DNA from: Halorientalis marina | GTDB taxonomy: Archaea; Halobacteriota; Halobacteria; Halobacteriales; Haloarculaceae | Assembly (NCBI RefSeq): GCF_023028345.1 | Contig: NZ_CP095487.1 | Span: 434,001-498,000, forward strand | DNA: 64,000 nt | Reading direction: 5' to 3' | Shown here: positions 1 to 64,000 of the stretch, one piece after another | Numbering within the stretch: position 1 is the first letter of the stretch | How the letters are laid out: every line of letters starts with the position of its first letter | Notes under the pieces: model-generated | Databases searched by the model: none | Told to the model about the DNA's origin: nothing | What the model saw: the letters and a program-made list of their open reading frames with translations, nothing else | Made by a program: the position numbers and the translations under genes

Positions 1-77
1 CGCCCGACCGGGTGAAGGTCGTCTCCGAGTCCGGCGTGGCGGCGACCGACCGCGTCACGGAGGGGGTAACGTGCTGA
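1..77 (+). CDS. arlF: Archaellum protein ArlF (FlaF), 3' end only
   Basis: Only the last 24 codons are in the window, read in frame 3 and ending in TGA at 75-77. The tail contains VKVVSESGVAATD, which resembles the C-terminal beta-strand end of haloarchaeal ArlF. In the family ArlF is a pseudoperiplasmic stator protein that binds the S-layer and ArlG. The assignment rests mainly on position, since arlG, arlH, arlI and arlJ follow in the standard order. The other two frames here are either stopped or read as arginine-rich shadow. Confidence 0.7.
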   Translation, partial: PDRVKVVSESGVAATDRVTEGVTC

Positions 78-159
78 CCGCTTCCCGCCGGCGCGTCGCG
101 GCACCGCGACCCCGCCCCGCCGGTCGCCCGACCGCACGGCAGACGGAGGTGAGCGCCTG

Positions 160-621
160 ATGGCGAGCGTCTCCGTCTCCCACATGATCCTGTTCATCGC
201 CTCGATCATCATCGCAGCGAGCGTTGCCGGGGTGTTCACCGACAGCATCAGCCGTGTGAGCCAGGCCATCGAGGACCGTGGCGGGTCGCTGAGCGAGAAG
301 GTCCGGACCGACATCCAGGTCATCAGCGATAGCGGTTCGACGGCGGTCTACGACGAGGAGACGCAAAACATCACGCTCCACATCAAAAACACCGGTTCGG
401 CGACGTTGCCGGCGAACGGCGACGGGATGGACGTGTTCGTCGACGGCGAGTACGAGACGGACGTGACGGTGACGCCCGTCGAGGACACGGACACGTGGCG
501 GCCGGGCGGCGTCGTCCGGGCCGAGATCGAGCCAAACGACGGTGGCGGCCTCACGACGGGTGACCACCGCGTCAAGGTCATCATCAACGAGGACGAGGAG
601 GTGTTCGAATTTAGAGTATGA
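160..621 (+). CDS. arlG: Archaellum stator protein ArlG (FlaG)
   Basis: This 153-residue protein matches ArlG, which with ArlF forms the stator filament that anchors the rotary archaellum motor to the S-layer. It begins with a pilin-like hydrophobic helix at about residues 8-27 ([19 protein letters not shown]). An outward-facing beta-rich domain with [15 protein letters not shown] at about residues 67-81 follows. The ATG at 160 has a strong Shine-Dalgarno (GGAGGTGAG, 145-153), so this start is well supported. The gene ends in a 4-bp ATGA overlap with arlH, which implies translational coupling. An 82-bp spacer separates it from arlF, longer than the other joints of this operon. Confidence 0.9.
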
Positions 622-1379
622 GTATCGCAACACAAGATCTCTATTCGCTCGGACTGGACGATCACGACCGGCTCAACAAGGAACTCGGCGGCGGCATTCC
701 GCCCGGGAGCATCGTCCTCATGGAGGGCGACTACGGGGCCGGCAAGAGCGCCATGAGCCAGCGGTTCACCTACGGCCTCTGCGAGGAGGGGTACTCGGTG
801 ACGATGCTGTCGACCGAACTCACCGTCGGCTCCTTCATCGACCAGATGCACTCGCTGTCCTACGACATGGTCGAGCACATCCTCGACGAGCGGTGCCTGT
901 TCCTCCACGCGGAGGTCGGCGACACGAACACGCTGACCGGCGGCGAGGACGACGAGGACCGCAAGGAACTGCTCAAGCGGCTGATGAACGCGGAGGTGAT
1001 GTGGTCGACGGACGTCATCATCGTCGACACGTTCGACGCCATCCTCCGGAACGACCCCAAGTTCGAGGCGCTGGTCAGACAGAACGAGGAACGCCAGGCC
1101 GCACTGGAGATCATCGGCTTCTTCCGCGATCTGATCTCCCGGGGGAAGGTCATCGTGCTCACCGTCGACCCCTCGACGCTCGACGAGGAGGCCATCGGCC
1201 CCTTCCGCTCCATCGCCGACGTGTTCATCGAACTGGAGATGATCGAGGTCGGCAACGACGTGCGCCGGCAGATCGCGGTCAAGCGGTTCGCCGGCATGGG
1301 CGAACAGGTCGGAGACACCATCGGCTACTCCGTCCGGTCGGGGACGGGCATCGTCATCGAGTCACGGAGCGTCGCATAG
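618..1379 (+). CDS. arlH: Archaellum motor regulator ArlH (FlaH)
   Basis: This 253-residue RecA-fold protein is ArlH, which binds ATP and sits on the ArlI hexamer, where it is thought to control motor assembly and switching. A Walker A motif (GDYGAGKS) lies at about residues 37-44 and a Walker B-like strand ([10 protein letters not shown]) at about residues 132-141. Family ArlH proteins bind but hydrolyse ATP poorly. The start overlaps the arlG stop by 4 bp and arlI begins 1 bp after its stop, so the three are cotranslated. The length is normal for the family. Confidence 0.95.
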
Positions 1380-1380
1380 A

Positions 1381-3051
1381 ATGACAGAACACGGAACCGC
1401 CCAGCCGTCGGACGAACTCAGGCAGTACGCGGCCAGACGGCCACACCTGCAGGACCACCTCAAGAAGTTCAAGCAGATCACCGGCGAGTTCCCGCTGTTC
1501 ATCGAGGAGGCCGACGACGAGTACGAGACCGACCGCCCGAACGTCCTCTACCCCGTCGGTGGCCCCATCTTCTGTCACATCTACGGCGACGTGGGTCAGG
1601 ACATGAAGTACTACACCATCGAGCCGGAGCTCGACGATGCCGAGGCCGGCGTCTACCAGAAGGTCCGGGACCGTCTGCTCCAGAAATCGGTCAACAAGCC
1701 CGCCCCCGAGAACGAGGCCGAGTACGACGACCGCATCGAGGAACTCCTCCAGGAGACCACCCGGATCACGGATAGCGAGGACTCCGGCGTGATGAACACC
1801 ATCTCCTCGGTGATCAACATGGGCAAAGTGGAGGTCTCACAGGAGACCTACGAGGACATCCGCTACGTCCTCAATCGCGACATCGTCGGATTGGGACCGC
1901 TCGAGCCCATCATGCGCGACCCGGCGAACGAGGACATCCACGTCATCGGGCCCCACGAGACCTACGTCGACCACGGGGTCTACGGGATGCTGGAGACGAC
2001 CGTCGACTTCGGCGAACCCGAGGAGTTCGACCAGTGGCTCCGGAACATGGGCGAACGAATGGGCGACCCGGTCTCCGACTCGGACCCCATCGTCGACTCG
2101 ACGCTCCCGGACGGCTCCCGCCTGAACCTCATCTACTCCGACGACGTGAGCCTCAAGGGCCCCTCGCTGACCATCCGGCAGGGCGACGAGACGCCGCTGT
2201 CGATGTTCCAGATCACGAAGTGGGGGACGCTCTCCCCGCGGCTGGCCGCGTACCTCTGGCTCTGTCTGGAGAACGAGCAGACCGTGTTCGTCGTCGGGGA
2301 GACGGCGTCGGGGAAGACCACCACGCTGAACGCCTCCTTCGCGTTCATCCCCCGTGATCACAAGATCTACACCGCGGAGGACACCGCCGAGGTCATCCCG
2401 CCCCACGACACCTGGCAGCAGCTCCTGACCCGCGAGGGCGAGGAGGAAGGCACCGGCGTCGACATGTTCGACCTCGTGGCGGCCGCCCTCCGTTCGCGGC
2501 CAGACTACATCATCCTCGGCGAGGTCCGTGGGGCCGAGGGTCGGATGGCGTTCCAGGCCGCCCAGACCGGCCACCCCGTCATGCTGACCTTCCACGCCAG
2601 CGACATCGTCTCGATGATCCAGCGGTTCACCAGCGAACCCATCAACGTCCCCGAGACGTTCATGGACGTGGCCGACGTGGCGCTGTTCCAGAACCGCGTC
2701 AAGCAGGGCGACGAGGTGCTTCGCCGGGTCACCTCCGTCCAGGAGATCGAGGGCTACTCAAAGGAGATGGACGGCGTCGTCACCCGGCAGTCGTTCTACT
2801 GGGACCCCGTCGAGGACGAGATCATCTTCCAGGGGATGAACAACTCCTACGTCCTCGAAGAGCAGATCGCGACGCTGCTGGGGTACGAGGACACCCGCGA
2901 GATCTACGACGACCTCGACTTCCGGGCGAAGATCATCGAGCGCGCCATCCAGGAGGGCGTGCTGGGCTACCACGAGGTCAACGAACTGATCGCCAATTAC
3001 CAGCGTGACGGCATCGAGGGGCTCCCCTTCGACATCCACAGGGAAGACTGA
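1381..3051 (+). CDS. arlI: Archaellum motor ATPase ArlI (FlaI)
   Basis: This 556-residue protein is the type IV secretion-like ATPase that powers archaellum assembly and rotation at the cytoplasmic membrane. The C-terminal half carries Walker A (GETASGKTTT, about residues 304-313), an Asp box with TAEDTAEVIPPH, and Walker B plus His-box signatures (DYIILGEVRGAEG, then QAAQTGHPVMLTFHA). The acidic N-terminal region of about 250 residues is typical of the N-terminal domain that contacts ArlJ. It is longer than crenarchaeal ArlI, as is usual in haloarchaea. It follows arlH by 1 bp and shares one base with arlJ (TGATG). Confidence 0.96.
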   Translation: MTEHGTAQPSDELRQYAARRPHLQDHLKKFKQITGEFPLFIEEADDEYETDRPNVLYPVGGPIFCHIYGDVGQDMKYYTIEPELDDAEAGVYQKVRDRLLQKSVNKPAPENEAEYDDRIEELLQETTRITDSEDSGVMNTISSVINMGKVEVSQETYEDIRYVLNRDIVGLGPLEPIMRDPANEDIHVIGPHETYVDHGVYGMLETTVDFGEPEEFDQWLRNMGERMGDPVSDSDPIVDSTLPDGSRLNLIYSDDVSLKGPSLTIRQGDETPLSMFQITKWGTLSPRLAAYLWLCLENEQTVFVVGETASGKTTTLNASFAFIPRDHKIYTAEDTAEVIPPHDTWQQLLTREGEEEGTGVDMFDLVAAALRSRPDYIILGEVRGAEGRMAFQAAQTGHPVMLTFHASDIVSMIQRFTSEPINVPETFMDVADVALFQNRVKQGDEVLRRVTSVQEIEGYSKEMDGVVTRQSFYWDPVEDEIIFQGMNNSYVLEEQIATLLGYEDTREIYDDLDFRAKIIERAIQEGVLGYHEVNELIANYQRDGIEGLPFDIHRED

Positions 3052-4808
3052 TGGCGTCGGAAGAGTCCAGCGTCACGGGACGGAGCATTCGGCTCTCGAT
3101 CAGCGAGATCGTCGACGGCCTGCTGGACTCCTACCAGCGAATGGGGATTCCCATCCGGCGGTACCTGCTCGTCATCCTCCTGCCGGCGTTCGCCTTCTTC
3201 CTCGTCACCGTTGGCGTGGCTATCGTCGTCGCCGACCTTCCGTTCATGATCAGGGCGCCGATTCCGCTGCTCGGCGTCCTCGCGTTCGGGACCGCCCTGT
3301 TCTACCCGAAGATCCTCCTCTCACAGCAGCGTACTGCGCTGAACAACCGCCTCCACCTCTTCATCACGCACATGACCGTCCTCTCGACCACCCGGATCGA
3401 CCGGATGGAGGTGTTCCGCGCCCTCGCCGAGGAAGACGAGTACGGCGCCCTCGCCGAGGAGATGCAACGCATCGTCCAGCTGGTCGACACTTGGAACCAG
3501 AGCCTCGACGACGCGCTCCGGCGGCGGGCCCGCCAGGTCCCCAGCGACCCGCTCTCGGACTTTTTCGACAGGCTGGCGTACTCGCTTGGGGCGGGCCAAC
3601 CCCTCGACGACTTCCTCATGCGCGAGCAGGAGCAGGTCATGCAGAACTACGAGACGGTGTACACCGCCTCGCTGGACAACCTGGAGGTCATGAAGGACCT
3701 CTACATGTCGATGATCCTCTCGATGACGTTCGCCCTGGTCTTCGCCGTCGTCCTCCCGGTGCTGACCGGGACGGACCCGACGATGACCGTCAGCGCCGTC
3801 ATCCTCCTGTTCATCTTCGTCCAGAGCGGCTTTTTCATCGCTATCCGGTCGATGTCCCCTCACGACCCGCTGTGGTACCATCCCGAGGACATCATGACCG
3901 ACCTCGACAGGAAGATGATCGCCGCCTTCGTCGCCGGGATCGGCCTGACGGCCGTCCTCGCGTTCGTCTCCATCGGCGGCTTCGCGGGCATCAGCCCCAT
4001 CACGCTCGGGGACATCCTTCCGATCTCGCCGGTCCCGCTCCCGTTTTACATCGCCGTCCCCGCGACCCCGCTTCTGATTCCCGGGCTGTACATGCGCCGC
4101 GTCGAGGGCGGCATCCGGAAAAAGGACGAGGACTTCCCGAGTTTCATCCGGGCGCTCGGGTCCTCCGAAGGGGCGAAACAGGCGACCACCTCCACGGTGC
4201 TGAAGACGCTCCGCCGGAAGGACTTCGGCGACCTCACCGGGAACATCGACGACCTCTACAAGCGACTCAATATGCGGATCGAACCCACCGCCGCGTGGCG
4301 CTACTTCACCGCCGACTGCCGGTCCTACCTCATCCAGAAGTTCTCCGAGATGTACCTCGTCGGCCGGGAGATGGGTGGCTCGCCCAAACAGCTCGGCGAA
4401 CTCATCTCCGAGAACATGAACGTCGTCCTCCAGCTCCGCCAGCAGCGCACCCAGGCGACGACGACGCTCATCGGCCTCCTCTATGGCATCTCGGCGGCCG
4501 CGACCTTCGCCTTCTTCATCGGCCTGCAGGTCGTCAACATCCTCGCCAACATGACCCTCGACCTCAGCACGTCCGGCCAGTTCGACGTGAACTCGCTGAT
4601 CAACACCCAGGTCTACAACATCCCGCTCATCGAGTTCCTGCTCATCGTCGTCATCGTGTTCAACGCCCTGTTGTCCTCGCTGATGATCCGAACCACCGAC
4701 GGCGGCCACAAGCTCAACGCCTACATGCACTTCGTCATCCTGCTGTGGCTCGGCTCGCTCATCTCCGTCTTCACGAAGAGCATGGTCAGTAGCTTCCTCG
4801 CGATCTGA
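3051..4808 (+). CDS. arlJ: Archaellum membrane platform protein ArlJ (FlaJ)
   Basis: This 585-residue polytopic membrane protein is the platform of the archaellum and is homologous to type II secretion/TadC proteins. Hydrophobic segments are visible at about residues 40-62, 68-88, 215-262, 288-345 and 470-585, separated by two cytoplasmic T2SSF-like domains (about residues 95-210 and 355-465). The cytoplasmic loops are thought to be driven by ArlI. It starts on the last base of the arlI stop codon and is the last gene of the operon, with about 100 bp to the next gene. Confidence 0.95.
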   Translation: MASEESSVTGRSIRLSISEIVDGLLDSYQRMGIPIRRYLLVILLPAFAFFLVTVGVAIVVADLPFMIRAPIPLLGVLAFGTALFYPKILLSQQRTALNNRLHLFITHMTVLSTTRIDRMEVFRALAEEDEYGALAEEMQRIVQLVDTWNQSLDDALRRRARQVPSDPLSDFFDRLAYSLGAGQPLDDFLMREQEQVMQNYETVYTASLDNLEVMKDLYMSMILSMTFALVFAVVLPVLTGTDPTMTVSAVILLFIFVQSGFFIAIRSMSPHDPLWYHPEDIMTDLDRKMIAAFVAGIGLTAVLAFVSIGGFAGISPITLGDILPISPVPLPFYIAVPATPLLIPGLYMRRVEGGIRKKDEDFPSFIRALGSSEGAKQATTSTVLKTLRRKDFGDLTGNIDDLYKRLNMRIEPTAAWRYFTADCRSYLIQKFSEMYLVGREMGGSPKQLGELISENMNVVLQLRQQRTQATTTLIGLLYGISAAATFAFFIGLQVVNILANMTLDLSTSGQFDVNSLINTQVYNIPLIEFLLIVVIVFNALLSSLMIRTTDGGHKLNAYMHFVILLWLGSLISVFTKSMVSSFLAI

Positions 4809-4909
4809 CGCCGGTCGCCGTTCCGCCCCGGCCACGAACGCCCTGGCTCTCCGACCGTGCCGACGGCCCGTGTCGCGGCGCTTTTCCGTTCCCGCACGCG
4901 AGGGAGGGT

Positions 4910-5344
4910 ATGCACGACGACCGCACGGCGTTTCTCGCCGGCGAGCGCCACGACGACGTCCTCCTGTATTTCAACGAGGCCGACGTGGACGGCCTCGACC
5001 GCCTGGCCGAGGTCGGCGAGCGCGTCGAGAGCGGTGTCGTCCTCGTCATCGACGGCACCGAGGGCCGGAACGCCTTCCAGCGGGCGACCGGCGTCGACCC
5101 CATGTCGCTGCCGAACATGGCCGAACGCGTCGAGGACGGCATCGCCCGCGACTGCACCGACGGGACCTGCCCCGACACCGACGACGCGGACGACCCCCAC
5201 CGCGTGAAGTTCCTCTTCGCCTTCGCGGAGGCACAGAACGAGGACGTGGGCGACATCTACGCCGAGGGCGACGTCATCCACGCCTACGCGGTCTGTACCT
5301 GCGGGACGGTCTACTCCGAGCGGTGGGTCGCCGAGGCGGCGTAG
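4910..5344 (+). CDS. DUF5807 family protein
   Basis: This 144-residue acidic protein resembles the haloarchaea-specific DUF5807 family, whose function is unknown. Conserved-looking blocks are FLAGERHDDVLLYF near the N-terminus, VVLVIDGTEGRNAFQ in the middle, and GDVIHAYAVCTCGTVYSERW at the C-terminus. The cysteine pairs (CTDGTC and CTC) could hold a metal, but that is inference. It has no signal peptide or membrane segment. The ATG at 4910 follows a GAGGGAGG run. It lies about 100 bp after arlJ and may be separately transcribed. Confidence 0.75.
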   Translation: MHDDRTAFLAGERHDDVLLYFNEADVDGLDRLAEVGERVESGVVLVIDGTEGRNAFQRATGVDPMSLPNMAERVEDGIARDCTDGTCPDTDDADDPHRVKFLFAFAEAQNEDVGDIYAEGDVIHAYAVCTCGTVYSERWVAEAA

Positions 5345-5385
5345 GCCCACGGCGCTTATGCCGCTCGCTCCCCTCCTCGCCACCA

Positions 5386-5586
5386 ATGGGACTCTTCAAT
5401 CGGCTCGGCCGGGAGGTCGAACAGTTCAAGCAGACCGCCTCCGATGCTGCCGAGGAGAACAAGGGACCGCAGTGCCCGGCCTGCGATGCCGCCCTCCCCG
5501 CGGACTTCCTCGACGACCTCCCCGCCGACTGTCCCGAGTGTGGGACGACGCTCGAACCGGCCGACGATGGCGAGTCCAACGACTGA
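5386..5586 (+). CDS. Small zinc-ribbon protein
   Basis: This 66-residue protein starts at MGLFNRLGREVEQF and has an amphipathic basic N-terminus. Four cysteines follow in two CxxC knuckles: CPAC at about residues 30-33 and CPEC at about residues 49-52. The arrangement is a zinc ribbon with a short 15-residue spacer. Such proteins are common in haloarchaea and mostly uncharacterised. An internal ATG is used because reading further upstream in this frame gives low-complexity arginine-rich sequence that overlaps the DUF5807 gene. It ends just before a palindromic intergenic element. Confidence 0.75.
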   Translation: MGLFNRLGREVEQFKQTASDAAEENKGPQCPACDAALPADFLDDLPADCPECGTTLEPADDGESND

Positions 5587-5609
5587 CTACTGCTCGGTAT
5601 CGGCACCTT

Positions 5610-5716
5610 CCACCTTTTTACCGCTCGGGTGTCCTCGCGGCGCGATGCGCCGCTGCGGGTACCACTCGCGGCAAAAACTTGGATAAAAAACCGGCCGCTC
5701 GCTCCGCTCGCGGCCC
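5610..5716. repeat. Palindromic intergenic element, copy 1
   Basis: It opens with CCACCTTTTTACC at 5610 and closes with GGCAAAAACTTGGATAAAAA at 5670-5689, so the ends are imperfect inverted repeats. A GC-rich stem (GCGGCG ... CGCCGC) lies inside. A second palindrome (GGCCGCTCGCTCCGCTCGC) runs to 5716. Two related copies lie at 9685-9764 and 57775-57833. This one sits between two convergent genes, so a bidirectional terminator role is plausible. Confidence 0.7.
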
Positions 5717-5718
5717 TT

Positions 5719-6828
5719 CTACCGCTCGGTATCGACGCCCTCGTCCGCGTCCTCCGCTCGCGCTTCTCGTTTCACGTCGTGGAACGCCTCGACGATGACC
5801 TGCTTCGCCACCGCGCCGCGGGTCGTCCAGTGGTGGGCGTAATCGAGCATGTCGTCGTAGATGTCCGGCTTGCAGCCCGCGGCCTTCGGGTGGCCGCCGC
5901 CGTTGACCTTCCCGGCGACCTCGTGGGCGCGCTCGAACGCGTCGGTGCCACGGATCGAGGCGCTGCCGGCGGGTTTGACGATCACCGCGGCGTCGGTCCC
6001 CTGTTCGCGGAGCGCCTCGGCGACCTCGTTCTGCGAACAGCGGCCGTAGGTGACGCCGACCGTCCAGTCGCCGATCTCGCGGATCTCGGCGCGTTCGATT
6101 GCCTTCTCGATCAGGGCCTCCTTCTCGACCCGCTGGTCGACGAGGAACTCCTCGACCTCCGGCGGCAGGTCGGCGCCGTGTTCCCGGACCACGTCGACGT
6201 ACTCGTCGGGTTCGACCCAGTAGGCGTAGTCGGCGAGGTCGTCGCTCCGTGGGTCTTCCTGGAGCCAGAGGTCGTGGTCCCTGGTCACTGCGGCCAGTTC
6301 GCGGAGGTACTCGGGCACGTCCGCGTCGAGCGACCGGGCGACCACGTCGGCCGTACACTCCTCGTCGGACTCCCCGACGACCCGCCGGGTGACGTGTTCG
6401 TCGACGGCCTCGCCGAGGGCCTCGTCCCACTGGTGGTGGTCGAACCAGTGGATTTCGCTCGCACGCTCGGCGGCGGCCGCGAGCGGTTCGATGTCGCTCT
6501 CGCTGTCCGGACAGAGGTCACAGACGAAGACGGTCACGTCCGGTTCGGCGTAGGCCGCGACGTGGTCGAGCGCCGTCTCGATGTCGCGGGGGCCGGCGGG
6601 CACGAGCGCGGCCGCCTCGTCGACGAGTTCGCGGACGAGCGCCACGCAGGCCAGCCCGTCGGCGTCGGGGTCAGCGATCACGACCGCCGGCGCACCGGCG
6701 AGCGCCTCGCGGTGTTCGCGCTCTTTCTCGGCTTCGGCGAAGGAGTCGGGGTGGAAAAAGCCCTCCCCGGGCAGGACCGACTTCCGGTCGATGGAGAGCC
6801 GGTCGTCGTCGATGAGCCAGTCGTCCAT
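5719..6828 (-). CDS. DHH/DHHA1 family phosphoesterase
   Basis: This 369-residue protein has the DHH phosphoesterase signatures: a DPDADGL motif at about residues 53-59, a Mn-binding DHH (WFDHHQWDEA) at about residues 149-152, and the DHHA1 nucleotide-binding GGGHPKAAG at about residues 314-322. The family includes RecJ-like exonucleases and NanoRNase/c-di-AMP phosphodiesterases. The substrate cannot be told from the sequence, and the length is shorter than archaeal GAN/RecJ. It is convergent with the zinc-ribbon gene and separated from it by a palindromic repeat. Confidence 0.9.
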   Translation of the reverse strand: MDDWLIDDDRLSIDRKSVLPGEGFFHPDSFAEAEKEREHREALAGAPAVVIADPDADGLACVALVRELVDEAAALVPAGPRDIETALDHVAAYAEPDVTVFVCDLCPDSESDIEPLAAAAERASEIHWFDHHQWDEALGEAVDEHVTRRVVGESDEECTADVVARSLDADVPEYLRELAAVTRDHDLWLQEDPRSDDLADYAYWVEPDEYVDVVREHGADLPPEVEEFLVDQRVEKEALIEKAIERAEIREIGDWTVGVTYGRCSQNEVAEALREQGTDAAVIVKPAGSASIRGTDAFERAHEVAGKVNGGGHPKAAGCKPDIYDDMLDYAHHWTTRGAVAKQVIVEAFHDVKREARAEDADEGVDTER

Positions 6829-6913
6829 ACCGCCGAGAGCGCCCGCGACTCAATGAACCCTCCGGCTCACCGCCTCGGCGCCCGCTCCTGCCCGGCCTGC
6901 CGCGTCCGCGCTC

Positions 6914-7366
6914 TCAGGGCCGCACGTCCGGCCGCTCTTCGTCGCCGTCGAGCTGGCGGACGGTCAGGACGGGGACGGGACAGCGCCGGACGACGGCCTC
7001 GGCGACGCTCCCGAGCAGGAACGAGTGTTCACCGTGGCGGCCACGGGTCCCCATCGCGACCATGTCGGCGTCGAAGTCCTGGACGTAGCCGATGATCTCG
7101 GCCGCGGGCCGGCCCTCGCGGACGGCGGTGACGATTTCGCGGTCGGTGGCGTCGACGACCGCCCGGAGCGCGTCCTCGGCGGCGTCTTCGAGCGCCGTCT
7201 GTAACTCGTTGCGGACCTGTTCGGGACTGCCCTCGACGTCGCTGGAATCGACCACGTAGAGGGCGTGGACCTCGGCGTCGAATCGCTCTGCGAGGTCGAG
7301 CGCGACCGTGATGGCCCGCTTGACGCTCTCGGAGCCGTCCGTCGAGACGACGACGGTGTCGAACAT
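6914..7366 (-). CDS. Universal stress protein (UspA family), ATP-binding type
   Basis: This 150-residue single-domain Usp begins MFDTVVVSTDGS. It retains the ATP-binding signature G-x2-G-x9-G-S near the C-terminus (GRHGEHSFLLGSVAEAVV), followed by the usual CPVPVLTV strand. Usp proteins are cytoplasmic alpha/beta dimers induced by stress in archaea and bacteria. The gene is divergent from a second usp gene, with an 81-bp intergenic region that could hold both promoters. Confidence 0.9.
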   Translation of the reverse strand: MFDTVVVSTDGSESVKRAITVALDLAERFDAEVHALYVVDSSDVEGSPEQVRNELQTALEDAAEDALRAVVDATDREIVTAVREGRPAAEIIGYVQDFDADMVAMGTRGRHGEHSFLLGSVAEAVVRRCPVPVLTVRQLDGDEERPDVRP

Positions 7367-7447
7367 CTATCGACCGGTACCACGCCCTGGATTAAAAGTC
7401 CGCCGGGCCTCGGTGGCTTTTTGGCGTTGCCCGCGCGAGGGGCGGAT

Positions 7448-7897
7448 ATGCCTCCCGTCGAGATCGACCGCGTCCTCGCCCCGCTTGACGGGAGCGAGGA
7501 GTCACTGACGGCGGCCGAGTACGCGCTGGCAATCGCCGACCGCTACGACGCCGACCTGCACGCCCTGCACGTCCTCGCCGAGTCTGTCGCGCGCGACATC
7601 CGCGCCGGCGACGCCGACGAAACCGCTGTCGCGGAGAACACCGAGGAGTTCATGACCGCCGTTCGCGACCTCGCCGGGGACCACGACGTACCGTTCTCGT
7701 ACTCCGAGGCCTACGGCTTCCTGCCCGACCGGCTCTCCCACCACCCCGGCAGTGTCATCCTCGACGCCGCCGACGAAGTCGCCGCCGACTTCCTCGTCGT
7801 GCCCCGGGAACCGGTCTCGGGCGACCCCGAGGAGGTCCTCGGGAAAGCCGCCGAGTACGTCCTCATGTACGCGAGCCAGCCCGTCCTCTCGGTCTGA
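7448..7897 (+). CDS. Universal stress protein, divergent type
   Basis: This 149-residue protein opens with VEIDRVLAPLDGSEES and ends with a Usp-type strand (YASQPVLSV). The glycine-rich ATP-binding signature is absent and is replaced by VVPREPVSGDPEEVLGKAAE, so it probably does not bind ATP in the canonical way. The start is the ATG at 7448, which gives the expected N-terminal strand. Its neighbours on both sides are also usp genes, suggesting a local stress cluster. Confidence 0.85.
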   Translation: MPPVEIDRVLAPLDGSEESLTAAEYALAIADRYDADLHALHVLAESVARDIRAGDADETAVAENTEEFMTAVRDLAGDHDVPFSYSEAYGFLPDRLSHHPGSVILDAADEVAADFLVVPREPVSGDPEEVLGKAAEYVLMYASQPVLSV

Positions 7898-7903
7898 CGT
7901 CGG

Positions 7904-8425
7904 TCACAGCCGGATCGTCATCTCGATCTCGAAGCTCTCGGTGTTGCACAGCTCGAACCCGACCTTCTTGTAGAGGTTGATCGCCGGGTCGTTCCAGCGC
8001 TCGACGGTCAGCCACACTTTCTCGATGTCTTCGGTCTGGGCGTGGCCGAGCAGGTGCTTCAGCAGGTGGGTGCCGATTCCCGCGCCCTGGTACGCCCCGA
8101 GGACGAAGATGGCGAGTTCGTAGCTCTCGCTCTCGTCGGGGACGAGCGTCGCGTGGCCGATGTCGTCGCCGTCGTGGGACGCGGCGATGTTCAGACAGTC
8201 GTCGGCGAGCAGCGTGTCGAGCCAGGTCCGGATCTGCTCCTCCCGGATCGGTGGGATGCCCTGCGCGCGGTCCTCCGGATCGAAGGCGTCGTACATCGCC
8301 ACCAGCGATTCGAGGTCGTCCTCGTCGGCGGTACGGATCTCGACCTCGCGGTCCTGGCTGTCGGTGACCGTCGCCGGCGGCCGGGGGAACTCGTCCGCCG
8401 GTTCGTCGGGGTACTCTCGGCTCAT
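7904..8425 (-). CDS. GNAT family N-acetyltransferase
   Basis: This 173-residue protein has a GNAT fold. Motif A is visible as LAIFVLGAYQGAGIGTHLLKHL at about residues 106-127, with the acetyl-CoA pyrophosphate-binding Q/G-x-x-G-x-G/A pattern. It is followed by a motif B strand ending in NLYKKVGFE. The substrate is unknown. It shares an ATGA overlap (8422-8425) with the usp gene upstream of it, so the two form a two-gene operon. Confidence 0.88.
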   Translation of the reverse strand: MSREYPDEPADEFPRPPATVTDSQDREVEIRTADEDDLESLVAMYDAFDPEDRAQGIPPIREEQIRTWLDTLLADDCLNIAASHDGDDIGHATLVPDESESYELAIFVLGAYQGAGIGTHLLKHLLGHAQTEDIEKVWLTVERWNDPAINLYKKVGFELCNTESFEIEMTIRL

Positions 8426-8790
8426 CTGACCAGTGTCACCGTCGTTTCGGAGTTGAGGAGGACGAACTCGATCGTCTCGTCGAGCTGTATTTTGCCGAGT
8501 GCGCTCCGTTGGCCGCCGCCGATGACCAACCGGTCGAACTCCTCGCTATCGGCCGTCTCGACCAGTCGACTCCCGGCGTGCCCCTCCAGCCGGACGATCT
8601 CGGGTGCGAGCGACGACTCGTCGAGGCGGGTGCTGACGCGGCCCTCGATCTCCTCGGGGGTCAACTCGACGGCGTCGCGGTCGACGATGGCGACCGTGAG
8701 GTCGTCGCCGGCCTCGCGGGTACGGCGGATCGCCTCGTCGAGCGCGTCGAACGACGGGTCGGTCCCGTCGATACCCAGCAGGACGTTCAT
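8422..8790 (-). CDS. Universal stress protein, short form
   Basis: This 122-residue Usp begins MNVLLGIDGTDPSFDAL and ends with VIGGGQRSALGKIQLDETIEF. It is about 20 residues shorter than typical single-domain Usp proteins and its glycine signature is only partly preserved. The ATG at 8790 is preferred because the codons upstream do not form a Usp strand. It overlaps the downstream GNAT gene by 4 bp. This is the third usp gene within 1.9 kb. Confidence 0.85.
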   Translation of the reverse strand: MNVLLGIDGTDPSFDALDEAIRRTREAGDDLTVAIVDRDAVELTPEEIEGRVSTRLDESSLAPEIVRLEGHAGSRLVETADSEEFDRLVIGGGQRSALGKIQLDETIEFVLLNSETTVTLVR

Positions 8791-8952
8791 ACCTACCGCG
8801 TCGTGCCCCCTCCCTAAAAAACTCGCGCGCGGGTCGGCCACACTGAACAGGGCCCGCTACGAAGCGTCGCCGGTCGTGTCACCCGCTGGCCCCGTCTGAC
8901 GCCCGACCGACGCCGCCGATACGCTTTTTCCGCCACGTCTCCCAGGACCGGT

Positions 8953-9678
8953 ATGTCCGACGACCCCGTGCCGAAACCGGAGCGTGCGGCCGTCGCGTCC
9001 GAGGACGACGCCGATCCCGCGGTCGACGGGTCCGCGGCGGACACGGCGTCCGACTCCACCCGGGACGTGCCCTCCGACGTCGACGAATCGGCCGAGACCG
9101 ATTCGGCTTCGCAGGAGGCGCTCCCTCCCGACGTCGCCAAGTACGACCGGTTCAAGAAGATCGAGGGCGGCACCTACGACCGCGCCAACGACTTCCTCCG
9201 CGAGCGCACCTACGTCACCGCTCGCGAGTGGGCCATCGCCCGCCTCTGTGCCGACTTCCGCACCGAGACCGGCGTCGAGATGACCAAGATCGGCCAGAAC
9301 CTCCCCGAACTGGTCCCCTTCATGACCGACACCTACACCCCCCAGGCCGTCAACCAGGCCCGGGCCTCCTTCGAGGAGAAGGTCCGCAAGGCCGGCGCGA
9401 CCTTCCTCTACGGCGCGATGTGTGATTTCTTCACCGCCGAGGAACTCGACGACGTGATGTACGAGGCCACCGAGGTCGCGAAGTTCCTGCTGGAGGTCGA
9501 GGGCGTCGAACTCTCCGTCGAGGAAGAGCTCGAAGCCGAGGACCGCATCTCCGAGGTCATGCGCGAGGTCCGGGAGCACTCCGCCGCCCTCCGCCACGAC
9601 GAGTGTCCCCACTGTGGCTCCGACCTCGACTCGACCGAGGGTGACCACGACCAGCACACCGCGGAAGCTGACGACTAA
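8953..9678 (+). CDS. DUF5806 family protein
   Basis: This 241-residue protein has an acidic low-complexity N-terminus of about 55 residues. A strongly conserved-looking core follows (YDRFKKIEGGTYDRANDFL ... REWAIARLCADFRTETGVE ... VPFMTDTYTPQAVNQARASF), which matches my recollection of haloarchaeal DUF5806. The function is unknown. A CPHC pair near residue 220 is a possible half zinc knuckle. The gene is monocistronic by spacing and is followed 7 bp later by a palindromic intergenic element. Confidence 0.8.
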   Translation: MSDDPVPKPERAAVASEDDADPAVDGSAADTASDSTRDVPSDVDESAETDSASQEALPPDVAKYDRFKKIEGGTYDRANDFLRERTYVTAREWAIARLCADFRTETGVEMTKIGQNLPELVPFMTDTYTPQAVNQARASFEEKVRKAGATFLYGAMCDFFTAEELDDVMYEATEVAKFLLEVEGVELSVEEELEAEDRISEVMREVREHSAALRHDECPHCGSDLDSTEGDHDQHTAEADD

Positions 9679-9684
9679 CGGCAC

Positions 9685-9802
9685 CCACTTTTTACTCCCT
9701 CGGGTGTCCTCGGGCCGCTTCGCGGCCCTGCGGGCACCGCTCCGTCGCAAAAACGTGGGGAAAACGACGCTTCACGCTCGGCTCTCCGAGCCTCGCGTGA
9801 AG
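9685..9802. repeat. Palindromic intergenic element, copy 2, with extra hairpin
   Basis: It starts CCACTTTTTACTCC at 9685, just after the DUF5806 stop codon. It contains a GGGCCGC-TTC-GCGGCCC stem at 9712-9728 and ends near GTCGCAAAAACGTGGGGAAAA (up to 9764). A second strong hairpin follows at 9769-9800, with arms CTTCACGC and GCGTGAAG around an inner CGGCTC/GAGCC pairing. The outer borders match copies 1 and 3. The likely effect is transcription termination. Confidence 0.7.
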
Positions 9803-9970
9803 TGAACCGCACGCCGCCGGCGCGCGGATGCTCGTCCGTGACCGCACTGCGCCGCCACCGCGCCGCTCCGCAACTTCACCGCGCCGCCACCACACCGCGA
9901 CCCTCCTCCCGCCACACCCCTTCGTTTCCCTTCGAACACCCTCAAGTGCGCCGACCGCTAAGAACCGTCG
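9803..9970. other. C-rich intergenic tract
   Basis: This stretch contains many CCGC/CCAC words (ACCGCGCCGCTCCGC, ACCGCGCCGCCACCACACCG) and no credible coding frame. A comparable but more regular CCGCAA/CCGCCA tract follows copy 3 of the palindromic element at 57884-58052. No promoter is obvious; the next ATG is at 9971. Confidence 0.5.
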
Positions 9971-10363
9971 ATGACGCCCGAACGGAAGGTCCTCCTTGGG
10001 GACGGTGCGGTCGGTTTGAGCGTCGTCCTGCCCGGCCTCCTGTATTTCGGGTCCGCGCTGGTCTGGTGGGCCCCGATCCCGGGCGCGCTCGTCGCGTTCA
10101 CGACCGCGGCCGTCCAGCACTACGCCGAACACGTCGGATTCGAGAGCACTGTCCACGAGGCTCTCTTCGGTCTCGCCGGCATCGTCCTCCCGCTGGCCGT
10201 CGCGGCCGCGCTCGTCCTCGTGGGTTCGCCGCTCGGCCCGCCGATCGCGTTCGTTGCCTTCGCGGGTACCGGAACCGGATTCCTCGGCTACCGGTTCGTT
10301 TTCGGCGTCCTCCGGCCGGTTCCGGAGAAACGGCTGGAACGGGCGGGCGAGCGGGTGGTCTGA
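9971..10363 (+). CDS. Hypothetical four-helix membrane protein
   Basis: This 130-residue protein is mostly hydrophobic. Likely membrane segments lie at about residues 14-35, 38-52, 64-85 and 88-110, with a short basic cytoplasmic tail (RPVPEKRLERAGERVV). No family is recognised. It is convergent with the dihydroorotase gene, leaving 1 bp between stop codons. Confidence 0.65.
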   Translation: MTPERKVLLGDGAVGLSVVLPGLLYFGSALVWWAPIPGALVAFTTAAVQHYAEHVGFESTVHEALFGLAGIVLPLAVAAALVLVGSPLGPPIAFVAFAGTGTGFLGYRFVFGVLRPVPEKRLERAGERVV

Positions 10364-10364
10364 C

Positions 10365-11795
10365 TCACTCGTCGTCCGCCTGTCCCTCGGCCGCGCTCGG
10401 CTCGTCGTCAGCCGTCGTGGTGTCGTCGGCCCCTCGCTCGTCCTCGGCTTCGGTCGCCGGATCGCGGTCGATGGTGCGGACGTTCCGGCCGACGGCGTCG
10501 CCGAACCGCTCGCTCCGCGTCTCGCCGCTCTCGGCCTGCTCGATGGCCGTATCCGGACCGAACGACTCGTAGGCGACGTTCCCCCGGACGAGCGTGAGCT
10601 CCGGGAACACCCCCCGTTTCCCCTCGAACGGCGTCCACTCGCACTTGGAGTGGAGGTCCTCGCCCCGAATCTCGCGGGTGTTGCCGGGGTCGACGAGGAC
10701 GAGGTCGGCGTCCATCCCCTCCGCGATACGGCCCTTGGTCGGGAGGCCGAACACCTCGGCCGGGTTCGCGGCGGTGAGGTCGCGGACGCGCTCGTAGGAG
10801 AGGTCGCCCTCGCGGGCCTCGGCGAGCAGGAGGGGGAGCGCGGTCTCGACGCCGGGGACGCCGGAGGGGGCGTCCCAGATGGAGGCATCCTTTTCGGCTC
10901 GCGTGTGGGGCGCGTGGTCGGTGGCGATCATGTCGACCGTCCCGTCGACGACGCGGTCGTACACCTTCTGCCGGAGGCGTTCACGGCGCAGCGGGGGGTT
11001 CATTCGCCCGTGGGTGTCGAGGTCGTTCAGGTCCCGGCGGGAGAGCAGCATGTGGTGGGGCGTCACTTCGCAGGTGACGCCGCGGTCGTCGGCGATGTCG
11101 ATGCCGTCGGGCGTGGAGGTGTGGGCGATGTGGACGTCGGCCTGGAGGCGGTCGGCGACGTCGCAGGCGGCTCGGACGGCCGAGGCCTCCGCGCGGGCGG
11201 TGCGGAAGGCGCTCCAGGCGTCGGCGTCGTCGCGCTCCTTCGCGCCGGGCTCGAACTCGCTCGCGTCCTCGGCGTGGACGGTGACGGTCACGTCCTGGCG
11301 GGAGGCGGTCTTGACGGCGCTGGCGAACAGGTCCACGTCGATGCCCATGTCGCCGGTCGAGTCCGCGAGGAAGACCTCGCCCAGCGCGAACAGGGGGCGC
11401 TGGAAGAGCGCGCTGGGCACCCACTGGTCGGTGACGCCGCCGTTGATGCCGTAGTCCACGAGCGAGTCCCCGGCGAACTCGGCTTTCTCGTCGAAGGAGG
11501 CGCCGTCGGTCGTCGGCGGGTCGGTGTTGGGCTGGTCGACGACGGTCGTGACGCCGCCGGCCGCGGCCGACCGGCTCCCGGTCGCCCAGGTCTCCTTGTG
11601 TTCGAAGCCCGGCTGGCGGAAGTGGACGTGCACGTCGATCATGCCCGGCATGAGGCGTTTCCCCGTGGCGTCGATGAAGCGGGCGTCGGCCCGGTCTGGC
11701 ATCGGGAGGTCGTCGCCGACGGCCGCGATCCGCTCGCCCTCGATCAGGACGTCACGGGTCCGGCCGTCCGGGAGGGTCGCGTTCCGGATGAGCAT
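10365..11795 (-). CDS. pyrC: Dihydroorotase
   Basis: This 476-residue amidohydrolase catalyses ring closure of carbamoyl-aspartate to dihydroorotate in pyrimidine synthesis. Metal and substrate motifs are visible: DVHVHFRQPG near residue 53, HAED near residue 177, and the catalytic ATDHAPHT near residue 300. The sequence has STGDMGID where many class I enzymes have the bridging ligand region. The last 45 or so residues are an acidic, low-complexity tail (DERGADDTTTADDEPS), an apparent haloarchaeal extension. The ATG at 11795 begins the family's MLIRNATLPDG strand. Confidence 0.93.
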   Translation of the reverse strand: MLIRNATLPDGRTRDVLIEGERIAAVGDDLPMPDRADARFIDATGKRLMPGMIDVHVHFRQPGFEHKETWATGSRSAAAGGVTTVVDQPNTDPPTTDGASFDEKAEFAGDSLVDYGINGGVTDQWVPSALFQRPLFALGEVFLADSTGDMGIDVDLFASAVKTASRQDVTVTVHAEDASEFEPGAKERDDADAWSAFRTARAEASAVRAACDVADRLQADVHIAHTSTPDGIDIADDRGVTCEVTPHHMLLSRRDLNDLDTHGRMNPPLRRERLRQKVYDRVVDGTVDMIATDHAPHTRAEKDASIWDAPSGVPGVETALPLLLAEAREGDLSYERVRDLTAANPAEVFGLPTKGRIAEGMDADLVLVDPGNTREIRGEDLHSKCEWTPFEGKRGVFPELTLVRGNVAYESFGPDTAIEQAESGETRSERFGDAVGRNVRTIDRDPATEAEDERGADDTTTADDEPSAAEGQADDE

Positions 11796-11858
11796 ACCCA
11801 CTCTGCGGCCCCCGGTGTGGTAAAACTCGCGGACGGGTGCGGCCACGGGGTGGGTCCC

Positions 11859-12554
11859 CTACTCCCCGAGCCACTCCACGGAGGCCAGCCGGTCCCCGAG
11901 GAGTTCGTCCTCGATGCGCAGGATGGCGCCGACCGGGTCCGGCTCCCCGCCGGCCTTCGCGATGCTGCCGACCGAGCGCGGGTCGAAATCGAGGTCGAGC
12001 GCGTCGTAGATCGGCGCGAGCGTCTCCGCGATTTCGGTGTGGTCGTCGACGATGACGACGCCGGCGACCATCGCCGCGTCCTGCTGGACGCGCTGGGCGA
12101 TGCCCACGAGTTTGCCCGACCGCCCGGCCTGGAGCGACTGGCTGCCGGGACAGAACGAGCCCTCGGGTTCGCCGCGGCGCGCGTCGACGCCGAGGTCGCC
12201 GAGCGCCGCCCGCAGGTCGACGCGGGCGGTCGCGTACCGTTGCTGGACCCCCTCGCGCATATCGTCGACGGGTTCGATGCGGGCGAAGGCGACGGTCGTC
12301 CCGGTGTAGGCGACCGCCCGCCCGCCGACGGACCGCTCGCAGACGGCGTAGCCCCGTTCGTCCGCGATCTCGCGGGCGCGGTCGTAGCCGTCGCTGTGGA
12401 CGTCTCGGGGGCCGAACGCGACCTGTCGGTGGGGTCGCCACACCCGGAGCGCGGGCTGGCCGGTCTTCGCGCCAGCCAGCAGGTCCGCGGTGAACTCCCT
12501 GTCGGCCTCGACGGACGCCGCGCGGCCGCGGACCACCCGCACCTCCGTTCCCAT
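11859..12554 (-). CDS. Lipoate-protein ligase A-like protein
   Basis: This 231-residue protein belongs to the BPL/LplA/LipB superfamily. The lipoyl-AMP/biotin-fold signatures are ERSVGGRAVAYT at about residues 73-84 and the candidate catalytic lysine in GKLVGIAQRVQ at about residues 145-155. It may attach lipoate to 2-oxoacid dehydrogenase or glycine-cleavage proteins, but octanoyltransferase activity is also possible and sequence alone does not decide. It lies 63 bp upstream of pyrC on the same strand. Confidence 0.85.
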   Translation of the reverse strand: MGTEVRVVRGRAASVEADREFTADLLAGAKTGQPALRVWRPHRQVAFGPRDVHSDGYDRAREIADERGYAVCERSVGGRAVAYTGTTVAFARIEPVDDMREGVQQRYATARVDLRAALGDLGVDARRGEPEGSFCPGSQSLQAGRSGKLVGIAQRVQQDAAMVAGVVIVDDHTEIAETLAPIYDALDLDFDPRSVGSIAKAGGEPDPVGAILRIEDELLGDRLASVEWLGE

Positions 12555-12608
12555 ACCACCCCCTGCGTCCCGACGGGACTAAACGCTCTCGAAGACTATC
12601 CGACGGCG

Positions 12609-13538
12609 ATGGCCGTCACGCTCCCCGCCGCCGTGTGCCGTCGCTACCCCCGCCTGTCCCTGTTCAACTCCCCGTACACCGCCCACGACCGCGGCTGTGC
12701 CGTCGACCTCTACCCCGACTCCGTGGATGCCCCCTCGCCCGTCGCCGGCGAGGTCGTCGACACTCGTACCGTCGACGCGCCCTCGAAACCCTACGCCGCC
12801 GCCCACGACCACCTGATTGTCGTCGACCTCGCCCCGGACTCGCCGGGGGCCGCCGACGCTGACGCAGCGCGGATCCTCCACGTCGACCCCGACGTCTCCC
12901 CCGGCGACCACGTCGCCGTCGGCGATTCGCTCGGCGAACTCGTCCGTTCGGGCTTTTTCGCTCCGTGGGTCACCAACCACGTCCACCTCGGCTTCCGCGG
13001 GGCCGACGACGACCCCGTCCGCGCCTCCGGGTCGCTCCCGCTCGCCCTCCCCGCCGACCTCGACGTGCGCCCGGCCGAGTGGGACGGAACCGGCACCGTC
13101 GTCGAGACCGGCGACACCTACGTCGTCCTCGATTCGCCCGCCCACCCCGCGCCGGGCGAGTGCTTCGCCGGCCTCGCCGCCGACGACGGAACCGTACTCG
13201 ACGGCGGCCTCGTCCACTACGCGGGCGGCGGCGCTTTCTCGGTCGATGCGGCCGCCGTCGGGGCCGGTGCCGACGGGACCGGTGCCGACCGGGGCGTGAC
13301 CCCCGCAACGGGCCCACTCTCCCTGCTCGGCCAGCGGGTCGGGACCGCCGCGGACGGCACCGTCGACTGGGCGGACGTGGCGCTCCGGGCGAACGACGAG
13401 CCGATTACCGGTCTCTCGCTGTTCCTCGGTCGGAAGACCGCCGGCGCGAAACTCGTCTGCCCGGACCACGGCTTCGCCGTCGGCGACGAACTGGCCGTCG
13501 AAATCGCCCCGACTGACGAGCCGATACGCCTGGGCTGA
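12609..13538 (+). CDS. M23 (LytM)-like peptidase-fold protein
   Basis: This 309-residue protein has no recognised characterised homologue, but its first 130 residues show an M23 metallopeptidase-like layout. H26-x6-D33 lies in HDRGCAVDLYP, H91 precedes VDPDVSPGDHVAVGDSLGEL, and H124-x-H126 lies in NHVHLGF. In M23 enzymes the HxxxD and HxH residues bind zinc. There is no signal peptide, so it appears cytoplasmic, and archaea lack murein. The role is therefore unclear, and the fold may be reused for something else. The C-terminal half is beta-rich and unassigned. Confidence 0.6.
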   Translation: MAVTLPAAVCRRYPRLSLFNSPYTAHDRGCAVDLYPDSVDAPSPVAGEVVDTRTVDAPSKPYAAAHDHLIVVDLAPDSPGAADADAARILHVDPDVSPGDHVAVGDSLGELVRSGFFAPWVTNHVHLGFRGADDDPVRASGSLPLALPADLDVRPAEWDGTGTVVETGDTYVVLDSPAHPAPGECFAGLAADDGTVLDGGLVHYAGGGAFSVDAAAVGAGADGTGADRGVTPATGPLSLLGQRVGTAADGTVDWADVALRANDEPITGLSLFLGRKTAGAKLVCPDHGFAVGDELAVEIAPTDEPIRLG

Positions 13539-13557
13539 CCCGAGGTGGGCGGTCCCG

Positions 13558-14130
13558 TCACCGCCCGAAAAAGCGGTCGAGTATCGCTTCGGCGCGGCCC
13601 CTGCGCTCGACCGTCGATTTCTCGTCTCCGGCGGGGTCGTCACCGATGCGTTGTTCGATGTCGCGGTCGCGGCGGCGGCCGGGGTCCGTCGCGACGGGCT
13701 CCCGGGGGCTGTCGTCGAGATACCGCCGGGCCTGCTCGCGGAGCGCGGGATGTGGACAGGCCCGTTCGCGGTGGCGCTGGACGACGGTCAGCCCCTCGGC
13801 GAACGCCCGGGCTTCCTCGGCGGCGATGGCCGTCGAAAGCACCGTTGCACTCCGGGAGATACCGGCGGCACAGTGGACGAGCAAACCGCCGTCGGCGCGG
13901 ACGAGCGCCCGCGTCGTGTCGACGGCGGCGTCGAACTCCGCGGGGCGGTTGTTCGCGCCGTCGTCCAGCGGGTGGTGGTGTGTCGTCAGCGGCTCGCGGC
14001 GCCGCGAGAGGGTTACGACGGTCGCGAAATCGGCCGGCTCCTCGGCATACGTCTCGGGGTTCGCCGCACGGCGGTCCCCGATGTACAGCGGCCGCGAGCC
14101 GAGCCGCCGACACACCGGCGCGTTCGACAT
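13558..14130 (-). CDS. Dual-specificity protein phosphatase
   Basis: This 190-residue protein carries the cysteine-phosphatase P-loop HCAAGISRS (catalytic Cys about residue 87, Arg about 93) and an upstream candidate general acid in HHHPLDDG. It likely dephosphorylates phosphotyrosine or phosphoserine proteins in the cytoplasm. After the catalytic domain there is a charged, arginine-rich tail of about 50 residues with no clear fold. The ATG at 14130 places the phosphatase strands normally. It converges on the M23-like gene with 19 bp between stops. Confidence 0.88.
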   Translation of the reverse strand: MSNAPVCRRLGSRPLYIGDRRAANPETYAEEPADFATVVTLSRRREPLTTHHHPLDDGANNRPAEFDAAVDTTRALVRADGGLLVHCAAGISRSATVLSTAIAAEEARAFAEGLTVVQRHRERACPHPALREQARRYLDDSPREPVATDPGRRRDRDIEQRIGDDPAGDEKSTVERRGRAEAILDRFFGR

Positions 14131-14281
14131 ACCGTCCCATCTTCGGCTCGCAGGCACTTAAACGCGGGCGATAGGCGGGAAGCGACGGGTCGGCCGCCGG
14201 TACGGCTGATTCGCTTCCACGGCTCGCGGGCGCGAAAGAACCAATTGAAATAAGGGTGCTGTCGAATATGTAACACACACC

Positions 14282-14728
14282 ATGGCCAAAGACCTGCCGG
14301 AAGGAGCACCGGTGATGCTCCGGATGTCCGTCGAGCGGGAGAGTGGCTATCTCTCCTGGCTCGGGATGCAGATGCAGAACATCGAGCACGGGGCGACGAC
14401 GCTGACGATTCCCTTCGACACCAAACTCACCGACAGGGAGAACGAACCGCCGACCGTCCACAACGGGATCGTGTCGACGCTGATGGAACAGGCCGGCGAG
14501 ATCGCCATCCGGACGACGATGCCCGATCCCGTCAACGACCGGGTCGAGCCGCTGAGTCTCGACTGTAACTTCCTCAACGAGGCGGCCCACGACCTCACCG
14601 CGTCGGCGGAGGTCGTCGAGCGCGGTGACGGCTCCGCCGTCGCGACCATCACCGTCGAGAGCCGGACACCCAACGGCAACATGAGCACCATCGCCACCGG
14701 CCAGGGCGTCTATCGCAGCGAGAGCTAG
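14282..14728 (+). CDS. PaaI-type hotdog thioesterase
   Basis: This 148-residue protein has the hotdog-fold PaaI layout, with HNGIVSTLMEQAGEIA at about residues 60-75 as the central helix with the candidate catalytic residues and a C-terminal strand ending in GQGVYR. It probably hydrolyses an acyl-CoA or aryl-CoA ester. Upstream, AATTGAAATAAGGG (14242-14255) is an AT-rich patch in promoter position. Its TAG stop overlaps the stop of the convergent hydrolase gene in a CTAG palindrome. Confidence 0.85.
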   Translation: MAKDLPEGAPVMLRMSVERESGYLSWLGMQMQNIEHGATTLTIPFDTKLTDRENEPPTVHNGIVSTLMEQAGEIAIRTTMPDPVNDRVEPLSLDCNFLNEAAHDLTASAEVVERGDGSAVATITVESRTPNGNMSTIATGQGVYRSES

Positions 14729-15294
14729 AAGGTGATCTCCTCGCGGCCCGCGAGTTCGCCGAACAGCCACTCGGCGTGTTCCAGCGCGTACTCACGGTCG
14801 TCGTCCTCGATATACCCGACCGCGTCCTCGATTACGACCGGACGGTAGTCCCGGAGGCCGGCGCTCGACGCCGTGTGGAGGACACAGACGTTCGCCAGCG
14901 TCCCACAGATAGCCAGGTCCCGAACGTTCCGCGCCGAGAGCCAGCCGTCGAGTTCCGTCTCGTGGAACGCGTCGTACGTGTGTTTCTCGACGACGAGATC
15001 CTCCTCGCGCACGGCCAGTTCCTCGACGATCTCGGCCTCCCAGGAGTCCTCGAGGACGTGCTCGCCCCAGCGGTCGAACTCGTCGTAGTAGTGGGTGTCC
15101 TCGAACTGCTCCGGTGGGTGGACGTCCCGGGTGTAGACGACCTGGACCCCGGCGTCGCGGGCCCGGTCGACGAGGTCGGCGACGGGTTCGATGGCCGCCT
15201 CGCTCGGCGGCGCGTAGAGTGACCCGTCGGGGTGACAGAAGCCGTTTTGCATATCGACCACGACCAGTGCCGTCGAGCCGCTGTCGAACTCCAT
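14725..15294 (-). CDS. Isochorismatase-family cysteine hydrolase
   Basis: This 189-residue protein matches nicotinamidase/isochorismatase-type hydrolases. The catalytic triad is visible as D14 (VVVDMQNGF), K104 (VVEKHTYDAF) and C137 (TLANVCVLHTA), with a metal-ligand-like HPP after TRDV. Nicotinamidase is an attractive assignment because a nicotinate phosphoribosyltransferase gene lies 3.2 kb away, but family members also cleave other amides. The start at 15294 is divergent from the first Hvo_1808 gene with a 105-bp gap. Confidence 0.85.
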   Translation of the reverse strand: MEFDSGSTALVVVDMQNGFCHPDGSLYAPPSEAAIEPVADLVDRARDAGVQVVYTRDVHPPEQFEDTHYYDEFDRWGEHVLEDSWEAEIVEELAVREEDLVVEKHTYDAFHETELDGWLSARNVRDLAICGTLANVCVLHTASSAGLRDYRPVVIEDAVGYIEDDDREYALEHAEWLFGELAGREEITF

Positions 15295-15399
15295 GTCCGT
15301 GTCTTCGGACGCGCGGAAAAAAACCGTTCCCCGCGGGGACGTGCCCCTCGGGCGCCCGCACCCGCGTCACTTTTGGCCGCGCGGTCCCTGGGACGGGGT

Positions 15400-17079
15400 A
15401 TGCGTACGGTCCTCGCCGCAGCCCTCCTCGCGGTCGTCGTGTTAGCCGGCTGTAGCGGCCTCTCCGCACCCGACGCCGGGAACGCGACGGACACGCCTCT
15501 CGACGGTACGAACGCGACGACAGCGAGCGACGGAGCGAGCGAGACGGCCGTCACCGACGGAACGGACGCGACGACGACGGCCGCGAGCGGTGAGCCGGCG
15601 GCCGGCGGGCTCGGCGAGGGACCGCCCGACCCGCCGACGGACCGACTCGGCTGGGAGGCGGGCTACTGGCACAACGAGTCCATCGCCGTCGACAACAGTG
15701 ACGGGATGAACGCGAGCGAGCGCCGGGCGGCAGTCGCCCGGGCGATGGCCCGCGTCGAGTACGTCCGGCAACTGGAGTTCGAGGTCGACGGAACGATCCC
15801 GATCTCGGTGCGCTCCCGTGCCGAGTTCCGTAACCGGACGTTCGACGGGGCGACGAACCACAGCACGGCCGTCAGAACCTTCGAGAACGGCAAGTTCGAG
15901 GCTCCGTTCCTCGTCGGCGAGGACGAGGACGCGCTGGCGACCCAGCGGACGAACCGTGCCGCGACGACCGGCGGCTACTACGACCTGCGGAACGACTCCA
16001 TCGTGCTGATCTCCGACACCGGGAAACCGCAGTTCGACGGCGAGGAGACGCTCGCTCAGGAGGTCGGCCACGCCCTCCAGGACACGCGGTTCAACGTCAC
16101 GGCGATGCGCCGGTCCGTCGAGACGCGCGACGCGCTCAACGGACAGAACGGCCTCGTCGAGGGCGACGGGAACCTCATCGACGAGCGGTACATGGAGCGG
16201 TGTGGCGACGAGTGGGAGTGTATCCCCCAACCGGACGACAGTGACGCCCTCGGGGGCGGCGGCGGGGCCGGCGACGTCCACATAGGCATCAACATGATGC
16301 GCTATTTCCCGTACAGCGACGGCCCGACGTTCATCGAGTACCACTACGACCGGGGCGGCTGGGACCGGATCGACGCGATGTACGAGGACCCGCCGGTTTC
16401 GGCCGAGCAGATCATCTACCCCGAGGCCTATCCCGACGAGCGGCCGACGAACGTGACGCTGCGTGACGCGACGAGCGCGGACTGGGAGCGGGTCCGTCCC
16501 GACGAGCGGCCGGCACGGGAAACGCTCGGGCAGTCGGTCATCACGACGATGTTCGCTTACACCTGGTTCGACGCCGACTACCGGCGCCGCGGCGTCGGCG
16601 TCGTCTCGCGCGAGGACTTCCTCCACATCGAGAACGGGCAGGTCGACACCCAGGGCGACCTCTTCGACTACGACATCCCCTACAGCGACGGCTGGGACGG
16701 CGACACGCTCCACGTCTACGCGCGGACGGGCGTGAACGACACGAACGGGACGAGTGCGGGAGCGACGACCGCGGACGACGAGACGGCTCCCGACGACGCG
16801 CCCGAGACGGCCTACGTCTGGCGTATCGAGTGGGAGTCACGGAGCGAGGCGACGGAGTTCGTCGAGGGGTACGGGTCGCTCCTCCAGTACTGGGGCGGCG
16901 AGCGGGTCCCGGACCGCGACGGCGTCTGGCGGATCGACGACGAGACCAGTCCGTTCACCGACGCTTACGCCGTCCGGCAGTCGGGGACGACCGTCACGCT
17001 CGTCAACGCGCCGACGGTCGGGGACCTCCCCGACGTGTCCGACACCGTGGCGGCCCCCGCCGCCTCGGCGAGTGGGTGA
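15400..17079 (+). CDS. Hvo_1808 family surface lipoprotein, degenerate metal site
   Basis: This 559-residue protein has a lipoprotein signal peptide with lipobox LAGC (Cys about residue 18) and then a Thr/Ala-rich linker of about 60 residues. Its body matches the downstream gene throughout (RLGWEAGYWHN, NASERRAAVARAMARVE, CGDEWEC). Where the paralogue has HELVH, this protein has QEVGH (about residues 220-224), so the first zinc-binding His is lost and it is probably not an active protease. It is presumably exported and anchored on the outer face of the membrane. It is followed by its paralogue after 6 bp. Confidence 0.85.
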   Translation: MRTVLAAALLAVVVLAGCSGLSAPDAGNATDTPLDGTNATTASDGASETAVTDGTDATTTAASGEPAAGGLGEGPPDPPTDRLGWEAGYWHNESIAVDNSDGMNASERRAAVARAMARVEYVRQLEFEVDGTIPISVRSRAEFRNRTFDGATNHSTAVRTFENGKFEAPFLVGEDEDALATQRTNRAATTGGYYDLRNDSIVLISDTGKPQFDGEETLAQEVGHALQDTRFNVTAMRRSVETRDALNGQNGLVEGDGNLIDERYMERCGDEWECIPQPDDSDALGGGGGAGDVHIGINMMRYFPYSDGPTFIEYHYDRGGWDRIDAMYEDPPVSAEQIIYPEAYPDERPTNVTLRDATSADWERVRPDERPARETLGQSVITTMFAYTWFDADYRRRGVGVVSREDFLHIENGQVDTQGDLFDYDIPYSDGWDGDTLHVYARTGVNDTNGTSAGATTADDETAPDDAPETAYVWRIEWESRSEATEFVEGYGSLLQYWGGERVPDRDGVWRIDDETSPFTDAYAVRQSGTTVTLVNAPTVGDLPDVSDTVAAPAASASG

Positions 17080-17085
17080 CCGGCC

Positions 17086-18393
17086 GTGCGACGACGCCTC
17101 GCCCTCCTCGCGCTCGCGGCGGTCTGCCTGCTCGCCGGCTGTAACGCCTTCCTCGGCGGGGAGCGACCCGACCCGGCGAGCGACCAGCTGGGCTGGGAGA
17201 ACGGGACCTGGCACGACGACCCCCTCCAGGTGACGACCGAGGACGGGCTGAACGCGAGCGAGCGCGCGGCCGTCGTCGCGCGGACGATGGCACGCGTCGA
17301 GGAGATCCGCGGCCTGGAGTTCGAGGAACCGGTGCCGGTGACGGTCATCTCCCGGGCCGAGTACCGCCGGAACAACTCCGACTCGGGGAACGGCGGCGCC
17401 TACGGCGAGTGGAACAACCAGGTCTGGGAGGCCCTCTTCCTCGTCGGCGAGGACCGGAACGTCTCCGCGGCGTTCGACTCGACGCTCGGGTCGTCCGTCC
17501 AGGGCTACTACTCGCCGAGCAAGGACGAGATCGTGATCGTCAGTGACGCCGAGACGCCGACCATCGACCGAACGACGCTGGCACACGAACTCGTCCACGC
17601 GCTCCAGGACCAGCACTACGGCCTCGGCGGCAACCCCGAGTTCCAGGACACCCAGCTCGCCCACCGGGGCGTCACGGAGGGCGACGCGACCTACGTCCAG
17701 AAACTGTACGAACGCCGCTGTGGCGACCGCTGGCGCTGTCTCGACCGCCCGGATCGGACGACCGCCGGGACGGACAGCGACTTCGACCGTGGCGTGTTCG
17801 TCGCCCTCTATGCCCCCTACGCCGCCGGGCCGCGGTTCGTCGCCGAGCGTCAGCAGGCCGAGGGCTGGGACGCCGTGGACCGCCTCTACGAGCGATACCC
17901 CAACAGCACGGAACAGCTCATCCACCCCGAGAAGTATCCCGACGAGGCCCCGGTCGACGTGTCGATCCCGGACCGCTCGAACGGGCAGTGGGAGCGGTTC
18001 GACCTCCAGCGGCCGGCCCACGACGTGGTCGGTGAGGCCTCCATCTACGCCATGCTCCGGGCGACCGGCCAGGCCGACGACGGCGCCCCCTACGAGTACG
18101 AGCATCCCCTCTCCTCGGGGTGGGGCGGCGACCGCATCGTCCCTTACCGGGACGGCGACCGCTTCGGCTACGTCTGGGCCATCGAGTGGGACTCCCGTCG
18201 GGACGCGCGGGACTTCGAGCGGGCTTACCGGGCGGTCCTCGACGAGCGGGCGAGCCGCCAGCCGGGGACGGACACCTACGTCCTGCCCGAGTCCGACCCG
18301 TTCGGCGACGCCTTCCGGGTGACCCGGACGGGCACGCGCGTCCGGATCGTCAACGGGCCGTCCGTCGAATCCCTCGACGGGATTCACGGCTGA
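17086..18393 (+). CDS. Hvo_1808 family surface lipoprotein with HExxH motif
   Basis: This 435-residue protein starts with GTG and has a lipobox LAGC (Cys about residue 19). It contains an intact zinc-protease-type motif LAHELVHALQDQHYGLG (HELVH about residues 167-171) and a downstream TEGDAT that could supply a third ligand (Glu about 199), as in gluzincin-like families. It is likely an extracellular, membrane-anchored metallopeptidase, which is inference because the Hvo_1808 family is uncharacterised. It lies 6 bp after its longer paralogue, so the pair looks like a tandem duplication in one operon. Confidence 0.85.
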   Translation: MRRRLALLALAAVCLLAGCNAFLGGERPDPASDQLGWENGTWHDDPLQVTTEDGLNASERAAVVARTMARVEEIRGLEFEEPVPVTVISRAEYRRNNSDSGNGGAYGEWNNQVWEALFLVGEDRNVSAAFDSTLGSSVQGYYSPSKDEIVIVSDAETPTIDRTTLAHELVHALQDQHYGLGGNPEFQDTQLAHRGVTEGDATYVQKLYERRCGDRWRCLDRPDRTTAGTDSDFDRGVFVALYAPYAAGPRFVAERQQAEGWDAVDRLYERYPNSTEQLIHPEKYPDEAPVDVSIPDRSNGQWERFDLQRPAHDVVGEASIYAMLRATGQADDGAPYEYEHPLSSGWGGDRIVPYRDGDRFGYVWAIEWDSRRDARDFERAYRAVLDERASRQPGTDTYVLPESDPFGDAFRVTRTGTRVRIVNGPSVESLDGIHG

Positions 18394-18491
18394 GTGGGAC
18401 TGTCGGCCGCCGAGCGTGACGGTCGCCGACGCCGAAGCGAGCGACGGCACCGACGGGTAGTTTTTTCGTCGGTGGGGCGGTAGCGACGGTC

Positions 18492-19640
18492 ATGACCGAG
18501 TTCGACATCGTTTCGTCCGAGGCCATCCGAGAGGGTCGCGCGACGGACGCCTACTTCGACCGGACGGTCGAGGCACTGGAGCACGCCGACCGCAACCCCC
18601 ACGTCGTCGCCGAGGTGACCGCGGACCAGTTTCCCGACGGCGAGTTCGAGGTGCTCGCGGGCCTGAACGACACCGCCCGCCTCCTCGAAGGCCTCGATAT
18701 CGACGTCTACGCGCTCCGGGAGGGGCGGCTGTTCGACGGCGGTCCCGTCCTCCGCATCGAGGGCCGCTATCTGGAGTTCGCGGTCTACGAGACCGCGTTG
18801 CTGGGCTTCCTCTCGCACGCCTCCGGCATCGCGACAAACGCGCTGGCGGCCCGCCGGGCCGCGCCGGACTCGCTCGTGATCAGTTTCGGCTCCCGGCACA
18901 CCCATCCCGCCATCGCGGCGGTCGTCGAGCGTGGCGCGATGGTCGGCGGGCTCGACGGTATCTCCAACGTCGCGGCCGGCGAGGTGATCGGCGTGGAAGC
19001 GAGCGGCACGATGCCACACGCGCTCGTAATCTGCTTCGGCCGGGGCAACCAGGAGGACGCCTGGCAGGCGTTCGACGAGGCGGTCGCCGCGGACGTGCCC
19101 CGGGTCGCGCTCTGTGACACCTACTCCGACGAGAAAGACGAGTCGGTCCGGGCCGCCGAAGCCGTCGAGGCACTGGACAGCGTCCGCCTCGACACCACCG
19201 GCTCCCGGCGGGGCGACTTCCGGCACATCATTCGCGAGACCCGCTGGGAACTCGACGCGAAGGGCTTCGAGGACGTGGGCATCTTCGCCTCCGGCGGTCT
19301 CGGCCCCGCCGAAATCCGGGACCTGCGGGACGTGGTCGAGGGGTTCGGCGTCGGCGGTTTCGTCAGCAACGCCGACCCCATCGACTTCGCGCTGGATATC
19401 GTCGAGGTCGAGGGGGAACCGGCCGCGAAGCGAGGGAAACTCTCCGGGACGAAGCAGGCCTACCGGACGCTCGACGGCGGCCACCACGTGGCCCTGGCCG
19501 ACGCCGACGGTCCGGCCGACGGCGAGCCCCTGCTGGAACCGCTGATCGAGGACGGCGAGATCGTCCGCGAGTTCGACCTCGACGCGGCCGCCGACCGGGC
19601 GCTGGCCGACGCCGAACGGACCGGATTCGGGAGCGAGTGA
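18492..19640 (+). CDS. pncB: Nicotinate phosphoribosyltransferase
   Basis: This 382-residue protein matches archaeal nicotinate phosphoribosyltransferase of the shorter type, which makes nicotinate mononucleotide in NAD salvage. Conserved motifs include GSRHTHPAIA near residue 137, VRLDTTGSRRGDFRHI near residue 231, and the PRPP-binding ASGGLGPAEI near residue 267. The length is standard. It stands alone on the plus strand with a 98-bp upstream gap. The isochorismatase-family hydrolase at 14725-15294 may feed it with nicotinate. Confidence 0.9.
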   Translation: MTEFDIVSSEAIREGRATDAYFDRTVEALEHADRNPHVVAEVTADQFPDGEFEVLAGLNDTARLLEGLDIDVYALREGRLFDGGPVLRIEGRYLEFAVYETALLGFLSHASGIATNALAARRAAPDSLVISFGSRHTHPAIAAVVERGAMVGGLDGISNVAAGEVIGVEASGTMPHALVICFGRGNQEDAWQAFDEAVAADVPRVALCDTYSDEKDESVRAAEAVEALDSVRLDTTGSRRGDFRHIIRETRWELDAKGFEDVGIFASGGLGPAEIRDLRDVVEGFGVGGFVSNADPIDFALDIVEVEGEPAAKRGKLSGTKQAYRTLDGGHHVALADADGPADGEPLLEPLIEDGEIVREFDLDAAADRALADAERTGFGSE

Positions 19641-19776
19641 GCGGACCGGGTTTCCGGTCGAATGAGCGGACCGGCCCGGATCGGTCACCGGGTCTACTTC
19701 TCCCCGAACCGCGCGCCCCGGCCCGCGGGTCCCGCCGGATGCCTGCCACGCCACTCGCTCGCCGTCGAGCCCGGAT

Positions 19777-19812
19777 TGAACCGAGTTAAATCCAGTTAAA
19801 ACGGCTTAATTC
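19777..19812. promoter_or_regulatory. AT-rich promoter region with inverted repeat
   Basis: An AT-rich patch holds two TTAAA boxes (GAGTTAAA, CAGTTAAA) inside an imperfect inverted repeat, CCGAGTTAA ... CTTAATTCGG. It lies about 85 bp upstream of the secreted acidic protein start at 19894. The arrangement suggests a TATA element covered by an operator. No regulator is identified. Confidence 0.45.
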
Positions 19813-19893
19813 GGGCTGACGCTCCGGAAATTCGGGTTCACGGCTTCCCCCCTTCATGACCCCGGAGTGCCCAGGACCGAGTGGAGTCAGACA

Positions 19894-20472
19894 ATGAACG
19901 CAAGCAAACTCGTCGTGGCCGCACTGGCCGCACTGCTGTTGAGCGCGGGTACCGTGGCGGCCCTGCCGGGCCAGGCCGCGGACGCGGGTGCATCGAACGC
20001 GAACGAACAGGCCGACGCTGCCGAGGCCGCCGAGGAGCGTGACGCCGCGGACGGGAACGCGAGCGACGCCGCGGACGCGAGCGAGAAGAAGCCTGCCGCC
20101 GCCGAGAACGCCGACGAACGCCGTGGCCCGCCCGCGGACCTGCCCGAGCAGGTGCCCGACCACGTCCACGAGATCCACGAGACGATCAATCAGTTCCTCG
20201 ACGGTGACCTCGAGGGCTCGCTCGGTGCCGCTATCAGCGACGTGACGCCGGACGACGACGCTGACAGCGAGGACGCGGACGCCGAGGGCGCCGACAGTGA
20301 GGAGTCCGCTGACGAGGACGCGGACGACGCTGACACCGAGGAAGCCGACGAGGACGCCACCGATGACGAATCCGCTGACGAGGAGTCCGTCGACGACGAG
20401 GAGATGACCGAGGACGAACAGGCCGACGAGGACGCCGAGGAGTCGGCTGACGACGCTGCCGCCGACGCGTAA
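19894..20472 (+). CDS. Secreted acidic low-complexity protein
   Basis: This 192-residue protein has a Sec-type signal peptide (KLVVAALAALLLSAGTVAAL, cleavage near residue 22-26, no lipobox Cys). Most of the mature chain is Asp/Glu/Ala-rich. The only structured-looking part is a short block near residues 75-110 (VPDHVHEIHETINQFLDG). The C-terminal 80 residues are almost wholly acidic. It is probably extracellular; calcium or salt binding is a guess. The ATG at 19894 directly begins the signal peptide. Confidence 0.7.
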   Translation: MNASKLVVAALAALLLSAGTVAALPGQAADAGASNANEQADAAEAAEERDAADGNASDAADASEKKPAAAENADERRGPPADLPEQVPDHVHEIHETINQFLDGDLEGSLGAAISDVTPDDDADSEDADAEGADSEESADEDADDADTEEADEDATDDESADEESVDDEEMTEDEQADEDAEESADDAAADA

Positions 20473-20623
20473 CGACCCCGCCCCCCTGCTGACGCACGAC
20501 ACGACGCGGTTCTTTTCCCTGACCTCACCGGAAAGCGGCGGCGCTGGTCGGTACAGGTGCTCGGGGAGTTCTCATTCTGAGCGGCGGAGTGGCGAGCGAG
20601 ACGTCGAACGCGTGACGACGGGA

Positions 20624-21226
20624 CTAGAGGTCGAGTTCGGCGACGGAGCCGTTGGGTTCGCGCTCGCGGAAGACGCGGCCCTCGAACAGCGTGACCATGG
20701 CGTCGTCCTCCCAGGCGCCGGCGGGGAGGTCGGCGGTCCGGCAGACGCGGTCGAGACACTCGGCGGCCGACCAGTCGTTCTCGACGGGGACGGTCGGGTA
20801 GAGCCAGCCACCCCGGTCGCCCTTCTCGACGGCGACGCCGTGGCGGCCGATCTCCAGATCGGCGAGCGGGTCGTCGGTCAGGACGACGCTGTCGACGATA
20901 CACAGCGAGACACGAAGGTTACCGAGTTCTGCGGCGTCGACACTCGAGCCACAGGAGTCCTCGCCGGCGGCCGCGATGGCGGCGTCGACGATGGCTCGGC
21001 CGAGGTGTTCGCTGTCGTCGTAGGTGCCGGCACAGCCCCGGAGTCGGCCGCGTCCGCGGGTACTCTCCAGTCGGACGAACGCGCCCGTCCGAGCGTAGAA
21101 GGCGTCGCGCATACTCCCGAGCTGCTCGCGCTTGTCGTTTTCTACGAACGTCTCGACGGCGTTCCGGGCGAGTTCGACGGCACGGACGCCGTCGGTCGCC
21201 GAGAGGCTCCCCGCTGTGGCTGTCAT
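20624..21226 (-). CDS. AMMECR1 domain protein
   Basis: This 200-residue protein matches the AMMECR1/TIGR00296 family found in archaea and eukaryotes, with the family's LRGCAGTY motif at about residue 61 and GGWLYPTVPVENDW near residue 141. The molecular function is unsettled. It lies on the opposite strand from the neighbouring rnpB gene, with the two starts divergent over about 120 bp. The ATG at 21226 is the best start because the reading frame upstream crosses the RNase P RNA. Confidence 0.9.
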   Translation of the reverse strand: MTATAGSLSATDGVRAVELARNAVETFVENDKREQLGSMRDAFYARTGAFVRLESTRGRGRLRGCAGTYDDSEHLGRAIVDAAIAAAGEDSCGSSVDAAELGNLRVSLCIVDSVVLTDDPLADLEIGRHGVAVEKGDRGGWLYPTVPVENDWSAAECLDRVCRTADLPAGAWEDDAMVTLFEGRVFREREPNGSVAELDL

Positions 21227-21344
21227 TACCCATTCATAGGCCGGGGAACGTTTGAACGTGTCCCTTCCGAGCTGGCTGGTAGACGGTACCGTGGCACACG
21301 GCCGACCGAACGGCTTAATCCGCGCCGTCGAGTAGCTTCGCCCG

Positions 21345-21776
21345 GCAGAGGGAGCCTGGCTCCCGTGCGCCCAGAGCGCATGAGGAAAGTCCCCCCACCG
21401 TCGGGCAGGTGACCGGGCGCAAGCCCGGAGCGGGAGACCGCTGGCTCTGGAACAGAAACGACACCACTCCGTGGGAGCGATGAGGCGCGCGAACCCCGAC
21501 CGCAAGGGAGGGGGAGTTAACCCGCCGAGCGAAGCGGGGTCCTTCGGGACCCCGATGGCGAGCGGGCCTCGCCCGTGAACCGGGTGGCGACGTAGTCGCC
21601 GCCGACTGCTTGAACGGGCCTCGCCCGTGAACGCCGCCCGCGGAGAACGGATGGAACGGCGAATCCTCACCGGTGCAAGTCCGCGTGCGCTGGTAGCCCG
21701 ACACTGCCCACGTGGGCACCACGCGGACGCTCAGCCGAATGCCGGGCAAACAGAAGGGGGCTTACTCCCCTCAGCC
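21345..21776 (+). ncRNA. rnpB: RNase P RNA
   Basis: This is an archaeal type A RNase P RNA. The universal core is present: GAGGAAAGTCC (CR-I) at 21382-21392 and the distal ACAGAAGGGGGCTTACTCC at 21750-21768. The 5' GAGGGAG at 21348-21354 can pair with CTCCCCTC at 21765-21772 to close helix P1, which sets approximate ends. CGGCTTAATC at 21311-21320 is a fitting promoter element. An 18-nt sequence (CGGGCCTCGCCCGTGAAC) occurs twice inside, at 21563 and 21615. The RNA cleaves 5' leaders from pre-tRNAs. Confidence 0.92.
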
Positions 21777-21830
21777 ACGACTCGTCCAGTAGCCACAACG
21801 GATTTGCTCGTCCGCGACAAGGAACGGGTG

Positions 21831-22814
21831 ATGGAGACGCGTGTCGTCGCGGTCGCGGTCGCCGTCGTCCTCGCCGGCTGTTCGGTCCCGGCGGACCTCT
21901 CCGAGGCAGTCTCCGGCCCCGAAACGCCCGCGTGGGACGAGACGGAACTGGTCGTCGCCCTCTCGGTCGAGACCGACGACTCGTACGCCAGTCACCAGCG
22001 GGCGCTCCGCACGACGCTCGACTACTGGGGGGCAAACGCCGAGCGGTACGCGGGCCACCCCATCGAGTTCCGGCTCGAACCGAACGCCTCGGACCCCGAC
22101 GTGCGCGTCAGCGTCGTCGAGACCGTGACGGGCTGTGGCCGCGAGGATCACACCGCCGGCTGTGCGCCCTACGTCGAGGACCTCCACGTCCACGACCGCC
22201 CCCTCTCCGTGCGGATCCGGGGCGGCTTCGACCGCGCCTCGACCCGGCTGGTCATGAAACACGAGTTCGGCCACGTCCTCGGCCTGGGCCACGACGACGC
22301 CCCCGGCGAAATCATGGGTGAGCGCGCAGTCCTCGCGAGCCAGCCCCGGCCCGACGCGACCGAGCGCGCGCTCCCCTGGAACCGCTCGACGCTGTCGGTG
22401 TACGTCGACGACCGCAATCTCTCGGCCGACGAGCGCGCGACCGTCCGCGACCAGATCGGCCACGCGCTCGACTACTACGCCGACGGCGCCGACGGCACCG
22501 TCCCCGCCAACGTCTCGTTCGTCCGCGTCGACGACCGCTCGGCCGCCGACGTCCGAATCCTGTTTCCCGACCGTGCCTGTGGCGACGCGGCCGGCTCGTG
22601 CAGTCAGCTGTTCGGCCCCGACCCGGACCGCGACGGTGCCCGCGAGCGGTACTCCCGGCTCGTGATTTCGGTCGGAACCGTCGACGACGAGGCCGTCGGC
22701 TGGCACGTCGCCCGCTGGCTCGGGACCGGCTTCGGCCACGACGAGGAAGCCGACCTCCCACCCCCGCTCCGGGACGCCACCTACGAGGAGCGCCGCGGCG
22801 AGTGGTGGGACTGA
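21831..22814 (+). CDS. Metzincin-type lipoprotein metalloprotease
   Basis: This 327-residue protein has a short signal peptide with lipobox LAGC (Cys about residue 17) and a full metzincin zinc motif HEFGHVLGLGH (about residues 144-154), with a candidate Met-turn in EIMGE. It is probably a matrixin-like protease anchored on the outer membrane face. The C-terminal 150 residues contain a second HALDYY block and cysteine pairs (CGDAAGSC) and are unassigned. The ATG at 21831 lies about 55 bp after rnpB, on the same strand. Confidence 0.85.
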   Translation: METRVVAVAVAVVLAGCSVPADLSEAVSGPETPAWDETELVVALSVETDDSYASHQRALRTTLDYWGANAERYAGHPIEFRLEPNASDPDVRVSVVETVTGCGREDHTAGCAPYVEDLHVHDRPLSVRIRGGFDRASTRLVMKHEFGHVLGLGHDDAPGEIMGERAVLASQPRPDATERALPWNRSTLSVYVDDRNLSADERATVRDQIGHALDYYADGADGTVPANVSFVRVDDRSAADVRILFPDRACGDAAGSCSQLFGPDPDRDGARERYSRLVISVGTVDDEAVGWHVARWLGTGFGHDEEADLPPPLRDATYEERRGEWWD

Positions 22815-22910
22815 TCGCCGAAACCGACGCGTAACCGCTGTTCATTCTCCGGATATAATCCAGAAATCGACAGGGGCCTCTCAGGGCTCCGCGGAGCCAG
22901 GCACGCTGAC

Positions 22911-22924
22911 AAAATTATAAATAG
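22911..22924 (+). promoter_or_regulatory. TATA-box promoter of the DoxX gene
   Basis: AAAATTATAAATAG is a clear archaeal TATA element in an otherwise GC-rich sequence. It lies about 27-38 bp upstream of the ATG at 22951, so the transcript would be leaderless or nearly so. Confidence 0.7.
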
Positions 22925-22950
22925 TATGTTATCGAACCGTCGGCTGTGCC

Positions 22951-23517
22951 ATGTCAACAGATACCACTACAAAGCCGATGGACACGGAACTGTTCGGCCG
23001 GTCGGTGTCGTTCGAGTACTCGGAACACTGGCTCGGTTACTCGCTTTTGATCCTCCGGGTCGTGATGGGCTGGGTGCTGTTCCAGGGTGGCATCGTGAAG
23101 GTGCTCGACCCCAGCTGGAGCGCGAGCGGATTCCTGCTCAACGCGATTCCGGAGGGGAACCCGCTGATGGGGTTCTGGTCGATGCTCGCGACCGACTACA
23201 TCGCGATCATCGACCCGCTGAACGCGTGGGGCCTCACGCTGACGGGCCTGTTCCTGATCGCCGGCGCGTTCGTCCGCTGGGTCGCGTTCTGGGGGGCCGT
23301 CATGATGCTGTTCTACTGGCTGGCGGCGCTCCAGGGCGGCCTCATGGCCGGGCTCCCCCTCGCCCACGGCTGGGTCGTCGACGACCACCTGGTCTACGCC
23401 GCGCTCCTGTTCGGTCTCGGCGCGTTCGGGAGCGGGCGCATCCTCGGCGTCGACGCGTACCTCGAAGAGACGGACGTGGTCCAGAACAACCGCTGGCTCC
23501 GGTACTTCCTCGGGTGA
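22951..23517 (+). CDS. DoxX family membrane protein
   Basis: This 188-residue protein has four hydrophobic segments (about residues 26-48, 75-105, 108-130, 142-162) and the DoxX-like pattern LLILRVVMGWVLFQGGIVKVLD near the first helix. DoxX-type proteins include quinone-linked oxidoreductase subunits, but most archaeal members are uncharacterised. The start is supported by a TATA box about 30 bp upstream. Confidence 0.85.
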   Translation: MSTDTTTKPMDTELFGRSVSFEYSEHWLGYSLLILRVVMGWVLFQGGIVKVLDPSWSASGFLLNAIPEGNPLMGFWSMLATDYIAIIDPLNAWGLTLTGLFLIAGAFVRWVAFWGAVMMLFYWLAALQGGLMAGLPLAHGWVVDDHLVYAALLFGLGAFGSGRILGVDAYLEETDVVQNNRWLRYFLG

Positions 23518-23553
23518 GAGCCGGCCCCGCCGTCGCTCCACCCCCCGAACCGG

Positions 23554-23991
23554 TCAGGGCCGCTCGACGCCGACGACCGTCGACACCCGGGCGTTCTCCT
23601 TGAGCTTCAGCCCTGCACCGCCGACCGAGAGGGGCACGCCGTCGAGGTTCCGCACCGTCAGCGTCGGGTGGAACGCGCCCCGCGCCAGCAGTTCGTCGCG
23701 GGTCTGGACCCGGAGGGCCACGTCGTCCGGCGCCGCGACCGTCTCGTTGTACTCAAGCAGGTACTGCCCCGCATCGAGCGTCCACCACTCGTAGTCGTCG
23801 TCCTCGTTGCGCTTCGCCGACGGGTGGGGTTCGGTCTCGGCCGGTTCCAGTTCGCCGCCGCCGAAGTCGACTCGGCCCGGTTCGGTGACCTCGTGGACCG
23901 CGGCGGCCGTCAGGTCCAGCCCGCGGCCCTCGGTCTGGGTCGGTTCGTGGACGATGCCGTCGACGAACGCCGTGAGGTCCGTCCGTGGCAT
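23554..23991 (-). CDS. dCTP deaminase/dUTPase-superfamily protein
   Basis: This 145-residue protein resembles the trimeric dUTPase/dCTP deaminase fold. Matching blocks are DAGQYLLEYNETV (about residues 72-84), LRVQTRDELLARGAFHPTLT (about 92-111) and the C-terminal GGAGLKLKENARVSTVVG. It would help keep dUTP low or make dUMP. The catalytic residues of bacterial Dcd are not obvious to me, so the exact reaction is open. It lies 43 bp after the aminopeptidase stop on the same strand. Confidence 0.7.
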   Translation of the reverse strand: MPRTDLTAFVDGIVHEPTQTEGRGLDLTAAAVHEVTEPGRVDFGGGELEPAETEPHPSAKRNEDDDYEWWTLDAGQYLLEYNETVAAPDDVALRVQTRDELLARGAFHPTLTVRNLDGVPLSVGGAGLKLKENARVSTVVGVERP

Positions 23992-24034
23992 ATGGTCACA
24001 CTCGCCGGACGGAGTGAAAAACCCCCGGCCGTGG

Positions 24035-25129
24035 TCAGTCGTCCTCCCAGACGAACCGGCCGTCCTCCTGGACGACTTCGCCGTCGATTTCGAGCCGCGA
24101 CCCCTCGTTCATCCACCTGATGAGGTCGACGTGCACGGCGCTCTCCGTTCGTTCGTCCTCGTGGCCCGCGGGGAAGTTCGACGCGTAGGCCCGCCCGAGC
24201 GCCAGGTGGACGGTGCCGCCCATCTTCTCGTCGAAGAGGATGTTGTCGGTGACGCGGTCGATGCCGCGGTTCATGCCGACCCCGAGTTCGCCCAGCCGCT
24301 TCGCGCCCGCGTCCGTGTCCAGTACGTCCGCGATCACGTCCGCTCCCTGTTCGGCCGCGAAGTCGACCACCTCGCCGTCCGCGAACTCCAGGCGCACGTC
24401 CCGGACCCGGCGGTCGTTGATGGTCATGGGCACGTCGAAGGTGACCGTCCCCTCGGTCTCGGCGGGGGCGGTGAACACCTCGCCGCTGGGGAGGTTGTGG
24501 GAGTCGTAGGCGACCGAGGCCGCGCTGTTGACCGCCACCCGGTTCTCGACGGACATCGTGAGGTCCGTCCCCTCGCCGACGATCCGGACCTCGCTGCCGT
24601 CGTCCAGCCGGCGCTTGAGCCGCCCCATCTCCCCGGCGAGCGCGTCCCAGTCCCGGAGGACGGCGTCGTAGACGAACTCGCGGTAGGCCGCGTAGGACAT
24701 CCCGGCCTGCTGGGCGAGCGACCGCGTCGGGTGGACCGTCGACACCCAGTCGGTGGCGAGTCGGGCTTCCCGAATCCCTTCGCGGGCGTTCGCGAGTGCC
24801 CGCCGGCGGTCGCTTGGCACGTCCGCGCCGGCGGTCGTGTTGCGGCCCCCGCCCAGCGAGAGGACGCTGTCGGCCTGCTCGTACAGCGCCAGCTGGTACT
24901 CCGGGTCAGGGTCGAACTTGCCGTCGTGGGCGCGGGTGTAGGCCCGCGCGACCTCCGCCGAGTCGTACACCGACAGGAGGTTCGCGCCCCGCTCGCCCAG
25001 TTTCTCGGCGACGGCGACCGCGAGGTCGTGGGCACCCTCCGCCACCCGGAGGACCACGTCGTCGCCCGCCTCGATGCGTGCGCTCCAGTCGACCAGCACC
25101 TCTGCGTGGTCGTGTACGCGCTCGTCCAT
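24035..25129 (-). CDS. M29 family aminopeptidase
   Basis: This 364-residue protein matches the thermophilic M29 metallo-aminopeptidases (AmpS/AmpT). Typical features are an N-terminal half with a possible regulatory role, then metal-ligand regions GEGTDLTMSV (about residue 190), PSGEVFTAPAETEG (about 225) and the C-terminal ELGVGMN and HLALGRAY blocks. It probably trims peptides in the cytoplasm. It is followed on the same strand by the dCTP deaminase-like gene. Confidence 0.9.
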   Translation of the reverse strand: MDERVHDHAEVLVDWSARIEAGDDVVLRVAEGAHDLAVAVAEKLGERGANLLSVYDSAEVARAYTRAHDGKFDPDPEYQLALYEQADSVLSLGGGRNTTAGADVPSDRRRALANAREGIREARLATDWVSTVHPTRSLAQQAGMSYAAYREFVYDAVLRDWDALAGEMGRLKRRLDDGSEVRIVGEGTDLTMSVENRVAVNSAASVAYDSHNLPSGEVFTAPAETEGTVTFDVPMTINDRRVRDVRLEFADGEVVDFAAEQGADVIADVLDTDAGAKRLGELGVGMNRGIDRVTDNILFDEKMGGTVHLALGRAYASNFPAGHEDERTESAVHVDLIRWMNEGSRLEIDGEVVQEDGRFVWEDD

Positions 25130-25166
25130 ACCCGCCTCTCGGCCGGGGTCGACTAAACGCCGGTGG

Positions 25167-25688
25167 TCAGTCCCGCCACTCCCGGGCGAGCAAGCCGTAG
25201 AGGAGCGTGTCGTGGCGCTCGCCGCGGACGTAGTCCTGTTCGCGGAGCCGGCCCTCCTGCTGGAAGCCGAGTTTCTCGATCACCGTCCGGGAGGCGTCGT
25301 TGCCCTCGAACACGCGCGCGACGACCTTGTGCAGGCCGCGGTCGTCGAACGCGTGGTCGAGACAGAGCGCGGTGGCCTCGGTGGCGTACCCCTCGCCCTG
25401 CTCGTCGGGGGCGATCCAGCAGCCGAGTTCGGCGTGGTCGCGCTGCTGCTCGATCCCGAACAGGAAGACGAAGCCGACCGGCGTCCCGTCGCGACAGGGG
25501 AGAAACTGGACGGACGCCTCGTCGTCCTCGACGAAGGCCGCGAGGTCGTCCCGCCCGACCGGTGTCGGTGCGGGCGCGCCCCGACGGACCGCCGGGTCGT
25601 TCCCGTGTTCGAGCAGGAAGTCGTAGTCGTCGGGCGTCACCGTCCGCAGGTCGAGTCGGTCGCCGGCGAGGAACGTCGGCCCGGGCAT
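25167..25688 (-). CDS. GNAT acetyltransferase, RimJ/RimL type
   Basis: This 173-residue protein resembles RimJ/RimL-like N-acetyltransferases, with an LDLRTVTPDDYDFL N-terminal strand, WIAPDEQGEGYATEATALCL as the acetyl-CoA-binding motif A (about residues 92-111), and SRTVIEKLGFQQEGRLRE near the C-terminus. The substrate is unknown. It lies 36 bp downstream of valS on the same strand and may be co-transcribed. Confidence 0.88.
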   Translation of the reverse strand: MPGPTFLAGDRLDLRTVTPDDYDFLLEHGNDPAVRRGAPAPTPVGRDDLAAFVEDDEASVQFLPCRDGTPVGFVFLFGIEQQRDHAELGCWIAPDEQGEGYATEATALCLDHAFDDRGLHKVVARVFEGNDASRTVIEKLGFQQEGRLREQDYVRGERHDTLLYGLLAREWRD

Positions 25689-25724
25689 GGGCTGGCGTTC
25701 GGACCAGCGATGGAAAAAACCGGA

Positions 25725-28361
25725 TCAGTCGGGGTAGATCAGGATCGTCGCGAGGTCGCTCTCGACGACGACGACCTCCTCGCCGGACTCGGCGCGGTGT
25801 TCCTCGTGCACCGCGACGGCGTCGCCAGGGACGACGGCGACCTCCTCACCGAGGTCGACCTCCACCTCGCCGTCCAGGCGTTTCTGCTGTTTGACGTCCT
25901 CGGGGTCGGCGTCCTCCAGCGCGCCGACGACGGCGCCGGCCTGATCGCGGAACTCGGGGCCGATGACCGAGTGGTCGGGTTCGACCTCGACGGGGACGAG
26001 TTCGACCGCCGGCTCGCCCTTCCGGATGTGGACCGGGGCGTTGACCGCCTCCGAGAGGTCGTAGGTGTCGACCGCGCGTTCGGGGGTCTCCTCGGCGTAG
26101 ACTTCGATCTTCCCGAGTTCGGCGTTCAGCGCCATCCCCTGGTCGGACTTCCAGCCCCGGACCGTCGAGGCCACGTCCGCGATGAGTTCGCCGACGGTCT
26201 CGGCCTCCTCGTCGACCATGTCGACTTCGGGCCAGTCGGCGGCGTGGACGCTCCCCTCGGTCGCGGGCAGGCCCTGCCAGGCCTCCTCGGTCAGGAAGGG
26301 GGCGAAGGGCGCGAGCATCCGCAGCGAGGCCGACAGCGCCGTTTCGAGCGCGTCCTTGGCGGCGTTTGCCTCCCCGGGACGCCCCTCGTAGAGCCGGCCC
26401 TTGATGAGTTCGAGGTAGTCGTCGGCGAGGTCGTGCCAGACGAACTCCCGGAGCTCTCGGAGCGCGGCGTCGAACCGGTAGGCGTCCATGTGCTCGGCGA
26501 CCGTGTCGGCGACCTGCGAGGTCCGCGAGAGAATCCACTCGTCGGCGTCGCGGTAGGCCGGGCTCTCCATCGTCGGCCCGCCCGACTCGAGGTGGCCCGC
26601 CGCGAACTTCGTGATGTTCCAGACCTTCGTCCCGAAGCGGCTCGCGGACTTGACCTCCTTCCACTGGAACTGGATGTCGCTTCCGGGCTGTCCACCGAGG
26701 GCCATCGCCTGCCGGAAGGCGTCGGCGGAGTACTCCTCGACGGCCTCCTCGGGCTGGACGAAGTTCCCGCGGGACTTGGACATCTTGTTGCCGTCCTCGC
26801 CGAAGACCATCCCGTTGATCAGGGCCTCGTCCCACGGGATCTCGTCTTCGAGGGCGGCGGTCCGGAGGATGGTGTAGAACGCCCACGTCCGGATGATGTC
26901 GTGGCCCTGCTCGCGCAGTTGGACCGGCTCGAACGCCTCGCCGGGCCAGCCGTTGACGTACATCGCGGAGATCGAGGAGTCCATCCACGTGTCCATCACG
27001 TCGGTCTCGCCGGTCCAGGATTCGGCGCCACACTCGGGACACTCACCGATTGCGGGATCCTCGTCGGTCGGTTCGACCGGGAGTTCGTCCTCTTCGGCGA
27101 CGTGGGTGTGGCCGCAGTCCTCACAGAACCACGCGGGGATGGGCGTGGCGAACACGCGCTGGCGGGAGATCACCCAGTCCCACTCCATCCCCTCGGTCCA
27201 GTCCTCCAGGCGGTCGTACATGTGCTCGGGCACCCACTCGACGTCGCGGGCGTGTTCCAGGATTTCGTCCTGGCGGACCTCGACGAACCACTGCTCTTTC
27301 GAGAGGATTTCGATGGGCGTGTCACACCGCCAGCACTGCCCGACGTTCTGCTCCGTGGGTTCGCTCTCGTTGAGATAGCCCGCCTCGTGGAGGTCGTCGG
27401 CGACGGCCTCCTTGGCCTCGTCGATCGTCATGCCGGCGTACTCGCCGGCGTCCTCGTTCAGTTTGCCGTCCTCGGTGACGACCGCCCGGAGGTCCAGGTC
27501 GTGTTCGGCCCACCAGTCCACGTCCTGTTTGTCCCCGAAGGTACAGATCATGACCGCGCCGGTCCCGAACTCGGCGTCGGCGTCCTCGTCGGCGATGAGT
27601 TCGACCTCCTGGCCGAAGATGGGGACCTCGAACGTGTCACCGATGCGGTCCTCGTAGCGCTCGTCGTCGGGGTGGACGGCCATCGAGACACACGCGGCGA
27701 GCAGTTCCGGACGCGTGGTGGCGATCTCGACGTCGTCCGTTTCGTCGTCGGCACCGGGGAAGGTGACGTAGTAGAGAGTGCCGTCGACGCCCTCCTCGGT
27801 TTCGACCTCGGCGTCGGCGATGGCGGTCTCACACCGCGGACACCAGTTGACGGGGTGTTCGTCCTGATAGACGTAGTCGGAGTCGGCCATCCGGACGAAC
27901 GACCGCTGGGTCTCGCCCCAGTAGTCGGGGTCCATCGTCTTGAACTCGTGGTCCCAGTCCTGGGAGAACCCCAGCGCGTGCATCGTCTCTTTCATCGCGT
28001 CGATCTGTTCCTCGGTGTGCTCGATGCACATCTCGCGGAACTCGTCGCGGGGCACGTCCGTCCGGTGGATGTCCCGGTTCTCCTCGACTTTCACCTCGGT
28101 CGGGAGGCCGTGGCAGTCCCACCCCTGGGGGAAGTCCACGTCGAACCCCTGCAGGCGCTTGTACCGGGCGGCGAAGTCCATGTAACACCACCCCAGCGCG
28201 TTCCCGATGTGGAGGTTCCCGGTCGGGTACGGCGGGGGTGTGTCGATAACGTAGTCGGGACTCCCCGAATCCTCGTACTGGTAGACATCCATTGCCTGCC
28301 ACTGTTCGCGCCACTTCCCCTCGATCTCGTCTGGCTCGTAATTGTCCGGTAGGTCACTCAT
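25725..28361 (-). CDS. valS: Valyl-tRNA synthetase
   Basis: This 878-residue class Ia synthetase charges tRNA-Val. The catalytic core has the HIGH motif as [10 protein letters not shown] at about residues 49-58 and KMSKSRGN at about residues 532-539. An editing (CP1) domain lies between, and the tRNA-binding and C-terminal domains follow. Two zinc-type clusters ([13 protein letters not shown]) lie near residues 416-440. The length is normal for archaeal ValS. The 135-bp upstream region contains an ATTTAGATC patch near the start. Confidence 0.97.
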
Positions 28362-28496
28362 GATTTAGATCGCGCTGATGGCTCGGTCGGCCGAGAAACG
28401 TGCGACTGGTCGTCGCGCTACCGTACTACCGACGACATCAGGCCCATACCCGTGGCTTTGCTCGGTCGCGTGTATAATGTTTCGCTTCCCGGCACC

Positions 28497-28988
28497 TCAC
28501 CCGGCCGGCCCCACCACGTACCTGTCCAGCAGGAACACGCCCGCGCTCACGGCGACCGCGGCGACCGTCACGCGCGGGTCGGAGGTAACGTAGAGGTTCG
28601 GGGTCGGCGGGCGCCACCAGATCGGATACAGCCAGAAGCTTGCCTGCCCGTCCGCGAACATCCGCAGGCCGTCCAGGGCGAGCGAACTCGCGCCGCCGGC
28701 GACGAGCAGGGCGAAGGCGCGCCGTCGGGCTTCGGTGAACGCGAGCGTGATTCCGGCCGCGATCACGAGGACGCCCGCGAGCGAACTGACCGGAGTGTAA
28801 GAGAACGGCACGCCGAGCAGCCCCTCGATCACCTCGGCGTCAACGACGAGGTCGATCTTGACGAGGTCGGGGATGACCGCGCCGGCCATCCCGACGGGAA
28901 TCCAGCGCGCCGTCAGCCCGTCGAGCCCCCAGCTCGCGACCGTCAACAGGACGTACGCCGCCAGGACGTGTGTCAGTAGCTCCGCCAT
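28497..28988 (-). CDS. Membrane-bound metal-dependent hydrolase-like protein
   Basis: This 163-residue protein is hydrophobic, with four or five membrane segments. It begins MAELLTHVLAAYVLL and has an IPDLVKIDLVV loop near residue 40, a layout like YdjM/DUF457 'metal-dependent hydrolases', in which a His and Asp near the membrane surface are conserved. The activity is unproven in that family. Its ATG shares one base with the TAA of the upstream gene (TAATG), so the two are translationally coupled. Confidence 0.7.
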   Translation of the reverse strand: MAELLTHVLAAYVLLTVASWGLDGLTARWIPVGMAGAVIPDLVKIDLVVDAEVIEGLLGVPFSYTPVSSLAGVLVIAAGITLAFTEARRRAFALLVAGGASSLALDGLRMFADGQASFWLYPIWWRPPTPNLYVTSDPRVTVAAVAVSAGVFLLDRYVVGPAG

Positions 28989-29461
28989 TATTTCGCCTCG
29001 AACCCGAGTCCGTCGAGATCGATTCGCCAGTGTCTGAAAAACAGGACGGCGACGAGCACCACTCCGACCAGGGAGACGGCGTACTTGAAGAGCGTCGAGC
29101 TCCCGGCCGGGTTGACCACGATGACGTTCTCCGCCGTGAGTCGCCTGTCGGGCCGAATCGTCCCGTACACCTGGAGCGTGCCGCCGGGCGCGACCGCCCG
29201 GTCGACGCCGCTTACCGTCAGCGGGAGCTGGCCCCGTTCCGTCTCGACGAGCATCTCGACCGTTTCGTTCGCCCGGTCGGTCTCCTGGACCGTCCCGAAC
29301 AGGAAGGTTTGCTCGCCGACGTGGTCCCCGTAGTTCGCGTCCAGTGCCGTCGCGTTGGCGTAGGGCCAGTGGTCGTCCTCGACGGCGTCGAAGTGGACGC
29401 CCATCCCGACGACGAGGAGCACACACACCACCATTCCGAGGAGTCGCAGGCCGAGGCGCAT
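28988..29461 (-). CDS. Membrane protein with OB-fold-like extracytoplasmic domain
   Basis: This 157-residue protein has an N-terminal membrane segment (about residues 5-24) and a C-terminal one (about 126-144). Between them is a beta-rich domain (GEQTFLFGTVQETD, LQVYGTIRPDRRLTAENVIV) that reads like a small OB fold facing outside. No named family is recognised. It is coupled to the downstream membrane gene by a 1-bp overlap, so they probably act together. Confidence 0.65.
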   Translation of the reverse strand: MRLGLRLLGMVVCVLLVVGMGVHFDAVEDDHWPYANATALDANYGDHVGEQTFLFGTVQETDRANETVEMLVETERGQLPLTVSGVDRAVAPGGTLQVYGTIRPDRRLTAENVIVVNPAGSSTLFKYAVSLVGVVLVAVLFFRHWRIDLDGLGFEAK

Positions 29462-29559
29462 TGCTTCGTGGTACCGGAAGCACCGACTGTCAGGTATAGA
29501 TACGTTTGGATTTCGTCGGAAACCACAACCCCTACCTGCCGGCCTGCTGAGGCTCGGAT

Positions 29560-30471
29560 ATGCACCTCGGCGTAATCGGACTCGGGCGGATGGGGCGGAT
29601 CGTCGTCGACCGCGTCCTCGATGCGGGCCACGACGTGTCCGCGTTCGACATCGACGACGACGCGGTCGCGGACGCCGCCGACGCCGGCGCGACTCCCGCC
29701 GACTCCATCCCCGACCTCGCGGACGACATCGGCGCGGAGAAGCGCATCTGGCTGATGGTCCCCGCCGGCGACGCCATCGACGCCGCACTGGACGAACTCG
29801 ACGGGCTGGTGGACGAGGACGACGTGATCGTCGACGGCGGGAACTCCCACTTCGAGGACTCCGTCCGCCGCGCCGAATCCACCGACGCCGCCTATCTCGA
29901 CTGTGGCACCTCCGGCGGTCCCGCCGGCGCGGAACTGGGCTTCTCGCTGATGGTCGGCGGCCCCGAGTGGGCCTACGATGAACTGCGGCCGGTCTTCGAC
30001 GCCGTCGCCACCGGGCCGGACGGCCACGACCGGATGGGGCCGGCGGGGTCGGGCCACTACGTCAAGATGGTCCACAACGGCGTCGAGTACGCCCTGATGC
30101 AGGCCTACGGCGAGGGATTCGAGCTGCTCCACGAGGGCCGCTACGACCTCGACCTCGAGGCCGTCGCGCGCACGTGGAACAACGGCGCGGTCATCCGGTC
30201 GTGGCTGCTGGAACTCTGCGAGGAGGCCTTCCGCGAGGAGGGAACCGACCTCGGGGACGTGGCCGACCACGTCGCCGGCGGCTCGACGGGCACCTGGACC
30301 GTCCAGGAGGCACTGGAGCAGGAGGTCCCGCTGCCGCTGATCTACGCGGCGCTGGCCGAGCGATTCAACTCCCGTGGGACGGGTGACGGCGAGGGGCGGT
30401 TCTCCCGGCGGCTGGCTAACCGCCTGCGCTACGGCTTCGGGCGGCACGAAGTGAAACGCCGCGAGGAGTGA
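29560..30471 (+). CDS. gnd: 6-phosphogluconate dehydrogenase, decarboxylating (short type)
   Basis: This 303-residue protein oxidises and decarboxylates 6-phosphogluconate to ribulose 5-phosphate. It has a Rossmann dinucleotide motif (GLGRMGRI) at residues 6-13, the GGNSHFEDS substrate motif near residue 95, and GPAGSGHYVKMVHNGVEY near residue 166, which holds the catalytic Lys. The length of about 300 residues is typical of the NAD-preferring short form used by haloarchaea in the oxidative pentose phosphate route. The start lies just after an AT-poor gap to the divergent membrane operon. Confidence 0.93.
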   Translation: MHLGVIGLGRMGRIVVDRVLDAGHDVSAFDIDDDAVADAADAGATPADSIPDLADDIGAEKRIWLMVPAGDAIDAALDELDGLVDEDDVIVDGGNSHFEDSVRRAESTDAAYLDCGTSGGPAGAELGFSLMVGGPEWAYDELRPVFDAVATGPDGHDRMGPAGSGHYVKMVHNGVEYALMQAYGEGFELLHEGRYDLDLEAVARTWNNGAVIRSWLLELCEEAFREEGTDLGDVADHVAGGSTGTWTVQEALEQEVPLPLIYAALAERFNSRGTGDGEGRFSRRLANRLRYGFGRHEVKRREE

Positions 30472-30567
30472 CCCGTGGTCGCCGACCCTCGCTCTGCCGA
30501 ACGCGTTCGCCCGCGGCTCCTGGGGAGAACAACAGCTTAATTAACGCCGTATTCCGTACCTGCGAAT

Positions 30568-31152
30568 ATGGTCGATCCACTGGGTGTCGCGCTCGGGGCG
30601 GTGCTGACGCTCACCGCCGTTGTCCTGCACTACTCGTCGGGCACCGGCTGGGAGCCCAACGACGACATCTCCCAGGAGGTCCTCGAGAAACGCGCGGAGA
30701 GCCTCCCGGAGACGGACTTCCCCGAGCCGATGAACCGGTCCATCGGCGGCGGTGGCGCCCCCGCGGGCGCCGTCGCCGGCGGTGCCGAAGGTGAACTCGC
30801 AGAGGGCGGCGAGAGCGACGAAGACGAGGGCTTCGACCCCGACGCAATCGCCGATGACGAGGTCGAGGTCTACGAGATCGAGTTCGCAAAGGAGGGCGAA
30901 ACCATCGAAATCGCGAACAACGAGAACATCCTCGACGTCGGCGAGGACAAGGGTTGGGACATGCCCTACGCCTGCCGCGAGGGGTCGTGTCTCTCCTGTG
31001 CCGGCCACATCGAGGAGGGCCCCGCACAGGACTACATCAAACACAGCAACAACGACACGCTGAACGAGGAGGAGATGGACAACGGCTACTGCCTGACCTG
31101 CACGGCGTACCCGACCGACTCCTTCACGCTCGAAACCGGCGAACAGCCCTGA
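30568..31152 (+). CDS. Membrane-anchored plant-type 2Fe-2S ferredoxin
   Basis: This 194-residue protein has the plant-type 2Fe-2S cluster ligands CREGSCLSC plus a later CLTC (YCLTCTAYP) in its last 100 residues. In addition it has an N-terminal hydrophobic helix (VALGAVLTLTAVVLHY, about residues 6-21) and a long acidic Gly/Ala linker, so it is likely tethered to the membrane. It probably carries electrons to an unknown partner. GCTTAATTAA at 30534-30543 is a likely promoter about 25-34 bp upstream of the ATG. Confidence 0.92.
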   Translation: MVDPLGVALGAVLTLTAVVLHYSSGTGWEPNDDISQEVLEKRAESLPETDFPEPMNRSIGGGGAPAGAVAGGAEGELAEGGESDEDEGFDPDAIADDEVEVYEIEFAKEGETIEIANNENILDVGEDKGWDMPYACREGSCLSCAGHIEEGPAQDYIKHSNNDTLNEEEMDNGYCLTCTAYPTDSFTLETGEQP

Positions 31153-31169
31153 GTCGTCCCGGTTCACAA

Positions 31170-31181
31170 CGATTATACGCG
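31170..31181 (+). promoter_or_regulatory. Promoter of tRNA-Arg
   Basis: CGATTATACGCG is a TATA-like element 23-34 bp upstream of the tRNA 5' end, in the only AT-rich patch between the ferredoxin stop and the tRNA. Confidence 0.55.
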
Positions 31182-31203
31182 CGTCTCCTGTACTGCTTTT
31201 CGA

Positions 31204-31276
31204 GGGCGGCTAGTTCAGCGGACAGAACGCCTGGTTCCGGACCAGATGGTCGGGGGTTCAAATCCCTCGCCGCCCG
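31204..31276 (+). tRNA. tRNA-Arg (CCG anticodon)
   Basis: A 73-nt cloverleaf folds with acceptor arms GGGCGGC/GCCGCCC, a D stem GTTC/GAAC, an anticodon loop TTCCGGA giving anticodon CCG (reads CGG, Arg), a TTCAAAT T-loop, and discriminator G. The top pair of the anticodon stem (27:43) is a C-A mismatch. No intron is present. The last 23 nt plus the next base are copied downstream, which marks this tRNA as an integration target. Confidence 0.93.
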
Positions 31277-31277
31277 T
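31254..31277 (+). repeat. Attachment-site core within tRNA-Arg 3' end
   Basis: The T-arm and acceptor 3' strand, from GGGTTCAAATCC to the base after the discriminator, recur exactly at 31368-31391. A shorter part (CCCTCGCCGCCCGT) recurs at 32374 and 33714. This is how tRNA-targeting integrases leave direct repeats; the identification as att is inference. Confidence 0.7.
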
Positions 31278-31499
31278 GCAACAAACCGCTGAGCGTAGCG
31301 AAGCGGTGCAGTGAACCGGCAGCGAGGATTTGAACCACGCGAGACGAACGCAGTGAGTCTCGCAATCGGGTTCAAATCCCTCGCCGCCCGTCGACGGATT
31401 TTCGCCGGAAAATGGGGGCATTGAGTGGCGATACGGTAGATTCACCGTTCTCATTTCTCATTCCCTTTCGTTCAGCAATCGAACGATTCCCAGAGTCCG
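31278..31499 (+). repeat. Second tRNA-Arg tail copy (31368-31411) and hairpins
   Basis: This non-coding stretch contains hairpins ACCGCT/AGCGGT (31286-31308) and GCGAGAC/GTCTCGC. It holds a reverse-oriented T-arm-like GGATTTGAACC, and then the second direct copy of the tRNA tail at 31368-31391. That copy is extended by a GTCGACGG...TTTTCGCCGG flank to 31411, which recurs at 32374-32407. Nothing coding is seen up to the toxin gene stop at 31500. Confidence 0.65.
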
Positions 31500-31850
31500 T
31501 CAAACATCGAATTCTTCTTGCAGGGCATCGACGGCTTCCGCTACCCGCTCTCGTCGAAGCCGTCCCTGCCAGCGGTCGATGTCGTCGTGAGTGATCGACT
31601 GGACGCCCCACGGCACGATTCTGCTATCGTCCGGTGTTCCACCTTGAACCCAGTCGTCGGGGTCGATCTCGATGAGGCCGTCGTGCCAGGATTTCGTCGT
31701 GAGCGTCAGCGCGATGTACTGCTCGCCGTGGAACGGCCGACCCTCGTGGTTCGAGACGACTAGCCACGGCCGCGCGGCGGTCGTGCCTTTGAACGGGTCA
31801 GCGCCGAAGACGACGTCACCGGGCTCGAAGATCGGTTCGTCCTCGCTCAC
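31500..31850 (-). CDS. MazF/PemK-like toxin
   Basis: This 116-residue protein has the small beta-barrel PemK/MazF pattern: FEPGDVVFGADPF and ARPWLVVSN near the N-terminus, then YIALTLTTKSWH, and a C-terminal helix. In the family these are mRNA interferases that cut single-stranded RNA. The GTG start at 31850 overlaps the stop of the upstream HTH gene by 4 bp (GTGA), the usual coupling of an antitoxin-toxin operon. It lies inside the tRNA-bounded module 31392-32373. Confidence 0.75.
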   Translation of the reverse strand: MSEDEPIFEPGDVVFGADPFKGTTAARPWLVVSNHEGRPFHGEQYIALTLTTKSWHDGLIEIDPDDWVQGGTPDDSRIVPWGVQSITHDDIDRWQGRLRRERVAEAVDALQEEFDV

Positions 31851-32221
31851 TGCTCGTTCCCCTGCTGACTCGGATGGGGTTCCTCGGGCGCGTGTGTCGC
31901 CCACTCGTCGCCGTCCTCCGCGCCGAGTTGTTCGTTGAACAGCGCTGTCGCACGACTGTACCCGTCGTAGGACTGCAACCGCTCCTCGTTCTCGGTGATC
32001 GCCCAGTAGGCGGCCTTGTGTTCCACGAGATCACGGGCCTTCAACCGGGAGAGGGCCGTGCTCACGGTCCCGCTGTCGAGGTCGGTCTGGCGTGCGATTT
32101 CGGCGGCCTTGAACGCCCGGTCGCTGTTCGCGCCGAGGAAGCCGAGCACCTGGTCCGTCGCCGAGAGGTCGGCCAGTTCCTCCTCGGATGCGCTCTCGAA
32201 CGTGTCCCGGTCGATCGACAT
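31847..32221 (-). CDS. Winged-helix DNA-binding protein, candidate antitoxin
   Basis: This 124-residue protein contains a MarR/IclR-like winged helix (DQVLGFLGANSDRAFKAAEI ... LDSGTVSTALSRLKARDLVE, about residues 22-67). A C-terminal acidic tail could wrap the MazF-like toxin. It is coupled to that toxin by a 4-bp overlap. The ATG at 32221 is chosen because an AT-rich promoter element lies 21-31 bp upstream. A wHTH antitoxin with a MazF toxin is unlike the classic AbrB-type MazE, so the pairing is inferred from context. Confidence 0.7.
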   Translation of the reverse strand: MSIDRDTFESASEEELADLSATDQVLGFLGANSDRAFKAAEIARQTDLDSGTVSTALSRLKARDLVEHKAAYWAITENEERLQSYDGYSRATALFNEQLGAEDGDEWATHAPEEPHPSQQGNEQ

Positions 32222-32241
32222 GCGTGTAAGTAGTGAAAGTA

Positions 32242-32252
32242 ATGTTATAACC
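32242..32252 (-). promoter_or_regulatory. Promoter of the HTH/MazF operon
   Basis: On the minus strand GGTTATAACAT reads as a TATA element 21-31 bp before the ATG at 32221, consistent with a leaderless transcript. TTATAA is palindromic and could also be bound by the HTH protein as autoregulation, which is inference. Confidence 0.55.
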
Positions 32253-32317
32253 GTTCGCACTGATCCTCCGTATCACTGGTTCTTCGCTCGGCACCGGAAC
32301 TGTCCGTGCTGAAGTAG

Positions 32318-32407
32318 CCGTAATCGGCCCAGAGACGCGCTCAAATGGGATTCGTTCAGCAGGTGAACGCACGCCCTCGCCGCCCGTCGACGGGTTTTCG
32401 CCGGAAA
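32318..32407 (+). repeat. Third tRNA-tail repeat with 75-bp extended homology
   Basis: CCCTCGCCGCCCGT at 32374, with flank to 32407, matches 31378-31411 with one mismatch over 34 bp. Separately, 32318-32392 matches 33658-33732 over 75 bp with roughly ten mismatches, sharing GAGACGCGCTC, AATGGGATTCG and TGAACGCACGCCCTCGCC. Thus it shares its right side with the repeat to its left and its left side with the repeat to its right, as expected for stacked elements. The rest of 32408-32540 shows no coding frame. Confidence 0.75.
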
Positions 32408-32572
32408 CTAAGTGATTCAGGGTCTGTTTGTGGATATTCTGAACTCACCTATCGTCTTCCTTTCGTTCGATTGTCGAACGATTCCGTTTATCCAGTGTCT
32501 CGTCTCGCGACGTGTCACACTCGACCCGATACTGCCGAGGTATTTACCGACACGAGTCGTATCCGTGTCGTG

Positions 32573-33460
32573 ATGGAGCGCGTCGTCCACTACCACTATC
32601 CCTACGCAGAAAATTTCTCGCTCACGTATAGCTCCGCATCCGCCAGCGAGATTCTGGCTCGTCGTAACGAGGCGGACGACGCGACGAAGCTCATCGGCTA
32701 ACCGTTCGAGACGCCGGTCTACGTTCTCTACGAGAGTGAGACGGAAATTCAGAACGCGAGTGACGTGGAGTACGATAGAGACTGGCTCCGCGATCGAATC
32801 ACCGAACTGCCGCGTGCCGGGCAAGTCGTCGCCTTCCGGTTAGTGGAGTTACTCGAAGCGGCCGTGGACGTCCGTGACGACGACGAATTCCGTCTCTACA
32901 AGGACTTCGAGCCGGAGAAAATCAGGCAGGCACTCGATCACGTCTCGTGGGGCACTCCGCTGCCGGAGGTCGCTGGCGATCTCATGTCGAACCTCATCCT
33001 CCGGCACTCGCTCCCGAACGCGAACCACCGGACTGCGATTGCGATGCTCCAGTTCTGCATCGAGAGCGTCGTGGCGGATTTCGAGATGCCGCGGACCCAC
33101 CTGGATGACGACACATGGAAGGAGTGGGTCGATCCGTACATCGTCGACTCAAAGCGTCTCATCACCGTTCGCCGGAACAACGTCCGGTTCCAACGACTCG
33201 AAGACCTCGGTGTCGATCTCGTCGAACGGAAGGACGGGATTCGGATCCGCCTCACTGACTTCGAGCTGGATATGCACTGGCAGGAGGCGCTGTCGACGTA
33301 CGCCAGTCGTCACGAGGAACACTGCACAGCGTTCGCTCGCTCAGTGCTCGAACAGACGGATCGACCGGAACTCGTCGAGCGCTCGGGACCGACGAAACGG
33401 GAATTCGTTGACTATCTAGAAACCGGACTCGTCGAACGGGACTTCAGAGAACTGTTTTGA
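32573..33460 (+). pseudogene. Fic/Doc-like protein gene interrupted by an in-frame TAA
   Basis: Reading from the ATG at 32573, the frame runs 42 codons, meets TAA at 32699-32701, and then continues without another stop to 33460. The downstream part holds HSLPNANHRTA (about codons 145-155), which resembles the Fic/Doc active-site loop HxFx(D/N)(G/A)N(G/K)R, with NANHR as in Doc's NANKR. Fic proteins transfer AMP or, in Doc, phosphate to targets. A TATA-like GTATTTACC lies about 32 bp before the ATG and a GACACG/CGTGTC inverted repeat just after it. A GTG at 32765 could still yield a 231-residue protein with the motif. Sequencing error or true decay cannot be separated here. Confidence 0.65.
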
Positions 33461-33565
33461 TCAGTCGCGAAGCTCCGCGACCGACTGGCCGACCTCGCGA
33501 ACGTGCTCGCTCCGTTCCAGGTCGAGTTCCTCGGCGAGATAATCGACTGTCTCTTCGAGGCTCAT
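33461..33565 (-). CDS. Tiny ORF convergent with the Fic-like gene
   Basis: A 34-residue acidic peptide (MSLEETVDYLAEELDLERS...) could be made from the ATG at 33565. It looks helical and amphipathic. Its TGA stop abuts the TGA of the Fic-like gene (TGATCA at 33458-33463). Small acidic proteins beside Fic/Doc toxins are often antitoxins, but no known antitoxin motif is evident, so this is only a candidate. Confidence 0.45.
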   Translation of the reverse strand: MSLEETVDYLAEELDLERSEHVREVGQSVAELRD

Positions 33566-33657
33566 ACCGAAACGAAGTCCGTCGAGCGGTATAAGCCTGC
33601 TGTTAGTGAGGGTGTCCTCGTGCCTGAACCGCAGTTACCCGGACGAGATTGAAACGT

Positions 33658-33732
33658 CCGTAATCAGCTGCGAGACGCGCTCCAATGGGATTCGCTCGGT
33701 CACTGAACGCACGCCCTCGCCGCCCGTCGACG
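33658..33732 (+). repeat. Fourth tRNA-tail repeat, right boundary of the accessory stack
   Basis: This 75-bp sequence matches 32318-32392 and ends in the tRNA-derived CCCTCGCCGCCCGTCGACG. Beyond 33732 the sequence returns to conserved core genes, so it looks like the distal attachment remnant. No integrase gene is found between the tRNA and this point. Confidence 0.7.
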
Positions 33733-33848
33733 CCACTCCTGCGCTATTCGGACTTTAGAAGCGCGGTCGAGGCGGACCGATACGGAACCACCGGTCCGAC
33801 AGCGGCAGGAACTCGAGCGAACCCTCCCGGGAAACTCCGCGCCCTCAC

Positions 33849-35180
33849 TCAGTCCATTGCTGAGTCATCCGTCTCGCGTTCGTGGACCCGGACCGTCGAA
33901 ATCCGGGTCCCATCGACGCTCGTCACCTCGACGGCGTACCCGGCGACCTCGACGCGATCGCCGCGTTCCGGTGCACGGTTGAGTCGTTCGAGCACCAGCC
34001 CACCGATCGTTTCGACCTCGTCACTCGTGAACTCTCCCGCGATCGTGTCGTTGATCTTCGACAGCGGGACGCCGCCGTCGATGTCGTACCCGTCGTCGTC
34101 ACGCCGGCGAATCGAGGGTTCTCGCTCGTCCACATCGAATTCGTCTCGGAGGTCGCCGACGAGCGCCTCGACGACGTCTTCGACCGTCGCGATCCCCTCG
34201 AACGCCCCCCACTCGTCGATGACTGCGGCCATCTGCAGTTGATCTTCCCGGAACTGTCGCAGGAGATCGCTCAGTGCCATCGTCTCGGGGACGATGACGA
34301 CATCGCGGGCGATGTCACCGACCGACTCGGCACCCCCGTCCGCTACCTCGGCCCGGAGCACGTCCTTGACGTCGACGAAGCCGACCACCTGGTCGCCGTC
34401 GTCGGCATCGAGCACCGGATAGCGCGTATGACCGGTTTCGAGGACGATCGACTGGAGGTCGGAGAGCGAGGTATCGGCCGGGACGCTCGTCACGTCCGGC
34501 CGTGGAACCATGACCTCCCGCACCACGATATCGTCGAGGTCGAAGACCCGCTCGATCATCGTCACCTCCGCGACGTCGATGTCCCCTTCCTCGCCGGAGC
34601 GAGTCAGTACGCGAAGGAGCTCCCGCTCGCCGAGCGTCTCGTCCGTTTCGGAAGCGGGTGGCACGCCGAGTGCTCGCGTGAACCCGTTGGCGGCCCCGTT
34701 GAAGACGACGATTCCCGGGTAGAGGAGGTAATAGAAGATCTTCATCGGCGGGGCGAGAAACAGGGAGAGTCGCTCGGTCTGGGCGATCGCGAGCGTCTTC
34801 GGCGCGAGTTCACCGAAGACGACGTGGAGGAACGTGATGATAGTGAAGCCGATCGCGAAGGCGACGAGGTGGATGAGACTCGCTGGGAGAACCGACTCCA
34901 GTACGGGTTCGATGAGCGCCGCCACTGCGGGTTCGCCGACCCATCCCAATCCGAGCGAGGCGATGGTGATACCCAGTTGCGTCGTCGCGAGATAGTCGTC
35001 GAGATTGACCATCACCTCCTGGAGCGTCCCCGCGCCGGGGCGCCCCTCCTCGACGAGTTGTTCGACCGACGTCCCCCGTATCCGTACGAAGGCGAACTCC
35101 GCAGCGACGAAAAAGCCGTTGAGCACCACGAGGACCAGCGCAACGACGACCTGAGCCAGCGAGAGCGCGACGTTTACCAT
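33849..35180 (-). CDS. CNNM/CorC-type (hemolysin family) membrane protein
   Basis: This 443-residue protein has the layout of the HlyC/CorC family. It starts with a DUF21/CNNM membrane domain of about 190 residues (with LNGFFVAAEFAFVRIR near residue 20), followed by a CBS-domain pair (about residues 205-330, REVMVPRPDVTSVP), and a C-terminal CorC_HlyC domain (about 350-430). CNNM proteins are linked to magnesium or cobalt efflux; 'hemolysin' is a historical name. ACCATTTAATG at 35254-35264 is an AT-rich patch that may hold its promoter. Confidence 0.92.
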   Translation of the reverse strand: MVNVALSLAQVVVALVLVVLNGFFVAAEFAFVRIRGTSVEQLVEEGRPGAGTLQEVMVNLDDYLATTQLGITIASLGLGWVGEPAVAALIEPVLESVLPASLIHLVAFAIGFTIITFLHVVFGELAPKTLAIAQTERLSLFLAPPMKIFYYLLYPGIVVFNGAANGFTRALGVPPASETDETLGERELLRVLTRSGEEGDIDVAEVTMIERVFDLDDIVVREVMVPRPDVTSVPADTSLSDLQSIVLETGHTRYPVLDADDGDQVVGFVDVKDVLRAEVADGGAESVGDIARDVVIVPETMALSDLLRQFREDQLQMAAVIDEWGAFEGIATVEDVVEALVGDLRDEFDVDEREPSIRRRDDDGYDIDGGVPLSKINDTIAGEFTSDEVETIGGLVLERLNRAPERGDRVEVAGYAVEVTSVDGTRISTVRVHERETDDSAMD

Positions 35181-35427
35181 CGGCGGGGCTGGAGGCCACG
35201 GCTACTCGATTGTCGTGTGTTCATGCCCCTACGTCTCGCTCCACCTACTAAAACCATTTAATGAAGGCCCGAAGCGAACTGATTGCTGTGACCACTCGGC
35301 CGGGGGCGTGCCGTACTCACGGTCCTGTAATCGAGGGTCGTGCGGTCTCGGCGGGTTCGAAGGCTCGGCCACTGTTCGCGCGGCGGAAGACGAGTCCCCG
35401 GTCCGTCGCCGAGCGGCCGGCCGCCAC

Positions 35428-35847
35428 TCACCGAGCGACGATTACCGGAACGGGCGACCGTCGGAACACCTTCTGTGCGACGTTCCCGACGACCAGCCGA
35501 TCGGCCAGCGAACCGCCGTGACTCCCGATGACGACGGCATCGAAGTCGTCGGTTCTGTTCAGAATCGCTCGGGATGGATCGCCCAGTCGAACCTCGGTGG
35601 AAATCTCGACGTCGTACTCGGCAGCGAGTTCCTGGGCATCAGCGAAGACCTCCGCGGCGCGCTCCTCGGCGGCTTCTTCGATATCGTCCTCGAGGGCGAT
35701 CGACGTGGCTGCTGCCCCCCACGGTGACGGCTCACCGACGACGTGCATGACCGTGATCTCCGCATCGGGGTGGTTCTCGAGGGCATACTCGAGCGCTCGC
35801 CGTGCCATCTCCGAGTCGTCTACCGGGACGAGAATGCGCGAGAGCAT
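35428..35847 (-). CDS. Universal stress protein, ATP-binding type
   Basis: This 139-residue Usp begins MLSRILVPVDDSEMARRAL. It has the G-x2-G-x9-G-N signature near its end (GSHGGSLADRLVVGNVAQKV) followed by SPVPVIVAR. It is separate from the usp cluster at 7-9 kb. The ATG at 35847 is the natural domain start. The 247 bp to the next gene on its left contain no ORF that I can support. Confidence 0.9.
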   Translation of the reverse strand: MLSRILVPVDDSEMARRALEYALENHPDAEITVMHVVGEPSPWGAAATSIALEDDIEEAAEERAAEVFADAQELAAEYDVEISTEVRLGDPSRAILNRTDDFDAVVIGSHGGSLADRLVVGNVAQKVFRRSPVPVIVAR

Positions 35848-36076
35848 GGACCAGATACACCGGGAGAGCGAATAAACTAGGGGGCCGCTCGTCCCAGGAC
35901 CTCCGACCACCAACTGCTGTGGACGCGTTCTGTCGCTGCCACGCTGTTTCTGACAGGGAGTCCCGTCGCCGAGACCGCGCTCTCCGGCGGTCGTTTCGGG
36001 TGGGAGAGAGTGAGAGCGGGCGGAGCCGGCCGGTCGAGAGTCGGGATTTTTGACGGTACGTGTTCCAACCGGACGT

Positions 36077-36967
36077 ATGATCGGCCAGGTCTCCCCTCCA
36101 CAATGGCTACCAGACGTCCTCTCGGCCTACGACCAGGTGCTGTCGGAACTGCTGTGGTTCACCGTGGGATTCGGGATCGTCTATCTCGTCAGCCGCGTCG
36201 TTCTCGTTCCGCTTGCGACCCGTGTCGTCAGATCGCGCAATCGCAACAATCCCACGATCGAGACGGCGACGGAGACGTACCTTCGGGTCGTTCTGATCGG
36301 GTTCGCGATCCTCACGGGCATCATCGCCGCCGGCTACGGCGGGATATTCTCCGGATCGGCGGTCATCATCGCGGCTATCACGTTCGCGTTCGGGATCGCC
36401 GGGCAGCAGGTGTTCGGCTCGCTCATCAGCGGGATGTTTCTCGTCGCCGATCCGGACTTCAACGTCGGCGACTGGATCGAGTGGCCTGGTGGCGAGGGGA
36501 CCATCGAGGCAGTCGACTTCCGCGTCACCCGCATCCGGACTCCGAACCACGAAACGATCTCGGTCCCCAACACGGAACTCACGACGAACGCGATCACCCG
36601 GCCCTACGGCCGGGACAGGTATCGAATGACGGAACAGGTGTACGTCGCCTACGACGAGGACACCGAGCGAGCCCTGCTGAAACTACAACAGATCGCCACG
36701 AGCCTCGAACAGGTCCTCGGTGAGCCAGCGCCGAGTACACGTATCGTCGATCTCGGGGAGAACGCGATCACGATACAGGCGGAGTTTTGGACCGACGACC
36801 CGAGAAACAGAGAGATACCGACGATCCACTCCGACTTCCGCCGACTGGTGAAACGACGGTTCGACGAGGACGGCATTACGCTGGCTCCCCCGTCCGCACA
36901 GTCGCTCTCGGGGGAAGTGACCGTGACGGAGCGTGCGACCGACCCCTCCGTCTCGGGCAGCGAATGA
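36077..36967 (+). CDS. MscS family mechanosensitive ion channel
   Basis: This 296-residue protein has the MscS layout: three hydrophobic helices (about residues 24-46, 72-94, 99-120), a pore helix with glycine/alanine packing (FAFGIAGQQVFGSLISGMFL), a beta domain (FNVGDWIEW, VPNTELTTNAI) and a mixed C-terminal domain. It should release osmolytes on hypoosmotic shock, a key stress for a halophile. The ATG at 36077 is preferred over an upstream TTG because it directly precedes the first helix region. Confidence 0.9.
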   Translation: MIGQVSPPQWLPDVLSAYDQVLSELLWFTVGFGIVYLVSRVVLVPLATRVVRSRNRNNPTIETATETYLRVVLIGFAILTGIIAAGYGGIFSGSAVIIAAITFAFGIAGQQVFGSLISGMFLVADPDFNVGDWIEWPGGEGTIEAVDFRVTRIRTPNHETISVPNTELTTNAITRPYGRDRYRMTEQVYVAYDEDTERALLKLQQIATSLEQVLGEPAPSTRIVDLGENAITIQAEFWTDDPRNREIPTIHSDFRRLVKRRFDEDGITLAPPSAQSLSGEVTVTERATDPSVSGSE

Positions 36968-37428
36968 ACACGAACGTAGCACCTCCGATGGCCGGGGACA
37001 CGCTGCAGGCGGCGCCGACGCGATCAGCGGGTCCCTCTGGCTTTGCCCCTCGCCGCCCTCGTCGGCGAGGGCACGCCGTCCGAACGGCGCTTGCACTCCG
37101 CAGTTCTGGTCGAACCGTTCGTGCCGGTGCGCCGGAACCCAATACTTAAGCCGACGGCTGGCCGAACGGGAGGCAAGCGGTCCAGTACGACACGGAGAGC
37201 GCGGCAGCGGACGCCGCGCGGCGGTTCGGACCTGGCCTGCGCTCGCGTTATCACGCTTCGCTTCTCCCGGCGATGGCGGTTCCCGAAGCAGGAGACGCGG
37301 TCCCGAGACGATGACTCCACGCACGACCGACACCACCAGCGACCCTCGCTCGACGGCCGCCCGGAAGTGCGGGACGGCGCGACGGCGTGTCGAGTCCATC
37401 GGCGACGAGCGGTAACCCACGATATGTT
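36968..37428 (+). other. Long region upstream of FttA: promoter, leader and small ORF
   Basis: No convincing gene is seen in this 461-bp interval. AATACTTAAG at 37141-37150 is a likely TATA element, which would give the FttA gene a leader of about 255 nt, unusual where many transcripts are leaderless. Within that leader a 34-codon ORF runs 37311-37415 (MTPRTTDTTSDP...RRRVESIGDER), ending 13 bp before the FttA start. It is basic and could be a leader peptide or chance. A structured RNA here cannot be excluded. Confidence 0.45.
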
Positions 37429-39342
37429 ATGACAACGAACGAATCAGACTACGCGGACCTTCACGACCGGATCACCGACGAACTGCCCGACGACTTCTCC
37501 GTCGCGCGGGTCACCTACGAGGGCCCCCGGCTCATCATCTACACGGACACGCCCCGGAAGTTCGCCGAGGCCGATGGCCTCATCGGCCGGCTGGCGAGTA
37601 CGCTCCGCAAACGTATCACCGTGCGACCGACCAGCGAGAGCCGGCTGGACCGGAACGAGGCTCGTGACCGCCTCACCGACCTCGTCTCCGACGACGCCGG
37701 CGTCACGAACCTGGAGTTCTACCCCGAGACCGGCGAAGTCCTCATCGAGGCGGAAAAGCCCGGCCTCGTCATCGGCCGGCGGGCGAGCAAACTCGACGAG
37801 ATCACCGAACGGACGGGGTGGACGCCGGAGGTGCTCCGGACGCCGCCCATCGAGTCCTCGACGGTCACGAACATCCGGAACTTCCTCGTCCAGGAACGGG
37901 CCGACCGCCGGGACTTCCTCGAACGGGTCGGCGAGGACATCTACCGGACCGACGTCGACGAACCGGAGTGGGTCCGCATCACGACCCTCGGGTGCTGTCG
38001 CGAGGTCGGCCGCGCGAGCTTCATCCTCGCGACGCCGAACACGCGGGTGCTGATCGACTGTGGCGACAAACCCGGCGCGGAGGGCGAAGTGCCCTACCTC
38101 CAGTTGCCGGAGGCCAACCCCATCGCCGACCTCGACGCGGTCGTGTTGACCCACGCGCACCTCGACCACTCGGCGCTCGTCCCCCTCCTGTTCAAGTACG
38201 GCTACGACGGCCCGATCTACACGACCGCGCCGACCCGGGACCTGATGGGCCTGCTCCAGCTCGACTACCTCGACGTGGCCGCCAAACAGGGCCGGACGCC
38301 GCCCTACGACTCGGAGATGGTCCGGGAGACGCTCAAACACACCATCCCCGTGGACTACGGCGACGTGACCGACATCGCGCCCGACGTCAAACTGACCATG
38401 CACAACGCCGGCCACATCCTCGGGAGCGCGGTCTCGCACTTCCACATCGGCAGTGGCTTCCACAACGTCGTCTTCTCCGGCGACGTTCACTACACGGACA
38501 CGCGGCTGTTCAACGGGGCCGAGAACGACTTCCCGCGCGTCGAGACGCTGGTGATGGAGTCGACCTACGGGCGCAACGGGGACTACCAGACCGACCAGGC
38601 CGACAGCGAGCGCAACCTCAGGAGGATCATCTCCGAGACCTACGAGGACGGCGGGAAAGTCGTCATCCCCGCGTTCGCCGTTGGCCGCTCACAGGAAATG
38701 ATGCTCGTCCTGGAGGAGGCGATGCGCGAGGGGGACCTGCCGACGATGCCGATCTACCTCGACGGGATGATCCGCGAGGCGACGGCCATCCACACCGCCT
38801 ATCCCGAGTTCCTCCGGGACGGCCTCGAACAGCGCATCCTCTACGAGGACCAGAACCCCTTCCTCGCCGAGCAGTTCCAGCAGGTCGACGGCGGCGAGGA
38901 GATGCGCCAGGACATCGCCGACGACGAACCCTGTATCATCCTCTCGACGGCGGGGATGGTCAACGGCGGCCCCATCCTCTCGTGGCTCGAACTGCTGGCG
39001 CACGACCCGGAGAACGCGCTGGTGTTCGTCGGCTACCAGGCCGAGGGGACGCTCGGGAACAAGATCCAGAACGGCCGGCGGGAGATCACGCTCGACGACG
39101 GCCGCGGCGGCACCGACCGCCTGAACCTCCAGTTCCGCATCGAGTCCGTCAGCGGCTTCTCCGGGCACGCGGACCGCAACGGGCTGGAGGACTTCGTCGG
39201 GACGATGAACCCCCGACCCGAGAAGGTCCTCTGTGTCCACGGCGACGAGACCGCGACTGACCAGTTCTCCTCGGCGCTGTACCAGGAGTTCAACGTCCGC
39301 ACCCACGCGCCGCGCAACACCGAGACCTTCCGGCTCGACTAG
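37429..39342 (+). CDS. fttA: Transcription termination factor FttA (aCPSF1), KH/beta-CASP ribonuclease
   Basis: This 637-residue protein is the archaeal CPSF73 homologue that cleaves nascent RNA and terminates transcription. The N-terminal 140 residues hold KH-like domains (VRPTSESRLDRN, PGLVIGRRASKLDEI). The metallo-beta-lactamase domain carries LTHAHLDHSALVP (about residues 240-252) and an HNAGHILGS motif. The beta-CASP domain includes PAFAVGRSQE, and a late SGFSGHADRN supplies a zinc ligand. The start at ATG 37429 gives the expected N-terminus. It converges on the macro-domain gene with no bases between stops. Confidence 0.96.
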   Translation: MTTNESDYADLHDRITDELPDDFSVARVTYEGPRLIIYTDTPRKFAEADGLIGRLASTLRKRITVRPTSESRLDRNEARDRLTDLVSDDAGVTNLEFYPETGEVLIEAEKPGLVIGRRASKLDEITERTGWTPEVLRTPPIESSTVTNIRNFLVQERADRRDFLERVGEDIYRTDVDEPEWVRITTLGCCREVGRASFILATPNTRVLIDCGDKPGAEGEVPYLQLPEANPIADLDAVVLTHAHLDHSALVPLLFKYGYDGPIYTTAPTRDLMGLLQLDYLDVAAKQGRTPPYDSEMVRETLKHTIPVDYGDVTDIAPDVKLTMHNAGHILGSAVSHFHIGSGFHNVVFSGDVHYTDTRLFNGAENDFPRVETLVMESTYGRNGDYQTDQADSERNLRRIISETYEDGGKVVIPAFAVGRSQEMMLVLEEAMREGDLPTMPIYLDGMIREATAIHTAYPEFLRDGLEQRILYEDQNPFLAEQFQQVDGGEEMRQDIADDEPCIILSTAGMVNGGPILSWLELLAHDPENALVFVGYQAEGTLGNKIQNGRREITLDDGRGGTDRLNLQFRIESVSGFSGHADRNGLEDFVGTMNPRPEKVLCVHGDETATDQFSSALYQEFNVRTHAPRNTETFRLD

Positions 39343-39846
39343 TCACCGCACCCCGTCGGCGATCCGTTCGAGTTCTCCTGCCTCCCGCTCCGAGTAGGCG
39401 ATCACGCGAACGTCGCGGAGCGTGTCGGCGTCGTAGGCGGCGATCTCCTCACAGACGGCCCGCGCGCCGGCGGTGAAGGAAAACCCCGCCGCACCGGTCC
39501 CGAGGACGGGGATCACGAGCGACGCACAGCCCAGTTCTTCGGCCCGTTCGAGGGCGTTACGCGTCGCGTCCCCGATACTCTCCTCGGTCGCGCGGCCGTC
39601 GCCGTAGTGGGGCATCGCCGCCGCGTGGATCACGTACTCGGCGTTCAGTTCGTAGGCGTCGGTGACCGCCACCTCACCGAGGTCGACCGGCCCCTCCTCC
39701 ATCGCGTCCTCGTTGATCGGGCCGCCGGCGTTCCGGCGCAGTGACCCGGCCACGCCGCTCCCCATCCGGAGGCTCGTGCCCGCGGCGTTCACCAGCGCGT
39801 CCGCGCTCTGTGCCGCGATGTCGCCCTGGACGACACTGAACTCCAT
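39343..39846 (-). CDS. Macro-domain protein (ADP-ribose binding)
   Basis: This 167-residue protein has the macro-domain hallmarks: VVQGDIAAQSADALVNAAGT at the N-terminus, GSGVAG in loop 1, YVIHAAAMPHYGDG in the centre and IPVLGTGAAGFSFTAG in loop 2. Such proteins bind or remove ADP-ribose. ATG 39846 is preferred to a GTG 9 bp upstream. It lies between FttA and RNase J but on the opposite strand, so co-regulation is not implied. Confidence 0.92.
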   Translation of the reverse strand: MEFSVVQGDIAAQSADALVNAAGTSLRMGSGVAGSLRRNAGGPINEDAMEEGPVDLGEVAVTDAYELNAEYVIHAAAMPHYGDGRATEESIGDATRNALERAEELGCASLVIPVLGTGAAGFSFTAGARAVCEEIAAYDADTLRDVRVIAYSEREAGELERIADGVR

Positions 39847-40076
39847 GTGTGCCACTCACATTTCTTCACACAAAAATCCGGCCGCGGTCCCGGGACACAC
39901 GCCGCCCGACCCGACGGCCCGCCCGGAAACGAGCGGCTTGATTGCCCGCTCTGATCGTCACATCGCATGTCGGGCAGGCTGTCCGCCCGGTACGGCCGAG
40001 GTCCCTCGTCGGGCTCGGCGGCTATCTTGATTCAGCGAGAGAATCGCGCCGTTCACGGCGCGGAGGATGTCACCTG
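39847..40076. other. Intergenic region upstream of the macro-domain gene
   Basis: ATTTCTTCACACAAAAATCC (39859-39878) is the AT-richest part and lies where a minus-strand promoter for the macro-domain gene is expected. A 36-codon plus-strand ORF (39967-40077, MSGRLSARYGRGPSSG...) ends in a TGATG overlap with the next small ORF. It shows no recognisable domain and is doubtful. Confidence 0.4.
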
Positions 40077-40172
40077 ATGGACGCCGCGGGGGTGGACTGG
40101 GTGTTCGCCGTCGGCGGCCTGACGGCGCTGACCGGCGTCTGTCCCCTCTTCGGTATCGGCTTCGTCCGGTAG
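40077..40172 (+). CDS. Very small hydrophobic ORF
   Basis: A 31-residue product ([20 protein letters not shown]...[10 protein letters not shown]) is mainly one hydrophobic helix. GGAGG lies about 11 bp upstream of the ATG. The end, [13 protein letters not shown], resembles the C-terminus of DUF2892/YgaP-type membrane proteins, so it might be a fragment of such a gene. It could equally be a genuine single-helix peptide. From 40173 to 40417 I see no gene. Confidence 0.35.
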
Positions 40173-40417
40173 ACCGCGAGCGCTCGCCCGCTGGTAGCCG
40201 GGCGGCGGTGCCGAGCGGCCCCGTCCTCACATTCCCGGGGTATTTACGTCGTGGCACCGACTCTCCGGTAACCGAAACACGCGTCGTCCCCGGGGCGGTC
40301 GCGAATCCGGGTTTCGCTCGCTGCGAATCGCTCGCCTGCGACCGAACCCCTGCCGTTCGCCTCTCCACTCTCCGGCGGACTCTGACGAGTTCTGGGACTC
40401 TGCTGATCGGACCAACT

Positions 40418-41761
40418 ATGGAAATCGAAATCGCAACTATCGGCGGCTACGAGGAAGTCGGCCGCCAGATGACCGCAGTGCGCGCCGGTGAGGACATCGT
40501 CGTCTTCGACATGGGGCTGAACCTCTCGAAGGTCCTCATCCACGACGACGTCCGCACCGAACAGATGCACAGCCTCGACCTGATCGACATGGGCGCCATC
40601 CCCGACGACCGGGTGATGAGCGACCTCGAAGGTGACGTGAAGGCCATCGTGCCGACCCACGGCCACCTCGACCACATCGGCGCCATCGGCAAGCTCGCCC
40701 ACCGATACGACGCACCCATCGTCGCGTCCCCGTTCACCATCGAACTCGTCAAGGAGGAAGTCCAGGACGAGAGCAAGTTCGACGTGGACAACGACCTCCA
40801 GGAGATGGAGGCGGGGTCGACGATGAGCATCGGCGAGCGCACGGAACTGGAGTTCGTGAACGTCACCCACTCCATCATCGACGCGATCAACCCCGTCCTG
40901 CACACGCCGGAAGGCGCCGTCGTCTACGGACTGGACAAGCGGATGGACCACACGCCGGTCATCGGTGACCCCATCGACATGAAACGGTTCCGCGAGATCG
41001 GTCGCGAGGACAACGGTGTCCTCTGTTACATCGAGGACTGTACGAACGCGAACAAGAAGGGCCGGACGCCCTCGGAATCGGTCGCTCGCCGCCACCTCAA
41101 GGACGTGATGCACAGCGTCGAGGACTACGACGGCGGCATCGTCGCCACCACGTTCTCCTCACACATCGCCCGCGTCAAGAGCCTCGTCGAGTTCGCGGAG
41201 GACATCGGCCGCGAACCGGTCCTGCTCGGCCGGTCGATGGAGAAGTACTCCGGCACCGCCGACCGGATCGGCGCCGCCTCGTTCCCCGACGACCTCGGGA
41301 TGTACGGTCACCGGAAGTCGGTCGACCGCGCCTTCGAGCGCATCATGAACGAGGGCAAAGAGAAGTTCCTCCCGGTCGTCACGGGCCACCAGGGCGAACC
41401 GCGGGCGATGCTCACGCGGATGGGCCGGGGCGAGACGCCCTACGAACTGGAAGACGGCGACAAGGTCATGTTCTCGGCACGGGTCATCCCGGAGCCGACC
41501 AACGAGGGCCAGCGCTACCAGAGCGAGAAACTGCTCGGGATGCAGGGCGCCCGCATCTACGACGACATCCACGTCTCGGGCCACCTCCGTCAGGAGGGCC
41601 ACTACGAGATGCTCGACGCCCTCCAGCCCCAGCACGTCATCCCCGCTCATCAGGACATGAGCGGCTTTTCGGGATACGTGGACCTCGCGAGCAACCAGGG
41701 ATACAAGGTGGGCCGGGACCTGCACATCACCCGGAACGGGAACACGATCCAGCTGGTGTGA
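40418..41761 (+). CDS. rnj: Ribonuclease J (archaeal 5'-3' exoribonuclease)
   Basis: This 447-residue beta-CASP enzyme matches archaeal RNase J. The metal-binding motif [15 protein letters not shown] is at about residues 76-90, and [14 protein letters not shown] and [15 protein letters not shown] in the second half are typical of the beta-CASP family. It degrades RNA from the 5' end. The ATG at 40418 begins the expected [18 protein letters not shown]. Its neighbour FttA belongs to the same superfamily. Confidence 0.95.
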
Positions 41762-41789
41762 AGGGGCGGCCGTCCGCGTTCCGCTGCGC

Positions 41790-43661
41790 TCACTCCGGCC
41801 GACAGCGGGCGATGGCGTCCCGGACGGCTTCCGTCCGGCCGATGAAGGTGATGTGGTCGCCCTTCTCGAACACGTCGGCGGCGCGGGGGACGCGGTTCTC
41901 GCCGTCGCGGCTGATGAGCGCGATGTAACAGCCGTCCGCGAGTTCGTCGCCGAGCTCGGCGACGGACATCCCGACGACGCTCTCGGCGGTCAGTTCGACC
42001 TCCTGGACGTCGCCGAGCCGGTCGCGCTCGGTCATCCAGTGGGAGATTCCCGGGCGCTCGATGAAGTTGTCCATCGACCAGGCGACGGACATCCCGGTCG
42101 GGACGACCTCGACGTTCAGGTCCTCGAAGGCGTCGATGTTGGCCCGCTCGTCCACGCGGGAGATGACCGTCTCGACGTCGAAGCGGTTCTTCGCCAGCTG
42201 GGCGACCAGCAGGTTCACGTCGTCGTCGGCGGTGGCGGCGGCGATGACCTTCGCGTTGGCCGCGCCCGCGGCCTTGAGCACGTCCACGTCGGTCCCGTCC
42301 CCGTGTTTGACCGTGAACCCCTCCTGTCGGGCCTCCTCGACCGTCCGGCTGTCGTGCTCGACGAGGACGACCTCCTCCCCGCGGTCTTCGAGGCGCTCGG
42401 CGAGGGATCGCCCGACACGGCCGCCGCCGATGACGATGACGCGCATGGGTATCACGTCCAGTGCCTCCGCAATATGTCGTGCGAATCCGCCCTGGACGAC
42501 GACGGTCACGAGGATGACGAGGAACACCGTCCCGGCCAGCACCGAGGCGGCCCGCGGGTCCGTGGCCTGGAGTTCGAGGGCGAACAGCGTCGCCACGCTC
42601 GCGGGGATGATTCCCCGTGGCCCGATGGCGCCGATGAACAGCCGTTCACGGAACGTGAACCGCTCGCCGGCCGTACATACCAGCACGAGAAGCGGGCGCA
42701 CGACGCCGGCGACGACGACGACGACGAGCAGGCCGCCGAATCCGAGCGCGAGGAGGTCGCGGATCGACAGCAGCGCGGCGAGCGTGATGAAGACGAACGC
42801 GAGCACGAGCAGGGTGATGTCGCCCCCGAACCGCTCTATCTCCTCGCGGTACGGGATTTCGGCGTTGCCGAGGGCGAAACCGGCGGTCGCGGCCGCGGCG
42901 ATGCCGGCCTCGGCGGCGTCGACCCGGGCCCCGATGACTTCCGCCACGCCGTAGGCGACCAGCGCCGCGAGGAGGACGACGAGCCGCGCGTTCTGTGGCG
43001 CGTTCTCCGCCGACAGGTCGACGCGACGCAGCACGTACCAGACGACGCCGGCCACGGCGATGCCGACGCCGATACCGATGCCGAATCGGAGCGCGAACTC
43101 GGCGGCGAGGGTGGCGAGCCCCCTGTTCTCCAGTACGACGTACTCGAAGGTGACGATGGCGAGGATGGCGGCGGTCACGTCGTTGCCGACGCCCTCGGTT
43201 TCGAGCGCGGCCGCGACCCGCTCCCGGACCGGGACCACGCTCATGATCGGCGTGATGACCGTCGGGCCCGTCGCGACGAGCAGGGCGCCGACCAGGAAGG
43301 CCAGCCCCCAGCTCGTCGCGAGGGCGTACCGGACGACGACGGCCGTCCCGAGAAGCGAGATCGCCGCCCCGGCGGTCACGAGCCGGAGCGCTTCCGAGGG
43401 GGCCTCCCGGAGCCGGTCGACGTGGAGGTGGAAGGCCCCCTCGAAGACGATGATCGCGACGCTGAGGCCGACGATAGCGGGGAGGGCGTCGCCGAACAGC
43501 GCCGGGTCGATGACGCCGACCCCCTCCGGGCCGACGGCGACGCCCGCGAGGATGAGAAACAGGACGCTCGGCACGGAGAGCTTGTCCGCGAGCACCTGCG
43601 CGATGACGCCGAGGCCGAGGATGGTGACGACCAGAACGATGATGTCTGTCGCCGCGCTCAC
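41790..43661 (-). CDS. Na+/H+ antiporter with TrkA regulatory domains (CPA1/KefB-like)
   Basis: This 623-residue protein has about 12 hydrophobic segments in residues 1-395 (Na_H_Exchanger family). A TrkA-N Rossmann domain (VIVIGGGRVGRSLAERL, about residues 412-428) and a C-terminal TrkA-C domain (about 545-620) follow. It likely exchanges Na+ or K+ for protons, gated by NAD(H) or a nucleotide. It is convergent with rnj, 28 bp apart. Confidence 0.92.
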   Translation of the reverse strand: MSAATDIIVLVVTILGLGVIAQVLADKLSVPSVLFLILAGVAVGPEGVGVIDPALFGDALPAIVGLSVAIIVFEGAFHLHVDRLREAPSEALRLVTAGAAISLLGTAVVVRYALATSWGLAFLVGALLVATGPTVITPIMSVVPVRERVAAALETEGVGNDVTAAILAIVTFEYVVLENRGLATLAAEFALRFGIGIGVGIAVAGVVWYVLRRVDLSAENAPQNARLVVLLAALVAYGVAEVIGARVDAAEAGIAAAATAGFALGNAEIPYREEIERFGGDITLLVLAFVFITLAALLSIRDLLALGFGGLLVVVVVAGVVRPLLVLVCTAGERFTFRERLFIGAIGPRGIIPASVATLFALELQATDPRAASVLAGTVFLVILVTVVVQGGFARHIAEALDVIPMRVIVIGGGRVGRSLAERLEDRGEEVVLVEHDSRTVEEARQEGFTVKHGDGTDVDVLKAAGAANAKVIAAATADDDVNLLVAQLAKNRFDVETVISRVDERANIDAFEDLNVEVVPTGMSVAWSMDNFIERPGISHWMTERDRLGDVQEVELTAESVVGMSVAELGDELADGCYIALISRDGENRVPRAADVFEKGDHITFIGRTEAVRDAIARCRPE

Positions 43662-43746
43662 TGGTGGTCTAGGCGAGGGTTCCGGTGCCAGGTATAACTG
43701 TGTTACCCTCCATCAGGCGACGCAGTGTGGCGTTTTCCCGACCGCC

Positions 43747-44148
43747 TCAGTTGGCGAACTCGGCGGTCTCGAAAAGCGGCGCGAACCCCTCCGGTAGCTC
43801 CCGGCGGGCCCGTTGCAGTTCGTCGTGGCCGCCGTGGGCGGCGACCGACGCCACGACGGCTCGGACGTGCCGGACTGCGTCGGCCTCGTCGACGCCGATC
43901 CCCTCCCGCTCGGCGACCAGTTCGACGAACCCCTCGGCGGTGATTCCGTCCCGCGAGTCGGGCCGTTCCGTGACCGCGTCGCCGAGCGCGCCGGGCAGAC
44001 ACACCCCGAGGGCGGCGGCTTCGTCGGTCGAAACGCACTCGCCCAGCGTGACCAGCGTCTCGATGGCCGCCCGCTCGGCGCTCGCCAGGTTCCCGATGTC
44101 CGCCCTGGCCGCGATGTCGTCGACGAGCGTGTCGTAGTCCGTACGCAT
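43747..44148 (-). CDS. DUF2267 family protein
   Basis: This 133-residue acidic protein matches DUF2267, with DYDTLVDDIAARADI at the N-terminus, CLPGALGDAVTERPD in the middle and ELPEGFAPLFETAEF at the end. The function is unknown; members are often near stress genes. ATG 44148 is used because longer upstream reading gives low-complexity sequence through a promoter-like gap. Confidence 0.8.
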   Translation of the reverse strand: MRTDYDTLVDDIAARADIGNLASAERAAIETLVTLGECVSTDEAAALGVCLPGALGDAVTERPDSRDGITAEGFVELVAEREGIGVDEADAVRHVRAVVASVAAHGGHDELQRARRELPEGFAPLFETAEFAN

Positions 44149-44271
44149 CGCTCGTCCACTCTCCCCTCGCGTGCTTGAAGATTCGGGCCGTTTCGGGGAC
44201 CCGAAGCCTGCCACCAGTTCGGTGGCCGACCCGACCGTCAGCAAACGTTGCCGGTAATGTGGTGATAGATC

Positions 44272-44460
44272 ATGAGGTTTATGTGGGTGGCCGCCAACGT
44301 CCGAAGTACGATGCGAGACGAGGTGACCGCACCGACCGTGCCCGAAGTTTCGAGCGAGTCCACTGCCACCCAGCCCGCCATCCGCGCGGACGGCGGCCAG
44401 CGCGAACACTCCGCGGAAGCGCTCGTAGGCGACTCGCCCCTCGTCCCGGACCTCTCCTGA
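44272..44460 (+). CDS. Small hypothetical protein
   Basis: A 62-residue ORF (MRFMWVAANVRSTMRDEVT...) is polar with no domain or membrane segment. It could start at either Met 1 or Met 4. It lies in the gap between DUF2267 and the hydrolase with no other candidate there. The coding character is weak, so it may be spurious. Confidence 0.35.
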   Translation: MRFMWVAANVRSTMRDEVTAPTVPEVSSESTATQPAIRADGGQREHSAEALVGDSPLVPDLS

Positions 44461-44518
44461 ACGCACCGGTTCCGCTACCAGCGACGGTCTTTTTCAACGC
44501 GCCCGTCCACGAGCAGCT

Positions 44519-45424
44519 ATGTCCGACCTCGACCACGCGGACTTGACTGCACCGGACGGGACGCGAATCCGGCGGTGGGAGCGCCGCCCGGCCGACGCGA
44601 CGACGGCAGTGCTGTTCGTCCACGGCGCGACCTACGCCGGCCGGGGCGCGTTCGACGCCGGCGGCTACTCGTGGCTGGACGCCGTCGCCGCCTCGGGCCG
44701 GGCGGCCTACGCCGTCGACCTCCGTGGCTACGGCGACTCGGCGGCGCCGGCCGAACTCGACGCGCCCGCCGACGAGCACGACCCGGTCGCCCGTGCGGCG
44801 ACGGCCGCCGAGGACGCCGCCGCGGCGCTCGCCGACCTCCCGGACTACGACCGCGTCCACCTCGTCGGCTACTCGTGGGGAACCATCGTCGCCGGCCACC
44901 TGCTGACCGACGGCGACGCGACGGTCGACTCGCTGGTCCAGTACGCGCCGGTCTACCGGCCGCCGGAGTCACACCGCGAGCGGTTCGGGCCCGGCGACCC
45001 GCCGCGGGCCTACCGGACGGTCACGCGCGCCGAGGCCCGCGAGCGGTGGGCGGCCCAGCGCTCCGACGAGGGGGTTCCCGACGACGCCTTCGACGCGTTC
45101 TGGGAGGCGGTCGTCTCCTCGGGCCAGCGCGTCGGCGACGACGAGATCAGGGCGCCCAACGGGACGCTCGCCGACCTGACCGCCGCCATCGACGAGGCCC
45201 CGTACGATGCGGCCGCCATCGACACCCCGACGCTCGTGGTCCGTGGTTCGCTCGACACGGCCTCGACACGGGCCGACGCGCTCGGGCTGTTCGACGCGCT
45301 CGGGGCCGACGACCGGACCTACACCGAACTCGCCGGCGGCACGCACTTCGCTCAGCTGGAGGCACCGCGGCACACCCTCGTCGAGACCGTCGCGGACTTC
45401 CACGACCGCGCCGAGCGCGATTGA
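44519..45424 (+). CDS. Alpha/beta hydrolase
   Basis: This 301-residue protein has the alpha/beta-hydrolase fold. An oxyanion HGATYAGRGAF follows the first strands, the nucleophile elbow is GYSWG (Ser about residue 119), a candidate Asp is in VRGSLDTAST and the catalytic His is in AGGTHFAQLE near the end. The substrate is unknown. It is cytoplasmic by the lack of a signal. Confidence 0.88.
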   Translation: MSDLDHADLTAPDGTRIRRWERRPADATTAVLFVHGATYAGRGAFDAGGYSWLDAVAASGRAAYAVDLRGYGDSAAPAELDAPADEHDPVARAATAAEDAAAALADLPDYDRVHLVGYSWGTIVAGHLLTDGDATVDSLVQYAPVYRPPESHRERFGPGDPPRAYRTVTRAEARERWAAQRSDEGVPDDAFDAFWEAVVSSGQRVGDDEIRAPNGTLADLTAAIDEAPYDAAAIDTPTLVVRGSLDTASTRADALGLFDALGADDRTYTELAGGTHFAQLEAPRHTLVETVADFHDRAERD

Positions 45425-45681
45425 CTGACGGGCGGCGGACATGGCGGCACTCCCAGCTATCGCGCGCGACGCGACCGCTCGGACCAACGTCGACGGCGGC
45501 ACTGTCCGGTGTTGCTGAATCGGTAACGTGATGTCCGACGATGGGCGGCTACTCGCACACGTCCATCCACGACCGGAATATCGGTCAATATTACGGGCGA
45601 TATCGGTTATTAATTTGATTATTCTAGCAGTAATGCGCATTTCAATCAAAGATTTTTACTACGGAGGGGCGGCATGAGGGC
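45425..45681 (+). promoter_or_regulatory. AT-rich upstream region of the membrane/surface gene cluster
   Basis: Within this 257-bp gap, 45588-45660 is markedly AT-rich (GTTATTAATTTGATTATTC, ATTTCAATCAAAGATTTTTA) compared with flanking DNA. It ends about 20 bp before the GTG start at 45682. It probably carries the promoter of the next gene, with more than one TATA-like choice. No ORF is supported. Confidence 0.5.
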
Positions 45682-46575
45682 GTGTCTGTGAACGTCAAGA
45701 CGGTCATCGAGTGGGCGCTGGGCGTCCTGATGACGCTGCTGGGGCTCGTGCTGCTCATCGCGCCCCCGCTGGGCATCCCGATCCTGCTCGGGGGGTTGTT
45801 CCTGCTGCCGCCGGTCCGGCGCCGTGTCACCATCGAGATACCGGTCGGCTGGCTCGCGGCCTGGGCGACCGGCCTCCTGTTACTCGTCATCGGCGGTCTG
45901 GCGATGGTCCGGGTGCCGGTCGGCGGTCTGCTGGCGTTGCTCGGCGCCGCCGTCGCGATTCCGCCGTTGCGGCGACGGCTCACGGAGCAGTTGGACGTCG
46001 ACCCGGGGCGTGCCGTCGTCGCGGGCGTGGTCCTGCTCGCCGCCGTCAGTGCCGTGAGCGTGTTCGCGCTCCAGCAGGACGAACTGTTCGACCAGACGGC
46101 GGTGACGCACGACGTGACCGAACGGTTCGTCGTGACGACCGAAGGCAGCGAAGTCGAGATGACCGTCACCGATGTCGCGACGACACGCTATCTCTGGATC
46201 AACAGCAGCCGACAGGAACCGGCGGATCGGGGGCGATATCTCGTCGTCACCACCCGGGTCACGAACGTCGACGAGGACCCCGCCACGCTCAACGGGTTGG
46301 ACCTCGCCGTCGTCGCGGACGGCGGGAACGCGAGCTACAACCCGAGTCCGAGAACCGGAGAGATCGAGGGCGACAGGCGGTACCCCGCCCCCGGTTTCGT
46401 CTCCGGAGACCAGGCGATCCACGTCCCGCCCGGCGAGACCGTCAACCGGACTCTCATCTTCGACGTGCCGGCCGGGCGGACGTACCTGTTCACCATCCTC
46501 CCGAGCGGGCAGAACGCCTACGAGGACCGCCACTACGTCCGACTGGGACGCGTTTCGGCAGACGACTCCGAGTAG
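45682..46575 (+). CDS. Membrane protein with C-terminal extracytoplasmic beta domain
   Basis: This 297-residue protein starts with GTG. Hydrophobic helices lie at about residues 10-42, 53-91 and 111-129, and then a soluble beta-rich domain (about 140-290: VVTTRVTNVDEDPATLNGLDL, IHVPPGETVNRTLIFDVP) like DUF4352-type surface domains. No specific function is recognised. It lies 50 bp upstream of a Tat lipoprotein gene on the same strand, so the two may act together. Confidence 0.65.
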   Translation: MSVNVKTVIEWALGVLMTLLGLVLLIAPPLGIPILLGGLFLLPPVRRRVTIEIPVGWLAAWATGLLLLVIGGLAMVRVPVGGLLALLGAAVAIPPLRRRLTEQLDVDPGRAVVAGVVLLAAVSAVSVFALQQDELFDQTAVTHDVTERFVVTTEGSEVEMTVTDVATTRYLWINSSRQEPADRGRYLVVTTRVTNVDEDPATLNGLDLAVVADGGNASYNPSPRTGEIEGDRRYPAPGFVSGDQAIHVPPGETVNRTLIFDVPAGRTYLFTILPSGQNAYEDRHYVRLGRVSADDSE

Positions 46576-46625
46576 ATCATGACCGGGACACTATCGACGT
46601 TCTCACGACACGGGTGGTATCGACC

Positions 46626-48473
46626 ATGACGGACGACCGACCGACGCGGCGGCGCTTCCTCCGTACGAGCGGGCTCCTCGGCTCGCTGGCGCTGGCCGGC
46701 TGTAACAGGGCACTGGAGCAGGCCGGGCAGGTGACGCCCCCGGACATCGAATCCGAGACGACCGTGGAGTCTATCGGGCGGCGCAACGTCGTTACGACCT
46801 TTCCCGCGGGCAACATGCCGGAGTACTGGGATATCATCGGCGGGCCGGGGTCGGACCTCGAACTCACGCCCAACCAGTCGTTCGCGGGAAGCTATTCGCT
46901 GCAAGGCCGCCTCGACAGTGTCGATTACCAGGTACTCGGCATCACGTCCGCGGAGCCGAGGGCGCCGCTCCGGGACGGCGACGAGTTCTTCGCCTGGGTG
47001 TACGCGCCCACGTCGTCCCCGACGGTCCGGTTCGGCCTCCGGAGCGCCTTCGACGGGGCAGACGGGGCGGTCGTGACCGGCGCTCCGTTCCTGCACTACT
47101 CGGACGGAACCGCCGTCGGACACACGCGTAGCGAGGGGATCAGTACCACCGAGACGACCGTCGGCATCGACTTCGGCCCGGGGCAGTGGATACGGCTCGG
47201 TTTCACCGTGTACCCGTCGGCAAACGAGGTGACGTTCTCGGTGGCGGACGACTACGGCAACCGGGAACGGACCGACCGACTGGCAATCGGAGCCGGCTTC
47301 ACGGGCGAGTACGTCATCCAGGCTTACGGCGAACAGACCGCCCAGTCCCCGTTCTACCTCGACCGGATCACGGCCGGCCCCTACGGGAAAGGCCAGGCCG
47401 AGCGACCGGCACCTTCGGACGACGAACGCGAGGCGGGGAGCGACGACACGGCATCGCTCACTGCCGAGGGCGTTCCCCGCGTGACGCTCAACTGGGCGTA
47501 CTACGTCGAAGACGTACTCTCGGAGGACACGGCGCTGTCGCTGTCCGTCGCGACCCCGGACGACGCCCCACAGCGTGCGCTCGCGCTCGACGCCGTCAGC
47601 GTCTGCTCGGACTACGACCCGCCCGCCTATTACGAGGAGTACCAGACCGCGGCAGGCGCGCGTCGCAGACTCGCCGTCGGGCCGGGGGAGACGGTGGCGC
47701 TGTACGACTCGGGGTCAACCACGGAGGCGACCGTCCGCTCGCGCACCAGCCTCGACGGGTACCCCAACGAGTGGGTCGTCCTCGAAACCGATCTCAAGGT
47801 GTACGCGCTCTCCCGCGCCGGCGGCCTCGTCGCCGGCGGCTATATCGACAAGAACACGTACCTGGACCCTGTCGATACGCTACTCGAACAGATCGAGACC
47901 GGGACTCGTCCGGAGGGCGGCGGCATGGCCTCCCATCCGTTAGCCGTGCTCCGGGCGTTCGAGGGACGGTACGGACACACCCCGCTTGACCCGTCGGCCC
48001 ACACAGCGGCGAGCGTCCCGATGACGGCCCTCACCGCCGAGCGAGCCAAGGACCTCGTTCGCGAGTGGTATCCCGACGACAGCTACGCGGAACTGGAGGC
48101 CGAGACGGTCGGGGTGGGTGGATACCCGGTCGACGCCTACGAGGCCTACGAGGTCTGGACCCACGAGCCCGCCACGACCTTCGACTGCCGCGTCGTGTCC
48201 TGGGTCTCGCAGGACTTTGCGGACCGCTTCGCCGAGCGGATGCTACAGGGGACTACCTGGACGTTCGATCCGGACTTCTACGGCGACCCGGACGCCGAAC
48301 ACGCGAATCTCGGCCCGTACGACGAGGAGGTATCGAGAATCCAGCCACCAAACTGCGGTCTCGTCACCGAGGACGGCGCACAGAAGCTTCGGAAGGTGGC
48401 GACCACCTTCAACGACAACGTGCCGGTGACCCACGACGTGTACTCCGGGACCCTCGCCATCGTCCGGGTCTGA
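46626..48473 (+). CDS. Tat-exported surface lipoprotein, function unknown
   Basis: This 615-residue protein has a twin-arginine signal (RRRFLRTSGLLGSLALAGC) in which the lipobox cysteine (about residue 26) follows directly, so it should be exported folded and lipid-anchored outside. The N-terminal half (about residues 50-260) reads like a concanavalin-type sandwich (GSYSLQGRLDSVDYQ, QWIRLGFTVYPSANEVTF, PFYLDRITAGPYG). The rest is unassigned. No homologue is recalled. Confidence 0.7.
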   Translation: MTDDRPTRRRFLRTSGLLGSLALAGCNRALEQAGQVTPPDIESETTVESIGRRNVVTTFPAGNMPEYWDIIGGPGSDLELTPNQSFAGSYSLQGRLDSVDYQVLGITSAEPRAPLRDGDEFFAWVYAPTSSPTVRFGLRSAFDGADGAVVTGAPFLHYSDGTAVGHTRSEGISTTETTVGIDFGPGQWIRLGFTVYPSANEVTFSVADDYGNRERTDRLAIGAGFTGEYVIQAYGEQTAQSPFYLDRITAGPYGKGQAERPAPSDDEREAGSDDTASLTAEGVPRVTLNWAYYVEDVLSEDTALSLSVATPDDAPQRALALDAVSVCSDYDPPAYYEEYQTAAGARRRLAVGPGETVALYDSGSTTEATVRSRTSLDGYPNEWVVLETDLKVYALSRAGGLVAGGYIDKNTYLDPVDTLLEQIETGTRPEGGGMASHPLAVLRAFEGRYGHTPLDPSAHTAASVPMTALTAERAKDLVREWYPDDSYAELEAETVGVGGYPVDAYEAYEVWTHEPATTFDCRVVSWVSQDFADRFAERMLQGTTWTFDPDFYGDPDAEHANLGPYDEEVSRIQPPNCGLVTEDGAQKLRKVATTFNDNVPVTHDVYSGTLAIVRV

Positions 48474-48674
48474 ACGGCACTCCGTGGGCCGTTCGTGCGA
48501 TTCGCGGTGACACTGCCGCCGGTTCGGGACCCGTGTCACATCACAACATTCATATCTGCCTACGGCGCTCACTTTCTATCAGATGGGGGAATATTCGATG
48601 TCGTGTCACGAGACACCGTCGCGGTCGGAGGGGGCTCGACGCGGGAACGAACGCGATGTGTCGGGAGGAAACGC

Positions 48675-49010
48675 ATGGTTGAGTCGCTGATCGGGCGCGT
48701 CCTGATCGACGCTGCCCTGCTCGCGCTCGTGCTAGCGTCCATCGTCGAGGTCGCCGCGGACGTCCGCGACGGGCCGATGCCGCGGTTCCTCTCCGGGACG
48801 CTCGCCGGGTTCCCCACCTCGGACCCGGCGACGGTGCTGGGGCTGTTCGGCCTCGGCGGATTCATGCTCGGTATTCTCTACGAGTTCCTGTTCCACGGTC
48901 TCCCGGGCGGGCGCCTCGTCGTCGGCCTCGTCGCGGTCACCGCTTTCCTCTTCGCCGGTGGGTTCATCATCGGCGGCGGCGACCGCGACGAGGGAGGCAC
49001 CCGTGGTTGA
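48675..49010 (+). CDS. Small three-helix membrane protein, paralogue A
   Basis: This 111-residue protein has three hydrophobic segments (about residues 9-26, 51-71 and 81-102) and the motif EVAADVRDGPMPRFLSG. It is followed, with an 8-bp overlap, by a near copy of itself. No known family is recognised. GGGAGGAAA lies about 5 bp before the ATG at 48675, a good ribosome-binding site. The 200-bp region upstream is non-coding. Confidence 0.7.
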   Translation: MVESLIGRVLIDAALLALVLASIVEVAADVRDGPMPRFLSGTLAGFPTSDPATVLGLFGLGGFMLGILYEFLFHGLPGGRLVVGLVAVTAFLFAGGFIIGGGDRDEGGTRG

Positions 49011-49311
49011 ATCGCTGGTCGGACGCGTTCTGATCGACCTGTCGCTGGTTTCGCTCGTCATCGCATCGATTACCGAAGTCGCCGCGGACGTCCGCGAGAA
49101 GCCGATGCCACGGTTCCTGTCGGGACGGCTGGCAGCCCTCCCGCCCTCGCATCCGGCGACAGCACTCGGCCTGTTCGGTACCGTCGGCGTGGCGCTGGGC
49201 GTCCTCTACGAGTTCCTGTTCCACAGCCTGCCCGGGGGTCGCCTCGTCGTCGGCCTCGTCGCCATTACCGCCTTCCTCTTCGCCGGTGGGTTCGTCATCG
49301 GCGGGGAGTAG
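49003..49311 (+). CDS. Small three-helix membrane protein, paralogue B
   Basis: This 102-residue protein starts with GTG at 49003, inside the last codons of paralogue A. It matches A along its whole length (VESLVGRVLID, EVAADVREKPMPRFLSG, LYEFLFHSLPGGRLVVGLVA). The overlapping tandem arrangement points to a duplication within one transcript and perhaps a heteromeric membrane complex. Confidence 0.7.
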   Translation: MVESLVGRVLIDLSLVSLVIASITEVAADVREKPMPRFLSGRLAALPPSHPATALGLFGTVGVALGVLYEFLFHSLPGGRLVVGLVAITAFLFAGGFVIGGE

Positions 49312-49356
49312 CCGTCGTCCGCCAGCGTTTTCGCGGTGCCGACGCCAGTTTCGCCC

Positions 49357-49662
49357 GTGCCCGACATCGACGACGCCGAGGACTTCCGTACCGAACTCGC
49401 CGAGTTGCTCGCCGCCGCCGACGCGGCCGGCGTCGACAGCGACGCCGTGGCCGGCCTGCTGACCGCACACTTGGCTGGTATCCGCGGAAGCGTCCGGCTC
49501 CCGCTGTCGATGCCGCCGGACCGTGCCCGTGAGTTCACCGACCGCGCGAGCGAGCACGTCGGCGAGCGGATGGAGGTGGACCTCGTCGTCTCCGAGGACG
49601 TGCTCGCGGACCTCGAACTGCAGTTGCAGGTCGTCGAGGACGAGGGACCGGCCGGCCCCTGA
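49357..49662 (+). CDS. Hypothetical acidic protein
   Basis: This protein of about 101 residues starts with GTG at 49357 (an ATG 21 bp upstream is an alternative). It is acidic and helical at the start (DDAEDFRTELAELLAAADAAG), with a beta-like second half (VRLPLSMPPDRAREF). No family is recognised. Its TGA directly abuts the stop of the rhodanese gene. Confidence 0.6.
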   Translation: MPDIDDAEDFRTELAELLAAADAAGVDSDAVAGLLTAHLAGIRGSVRLPLSMPPDRAREFTDRASEHVGERMEVDLVVSEDVLADLELQLQVVEDEGPAGP

Positions 49663-49980
49663 TCAGGACTCGAGGTCGTACTCCCAGCCCTCGTACCCCT
49701 CTTTCAGGCTCGCGATCAGCGCGTCGTCGTCGACGCCCTCGTAGGATTCGAGGATGCGCGCTGCCTGCTGTGAACTCTGCCCGATCTCACAGACCAGGAC
49801 GACTTCGTCACGCCAGTCGATCTCGTCGATCCGGTCCGCCAGTTCGCCGTAGGGGAGGTTCTCCGCCCCGGGGATGTGGCCGCCCTCGTAAGCCGTCGGC
49901 GACCGCGTGTCGACGATCTGGACGTCCCCACCGGCGCCGAGCTTCTCGTGGAGCTCCTCGGCCGTCAACTGCTCGACCAT
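49663..49980 (-). CDS. Rhodanese-domain protein
   Basis: This 105-residue single-domain rhodanese has VQIVDTRSPTAYEGGHIPGA near the N-terminus and the active-site loop VLVCEIGQSSQQAARIL, with Cys about residue 64. It may move sulfane sulfur or act as a regulatory rhodanese. It is convergent with the gene on its left, with stop codons abutting as TGATCA. Confidence 0.88.
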   Translation of the reverse strand: MVEQLTAEELHEKLGAGGDVQIVDTRSPTAYEGGHIPGAENLPYGELADRIDEIDWRDEVVLVCEIGQSSQQAARILESYEGVDDDALIASLKEGYEGWEYDLES

Positions 49981-50087
49981 ACCCCCCCGTTGAGTCGTCG
50001 CCCGCTAAAGCCCGTCGCTGCGACCGTGGTATGACAACTCTTATCACCTTAAGGAATAGTGATCGGCCGGCGGAGTCGACCAGTAGA

Positions 50088-50098
50088 GCTATATAGTG
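50088..50098 (+). promoter_or_regulatory. TATA-box promoter of the zinc-finger gene
   Basis: AGCTATATAGT lies about 22-32 bp upstream of the ATG at 50120, consistent with a leaderless transcript. An upstream palindrome CCTTAAGG (50048-50055) within ATCAC...GTGAT may be an operator. Confidence 0.6.
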
Positions 50099-50119
50099 GT
50101 GTGGTATAACATAGCATGT

Positions 50120-50299
50120 ATGGCGTCAGCACCGAGCGACGACGAAATGTTCGATCAGTTCCTGTCGGAGCGCGGCCACGAGACGGAGCCGGTCGGCTGG
50201 GACCAAAGCTACAACAAAAAACAGTGCCCGGAGTGTGGCGGTCTCCACGACGCGTCGGCGACAGAGTGCTCGGTGTGCGGGTGGGTACCCGGGCGGTAG
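50120..50299 (+). CDS. HVO_0416-type small zinc-finger protein
   Basis: This 59-residue protein carries two CxxC knuckles (CPECGGLHD and CSVCGW), a zinc ribbon, and an acidic N-terminal helix. The sequence (VGWDQSYNKKQCPECGG) resembles my recollection of the haloarchaeal HVO_0416 family of small zinc fingers. Its partner is unknown. A TATA box just upstream supports the start. Confidence 0.75.
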   Translation: MASAPSDDEMFDQFLSERGHETEPVGWDQSYNKKQCPECGGLHDASATECSVCGWVPGR

Positions 50300-50410
50300 C
50301 GGTCCGCTCTTTCGGGCGTTCCATCGCGGCGATACGCCTGTTCGCGTAGCACGTCGGAAGCGAAAAGCCCGGAGTTTCTGCGCGGCCGTGCCGCGCACGT
50401 CGGTACGACA

Positions 50411-50457
50411 GGGGGGTGTCCGGGGGTATCGTCGGGGGTGGGGGTGGTGTCGGGGGG
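50411..50457 (+). other. G-run cluster, G-quadruplex candidate
   Basis: Five runs of five or six G occur within 47 nt, separated by 1-7 nt loops. This fits the consensus for an intrastrand quadruplex on the plus strand. It lies between the 3' ends of the zinc-finger gene and the PadR-like gene. Confidence 0.55.
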
Positions 50458-50463
50458 AACGCG

Positions 50464-50952
50464 TCAGAGTTCGTCCAGCGAGTCGTGCAAGAAGAGTCCG
50501 AGCGCGAGGTGGTGGTACATTGCGCGCTCGATCCGCGACTTCGCGTCGTCGTCGTCGTCGACCGAGTACTCCTTCGTCCGCACCAGCTCGTGCATCGCCA
50601 GCGTGCCGTCGTTCTCGATGTCGTGCAGCCGCGGGTAGACGGTTCCGGGACTCAGCTCGGCGTCGAACAGCCGCGACAGGTCGTCGATCAGCGCCTTCCC
50701 GTGTGTCCCGTCACGCAGCGAAATCAGCGCGATGAGGATCTCGTCCAGGTTCTGTTTGACGATCTCGTCGTCGAACGCGAACGACTCCTCGACGGCCAGC
50801 CGTTCCATGACCGAAGATAGTACCTGCTCTGGGTCGGTCTCCTGCTCGGTACTCGGCGCATCGGGCGACGCCGCTCCCAGTTCGTCTCCAGCCGACAGTT
50901 CTTGAATCAGCGTGTTCACCAGCGGACTCGTGCTCACATCATCTCCGGGCAT
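50464..50952 (-). CDS. PadR-like winged-helix transcriptional regulator
   Basis: This 162-residue protein has an acidic N-terminal extension of about 50 residues. A PadR-type winged helix follows (DEILIALISLRDGTHGKALIDDL ... LSPGTVYPRLHDIENDGTL, about residues 67-118) and then a C-terminal helix for dimerisation. The target is not known, but it is divergent from another HTH gene across a palindromic promoter region, which makes autoregulation plausible. Confidence 0.82.
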   Translation of the reverse strand: MPGDDVSTSPLVNTLIQELSAGDELGAASPDAPSTEQETDPEQVLSSVMERLAVEESFAFDDEIVKQNLDEILIALISLRDGTHGKALIDDLSRLFDAELSPGTVYPRLHDIENDGTLAMHELVRTKEYSVDDDDDAKSRIERAMYHHLALGLFLHDSLDEL

Positions 50953-51026
50953 TGTACATCACGTGGACTCGATCCACATCCATCCCTGTCCGCCTCGAAT
51001 ACATAAACCAACCCCCGTGATTACGC

Positions 51027-51065
51027 GTTCTGAAAACGGCCTTATATAGGTGTTTTCACGCGCTG
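51027..51065. promoter_or_regulatory. TATA box flanked by an inverted repeat
   Basis: GCGTTCTGAAAAC (51027-51039) and GTTTTCACGCGC (51054-51065) form an inverted repeat around CTTATATAGG. The TATA reads on both strands and so could drive the PadR-like gene leftward (leader about 60 nt) or the HTH gene rightward. A bound repressor would block the TATA box. Confidence 0.6.
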
Positions 51066-51172
51066 AAACTACCCGGCCCGTTATACCGGACGGTCGGCGG
51101 CGTGCCAGGTCTTTCTCAGGGGTGATATCGTACGCAATATCTTTTTACGGGGGTGTCCAGTAGGTACCTACA

Positions 51173-51526
51173 GTGTCCGAGGAACGGAGTATCGAGCAGG
51201 TGCTCGATACGATCGGGGACGAGAACGCCCGCGAAATCCTGGCGGCAATCAGCATCGAGCCGCGCTCGGCCAAGGAGCTCGCCGAGGAGTGTGATCTCTC
51301 GCTCCCGACCGTGTATCGCCGCATCGAGATCCTCGACGAGCACGACCTCGTCAAGGACCGCACCCTCGTCGCCGAGGACGGCAACCACTACAAGATCTAC
51401 GAGTCGAACTTCGACAGCACCGTCATCTCCCTCGAGGAAGAGGGGGAGTACAAGGTGCGCATCTACCGGGAAGAGAACCTTCCGGATCGGTTCAGCCAGC
51501 TCTGGGACGAACTCAATCCGGAGTGA
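51173..51526 (+). CDS. ArsR-type winged-helix regulator
   Basis: This 117-residue protein starts with GTG and has an ArsR/HTH_20 fold: VLDTIGDENAREILAAI, then SAKELAEECDLSLPTVYRRIEIL as the recognition helix pair, then the wing. The C-terminal acidic part probably dimerises. No metal-binding cysteines are seen. A likely promoter CAATATCTTTTTACG (51135-51149) sits about 25-38 bp before the start. It lies upstream of a small membrane gene often paired with such regulators. Confidence 0.85.
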   Translation: MSEERSIEQVLDTIGDENAREILAAISIEPRSAKELAEECDLSLPTVYRRIEILDEHDLVKDRTLVAEDGNHYKIYESNFDSTVISLEEEGEYKVRIYREENLPDRFSQLWDELNPE

Positions 51527-51599
51527 GACGCGACGGGAACCGTGGCCGTCCGCGTGTCGGGAATACAGCTTTATATCGGACCGGTGAGGAGTGCCTCTC

Positions 51600-51902
51600 A
51601 TGGTCGAGATGGTGGCGGTCGCGCGCGGACTGCTGATTCTCATGCGCCTGATCACGTTCGGGCTCACGCTCGGGATCACGCTCATCAGCTTCCAGGCCTA
51701 CCGGAAAAAGGAGTCACAGAAGCTCCAGAGCGCCTTCATCGGGTTCGCGTTCATCAGCATGGGAGTCGCCGTCAGCAACGTCATCACCCAGCTCGGCGCC
51801 GACGGCTCGGCCTCCTCCCTGCAGTTCGTGTTCCTCCAGATGACCGAGACCATCCCCTTCATCATCGGCTTCGCGATGCTGTACCTCTCACTGTACCGCT
51901 GA
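51600..51902 (+). CDS. DUF7521-like small membrane protein
   Basis: This 100-residue protein has three hydrophobic segments (about residues 7-27, 45-63 and 77-97) and a charged YRKKESQKLQ loop after the first. It resembles small haloarchaeal membrane proteins that sit next to HTH regulators. The function is unknown. The ATG at 51600 is used over an in-frame ATG 9 bp earlier; both are possible. Confidence 0.65.
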   Translation: MVEMVAVARGLLILMRLITFGLTLGITLISFQAYRKKESQKLQSAFIGFAFISMGVAVSNVITQLGADGSASSLQFVFLQMTETIPFIIGFAMLYLSLYR

Positions 51903-51992
51903 GCGGGCACCACTGGCCCCCCGCTTCGACCCCGTCGCCGGCACGGACCGAAGCCACGTCGCTTATGAGTGAGCAGGTCCACTAGTGGTTCA

Positions 51993-53837
51993 ATGACCGA
52001 CACGACGCCCGAAGTGGTCCGCCTGTTCGGTGGTCCGGGGAGCGGGAAGACGACCGCGCTCCTCGACCGCGTCGAGAAACTCCAGCAGGACGAGGACGTC
52101 GACGTACGTGACATCCTCGTCGTCTCCTACACCCGCGCCGCGGCCGCCGAGATCCGCGAACGCCTCGCCGACCGACTCGACACGACGCCCCGAGCCCTCC
52201 GTGGCAACGTCTGTACGATGCACGCGAAGGCCTACGAACTGCTCGACCTCTCGCGTGGTGACGTGGTCGGCGAGTCCGACAAGGAGGAGTTCTGCGAGGA
52301 GTACGGCATCGAGTACGAGGACGAGAACAAGGGTGCCCGCCGGCGGTCGGCCCGCTCGACCACCATCGGCAACAAGATCATCGCCACCAGCCAGTGGCTC
52401 CAGCGCACCCGCCGCGACGTGGCCGACTGGTACGACGTCCCCTTCAAGTGGAACGTCGAGGAAGTGCGGCTCCCGCCCGAGGAGGACCCCAACTCCCAGA
52501 CGGGGAACAAGTACACCCCGACCTGGCCGTCCGACGACGACCGGATCGACGTGCCCGAAGTCATCCGCGCCTGGCGTGGCTACAAGGGCGAGCACGGCCT
52601 CGTCGGCTTCGCCGATATGCTCGAACGCGTCGAACAACGCTCCCTGCTCCCGAACGTCGACTACCTCGTCATCGACGAGTTCCAAGACATCACGACCCTC
52701 CAGTACGCGGTCTACGACGAGTGGAAGCCCCACATGAAGAGGATCCTCATCGCCGGCGACGACGACCAGGTCGTCTACGCCTGGCAGGGCGCTGACCCCG
52801 ACCTCCTGCTCGACGAGGACGTCGACGTCGACGAGGTCCTCCCGAACTCCTACCGGCTCCCCTCCTCCATCCTGAACGTCGTCAACCGCGAGATCAGCCA
52901 CATCGAGAAACGACAGGAGAAAGACCTCGAACCCCGCAAGGAGGGCGGGTCGGTCGAGGCCGTCCGCGGCCCGTCGATGCTCGACCTCGTCCGGAACGTG
53001 AAAGCCACCATCGAGGAGGACGAGGACGGAACCTCGATGCTCCTCTTTCGGGCGCGCTACCAGATGTTCCAGTTCATGGACGAGTTCATCGGTGACGGCA
53101 TCCCCTTCCAGTGTCTGACCGACCAGCGGATGTGGACCGACCGCCTCACCCAGTACGTCCGCGGCGTCGAGGCTATGGCCGAGGACGAACCCCTCACCGC
53201 CCTGGAGGCCCGCCGGCTCGCCGATATGCTCGCCGACTCGGCGTTCGGAACCGGCGAGCGTGACGACTTCTTCGACGCCATCGACGAGCGCCAGGAGGAG
53301 GCCGACACCGACGACCTCGCCGAAATCTCCGTCGAACCCGACTTCGTCCGGGAGTACGTCCCGTTCGCGCCCGACCCGCGGAGCGCCGCCGATATGCTCC
53401 GAAAAGTCACGAACTTCCAGGAGCGCTCGGTGGACGCCTACTTCGCTGGCGACTACGAGGGAATGGAGACGGACCGGGTCCGCGTCGGCACCATCCACTC
53501 CGCGAAGGGCCGCGAGGCCGACCACGTGTTCGTCGCTACCGACCTCACCGAGAAGGTCGTCGAGCAGATGGCCGCGACCGTCGAACAGGAGGGCCGGGAG
53601 GTTCCCGGCATCGAGGAGTTCACGAAACACACCGACCCCGTCCCCACGCTGACCGACAACGAGCGTCGTGTCTTCTACGTCGGAATGTCGCGTGCGCGCG
53701 AACGACTGGTCATCCTCGAAGGACTCGTCGACGGCGCACCCACGCTTCCCGTCGACGTGTTGCTCGAGAACGAGCCCAGCGAGCAGTCCATCGAGGACCT
53801 CATCGCCGAGGCCAAAGAGGCCGTCGTCGCGAAGTAA
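51993..53837 (+). CDS. UvrD/Rep-type superfamily 1A helicase
   Basis: This 614-residue protein shows the SF1A motifs: GGPGSGKTT (Walker A, about residues 13-21), VIDEFQDITTLQ (motif II), GDDDQVVYAWQGADP (motif III), an IHSAKGREADHVFV (motif V) and YVGMSRARERLVIL (motif VI). It is a likely 3'-5' DNA helicase in repair. It is shorter than bacterial UvrD, as is normal for haloarchaeal members. The next gene is convergent. Confidence 0.92.
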   Translation: MTDTTPEVVRLFGGPGSGKTTALLDRVEKLQQDEDVDVRDILVVSYTRAAAAEIRERLADRLDTTPRALRGNVCTMHAKAYELLDLSRGDVVGESDKEEFCEEYGIEYEDENKGARRRSARSTTIGNKIIATSQWLQRTRRDVADWYDVPFKWNVEEVRLPPEEDPNSQTGNKYTPTWPSDDDRIDVPEVIRAWRGYKGEHGLVGFADMLERVEQRSLLPNVDYLVIDEFQDITTLQYAVYDEWKPHMKRILIAGDDDQVVYAWQGADPDLLLDEDVDVDEVLPNSYRLPSSILNVVNREISHIEKRQEKDLEPRKEGGSVEAVRGPSMLDLVRNVKATIEEDEDGTSMLLFRARYQMFQFMDEFIGDGIPFQCLTDQRMWTDRLTQYVRGVEAMAEDEPLTALEARRLADMLADSAFGTGERDDFFDAIDERQEEADTDDLAEISVEPDFVREYVPFAPDPRSAADMLRKVTNFQERSVDAYFAGDYEGMETDRVRVGTIHSAKGREADHVFVATDLTEKVVEQMAATVEQEGREVPGIEEFTKHTDPVPTLTDNERRVFYVGMSRARERLVILEGLVDGAPTLPVDVLLENEPSEQSIEDLIAEAKEAVVAK

Positions 53838-53862
53838 TAGACGCTCCGTCGGTCGCGCAGCC

Positions 53863-54153
53863 TCACTTTTCGGCGTCGTCGACGACCTCGCTCTCGACGG
53901 TCTCGACCCCGTCGGTCGACGATTCCTCCGGGTCTTCGACGACCGTCCCGGCGGCCGACTTCGCGGCGTCGGCGGCCACGTCCGTCGGCTTGATCACGTA
54001 CTCTTCGAGGCCGACCATCAGGACCGCGATGCCGACGGCGGCCAGCCCGATGTCGGTGCCCCCGGCGAGCAGTTTGTCGACTCCGAACATCGCCAGTGGG
54101 ATCGCGAACACGAGCGTCCCGAGCAACTGGAGCTGGTCGATGATGCTGCCCAT
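53863..54153 (-). CDS. DUF7533-like small membrane protein
   Basis: This 96-residue protein has two hydrophobic helices (about residues 7-25 and 35-51) and an acidic cytoplasmic tail (DPEESSTDGVETVESEVVDD). It resembles small haloarchaeal membrane proteins of unknown function. It is divergent from the next gene with an 87-bp gap. Confidence 0.65.
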   Translation of the reverse strand: MGSIIDQLQLLGTLVFAIPLAMFGVDKLLAGGTDIGLAAVGIAVLMVGLEEYVIKPTDVAADAAKSAAGTVVEDPEESSTDGVETVESEVVDDAEK

Positions 54154-54240
54154 CCTGCCGGCCCTTCGCGGTCAGCGGGCAAAAGCCGTACGGCACGTCA
54201 CCCGCCAGTGGTTTAACTGTCGGCGACGCCTGTCACCACC

Positions 54241-54594
54241 ATGGGCTCCCGGGAGAACCGCGTCATCCTCGCCTCGCTGGCCCTCGTTGCCCTGCTGGCC
54301 GTCGCGGCGAGACTCACCGGACTGGGTGACGACAGCGCCGTCGTCGTCTTCCTCGTCGTCGTCGGCGCCGGAATCCTGCTCCCGCAACTGTACCTCGCCC
54401 GGACCGACGAGGGGGTCGACCCCGGCCGGCGGGTCCGTGTCGGCGCGTTCCTGGCCGCGCTGTTCGCGTTCGCCATCGCGAACGGCGCGCCCGCTTTCGA
54501 GCGGCGTGTCCTGGCGACGACGGGGCTGGCACTGCTCGTTGCCCTTCTCGTCCGCGAGGCCGTCGCCGGCTACCGCGACTCGCTCGCGGGGTGA
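54241..54594 (+). CDS. Small four-helix membrane protein
   Basis: This 117-residue protein is hydrophobic with segments at about residues 8-25, 32-51, 67-84 and 88-108, and a charged loop ARTDEGVDPGRR. No family is recognised with certainty. It precedes riboflavin synthase by 42 bp on the same strand and may share its transcript. Confidence 0.6.
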   Translation: MGSRENRVILASLALVALLAVAARLTGLGDDSAVVVFLVVVGAGILLPQLYLARTDEGVDPGRRVRVGAFLAALFAFAIANGAPAFERRVLATTGLALLVALLVREAVAGYRDSLAG

Positions 54595-54636
54595 GCGAAT
54601 CAGGAATCACTTAGGACCGCGGCCCCTAGGCCGGGT

Positions 54637-55305
54637 ATGTTCACGGGTATCGTCGAGACGACCGGCGAGATCGTCGCGACCGAGGCCGACGCCGACGGCC
54701 GCCGCGTCCGCGTACGGGCCGACCTGGCCGACCTCCACCGGGGCCAGAGCATCGCGATCAGCGGCGCCTGCCTCACCGTCGAGGACCACGATACGGGGTG
54801 GTTCGACCTCTTTCTCTCACAGGAGACCGTCGAGCGAACGTACCTCGGCGACCTCGGCGAGGGCGACCTCGTCAACGTCGAGCGCGCGCTGCCGGCCGAC
54901 GGCCGCCTCGACGGCCACGTCGTCCAGGGCCACGTGGACGCGACCGCCGAGGTGACGGGGATCGCGCGGATCGGGGATGACTGGGAGTTCCGCTTCTCGA
55001 TTCCCGAGGGACTGGAACGATACGTCGTCGAGAAGGGGTCGGTGACGGTCGACGGGATCAGTCTGACCGTAGCCAGCCTGTCGTCGCGCAGCGACGACGA
55101 ACGAGCGAGCGGTGAGGGGGGCGAACCGCGAGCCGACGATTTCGGCGTGGCGATCATCCCGGAGACCTACGACGTGACGACCCTCTCGGAGAAGGCGGTC
55201 GGCGACCCCGTCCACATCGAGGTGGACGTGATGGCGAAGTACGTCGAGTCGATGCTCGCCGGCGGCGGCGACAGCCAGTCGCCCTACGCCGAGCGGTTCG
55301 AGTAG
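54637..55305 (+). CDS. ribE: Riboflavin synthase (lumazine-binding type)
   Basis: This 222-residue protein matches the bacterial-type riboflavin synthase, with two lumazine-binding repeats. MFTGIVETTGEI starts repeat 1, ISGACLTV is near residue 45, GHVVQGHVDATAEV is near residue 90, and SVTVDGISLTV near residue 137 starts the second. It dismutates two lumazines to riboflavin. An acidic, Arg/Ser-rich insertion follows (RSDDERASGEGGEPRADDF). It differs from the RibC-like archaeal enzyme of methanogens. Confidence 0.93.
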   Translation: MFTGIVETTGEIVATEADADGRRVRVRADLADLHRGQSIAISGACLTVEDHDTGWFDLFLSQETVERTYLGDLGEGDLVNVERALPADGRLDGHVVQGHVDATAEVTGIARIGDDWEFRFSIPEGLERYVVEKGSVTVDGISLTVASLSSRSDDERASGEGGEPRADDFGVAIIPETYDVTTLSEKAVGDPVHIEVDVMAKYVESMLAGGGDSQSPYAERFE

Positions 55306-56328
55306 CTACTCGAACTCCGGCGGCTCCGAACGGGACGCGGGGCCGTCGCCTTGGGAGACGGTCCGGAACGCGCTGTTGTACTTCGAGAGCTTCCGGATCA
55401 ACAGGAGCCCGAACAGGCCGTCGTAGAGGATCACGAACCCGAAGAAGGCGACGAACCCGGAGAGGGCCGTGGTACTCGCGACCGCGGGCACGAGGATCGT
55501 AACGGTGGTGTTGTAGGTCCCGTGGATGAGCGTCGCGATGATCAGTCCCTTGAGGACGATGGGGCCGGCCCGGTCGCGGTTGAACTTGGCCAGGCCGAGG
55601 TAGTAGCCGGCGAACGCGGAGTAGATGACGTGGCCCGGCCCGGCCAACGCCCGGACGGTGGCGATGCCCGACCCCTCGCCGATCAGGTTGGCCGCCTCCG
55701 GGGCGGTCCCGAGCGTCTGGGTGATGTAGAGGGCGTTCTCGATGGTCGCGAACCCGAGGCCGGCGACCGCGCCGTAGACGGCGCCGTCGATGACGGCGTC
55801 GAAGCGGTCGTCGCGGTAGGCGTGGAGCCTGACGGCGAGGATTTTCACCGTCTCCTCGATGGGACCGACGACGAAAAAGAAGAACGCGAGCGTCCCGAAG
55901 ACCGGGACGAGGCCGAAACCGGAGCCGATGGCCGACGCGTAGCCGCCGAGGATCGGGTTCAACACCCCAGCGAAACTCGCGAGCAAGACCCCGAGCACGA
56001 ACGTCGCGATCAACAGCCCGAGCGGCTCCTGTGTCGTCACGTCCGCGTACCAGAGGTAGGCCGCCAGCCCCAGCGCGGGCACGACCGACAGGACGACGAA
56101 CGTTCCCACCACGGGGTCGGTCACCAGCCCGAGGCCGCCGAGCGCGAACTCCGCGAGCACGATCAGGACCGCCGCTCCGACCACCGTCCAGCGCAGGGTC
56201 GAAACCAGCCCGCCGTAGAGCCACACCGCGAACCGGTCCAGCCCCGACCGAACCTCCCAGTCCGAAATCTCGTAGAGGTCGACCGACCCGTCGCTTTTCG
56301 CTTCGACCGGGTCACGGCGGTCAGTCAT
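55306..56328 (-). CDS. PrsW-like intramembrane metalloprotease
   Basis: This 340-residue protein has about nine hydrophobic segments. The PrsW/CPBP-like catalytic layout is visible: VGPIEETVKILAV (adjacent glutamates), GFATIENALY, and two later histidines in GPGHVIYSAFAGY and ATLIHGTYNT. Members cleave membrane-bound substrates such as anti-sigma factors in bacteria; archaeal targets are unknown. The N-terminal 30 residues are acidic. Its stop codon abuts that of riboflavin synthase. Confidence 0.88.
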   Translation of the reverse strand: MTDRRDPVEAKSDGSVDLYEISDWEVRSGLDRFAVWLYGGLVSTLRWTVVGAAVLIVLAEFALGGLGLVTDPVVGTFVVLSVVPALGLAAYLWYADVTTQEPLGLLIATFVLGVLLASFAGVLNPILGGYASAIGSGFGLVPVFGTLAFFFFVVGPIEETVKILAVRLHAYRDDRFDAVIDGAVYGAVAGLGFATIENALYITQTLGTAPEAANLIGEGSGIATVRALAGPGHVIYSAFAGYYLGLAKFNRDRAGPIVLKGLIIATLIHGTYNTTVTILVPAVASTTALSGFVAFFGFVILYDGLFGLLLIRKLSKYNSAFRTVSQGDGPASRSEPPEFE

Positions 56329-56493
56329 ACCCGGCACATCGACTGGCCGCCACCTAACCCTTTGGCACGCCGGCCAGCCCGCCCTCACCTCTCTCGTGAT
56401 TACCGTTGTGCATCGGGTCGTGGCATTCATCATTAAACAGGATAATCCTCCTTTAGGTGCAGGCTTTTCCGTGCGCGTCGGAGAGTGGGGGTA

Positions 56494-56625
56494 ATGACAC
56501 GACACAGCGCGAGCCGCGGAATGATGTACTCGGCGCCGCCGGGGCCCGAGAGCGACCGGACGGCGGACATCGAGACGGATGCGTCCGCCGAGGCCGACGC
56601 GGAGCCGGCGGCCGCGGACGACTGA
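56494..56625 (+). CDS. Small acidic ORF
   Basis: A 43-residue product (MTRHSASRGMMYSAPPGPES...) has a basic N-terminus and an acidic Ala-rich C-terminus. ATTAAACAGGATAATCC (56433-56449) is an AT-rich patch suitable for a promoter about 45 bp upstream. No domain is seen. It may be real, but is too short to judge by composition. Confidence 0.4.
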   Translation: MTRHSASRGMMYSAPPGPESDRTADIETDASAEADAEPAAADD

Positions 56626-56707
56626 GACGCGCTCGAACGGTTCGGACGACGCGTTCCTCCCTGCGTGAAGCGATGCGGTTTTTCGGCTGTACGTCCTACG
56701 GCTGGTA

Positions 56708-57292
56708 ATGACAGTGACGGCTGGGGTCGTCGCCGTCCAGGGCGACGTGAGCGAGCACGCCGACGCCATCAGGACGGCCGCTCGCACCCACGACGAGACC
56801 GCCACGGTCCACGAGATACGCACGTCGGGGACAGTCCCCGACTGTGACCTCCTGCTCATGCCCGGTGGCGAGTCGACGACCATCTCGCGGCTGGTCCACA
56901 GCGAGGGCATCGCTCCCGAAATCAGGGCCCACGTCGAGGCCGGCAAGCCCGTGCTGGCGACGTGTGCGGGCCTGATCGTCGCGTCGACGGACGCCAACGA
57001 CGACCGCGTCGAGGCGCTCGACCTCGTCGACGTCTCCGTCGAACGCAACGCCTTCGGCCGACAGAAGGACAGTTTCGAGGCGCCGTTGGACGTGACTGGC
57101 CTCGACGACCCCTTCCACGCCGTGTTCATCCGCGCGCCGGTCATCGACTCTGTCGGCGACGGCGTCGAGGTGCTGGCGTCGTGGGACGACCGCCCGGTCG
57201 CGGTCCGGCAGGGCCCGGTCGTCGGCACCTCCTTTCACCCGGAACTGACCGCCGACTCCCGGCTCCACGACCTCGCCTTCTTTCCGGCCTGA
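56708..57292 (+). CDS. pdxT: Pyridoxal 5'-phosphate synthase glutaminase subunit PdxT
   Basis: This 194-residue class I glutaminase feeds ammonia to PdxS for vitamin B6 synthesis. The signature residues are present: MPGGESTTISRL near residue 51, the nucleophile in LATCAGLIV (Cys about residue 85), and the His/Glu pair in TSFHPELT near the end. The length is normal. pdxS is not in the window. Confidence 0.94.
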   Translation: MTVTAGVVAVQGDVSEHADAIRTAARTHDETATVHEIRTSGTVPDCDLLLMPGGESTTISRLVHSEGIAPEIRAHVEAGKPVLATCAGLIVASTDANDDRVEALDLVDVSVERNAFGRQKDSFEAPLDVTGLDDPFHAVFIRAPVIDSVGDGVEVLASWDDRPVAVRQGPVVGTSFHPELTADSRLHDLAFFPA

Positions 57293-57324
57293 AGCGTTTT
57301 GAGTCCGGGCCCCCACGAGGCGGT

Positions 57325-57774
57325 ATGGACGCCACCATCCAGGGGGTCCGGGTCGCCGGCACACCGACCGGCCCCGTCCCGGTCGTGTTGCTCGCGCCCG
57401 ACGGCGAGCAGGACTTCCTGCCCATCTTCATCGGCTTCGACGAGGCCGCCAGCATCGCCCGCGGCCTCGACGCAAGCGACGTCGGCCGGCCGCTGACCCA
57501 CGACCTCACGCTCGACATCGTGGAGGAACTCGGCGGCCGTGTCGAGCGTGTCGTCGTCAGCGACGTCGAGGACGGCACCTACATCGCCGACCTCCACGTC
57601 GCGACCCCGCGGGAGTCCGTCGTCGTCGACGCCCGCCCCAGCGACTCGCTCGCGCTCGCGGCCCGCACCAACGCCCTCATCGAAGTCGCCGAGGCCGTCT
57701 TCGAGGACGGCCGCCGCGACCCCGACGAGTTCGACGACCTCGACGACATCCGCGACGTGATGGATGTGGTCTAA
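57325..57774 (+). CDS. Bifunctional nuclease (BFN) family protein
   Basis: This 149-residue protein matches the DUF151/bifunctional nuclease family, with LPIFIGFDEAASIARGL near residue 31, RPLTHDLTLDIVEELGG near residue 55, and DARPSDSLALAART near residue 100. The family name comes from plant homologues; nuclease activity in archaea is not established. The gene ends in an acidic tail and its stop is followed at once by palindromic element copy 3. Confidence 0.88.
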   Translation: MDATIQGVRVAGTPTGPVPVVLLAPDGEQDFLPIFIGFDEAASIARGLDASDVGRPLTHDLTLDIVEELGGRVERVVVSDVEDGTYIADLHVATPRESVVVDARPSDSLALAARTNALIEVAEAVFEDGRRDPDEFDDLDDIRDVMDVV

Positions 57775-57833
57775 CCACTTTTTACGGAGGGGGGTCGCTG
57801 GGTGACCCCCCTCCGCAAAAACTTGGGGAAAAA
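57775..57833. repeat. Palindromic intergenic element, copy 3
   Basis: CCACTTTTTAC (57775) begins directly after the TAA stop of the BFN gene. A perfect 12-bp stem CGGAGGGGGGTC/GACCCCCCTCCG (57785-57796, 57804-57815) closes a 7-nt loop, and GCAAAAACTTGGGGAAAAA ends it. This is the cleanest of the three copies and would form an efficient intrinsic terminator-like hairpin followed by A/T tracts on either strand. Confidence 0.8.
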
Positions 57834-57883
57834 GGCCGGCCGCTCGGCTCCGCCTCGCGGCCGGTACGACGACCGAGTGCCAG

Positions 57884-58052
57884 ACCGCAACCGCAACCGC
57901 CACCGCCACTGCCCCCACACCGCCACCGCCTCGCACCGCCACTGCCCCCACACCGCAACCGCAACCGCCACCGCCACTGCCCCCACACCGCCACCGCCTC
58001 GCACCGCCACCGCTTCCCCACAACCTCGCCTCGCACCGCCACCGCACCCCGA
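57884..58052 (+). repeat. C-rich tandem repeat (68-bp unit)
   Basis: Two near-perfect 68-bp units (57884-57951 and 57952-58019) are themselves built from ACCGCA/ACCGCC hexamers. The pattern fades to 58052. It is non-coding on the plus strand and lies between palindromic element copy 3 and hisE. A weaker version of the same composition follows copy 2 at 9803-9920. Confidence 0.8.
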
Positions 58053-58085
58053 AGGAATCATGGCCGTGTGGCGAGGAGGGCGACC

Positions 58086-58379
58086 ATGGACGACACCGAC
58101 GAGATTCTCGACGACCTCTTTGCCGTCATCGAAGACCGGAAAGCGAACCTCCCGGAGGACTCCTACACTGCTTCCCTGTTCACCCACGAGAAAGGCGAGA
58201 ACGCGGTGCTGGAGAAACTCGGCGAGGAGACGACCGAACTGCTCCTGGCCGCCAAAGACGACGACCGCGAGGAGATCGCCCACGAGTCCGCCGACATCGT
58301 CTACCACCTGCTCGTCCTGCTGGCGATGAAGGACATGGACATCGAAGACCTGCGGGCGGAGCTGGCCGACCGACGATAG
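58086..58379 (+). CDS. hisE: Phosphoribosyl-ATP pyrophosphatase HisE
   Basis: This 97-residue protein performs the second step of histidine synthesis. It has the HisE/MazG-like helices with SYTASLFTHEKGENAVLEKL near residue 20, and metal-binding GEETTELLLAAK and ESADIVYHLLVLL. ATG 58086 is chosen over a GTG at 58068. The last 33 bp of the gene recur 199 bp downstream. Confidence 0.92.
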   Translation: MDDTDEILDDLFAVIEDRKANLPEDSYTASLFTHEKGENAVLEKLGEETTELLLAAKDDDREEIAHESADIVYHLLVLLAMKDMDIEDLRAELADRR

Positions 58380-58590
58380 CGACCGCGAGCGACGGGAGGA
58401 GCGAGCGGCTTTTTGGCCACCGGAAGACTCACTGCGTTCGTCTTCCGAGCACCCGTTCGTTCCCTGCGGTCACTCACGGGAACCACGTTTTTCGACGAGT
58501 GGTGGCGAGTGAAACGAGCCACTCGAGTCGAAAAAGGTGGTGGGGGACCTGCGGGCGGAGCTGGCCGACCGCCGGTAGTCCGCGAGCGAC
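58347..58590. repeat. Duplicated hisE tail enclosing three hairpins
   Basis: The final 33 bp of hisE (58347-58379) recur at 58546-58578, still ending in TAG, with two changes; the similarity runs on to 58393 and 58590. Between the copies are three stem-loops: GGAAGAC/GTCTTCC, GTTCCC/GGGAAC, and a long TTTTTCGAcGAGTGG/CCACTCgAGTCGAAAAA pair (58488-58535). The layout is like an insertion with a target duplication, or a local tandem duplication. Confidence 0.75.
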
Positions 58591-58597
58591 CGCGTTC

Positions 58598-58960
58598 TCA
58601 GCCCGCGAGCAGGCCGCCGACGGCGCCGCCGATGGCGCTGTCGATGGCGAGCACGAGTGCGATGACGACGCCGATGACGAGGACACCGACGCCGAGCAGG
58701 CCGCCGACGGGGCCGGCGGCGGCGCCCCCGACGGCTCCGGCGCCGACTCCGAATATGACGGCGAGGACGATGCCCCCGATGGCACCGGCGAGCAGGCCGT
58801 GCCAGGCACCGCTCCCGATGCCGCTGTCGGCGAGGTAGCCCGCGACGCCGCCGCCGATCAGGCCCGCGCCGACGTGACCGATCACCGGGAGTATGAACGC
58901 GACGATGCCGGCCACGAGGCTGACGAGAAAGCCGATGCCGACCGCACGCCAGTCTGTCAT
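58598..58960 (-). CDS. DUF5518 family membrane protein
   Basis: This 120-residue protein is Gly/Ala/Val-rich with three or four hydrophobic segments and matches the haloarchaeal DUF5518 type (RAVGIGFLVSLVAGIVAF, GAGLIGGGVAGYL). The function is unknown. ATG 58960 is used. It is convergent with hisE, with the repeat region between. Confidence 0.8.
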   Translation of the reverse strand: MTDWRAVGIGFLVSLVAGIVAFILPVIGHVGAGLIGGGVAGYLADSGIGSGAWHGLLAGAIGGIVLAVIFGVGAGAVGGAAAGPVGGLLGVGVLVIGVVIALVLAIDSAIGGAVGGLLAG

Positions 58961-59091
58961 GCGATGACCATCCACGTACGGGGACATAACGAATCGCCCC
59001 ACTCCCTTGCCGGTCGGTTGCGGGGTCCTGTGGCCGCCGCTCGCGACCAAAAGGTGGGTCTTTTATGCGCGAACGTGGTACGAACGGCAAC

Positions 59092-60057
59092 ATGATTCTC
59101 GAGGACCTGCCGACGACGCCCACGTCGGAGGAGCTACTCGACAAGGCCTTCTCCCGGGCCGCCCGCTCCGGGCGGGCGAAGTCGGGGTTCGAGGCCCAGC
59201 AGTCGATGCTCCAGACGGCCGCGAACATCGTTTCGGACAACCTCGAGAACGTCGTCACCGCCTGGCCGGACTTCGACGACCTCGACCCATTCTATTACGA
59301 ACTCGTCGACGCCATCGTCGGGGTCGACACCCTCCGCCAGCACCTCTCGGAGGTCTCCTGGGCTAGTCGCAAGACGGGCGATATCCGCGAGGAGTACCAG
59401 GCCCGCTTTCGCAACGTCGACGCCGAGGGCGCGAAGAAACTCCGCAAGCAGGCCTTCGCCCGCATCGCGGACGTCGTCGAGGAGGTCGAGGACGACCTCG
59501 CGGCCATCAACGATGCCCACCAGGACCTCCGGAGCCTCCCGGACATCCGGCCCGACGAGCCAACCATCGTCGTCGCGGGCTACCCCAACGTCGGCAAGTC
59601 CTCCTTCGTCAACCGCGTCACCAACGCCCGTAACGAAACCGCGTCCTATCCGTTCACGACCACCGAGATCCGGGTGGGCCACATCGAGCGCGACCACATC
59701 CGCTACCAGCTCGTCGACACGCCGGGCCTGCTCGACCGCCCGCCGGAGGACCGCAACGAGATCGAGTCACAGGCCGTCAGCGCGGTCGAACACCTCGCCG
59801 ACGCCGTCCTCGTCTTCCTCGACGCCAGCGGGGAGTGTGGCTATCCCATCGACGTCCAGCTGGAACTCCGGGACGCTCTCCTCGCGCGGTTCGACGACGT
59901 GCCGGTCCTCACGGTCTGTAACAAGAGCGACCGCTCGCGGGACGTCGAGGCCGACTACTACATGAGCGTCACGGAGGGCGAGAACGTCGACACCGTGCTG
60001 GACGCCGCCGTCGAAGCGGTCGGGTACGAGCCCGAACTGCCCTTCGACGAGGACTGA
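59092..60057 (+). CDS. NOG1-like GTP-binding protein
   Basis: This 321-residue protein has the OBG/NOG1 architecture. An N-terminal helical domain (about residues 1-160) precedes a G domain with GYPNVGKSS (G1), TTTEIRVG (G2-like), DTPGLLDRP (G3) and NKSDRS (G4). NOG1 acts in large ribosomal subunit assembly in eukaryotes, and an equivalent role is likely. ATG 59092 is chosen because MILEDLPTTPT matches the family's N-terminus. Confidence 0.93.
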   Translation: MILEDLPTTPTSEELLDKAFSRAARSGRAKSGFEAQQSMLQTAANIVSDNLENVVTAWPDFDDLDPFYYELVDAIVGVDTLRQHLSEVSWASRKTGDIREEYQARFRNVDAEGAKKLRKQAFARIADVVEEVEDDLAAINDAHQDLRSLPDIRPDEPTIVVAGYPNVGKSSFVNRVTNARNETASYPFTTTEIRVGHIERDHIRYQLVDTPGLLDRPPEDRNEIESQAVSAVEHLADAVLVFLDASGECGYPIDVQLELRDALLARFDDVPVLTVCNKSDRSRDVEADYYMSVTEGENVDTVLDAAVEAVGYEPELPFDED

Positions 60058-60067
60058 CGCCTGCCGC

Positions 60068-60802
60068 TTACTCCGCTGTGGCTCCGTAGGTGACCGAGAC
60101 CGTCGCCGAGACGGTCACCGGGCCGGGGCTGAACGTCGTCCGGTCGCTCCTGGCCGCCTCGCGGACGGGTCCGGGCGTCGTGCGGTCGCGGCTCGTCTCG
60201 GCCTGCTGGACGCCGGTGACGGTGAGGCCGGCCGCGCTCGCGATCGTCTCGGCGTCGGTCCGGGCGGCGTCCATCGCGTCTGTCAGTGCCTCCGAGCGCA
60301 GTTCGGCGCGAGTGTCCTCCGCCAGCGTGAACTGGACGCCGTTGACGTTCGTCGCACCGTTCTCGACGGCGAGATCGACGATTTCGCCGGCGCGGTCCAC
60401 GTCGGCGACCTCGATCCGGATCGCGTGCGTGGCGCGGTAGCCGACGAGTTCGGGCGTGTCACCGCTGTAGTCGTACTGTGGCTGGACGGTGAAGCCAGCG
60501 GTCGTGACCGCTTCCTCGGAGAGCGAGGCGTTTTCGAGCGCCGTCCGGACGGCGTCGGTGTCGGTCGCCACCTGCTCGCGTGCGGCCGCCGCGCTGTCGG
60601 CGGTCGCTTCGACGGCCACCCGCACGACAGCGAGGTCCGGTTCGGCTTCCACGTCGGCGGTCGCAGTGACGCTGATCGCCGGGCCGCCGGCGTCGGTGTC
60701 GGTCGCGCTACCGGCTTCCTGCTGTGTCTGGACACTGCCGAGACAGCCGGCAGTCACGAGCGTGACGACGAGCGCGACTGCCAGTAACGGTCTGGATGTC
60801 AT
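60068..60802 (-). CDS. SIMPL (DUF541) domain lipoprotein
   Basis: This 244-residue protein has a signal peptide with a lipobox TAGC (Cys about residue 20) and a SIMPL domain (about residues 43-240: ISVTATADVEAEPDLAVV at the start). It is therefore an outer-face lipoprotein of unknown activity. ATG 60802 starts the signal peptide. It ends 11 bp from the convergent GTPase gene. Confidence 0.88.
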   Translation of the reverse strand: MTSRPLLAVALVVTLVTAGCLGSVQTQQEAGSATDTDAGGPAISVTATADVEAEPDLAVVRVAVEATADSAAAAREQVATDTDAVRTALENASLSEEAVTTAGFTVQPQYDYSGDTPELVGYRATHAIRIEVADVDRAGEIVDLAVENGATNVNGVQFTLAEDTRAELRSEALTDAMDAARTDAETIASAAGLTVTGVQQAETSRDRTTPGPVREAARSDRTTFSPGPVTVSATVSVTYGATAE

Positions 60803-60901
60803 ACTACCGGTACGACGGCAGTCCATATCAATAGCGACGGGCGACGTGCTCGCTAACAGCACGCTACCACGGCCTCGCTGCTGTCGACGGTCCGGCGACA
60901 G

Positions 60902-62191
60902 TCAGGCGGCGCGTTCGGTCGTCACGTACCGGACCTGCGTGTCGATGTCGCGGCCGGCGGTCCGGTCGAGCCGCCGGTCCAGCCGTGTCGCGAGCCCGCT
61001 GACGTTCGCGCCGGGCGGGACGCCGACGGTGACGACCACGCTGTCGGGCTCGCGCAGGACTATCGAATCGCCGTACTGGATGTCGGTTTCGAGGATGGTC
61101 GCCTCGGCCTCGGCGTCGACGACGGCGGCCACGTCGTCGCGCAGGGCGTCCTCCGTCTCGGAGTTCTCGAAGGAGTCGTACGTGACTCCGCCGAGAAAGA
61201 CCGACAGCAGCGCGATGGCGACGCCGAGCGCGACGACGCGCTTGAGTGTGACCGACCGGACCTCGTCGAGCCTGAACCACCGATCGGGCCGGTACCCGGT
61301 GTACCAGAGGACGGTCAGCGCGGCGAGGTTGATCGACAGGAGATTGACGAGCGCGAGCACGCCCGAGCCGAGGCTGACCATCGGCAGGCCCCACGCGAGG
61401 CCGATGCCGACCGTCGCGGCCGGCGGGATCAGCGCCACCGCGATCATGACGCCGACGATGGCCGAGGAGACGCCGGAGGCGAGGCTCAGGGCACCGGCCA
61501 CCCCGGCGCCCAGCGCCACCGCCAGCGAGAGGAAGTCGGGCGCGAGGCGCTCCCGGACCTCCGGGATGGCCGTGATTTCGGGTGGGGCGAACGAGACCAG
61601 GTGGGCGTACCGCACGAGGGCGGCGAACGCGGCGGCACTGAGGACCGCGATACCCATCCCCCAGACCTGGAGGACGACGCCGCGCTCGAACAGCTCCTGG
61701 TCGTCGATGACCGTCCCGACGCTTGCGGCCATCGCGGGACCGATCAGCGGCGCGATAACCATCGAGCCGACGACGACCGCCGGCGAGTCCAGCAGGAGGC
61801 CGGCCGTCGCGATGACGGCACTGATGATCGTCATCACGACGTAGATTCGTGTCGACGGTGCCAGGTCCGCCGCCCGCGAGCGGAGTTCCTCGCGGGCGAT
61901 TCGGTCGCTGTCCTCCTCCTCTTCGTAGCGATCCTGGAGGGCCTCGAACTGACGGGAGACGACGGTACTGGCGTCGAGGACGACGGTGTAGGCCTCGTCG
62001 TCGAGGCCGGCATCGCGGAGCTGTTCGAGGACGGGCTCGACGGCGGCGGTCGGCAGCGGGACGTACACGACGTCGGTGTACTCACGGCTGCTCGTCTCCT
62101 CGGTCACGACGTAGTCGACGCCTTCGTCGTCGAGCGCGGCGAGTACCGCCTCGCGTTTTCCAGCCGGGATCGTTACCTGAACGAGCCGCAC
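60902..62191 (-). CDS. DUF389 (TIGR00341) membrane protein
   Basis: This 429-residue protein has an N-terminal soluble domain of about 110 residues. Several hydrophobic helices follow with [19 protein letters not shown] and [22 protein letters not shown], the DUF389 hallmarks. A C-terminal soluble domain completes it. The transport function is not known. Its start is divergent from the repeat-containing region upstream of engB. Confidence 0.9.
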
Positions 62192-62261
62192 ACACGCCTC
62201 TCACACGCGGCGTCCAAAAGCCGTGTGGGTCCGTTCGGGTCCCACGACGGTCGTCGAGGGT

Positions 62262-62397
62262 GGGTCGTTCCTCCCCGCTCGCACATTCGATGCTTCTCGC
62301 TCCGCTCGGAGCGTCCGGCTCACGGGTCGCACGGCACCCCGTTCGCTCGCGGGTCGTTCCTCCCCGCTCGCACATTCGATGCTTCTCGCTCCGCTCG
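62262..62397 (+). repeat. Direct repeat pair upstream of engB
   Basis: A 47-bp sequence starting GGGTCGTTCCTCCCCGCTCG occurs at 62262-62308 and 62351-62397, 89 bp apart. Each copy contains GATGCTTC, and after the second copy GAAGCATC follows, giving a perfect 8-bp stem (62379-62405). No ORF is supported between 62192 and 62448. Confidence 0.75.
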
Positions 62398-62448
62398 AAG
62401 CATCCGTGGCTCGCCACCCTTATCCGCCCCAGTAGCTTACCGACGGCC

Positions 62449-63066
62449 ATGTTCGAGTCGCGACCGGACCGGAGCGCCGAGGTGGTACTCGTCGGCCGGT
62501 CGAACGTCGGTAAATCCACCCTGATGCGGGAGCTGACGGGCCACACCTTCGACACCGGCCAGCGCCCGGGCGTCACGCGCCAGCCCAACCACTACGACTG
62601 GACCGGTCCCGACTTCGTGCTCACCGACCTCCCCGGCTTCGGCTTCATGTCCGGCGTCCCCGACGACGTGCGCGAGGAAATCAAGGACGATATCGTTCAC
62701 TATCTCGAACGGTACGCCGAAAACATCCTCGCTGCCGTCCTCGTCGTCGACGGGAAGGCCGTCATCGATATCATCGACCGCCACTCCGGCCCCGACGAAA
62801 TCCCCCACGACGTGGAGATGTTCCACTTCCTCCGGGAACTGGAGATCCCCGTCGTCGTCGCCGTCAACAAGATGGACAAGGTCGACGACCGCGACGAGCG
62901 CCTGAACGAACTCTGTGACCGACTCGGCCTCTACCCGCCCTGGAAACAGTGGCAGGACACCATTGCCCCCATCAGCGCCAAACGAGGAACCATCGACCCT
63001 CTCACCGAGGCCGTCCGGACCCACCTTCACGACCAGCAACGCGACGACCTCTTCCAGTTTTTCTGA
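62449..63066 (+). CDS. engB: EngB/YihA-type GTP-binding protein
   Basis: This 205-residue TrmE/Era-class GTPase has G1 [10 protein letters not shown] near residue 17, G3 DLPGFGFM near residue 60, and G4 NKMDKVDD near residue 142. A SAKRGTID motif near residue 175 is G5-like. EngB proteins take part in ribosome assembly in bacteria; the archaeal role is inferred. ATG 62449 begins the family's N-terminus. Confidence 0.92.
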
Positions 63067-63415
63067 CCCGGCGCCCGCTCGACACGCGGAACTCACAGCC
63101 AGCCACCCTTGTTCTCACAGAGTCGGCCACTCTTGTCCCCACCGCATTATTTTTTGTGAGAAATCATTTCCATCCAATCCTCATTTCTCGCTGTCAGGAT
63201 GGGTCGAAGACGCGCCGCTCGAACGTTTAGTCCTCGAAAACGGGGGTAGAGGGGGGGTGTTGGGGGTGGCACCCGAAGTGGGTGCGTCCGGATCTTCGAG
63301 CCTGATAGCAATGAACCTTCCGGCTACTTTCGGACCGAAACGCTTCGAAATGTCGCCGAGTGGTTGCGGGCGGGATGGTGAAAGGCTCTTGATGGCCGCC
63401 CGCCTACGTACGGGT
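63067..63415. other. Intergenic region with T-run and G-run cluster
   Basis: No gene is seen. GCATTATTTTTTGTGAGAAATC (63145-63166) is AT-rich and may terminate engB transcription. GCCAC(C/T)CTTGT is present twice (63102 and 63127). At 63242-63266 three runs of five to seven G occur, a G-quadruplex-like motif. The rimI start lies at the right edge. Confidence 0.5.
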
Positions 63416-63898
63416 GTGACCACGCCCGCGTCCAGCACCGACCGCGAGCGCCCGACGGTCCGGCAGGCCGGCGACGCGGACCTGCTCGCGGTCTATCGGA
63501 TCGAGAAGGCTGCCTTCCCACAGCCGTGGCCCTTCTCGGCGTTCGAGCGGTTCGTGGGCCGCCCGGGCTTTCTCGTCGCCGAGGTCGGGGCCGGCGTCGC
63601 CGGCTACGTCGTCGCCGATTCGGTGCCCAATCACGGCCGGGCCATCGGCCACGTCAAGGACCTGGCAGTCCACCCCGACCGCCGCGGCGAGGGCATCGCC
63701 ACTGCGCTCCTGGAGCGAGTCCTCTCGGTCCTGCGCGCCCGCGGGGTCGGTTCGGTCAAGCTCGAAGTCCGGGCCTCGAACGAGCCCGCCAAAGCCCTCT
63801 ACCGTGACTTCGGCTTCGTCCACCGCCGGACCGTCCCCCGCTACTACGACGACGGCGAGGACGCCCTCGTGATGGTCGTCGACCTCGACGACCGGTGA
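63416..63898 (+). CDS. rimI: Ribosomal protein alanine N-acetyltransferase RimI
   Basis: This 160-residue GNAT protein resembles archaeal RimI/ArdI-type N-terminal acetyltransferases. VKDLAVHPDRRGEGIATALL is the acetyl-CoA-binding motif A, followed by LEVRASNEPAKALYRDFGF. A GTG at 63416 is used; upstream in-frame ATGs exist but add a non-conserved leader. It lies 31 bp before the DUF5810 gene. Confidence 0.88.
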   Translation: MTTPASSTDRERPTVRQAGDADLLAVYRIEKAAFPQPWPFSAFERFVGRPGFLVAEVGAGVAGYVVADSVPNHGRAIGHVKDLAVHPDRRGEGIATALLERVLSVLRARGVGSVKLEVRASNEPAKALYRDFGFVHRRTVPRYYDDGEDALVMVVDLDDR

Positions 63899-63929
63899 CC
63901 ATATCCTTCTGGACCCGCTTTGCCCGCGC

Positions 63930-64000
63930 ATGGGATACGCCTGCCCGGTGTGTGGCGACCCACAGGCCGACGACGAACACCTCGCCAACCACCTCGCGTT
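63930..64000 (+). CDS. DUF5810 family protein, 5' end only
   Basis: Only 23 codons are in the window (MGYACPVCGDPQADDEHLA...), running off the right edge. A CPVC knuckle and downstream His residues suggest a zinc-binding start, which matches my recollection of DUF5810. The assignment is tentative because most of the gene is missing. Confidence 0.65.
   Translation, partial: MGYACPVCGDPQADDEHLANHLA

Follow-up and report, generated by a model that had tools for sequence, protein, structure and literature searches.

A convergent Phd-Doc pair has been tested experimentally in Sulfolobales, where SiL_0730/SiL_0731 have viral antitoxin homologues (arCOG10132) (PMC11065993). The haloarchaeal locus analysed here resembles this pair in being archaeal, in placing a small candidate antitoxin gene convergent with a gene of the Doc-family type, and in the occurrence of the antitoxin alone on other elements, which in Sulfolobales include viruses (PMC11065993). 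The two differ in the toxin, which in Sulfolobales has the regular loop HxFx(D/E)(A/G)N(G/K)R whereas the haloarchaeal protein of 295 aa has the loop HxLPNANHRT and a conserved N-terminal region. They also differ in antitoxin size, at least 39 residues in Sulfolobales (the key Asp is residue 39) against 34 aa for the haloarchaeal candidate.

Phd-Doc of bacteriophage P1 (TIGR01550) shares with the haloarchaeal protein the Doc-type loop with its His, Asn-Ala-Asn and Arg-Thr, and the profile gives a sub-threshold match over this loop. The P1 antitoxin is encoded upstream in a single operon and has a DNA-binding domain, whereas the haloarchaeal genes converge and the small partner leaves no room for a domain of that kind. 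Phd binds Doc through its C-terminal part and keeps it off, and this segment can bind Doc alone (Doc-Phd C-terminal domain complex 3dd7). In the Fic modules VbhT/VbhA and EcFicT/EcFicA (PMC3667792, PMC5033356) a small protein likewise partners a Fic-superfamily enzyme, inhibiting it there and putatively here. Class I Fic antitoxins carry an (S/T)xxxE(G/N) motif and are encoded upstream of the toxin gene (PMC3667792), whereas the haloarchaeal partner is downstream, antisense and, throughout its 34-aa family, without the motif. No description of such a module from haloarchaea was found in the open-licence literature.

The window, by which we mean the whole 64,000-nt stretch of DNA analysed, has a G+C content of 60-74% and carries on its plus strand a broken copy of a Doc-like putative toxin gene (32573..33460). 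Its translation gives 42 codons, a TAA at 32699-32701 (codon 43 of 295), 252 open codons and a TGA at 33458-33460, with no other stop. The original prediction had placed both sides of the TAA in one frame and reported HSLPNANHRTA downstream of it. Both observations were confirmed, the Fic-type loop occupying codons 145-155. A whole-family profile matched the window copy from position 1 to 286 with one TAA inside, and the two halves, when joined, aligned without gaps to 295-aa relatives, indicating that the joined frame is not due to chance. At least 36 unbroken close relatives begin where the window has ATG 32573, and they continue past codon 43. The N-terminal part is conserved in full-length homologues even at 28-40% identity, with M1, H8, S16 and Y53 invariant, and thus belongs to the long protein. 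A leaderless promoter element (32543..32572, plus strand) has TTTA at -30 from the ATG, and 21 of 26 relatives have it at the same place.

When the 231 residues downstream served as the query, family members turned up in 157 of the 392 genomes sampled from the order, and 47 loci were named. Nearly all relatives of the long gene are in Halobacteria, as were all 21 family matches in a sample of the phylum. Many copies are plasmid-borne, among them an intact relative with its 34-aa partner on Haloarcula marismortui pNG600, and the copies that were inspected carry the RefSeq label 'hypothetical protein'. Scans of viral contigs and of a phage collection returned no relatives. Family members share the loop H-x-L-P-N-A-N-H-R-T, in which x can be S, A, P or G and L-P-N-A-N-H-R is almost invariant. 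Set against HxFx(D/E)(A/G)N(G/K)R, the H, A, N and R and their spacing are present, with L for F, N for D/E and H for G/K in nearly all members. N also occupies the D/E position in a solved Doc protein (NANKRTA). The S and L that the original prediction noted in place of P and F are truly present in the window copy but are a family signature, not a lesion.

Profile searches gave weak but concordant matches to Doc, all of them below curated cut-offs. NCBIfam TIGR01550 hit 20 of a set of 25 diverse members, the strongest at 4.4e-5 and with the match spanning the loop, and PHROG 577 'Doc-like toxin' gave 4.5e-5 and 1.1e-4. Against the PDB, the top hit of the family profile was a Death-on-curing protein, with the loop inside the alignment (E 0.0057), and a profile-profile comparison with collected archaeal Doc proteins gave E 0.00037 at a probability of 36%. 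Pfam has no family for the long protein; Fic (PF02661) was matched in 4 of 25 members, with a best E of 0.093, and a Tudor_Coilin match over 19 residues (E 0.002-0.05) was set aside as chance. Full-length structure prediction produced a moderate model (pLDDT 72.5) with the loop between two helices. Fold searches with this model returned no significant match, the weak ones including the Doc chain 3dd7_C (probability 0.14), and a prediction of the domain alone (pLDDT 46) was discarded. Together with the loop motif, the profile matches point to a place for the long protein with Doc, in support of the predicted Fic/Doc-like gene of an unusual branch. Elsewhere in the same genome, G000:C1:2245018-2245206 matches the Doc family with a score that exceeds the NCBIfam cut-off.

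Just beyond the region covered by the original prediction, and absent from it, lies an intact convergent gene for a 34-aa microprotein, the candidate antitoxin (33565..33461, minus strand). It runs from ATG 33565 to a TGA at 33463-33461 that abuts the TGA of the long gene tail to tail (TGATCA), and encodes MSLEETVDYLAEELDLERSEHVREVGQSVAELRD. Its leaderless promoter (33566..33600, minus strand) has TTATACC about 30 nt upstream of the ATG, and the TTTATACC element is conserved with leaderless spacing upstream of the microprotein gene in most relatives. The microprotein is identical in most close relatives, whose long proteins are about 22% different; DNA differences are nearly all synonymous and pN/pS is about 0.1. 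The microprotein gene is under strong purifying selection.

A convergent 34-aa ORF is present at 46 of the 47 close loci, the exception retaining a long-gene fragment only. At 60 distant loci (28-56% identity) the microprotein was recognised in 56, with exactly 34 codons in 55, and one further distant locus has a version with a different start codon. Under strict geometry it was found at 51 of the 60 distant loci, compared with 0.16 expected from shuffles. The genes are thus adjacent, the partner small and the pairing consistent, as is looked for in type II toxin-antitoxin systems. Distances of the long protein and the microprotein co-vary (r 0.91), which is what partners would show, though linkage by itself would also favour it. 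Pfam gave no match above cut-off for the microprotein. With 34 residues in all it lacks the Phd layout of an N-terminal DNA-binding domain plus a C-terminal segment, and could correspond to the toxin-binding segment of Phd only. Among plasmid records, 41 of 42 have no annotated feature under the microprotein match, a count that is approximate because of gaps in the PLSDB gene table. In Halobacterium sp. DL1 the microprotein coordinates do carry an annotated CDS.

The two genes are not lost evenly. The microprotein is intact beside broken long genes in the window and at six other loci (L059, L060, L066, L259, L268 and L264), beside C-terminal relics of the long gene at five (L163-L165, L168 and L169) and without any long gene in 15 further loci. 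Among about 107 loci, an unbroken long gene lacked the microprotein only at L148, or also at L150 should its 37-aa ORF be disregarded. The microprotein thus outlasts the long gene and an intact long gene alone is very rare, the order of loss that one would expect for a toxin and its antidote. We consider it probable that the locus is a convergent Doc-type toxin-antitoxin module with a putative 34-aa antitoxin, and that this genome has retained the antitoxin after decay of the toxin.

The strongest competing explanation, though an unlikely one, is a functional pair other than a toxin and antitoxin. The long protein would then be a regulatory modifying enzyme and the microprotein its activator or substrate peptide, or the microprotein would be an independent, travelling small regulator. 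That many intact long genes persist in genomes would agree with this, as would the missing class I Fic antitoxin motif. So would the occurrence of the microprotein without the long gene: one orphan branch adjoins a plasmid transcription factor B (TFB) gene in three records, and this conserved context suggests that the microprotein may do something independent of the long gene. Against it stand the loss order, as an antidote predicts, and the precedent of the convergent, experimentally tested Phd-Doc pair in Sulfolobales (PMC11065993). A divergent toxin beside the orphans was considered and rejected, the neighbouring proteins of about 290 aa having no Fic-type loop. On the plasmids inspected, the orphans are found just downstream of the TFB gene. 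Orphan 34-aa copies at L151 (G000:C3:7438-7539), L238, L239 and L240 are 76-82% identical, and the window's own genome also has an orphan, on contig C3. PadR was likewise rejected as the antitoxin; it is upstream in 30 of 44 close loci and absent from the others and from the window. Where present, for example at L079 and L032, the PadR-like gene immediately precedes the toxin-like gene and shares its strand, and at L170 PadR and the microprotein are both present with the toxin-like gene between them missing.

Within the preferred toxin-antitoxin reading, the TAA at 32699-32701 is best read as a recent private nonsense mutation, or as a sequencing error, and not as recoding. Codon 43 is a sense codon in each of the 35 coding sequences that were aligned with the window, and its residue is invariant, and a congener has an intact long-gene copy. 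Besides the stop, the window gene has three deviations at otherwise invariant sites, and its dN/dS against relatives is about 0.1. Since the copy is otherwise like a working gene (in its dN/dS and retained promoter), the mutation would be recent, or else a sequencing error. Other lineages have single stops at codons 31, 63, 71, 191, 210 and 213 of the long gene; because these fall at other codons, the TAA appears private. An apparent clustering of stops in the N-terminal quarter (31, 43, 63 and 71 in the close group) was abandoned when a wider search added 191, 210, 213 and 246. The broken copy in itself is ordinary toxin decay.

An error of sequencing or assembly at the TAA, with the long gene intact in the organism, seems rather improbable to us. 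The stop is a single lesion, and the dN/dS of the copy and its three other deviations resemble those of a working gene; clean single nonsense changes nevertheless recur in the family, so that real decay is common. Of the readings offered by the original prediction, recent inactivation is accordingly the probable one, with sequencing error as the alternative.

Its suggestion of a restart at GTG 32765, here extended to a later GTG, fared poorly, and a working shorter protein made in this way is very unlikely. The frame downstream of GTG 32765, Fic-type loop included, is indeed open for 231 codons. No relative begins there, however, and no homologue starting at the GTG without the N-terminal part was found; codon 65 is ATC, ATT, GTC or GTT in 33 of 34 relatives compared. 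There is neither a TATA-like element 25-30 nt upstream nor an obvious ribosome site, and the region that such a start would omit is conserved throughout the family.

Read-through or recoding of the TAA, also proposed originally, is scarcely credible: the frame is intact on both sides, but neither position nor kind of the stop is conserved, relatives have a sense codon there, no Rfam element was found at the site, and TAA is not known to be recoded in archaea.

The gene pair lies within a cassette. Direct repeats of 75 nt, 85% identical to each other, lie at 32318..32392 and 33658..33732 (plus strand), and each ends in the 3'-end sequence of tRNA-Arg. The probable insertion target is the tRNA-Arg (CCG) gene at 31204..31276 (plus strand), and a further copy of its 3' end lies at 31368-31391. 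Across 31204-33733 we located tRNA 3'-end repeats at 31254-31277, 31368-31411, 32374-32407 and 33714-33732. These repeats separate tandem cassettes beside tRNA-Arg (CCG), each with a toxin-like pair, an arrangement that suggests serial insertion at one tRNA site. There was no integrase among the ORFs of the window. In the neighbouring cassette (31500-32260, minus strand) a MarR-like wHTH gene overlaps a PemK/MazF-like gene, the regulator first. The latter matches Pfam PemK at E 1e-4, just under the cut-off, and the two genes are a candidate second toxin-antitoxin-like pair. DNA at 35300-35422, between two other genes, resembles a segment of the MarR-like gene (32045-32174) with 75% similarity and is perhaps a relic of another cassette.

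We propose that a cassette of two convergent genes, belonging to a haloarchaeal Doc-type toxin-antitoxin family, was inserted beside the tRNA-Arg gene. Its long gene would encode a 295-aa Fic/Doc-superfamily enzyme with an extra N-terminal region. In its intact form this enzyme would modify some target in the cell and arrest growth; both the toxicity and the chemistry are inferred. The 34-aa protein from the opposite strand, having no DNA-binding domain, would bind the enzyme directly and keep it off. By analogy with Asp39 of the Sulfolobales antitoxin, its invariant C-terminal A30-x-L32-x-D34 might contact the loop. In this genome a nonsense mutation at codon 43 would recently have broken the toxin gene, leaving the antitoxin gene intact.

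A broader proposal has about an even chance of being right. It holds that there is a haloarchaea-wide Doc-type family with a stand-alone antitoxin that nearly always has exactly 34 residues, lacking a DNA-binding domain and encoded tail to tail with the toxin, and that plasmids also carry the antitoxin alone beside a TFB gene, where it may guard against a rival element's toxin. Should this hold, a toxin-antitoxin family present in about 40% of the haloarchaeal genomes sampled would have escaped notice, its toxin being too divergent for Pfam and its antitoxin too short for gene callers. Convergent Doc modules would then not be confined to Sulfolobales, and a natural inhibitor of 34 residues would provide a minimal model for how Fic/Doc enzymes are held off.

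Follow-up and report, generated by a model that had tools for sequence, protein, structure and literature searches.

The repeated end of hisE in Halorientalis marina, with the hairpin segment that it encloses, is one visible case of an order-wide family of elements that have gene tails as their partners. The family sits at gene 3' ends in fixed orientation and is short and non-coding, and its members look like a mobile element able to land in a gene end without breaking the gene. The parts follow one another in the order gene tail, stop, terminator-like hairpin, T5, 8 nt, T5/hairpin/A5 core, GGTGG and a second copy of that tail with its stop. The window, i.e. the whole stretch of DNA analysed here, comprises 64,000 nt of contig NZ_CP095487.1 (positions 434,001 to 498,000, forward strand), and the features discussed are given in Table 1.

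The hisE locus and its hairpins

An earlier note, made from the letters of the window alone, had stated that the last 33 bp of hisE recur 199 bp downstream with two changes. This was confirmed: the direct repeat (58347-58379 and 58546-58578) has a spacing of 199 nt and is identical at 31 of 33 positions, and both differences are third-codon changes (CGA CGA versus CGC CGG). When a short gap is allowed, the match continues beyond the stop to 58393 and 58590, which explains why the feature had been drawn as far as 58590. The present 3' end of hisE (58379) belongs to the left tail copy, and what was originally the gene end has probably been displaced to become the right copy. The hairpin cluster described between the tails holds as well, with the segment folding at -81 kcal/mol versus a shuffled mean of -62.8 (z -4.3) and containing the hairpin TTTTTCGAC/GTCGAAAAA (arms 58482-58496 and 58527-58541).

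The two-hairpin module of the hisE element is missing in most members of the core family. It is itself dispersed, occurring in the same genome (G000:C1) near 316060, 1061445 and 2736887-2737063, and at locus L114 it has a further hairpin within one loop, so that modules nest. Upstream, low-complexity CCGCCACCGC / CCACTGCCCCCACACCG repeats lie at 57880-58050, between the preceding gene (stop at 57774) and hisE.

Table 1. Coordinates of the hisE element, its neighbours and the second family member, as positions of the window.
Feature	Position	Strand	Remarks
Second family member	5587..5742	-	gene tail with stop, 5742-5719; T run; core, 5682-5610; diverged copy of the tail with stop, 5609-5587
hisE (phosphoribosyl-ATP diphosphatase)	58086..58379	+	read from ATG; TIGR03188, E 3e-28
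Left (working) hisE tail copy, stop TAG	58347..58379	+	similarity to the right copy extends to 58393
hisE 3' UTR: terminator-like GC-rich segment, T5 run 58410-58414, spacer GGCCA	58380..58419	+	
Nested two-hairpin module, GGAAGAC...GTCTTCC and CCCG...CGGG	58420..58482	+	
Core hairpin of the dispersed family, CCACGTTTTT...AAAAAGGTGG	58483..58540	+	
Right hisE tail copy	58546..58590	+	33 nt including stop (58546-58578) and 12 nt of similar 3' UTR
DUF5518 gene, convergent, directly after the hisE element	58598..58939	-	PF17647

The hisE segment across relatives

The hisE tail repeat exceeds chance. Comparing 97 distinct hisE loci by a score of the tail against its downstream sequence, we obtained 28 at the hisE of the window; six loci scored at least 21, all of them with such a hairpin, and the other 91 scored 17 or less. 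The six loci with a second hisE tail are that of the window, H. regularis (L014, printed with a sequence identical to L084), L007, Halomicroarcula sp. SYNS111 (L057), Halomicrobium katesii (L099) and HArc-gm2 (L090), and in each of them a T-run/A-run hairpin lies between both tails. As a control within the genome of the window, 870 mismatched pairs of left and right flanks gave a 95th percentile of 13.5 versus 32.5 at hisE, the few high scores being taken to be pairs from one same array. Chance and assembly artefact were ruled out as explanations, with independent genomes repeating the architecture at hisE and at other genes.

An empty hisE site was observed in three congeners (G002, G005 and G006; loci L013, L012 and L009), where a single hisE tail leads straight to the DUF5518 gene. 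The hisE flanks of the window, joined without 58347-58545, align near full length with these three genomes at 79% identity. Given the single tail directly against DUF5518 in all three, the hairpin segment is, as inferred from these alignments, an insertion. The earlier note had read it so and had looked to related strains for an empty site, and both the reading and the expectation are supported. Further empty sites in the genus were observed at nuoI (three genomes), argF (one) and etfA (one).

The core family in Halobacteriales

The hairpin, for which a search elsewhere in the genome had also been suggested, is not unique: the core pattern has 32 exact copies in the genome of the window and none in a reversed control. 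A looser pattern matched every one of the 8 genomes examined in the genus. Across the order Halobacteriales it matched 105 of 195, and the reversed-pattern control gave 0 matches. Cores are 50-75 nt long within inserts of about 100-300 nt, and their ends are inverted repeats (CCAC.TTTTT / AAAAA.GTGG). They are true hairpins, with a mean MFE of -33.0 versus -16.6 for shuffled sequences. In 121 unique cores of 50-60 nt, more than one kind of base pair occurs at a given rank of the stem; inner stems vary between copies with pairing kept, and apical triloops of the GNA type (GAA, GGA and GCA) are common. A T run no more than 9 nt upstream of CCANNTTTTT was found in 150 of 168 family members, the commonest sequence after it being CGC-CCACG. 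Rfam gave no match near the gathering score. Hairpins with a GANCGNAGNGA-type loop are extremely common in many 3' UTRs of these genomes (e.g. L006, L052, L085 and L092), and this loop is similar to that of the stable mini-hairpin GCGAAGC, in which G.A pairs flank the loop.

The window contains another family member, on the minus strand, with the gene tail GGCGTCGATACCGAGCGGTAG and the diverged tail copy AAGGTGCCGATACCGAGCAGTAG. The gene before it gave a weak, sub-threshold DHHA1 match and looks like the same gene as the one bearing an element at L241 and L318.

Copies of gene tails behind other genes

Flanks were compared core by core for 168 distinct cores, namely those with 350 nt of sequence to the left and 250 nt to the right, and a direct repeat was observed at 62 of them. 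The loci of the genus comprise 80 regions from among the matches listed, and 20 order-level regions were chosen preferring close core pairs in Haloarcula-like genomes. The right junction is sharp: the downstream copy starts 0-8 nt past GGTGG in 62 of 62 cases, for which random pairing gives 0.3%. A same-strand gene end lies within 350 nt upstream in 59 of the 62, so the repeat is the upstream gene's own tail, including its stop; in 2 of the 59, the recorded left boundary is an array-internal copy. In the genome of the window, where the 30 loci came from the 32 pattern matches without regard to tail copies, a copy accompanies 10 of the 30 cores. The 106 of 168 cores without a detectable tail copy are located farther from the gene end than those with a copy (median 136 versus 48 nt).

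Across 49 non-redundant cases, the coding part of the copy, stop included, spans 20-135 nt with a median of 45. This length bears no relation to how far the T run lies from the stop (rho -0.01). Of 979 gene ends, 86 lie within 200 nt of a core and 48 of these have a tail copy, versus 8 of the 893 without such a core, and at least three of these eight coreless ends (L007, L057 and L114) have variant cores that the pattern missed. Since the regions were selected, neither the 62 of 168 nor the Fisher test on the 979 gene ends can be taken as an unbiased rate. Genes with an element, named by eye from their tails, include argF, hisE, hisF, hisH, nuoI, etfA, purM, pheT, a thiolase and a LOR/SDH-like gene. 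The tail groups behind the names other than purM include misregistered tails, and their 'between' mean, too low on that account, was left out of use. Arrays were observed as well, for example at hisE of Halorientalis regularis, with different cores inside one array at L121, L154 and L247. A mechanism that ends the duplication exactly at the stop was considered and rejected: the query of an early scan ended there, and once it was extended, some copies were found to include UTR.

History of the two tails

At many loci the two tails match as far as the stop and share nothing beyond it (45/45 at L207 and 30/30 at L185), and at L206 they agree at 74 of 75 positions, the sole difference being inside the stop codon. 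In a minority (L125, L186, L271, L212 and L306), the copy extends across the 3' UTR in the direction of the T run. We compared left and right tails in 53 non-redundant pairs whose gene end was recognised and whose tail measured at least 18 nt; an identity filter removed none. The divergence observed is mostly synonymous (107.5 of 155 differences; pS 0.18, pN 0.026), a share of 69%, where copy-and-decay, with the duplicate merely eroding behind a gene under constraint, would give 39% (p 2e-14). In 17 of the 53 pairs the two stop codons are not the same, and in 13 of these 17 the right copy is still a stop. From the synonymous excess and the right-hand stops retained, it follows that both tails have been real gene ends for most of their separation. 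Two further proposals on the left tail were not upheld: A+T-rich recoding is unsupported (66 versus 53, p 0.27), and a bias of the left boundary toward in-frame positions (30, 11 and 8 of 49 modulo 3) is probably an alignment effect of third-position changes.

The earlier note had suggested that the right-hand copy may be the original hisE tail. This is favoured, if weakly, as all 7 congeners compared are nearer the right tail on two bases only. The purM of the same genome is a firmer case, with 7 of 7 relatives nearer the right tail over 126-132 nt. At nuoI, relatives are nearer the left tail, and at argF they are split; the rule that the left tail is foreign and the right one native is therefore not valid everywhere. 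In the argF array of G004, the outer tails agree with each other over their final 34 nt, and the middle tail differs from both. Three species share the etfA junction GGTGG-CATCCGAGG with the same extra base, and the tails differ between species; within a species both tails are of that species' own type, a pattern compatible with concerted evolution through gene conversion. Tail pairs at L318, L188 and L302 have several synonymous differences each and can serve as markers of allele exchange between strains.

Origin of the gene-tail copies

The explanation to which we give a slight preference over doubt is that a short hairpin element enters the gene tail together with a replacement tail, stop and terminator, followed by recombination between the tails. 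The unit would consist of replacement tail, stop, terminator and core, its tail coming from another allele of the gene. Its entry into the coding tail would restore the reading frame at once and shift the resident tail downstream. Homologous recombination between the direct tail copies may then homogenise them, excise the element cleanly or re-integrate it, multiply it into arrays and transfer it across strains or species at the same gene. Entry as a unit with a replacement tail is an inference, with no excised form, mobility or enzyme seen, and the direction at nuoI and argF, the UTR-including copies (as a long target duplication would give) and the 106 of 168 cores without a copy speak against it. 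The earlier note had left a choice between a duplicated target and a carried copy of the gene end. Its premise of an insertion stands, and the choice remains unsettled, the synonymous divergence arguing for the carried copy.

The duplicated target would correspond to a MITE-like palindrome that transposes just past the terminator with an unusually long target duplication (coding tail, stop and UTR), after which the UTR part erodes and gene conversion maintains the likeness of the coding part. Such an origin would suit the right copy abutting the core end exactly, the inverted repeats at the core ends (CCAC.TTTTT / AAAAA.GTGG), the extension of the copy into the UTR at L125, L186, L271 and L212, and the halt of erosion at the stop, which is expected from constraint on the left copy. 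We nevertheless regard it as unlikely, though still worth keeping in view, because copy length varies widely (20-135 nt of coding tail), the synonymous share is 69% where copy-and-decay predicts 39%, the right copy keeps a stop in 13 of the 17 pairs with unlike stop codons, and no transposase with such ends was identified, with only Y1 and reverse transcriptase examined. Mobility would be dispensable if slippage or unequal crossing-over at a pre-existing hairpin had duplicated the gene tail with its terminator in tandem. Direct repeats and hairpins favour slippage, and near-identical tandem units occur at L267, L243, L241 and L307; cores that differ within one array (L121, L154 and L247), a right junction always at the core end, ends shared by dispersed cores across 105 genomes and empty sites that have neither hairpin nor tail copy make this origin improbable.

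The left boundary is set relative to the stop and not to the T run, and orientation follows transcription, as would be the case if the mRNA 3' end up to the termination site were converted into cDNA and inserted behind the gene. The accessible part of a study of a haloarchaeon documents T stretches as terminators, at which transcripts end (PMC7237163). This route has very little to commend it overall: many copies end at the stop codon without the UTR, and reverse transcriptase (PF00078) was detected in 1 of the 195 Halobacteriales genomes and is absent from that of the window, which disfavours a cDNA route unless an enzyme outside PF00078 is involved. Reverse transcriptase was rejected as a driver on the same count. 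It is just as hard to credit that the elements are static tandem terminators kept for transcription termination, with the tail copies as accidental by-products. The two T runs behind hairpins in each element and the housekeeping nature of the genes (named by eye) would be accounted for; the patchy presence among species (6 of 97 hisE loci) and the tail copy at about half of the core-adjacent gene ends would remain unexplained. The Y1 transposase (PF01797) was likewise rejected as a driver, since its occurrence is not associated with that of the cores (both in 65 genomes, core alone in 40, Y1 alone in 50 and neither in 40; p 0.38, genome lists transcribed by hand). It is missing from 11 of the 28 core-rich genomes (at least 8 cores). 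A past or distant source is not excluded.

Extending the replacement-tail explanation, we tentatively propose, with somewhat less conviction than an even chance would call for, that the family is a homing-like and non-coding parasite that lives at gene ends. Its hairpin, some 60 nt long, would invade the coding tails of housekeeping genes, bringing along the tail, stop and terminator that replace those of the gene; it would be harmless since the frame is restored, and would spread between haloarchaeal species gene by gene via the host tail as recombination site.

Implications

An element of this kind would offer a simple route for mobile DNA into protein-coding sequence at no cost, with persistence at housekeeping genes. 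Two gene ends per locus would be readable traces of recombination between haloarchaeal strains, and the tail pairs would amount to a natural experiment in which archaeal gene conversion and allele exchange can be assayed. The family is also a warning for annotation: 3' tails, terminators and 'intergenic' hairpins in these genomes may partly be products of a mobile element.

Comparison with known systems

Integrative elements with an attachment site in a gene 3' end are flanked by direct repeats of the gene end, and the gene is restored on insertion. The hairpin family differs in that its inserts contain no integrase or other gene and are too short, and in having a different gene tail at each locus. 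The host repertoire speaks against a retroelement, with PF00078 in 1 of 195 genomes. The family resembles MITEs in its terminal inverted repeats, its shortness (core of 50-75 nt) and its lack of a transposase gene; it departs from them in that its copies are 20-135 nt long and variable, where MITEs have a short target duplication of fixed length. Like REP/BIME elements, it consists of extragenic palindromes in many copies and of hairpin clusters; unlike the REP/RAYT system, its cores are not associated with the Y1 family, and to our knowledge no tail copies are known for REP/BIME. Those elements, which have RAYT transposases, are many-copy extragenic palindromes that form composite hairpin clusters, according to the portions of the reports available (PMC2817692, PMC3733652).

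Among haloarchaeal elements, the MITEs, PATEs and SMRs of Haloquadratum walsbyi are short, transposase-free and bear inverted repeats or palindromes. SMRs lack a target duplication, their mobilisation was termed enigmatic, and SMR-A targets IS605-type elements and PATEs (PMC3119063, accessible in part). Size and palindromes are shared with our family, whereas no gene-tail copy is described in the accessible part of that source (PMC3119063); our family differs from SMRs in having gene-tail copies at the ends of housekeeping genes. In the open-licence literature searched, no description was found of gene-tail copies adjoining hairpins in haloarchaea.

By analogy, and as far as the available part of the source allows, the closest printed architecture that we have met appears to be that of mobile ORFs in fungal mitochondria (PMC3630166). 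As described there, these insert at gene 3' ends (atp6 in Allomyces; atp6, atp9, cox2 and nad3 in Glomus), the inserted foreign C-terminal part becoming the working gene end and the native part lying downstream (PMC3630166). The same pages report conservation at the protein level with differing DNA, from which horizontal transfer was inferred, and LAGLIDADG or GIY-YIG homing endonucleases encoded by mobile ORFs of some hundreds of bases to about 1 kb (PMC3630166). The haloarchaeal inserts, at about 100-300 nt, have no room for a homing endonuclease, and their cores are hairpins of 50-75 nt without an ORF, spread over many different genes. A replacement of tails as in the fungal case agrees with the synonymous divergence and with purM; nuoI and argF give no single direction. 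On balance, we rate the family as belonging with the short palindromic mobile elements, a kind already known.
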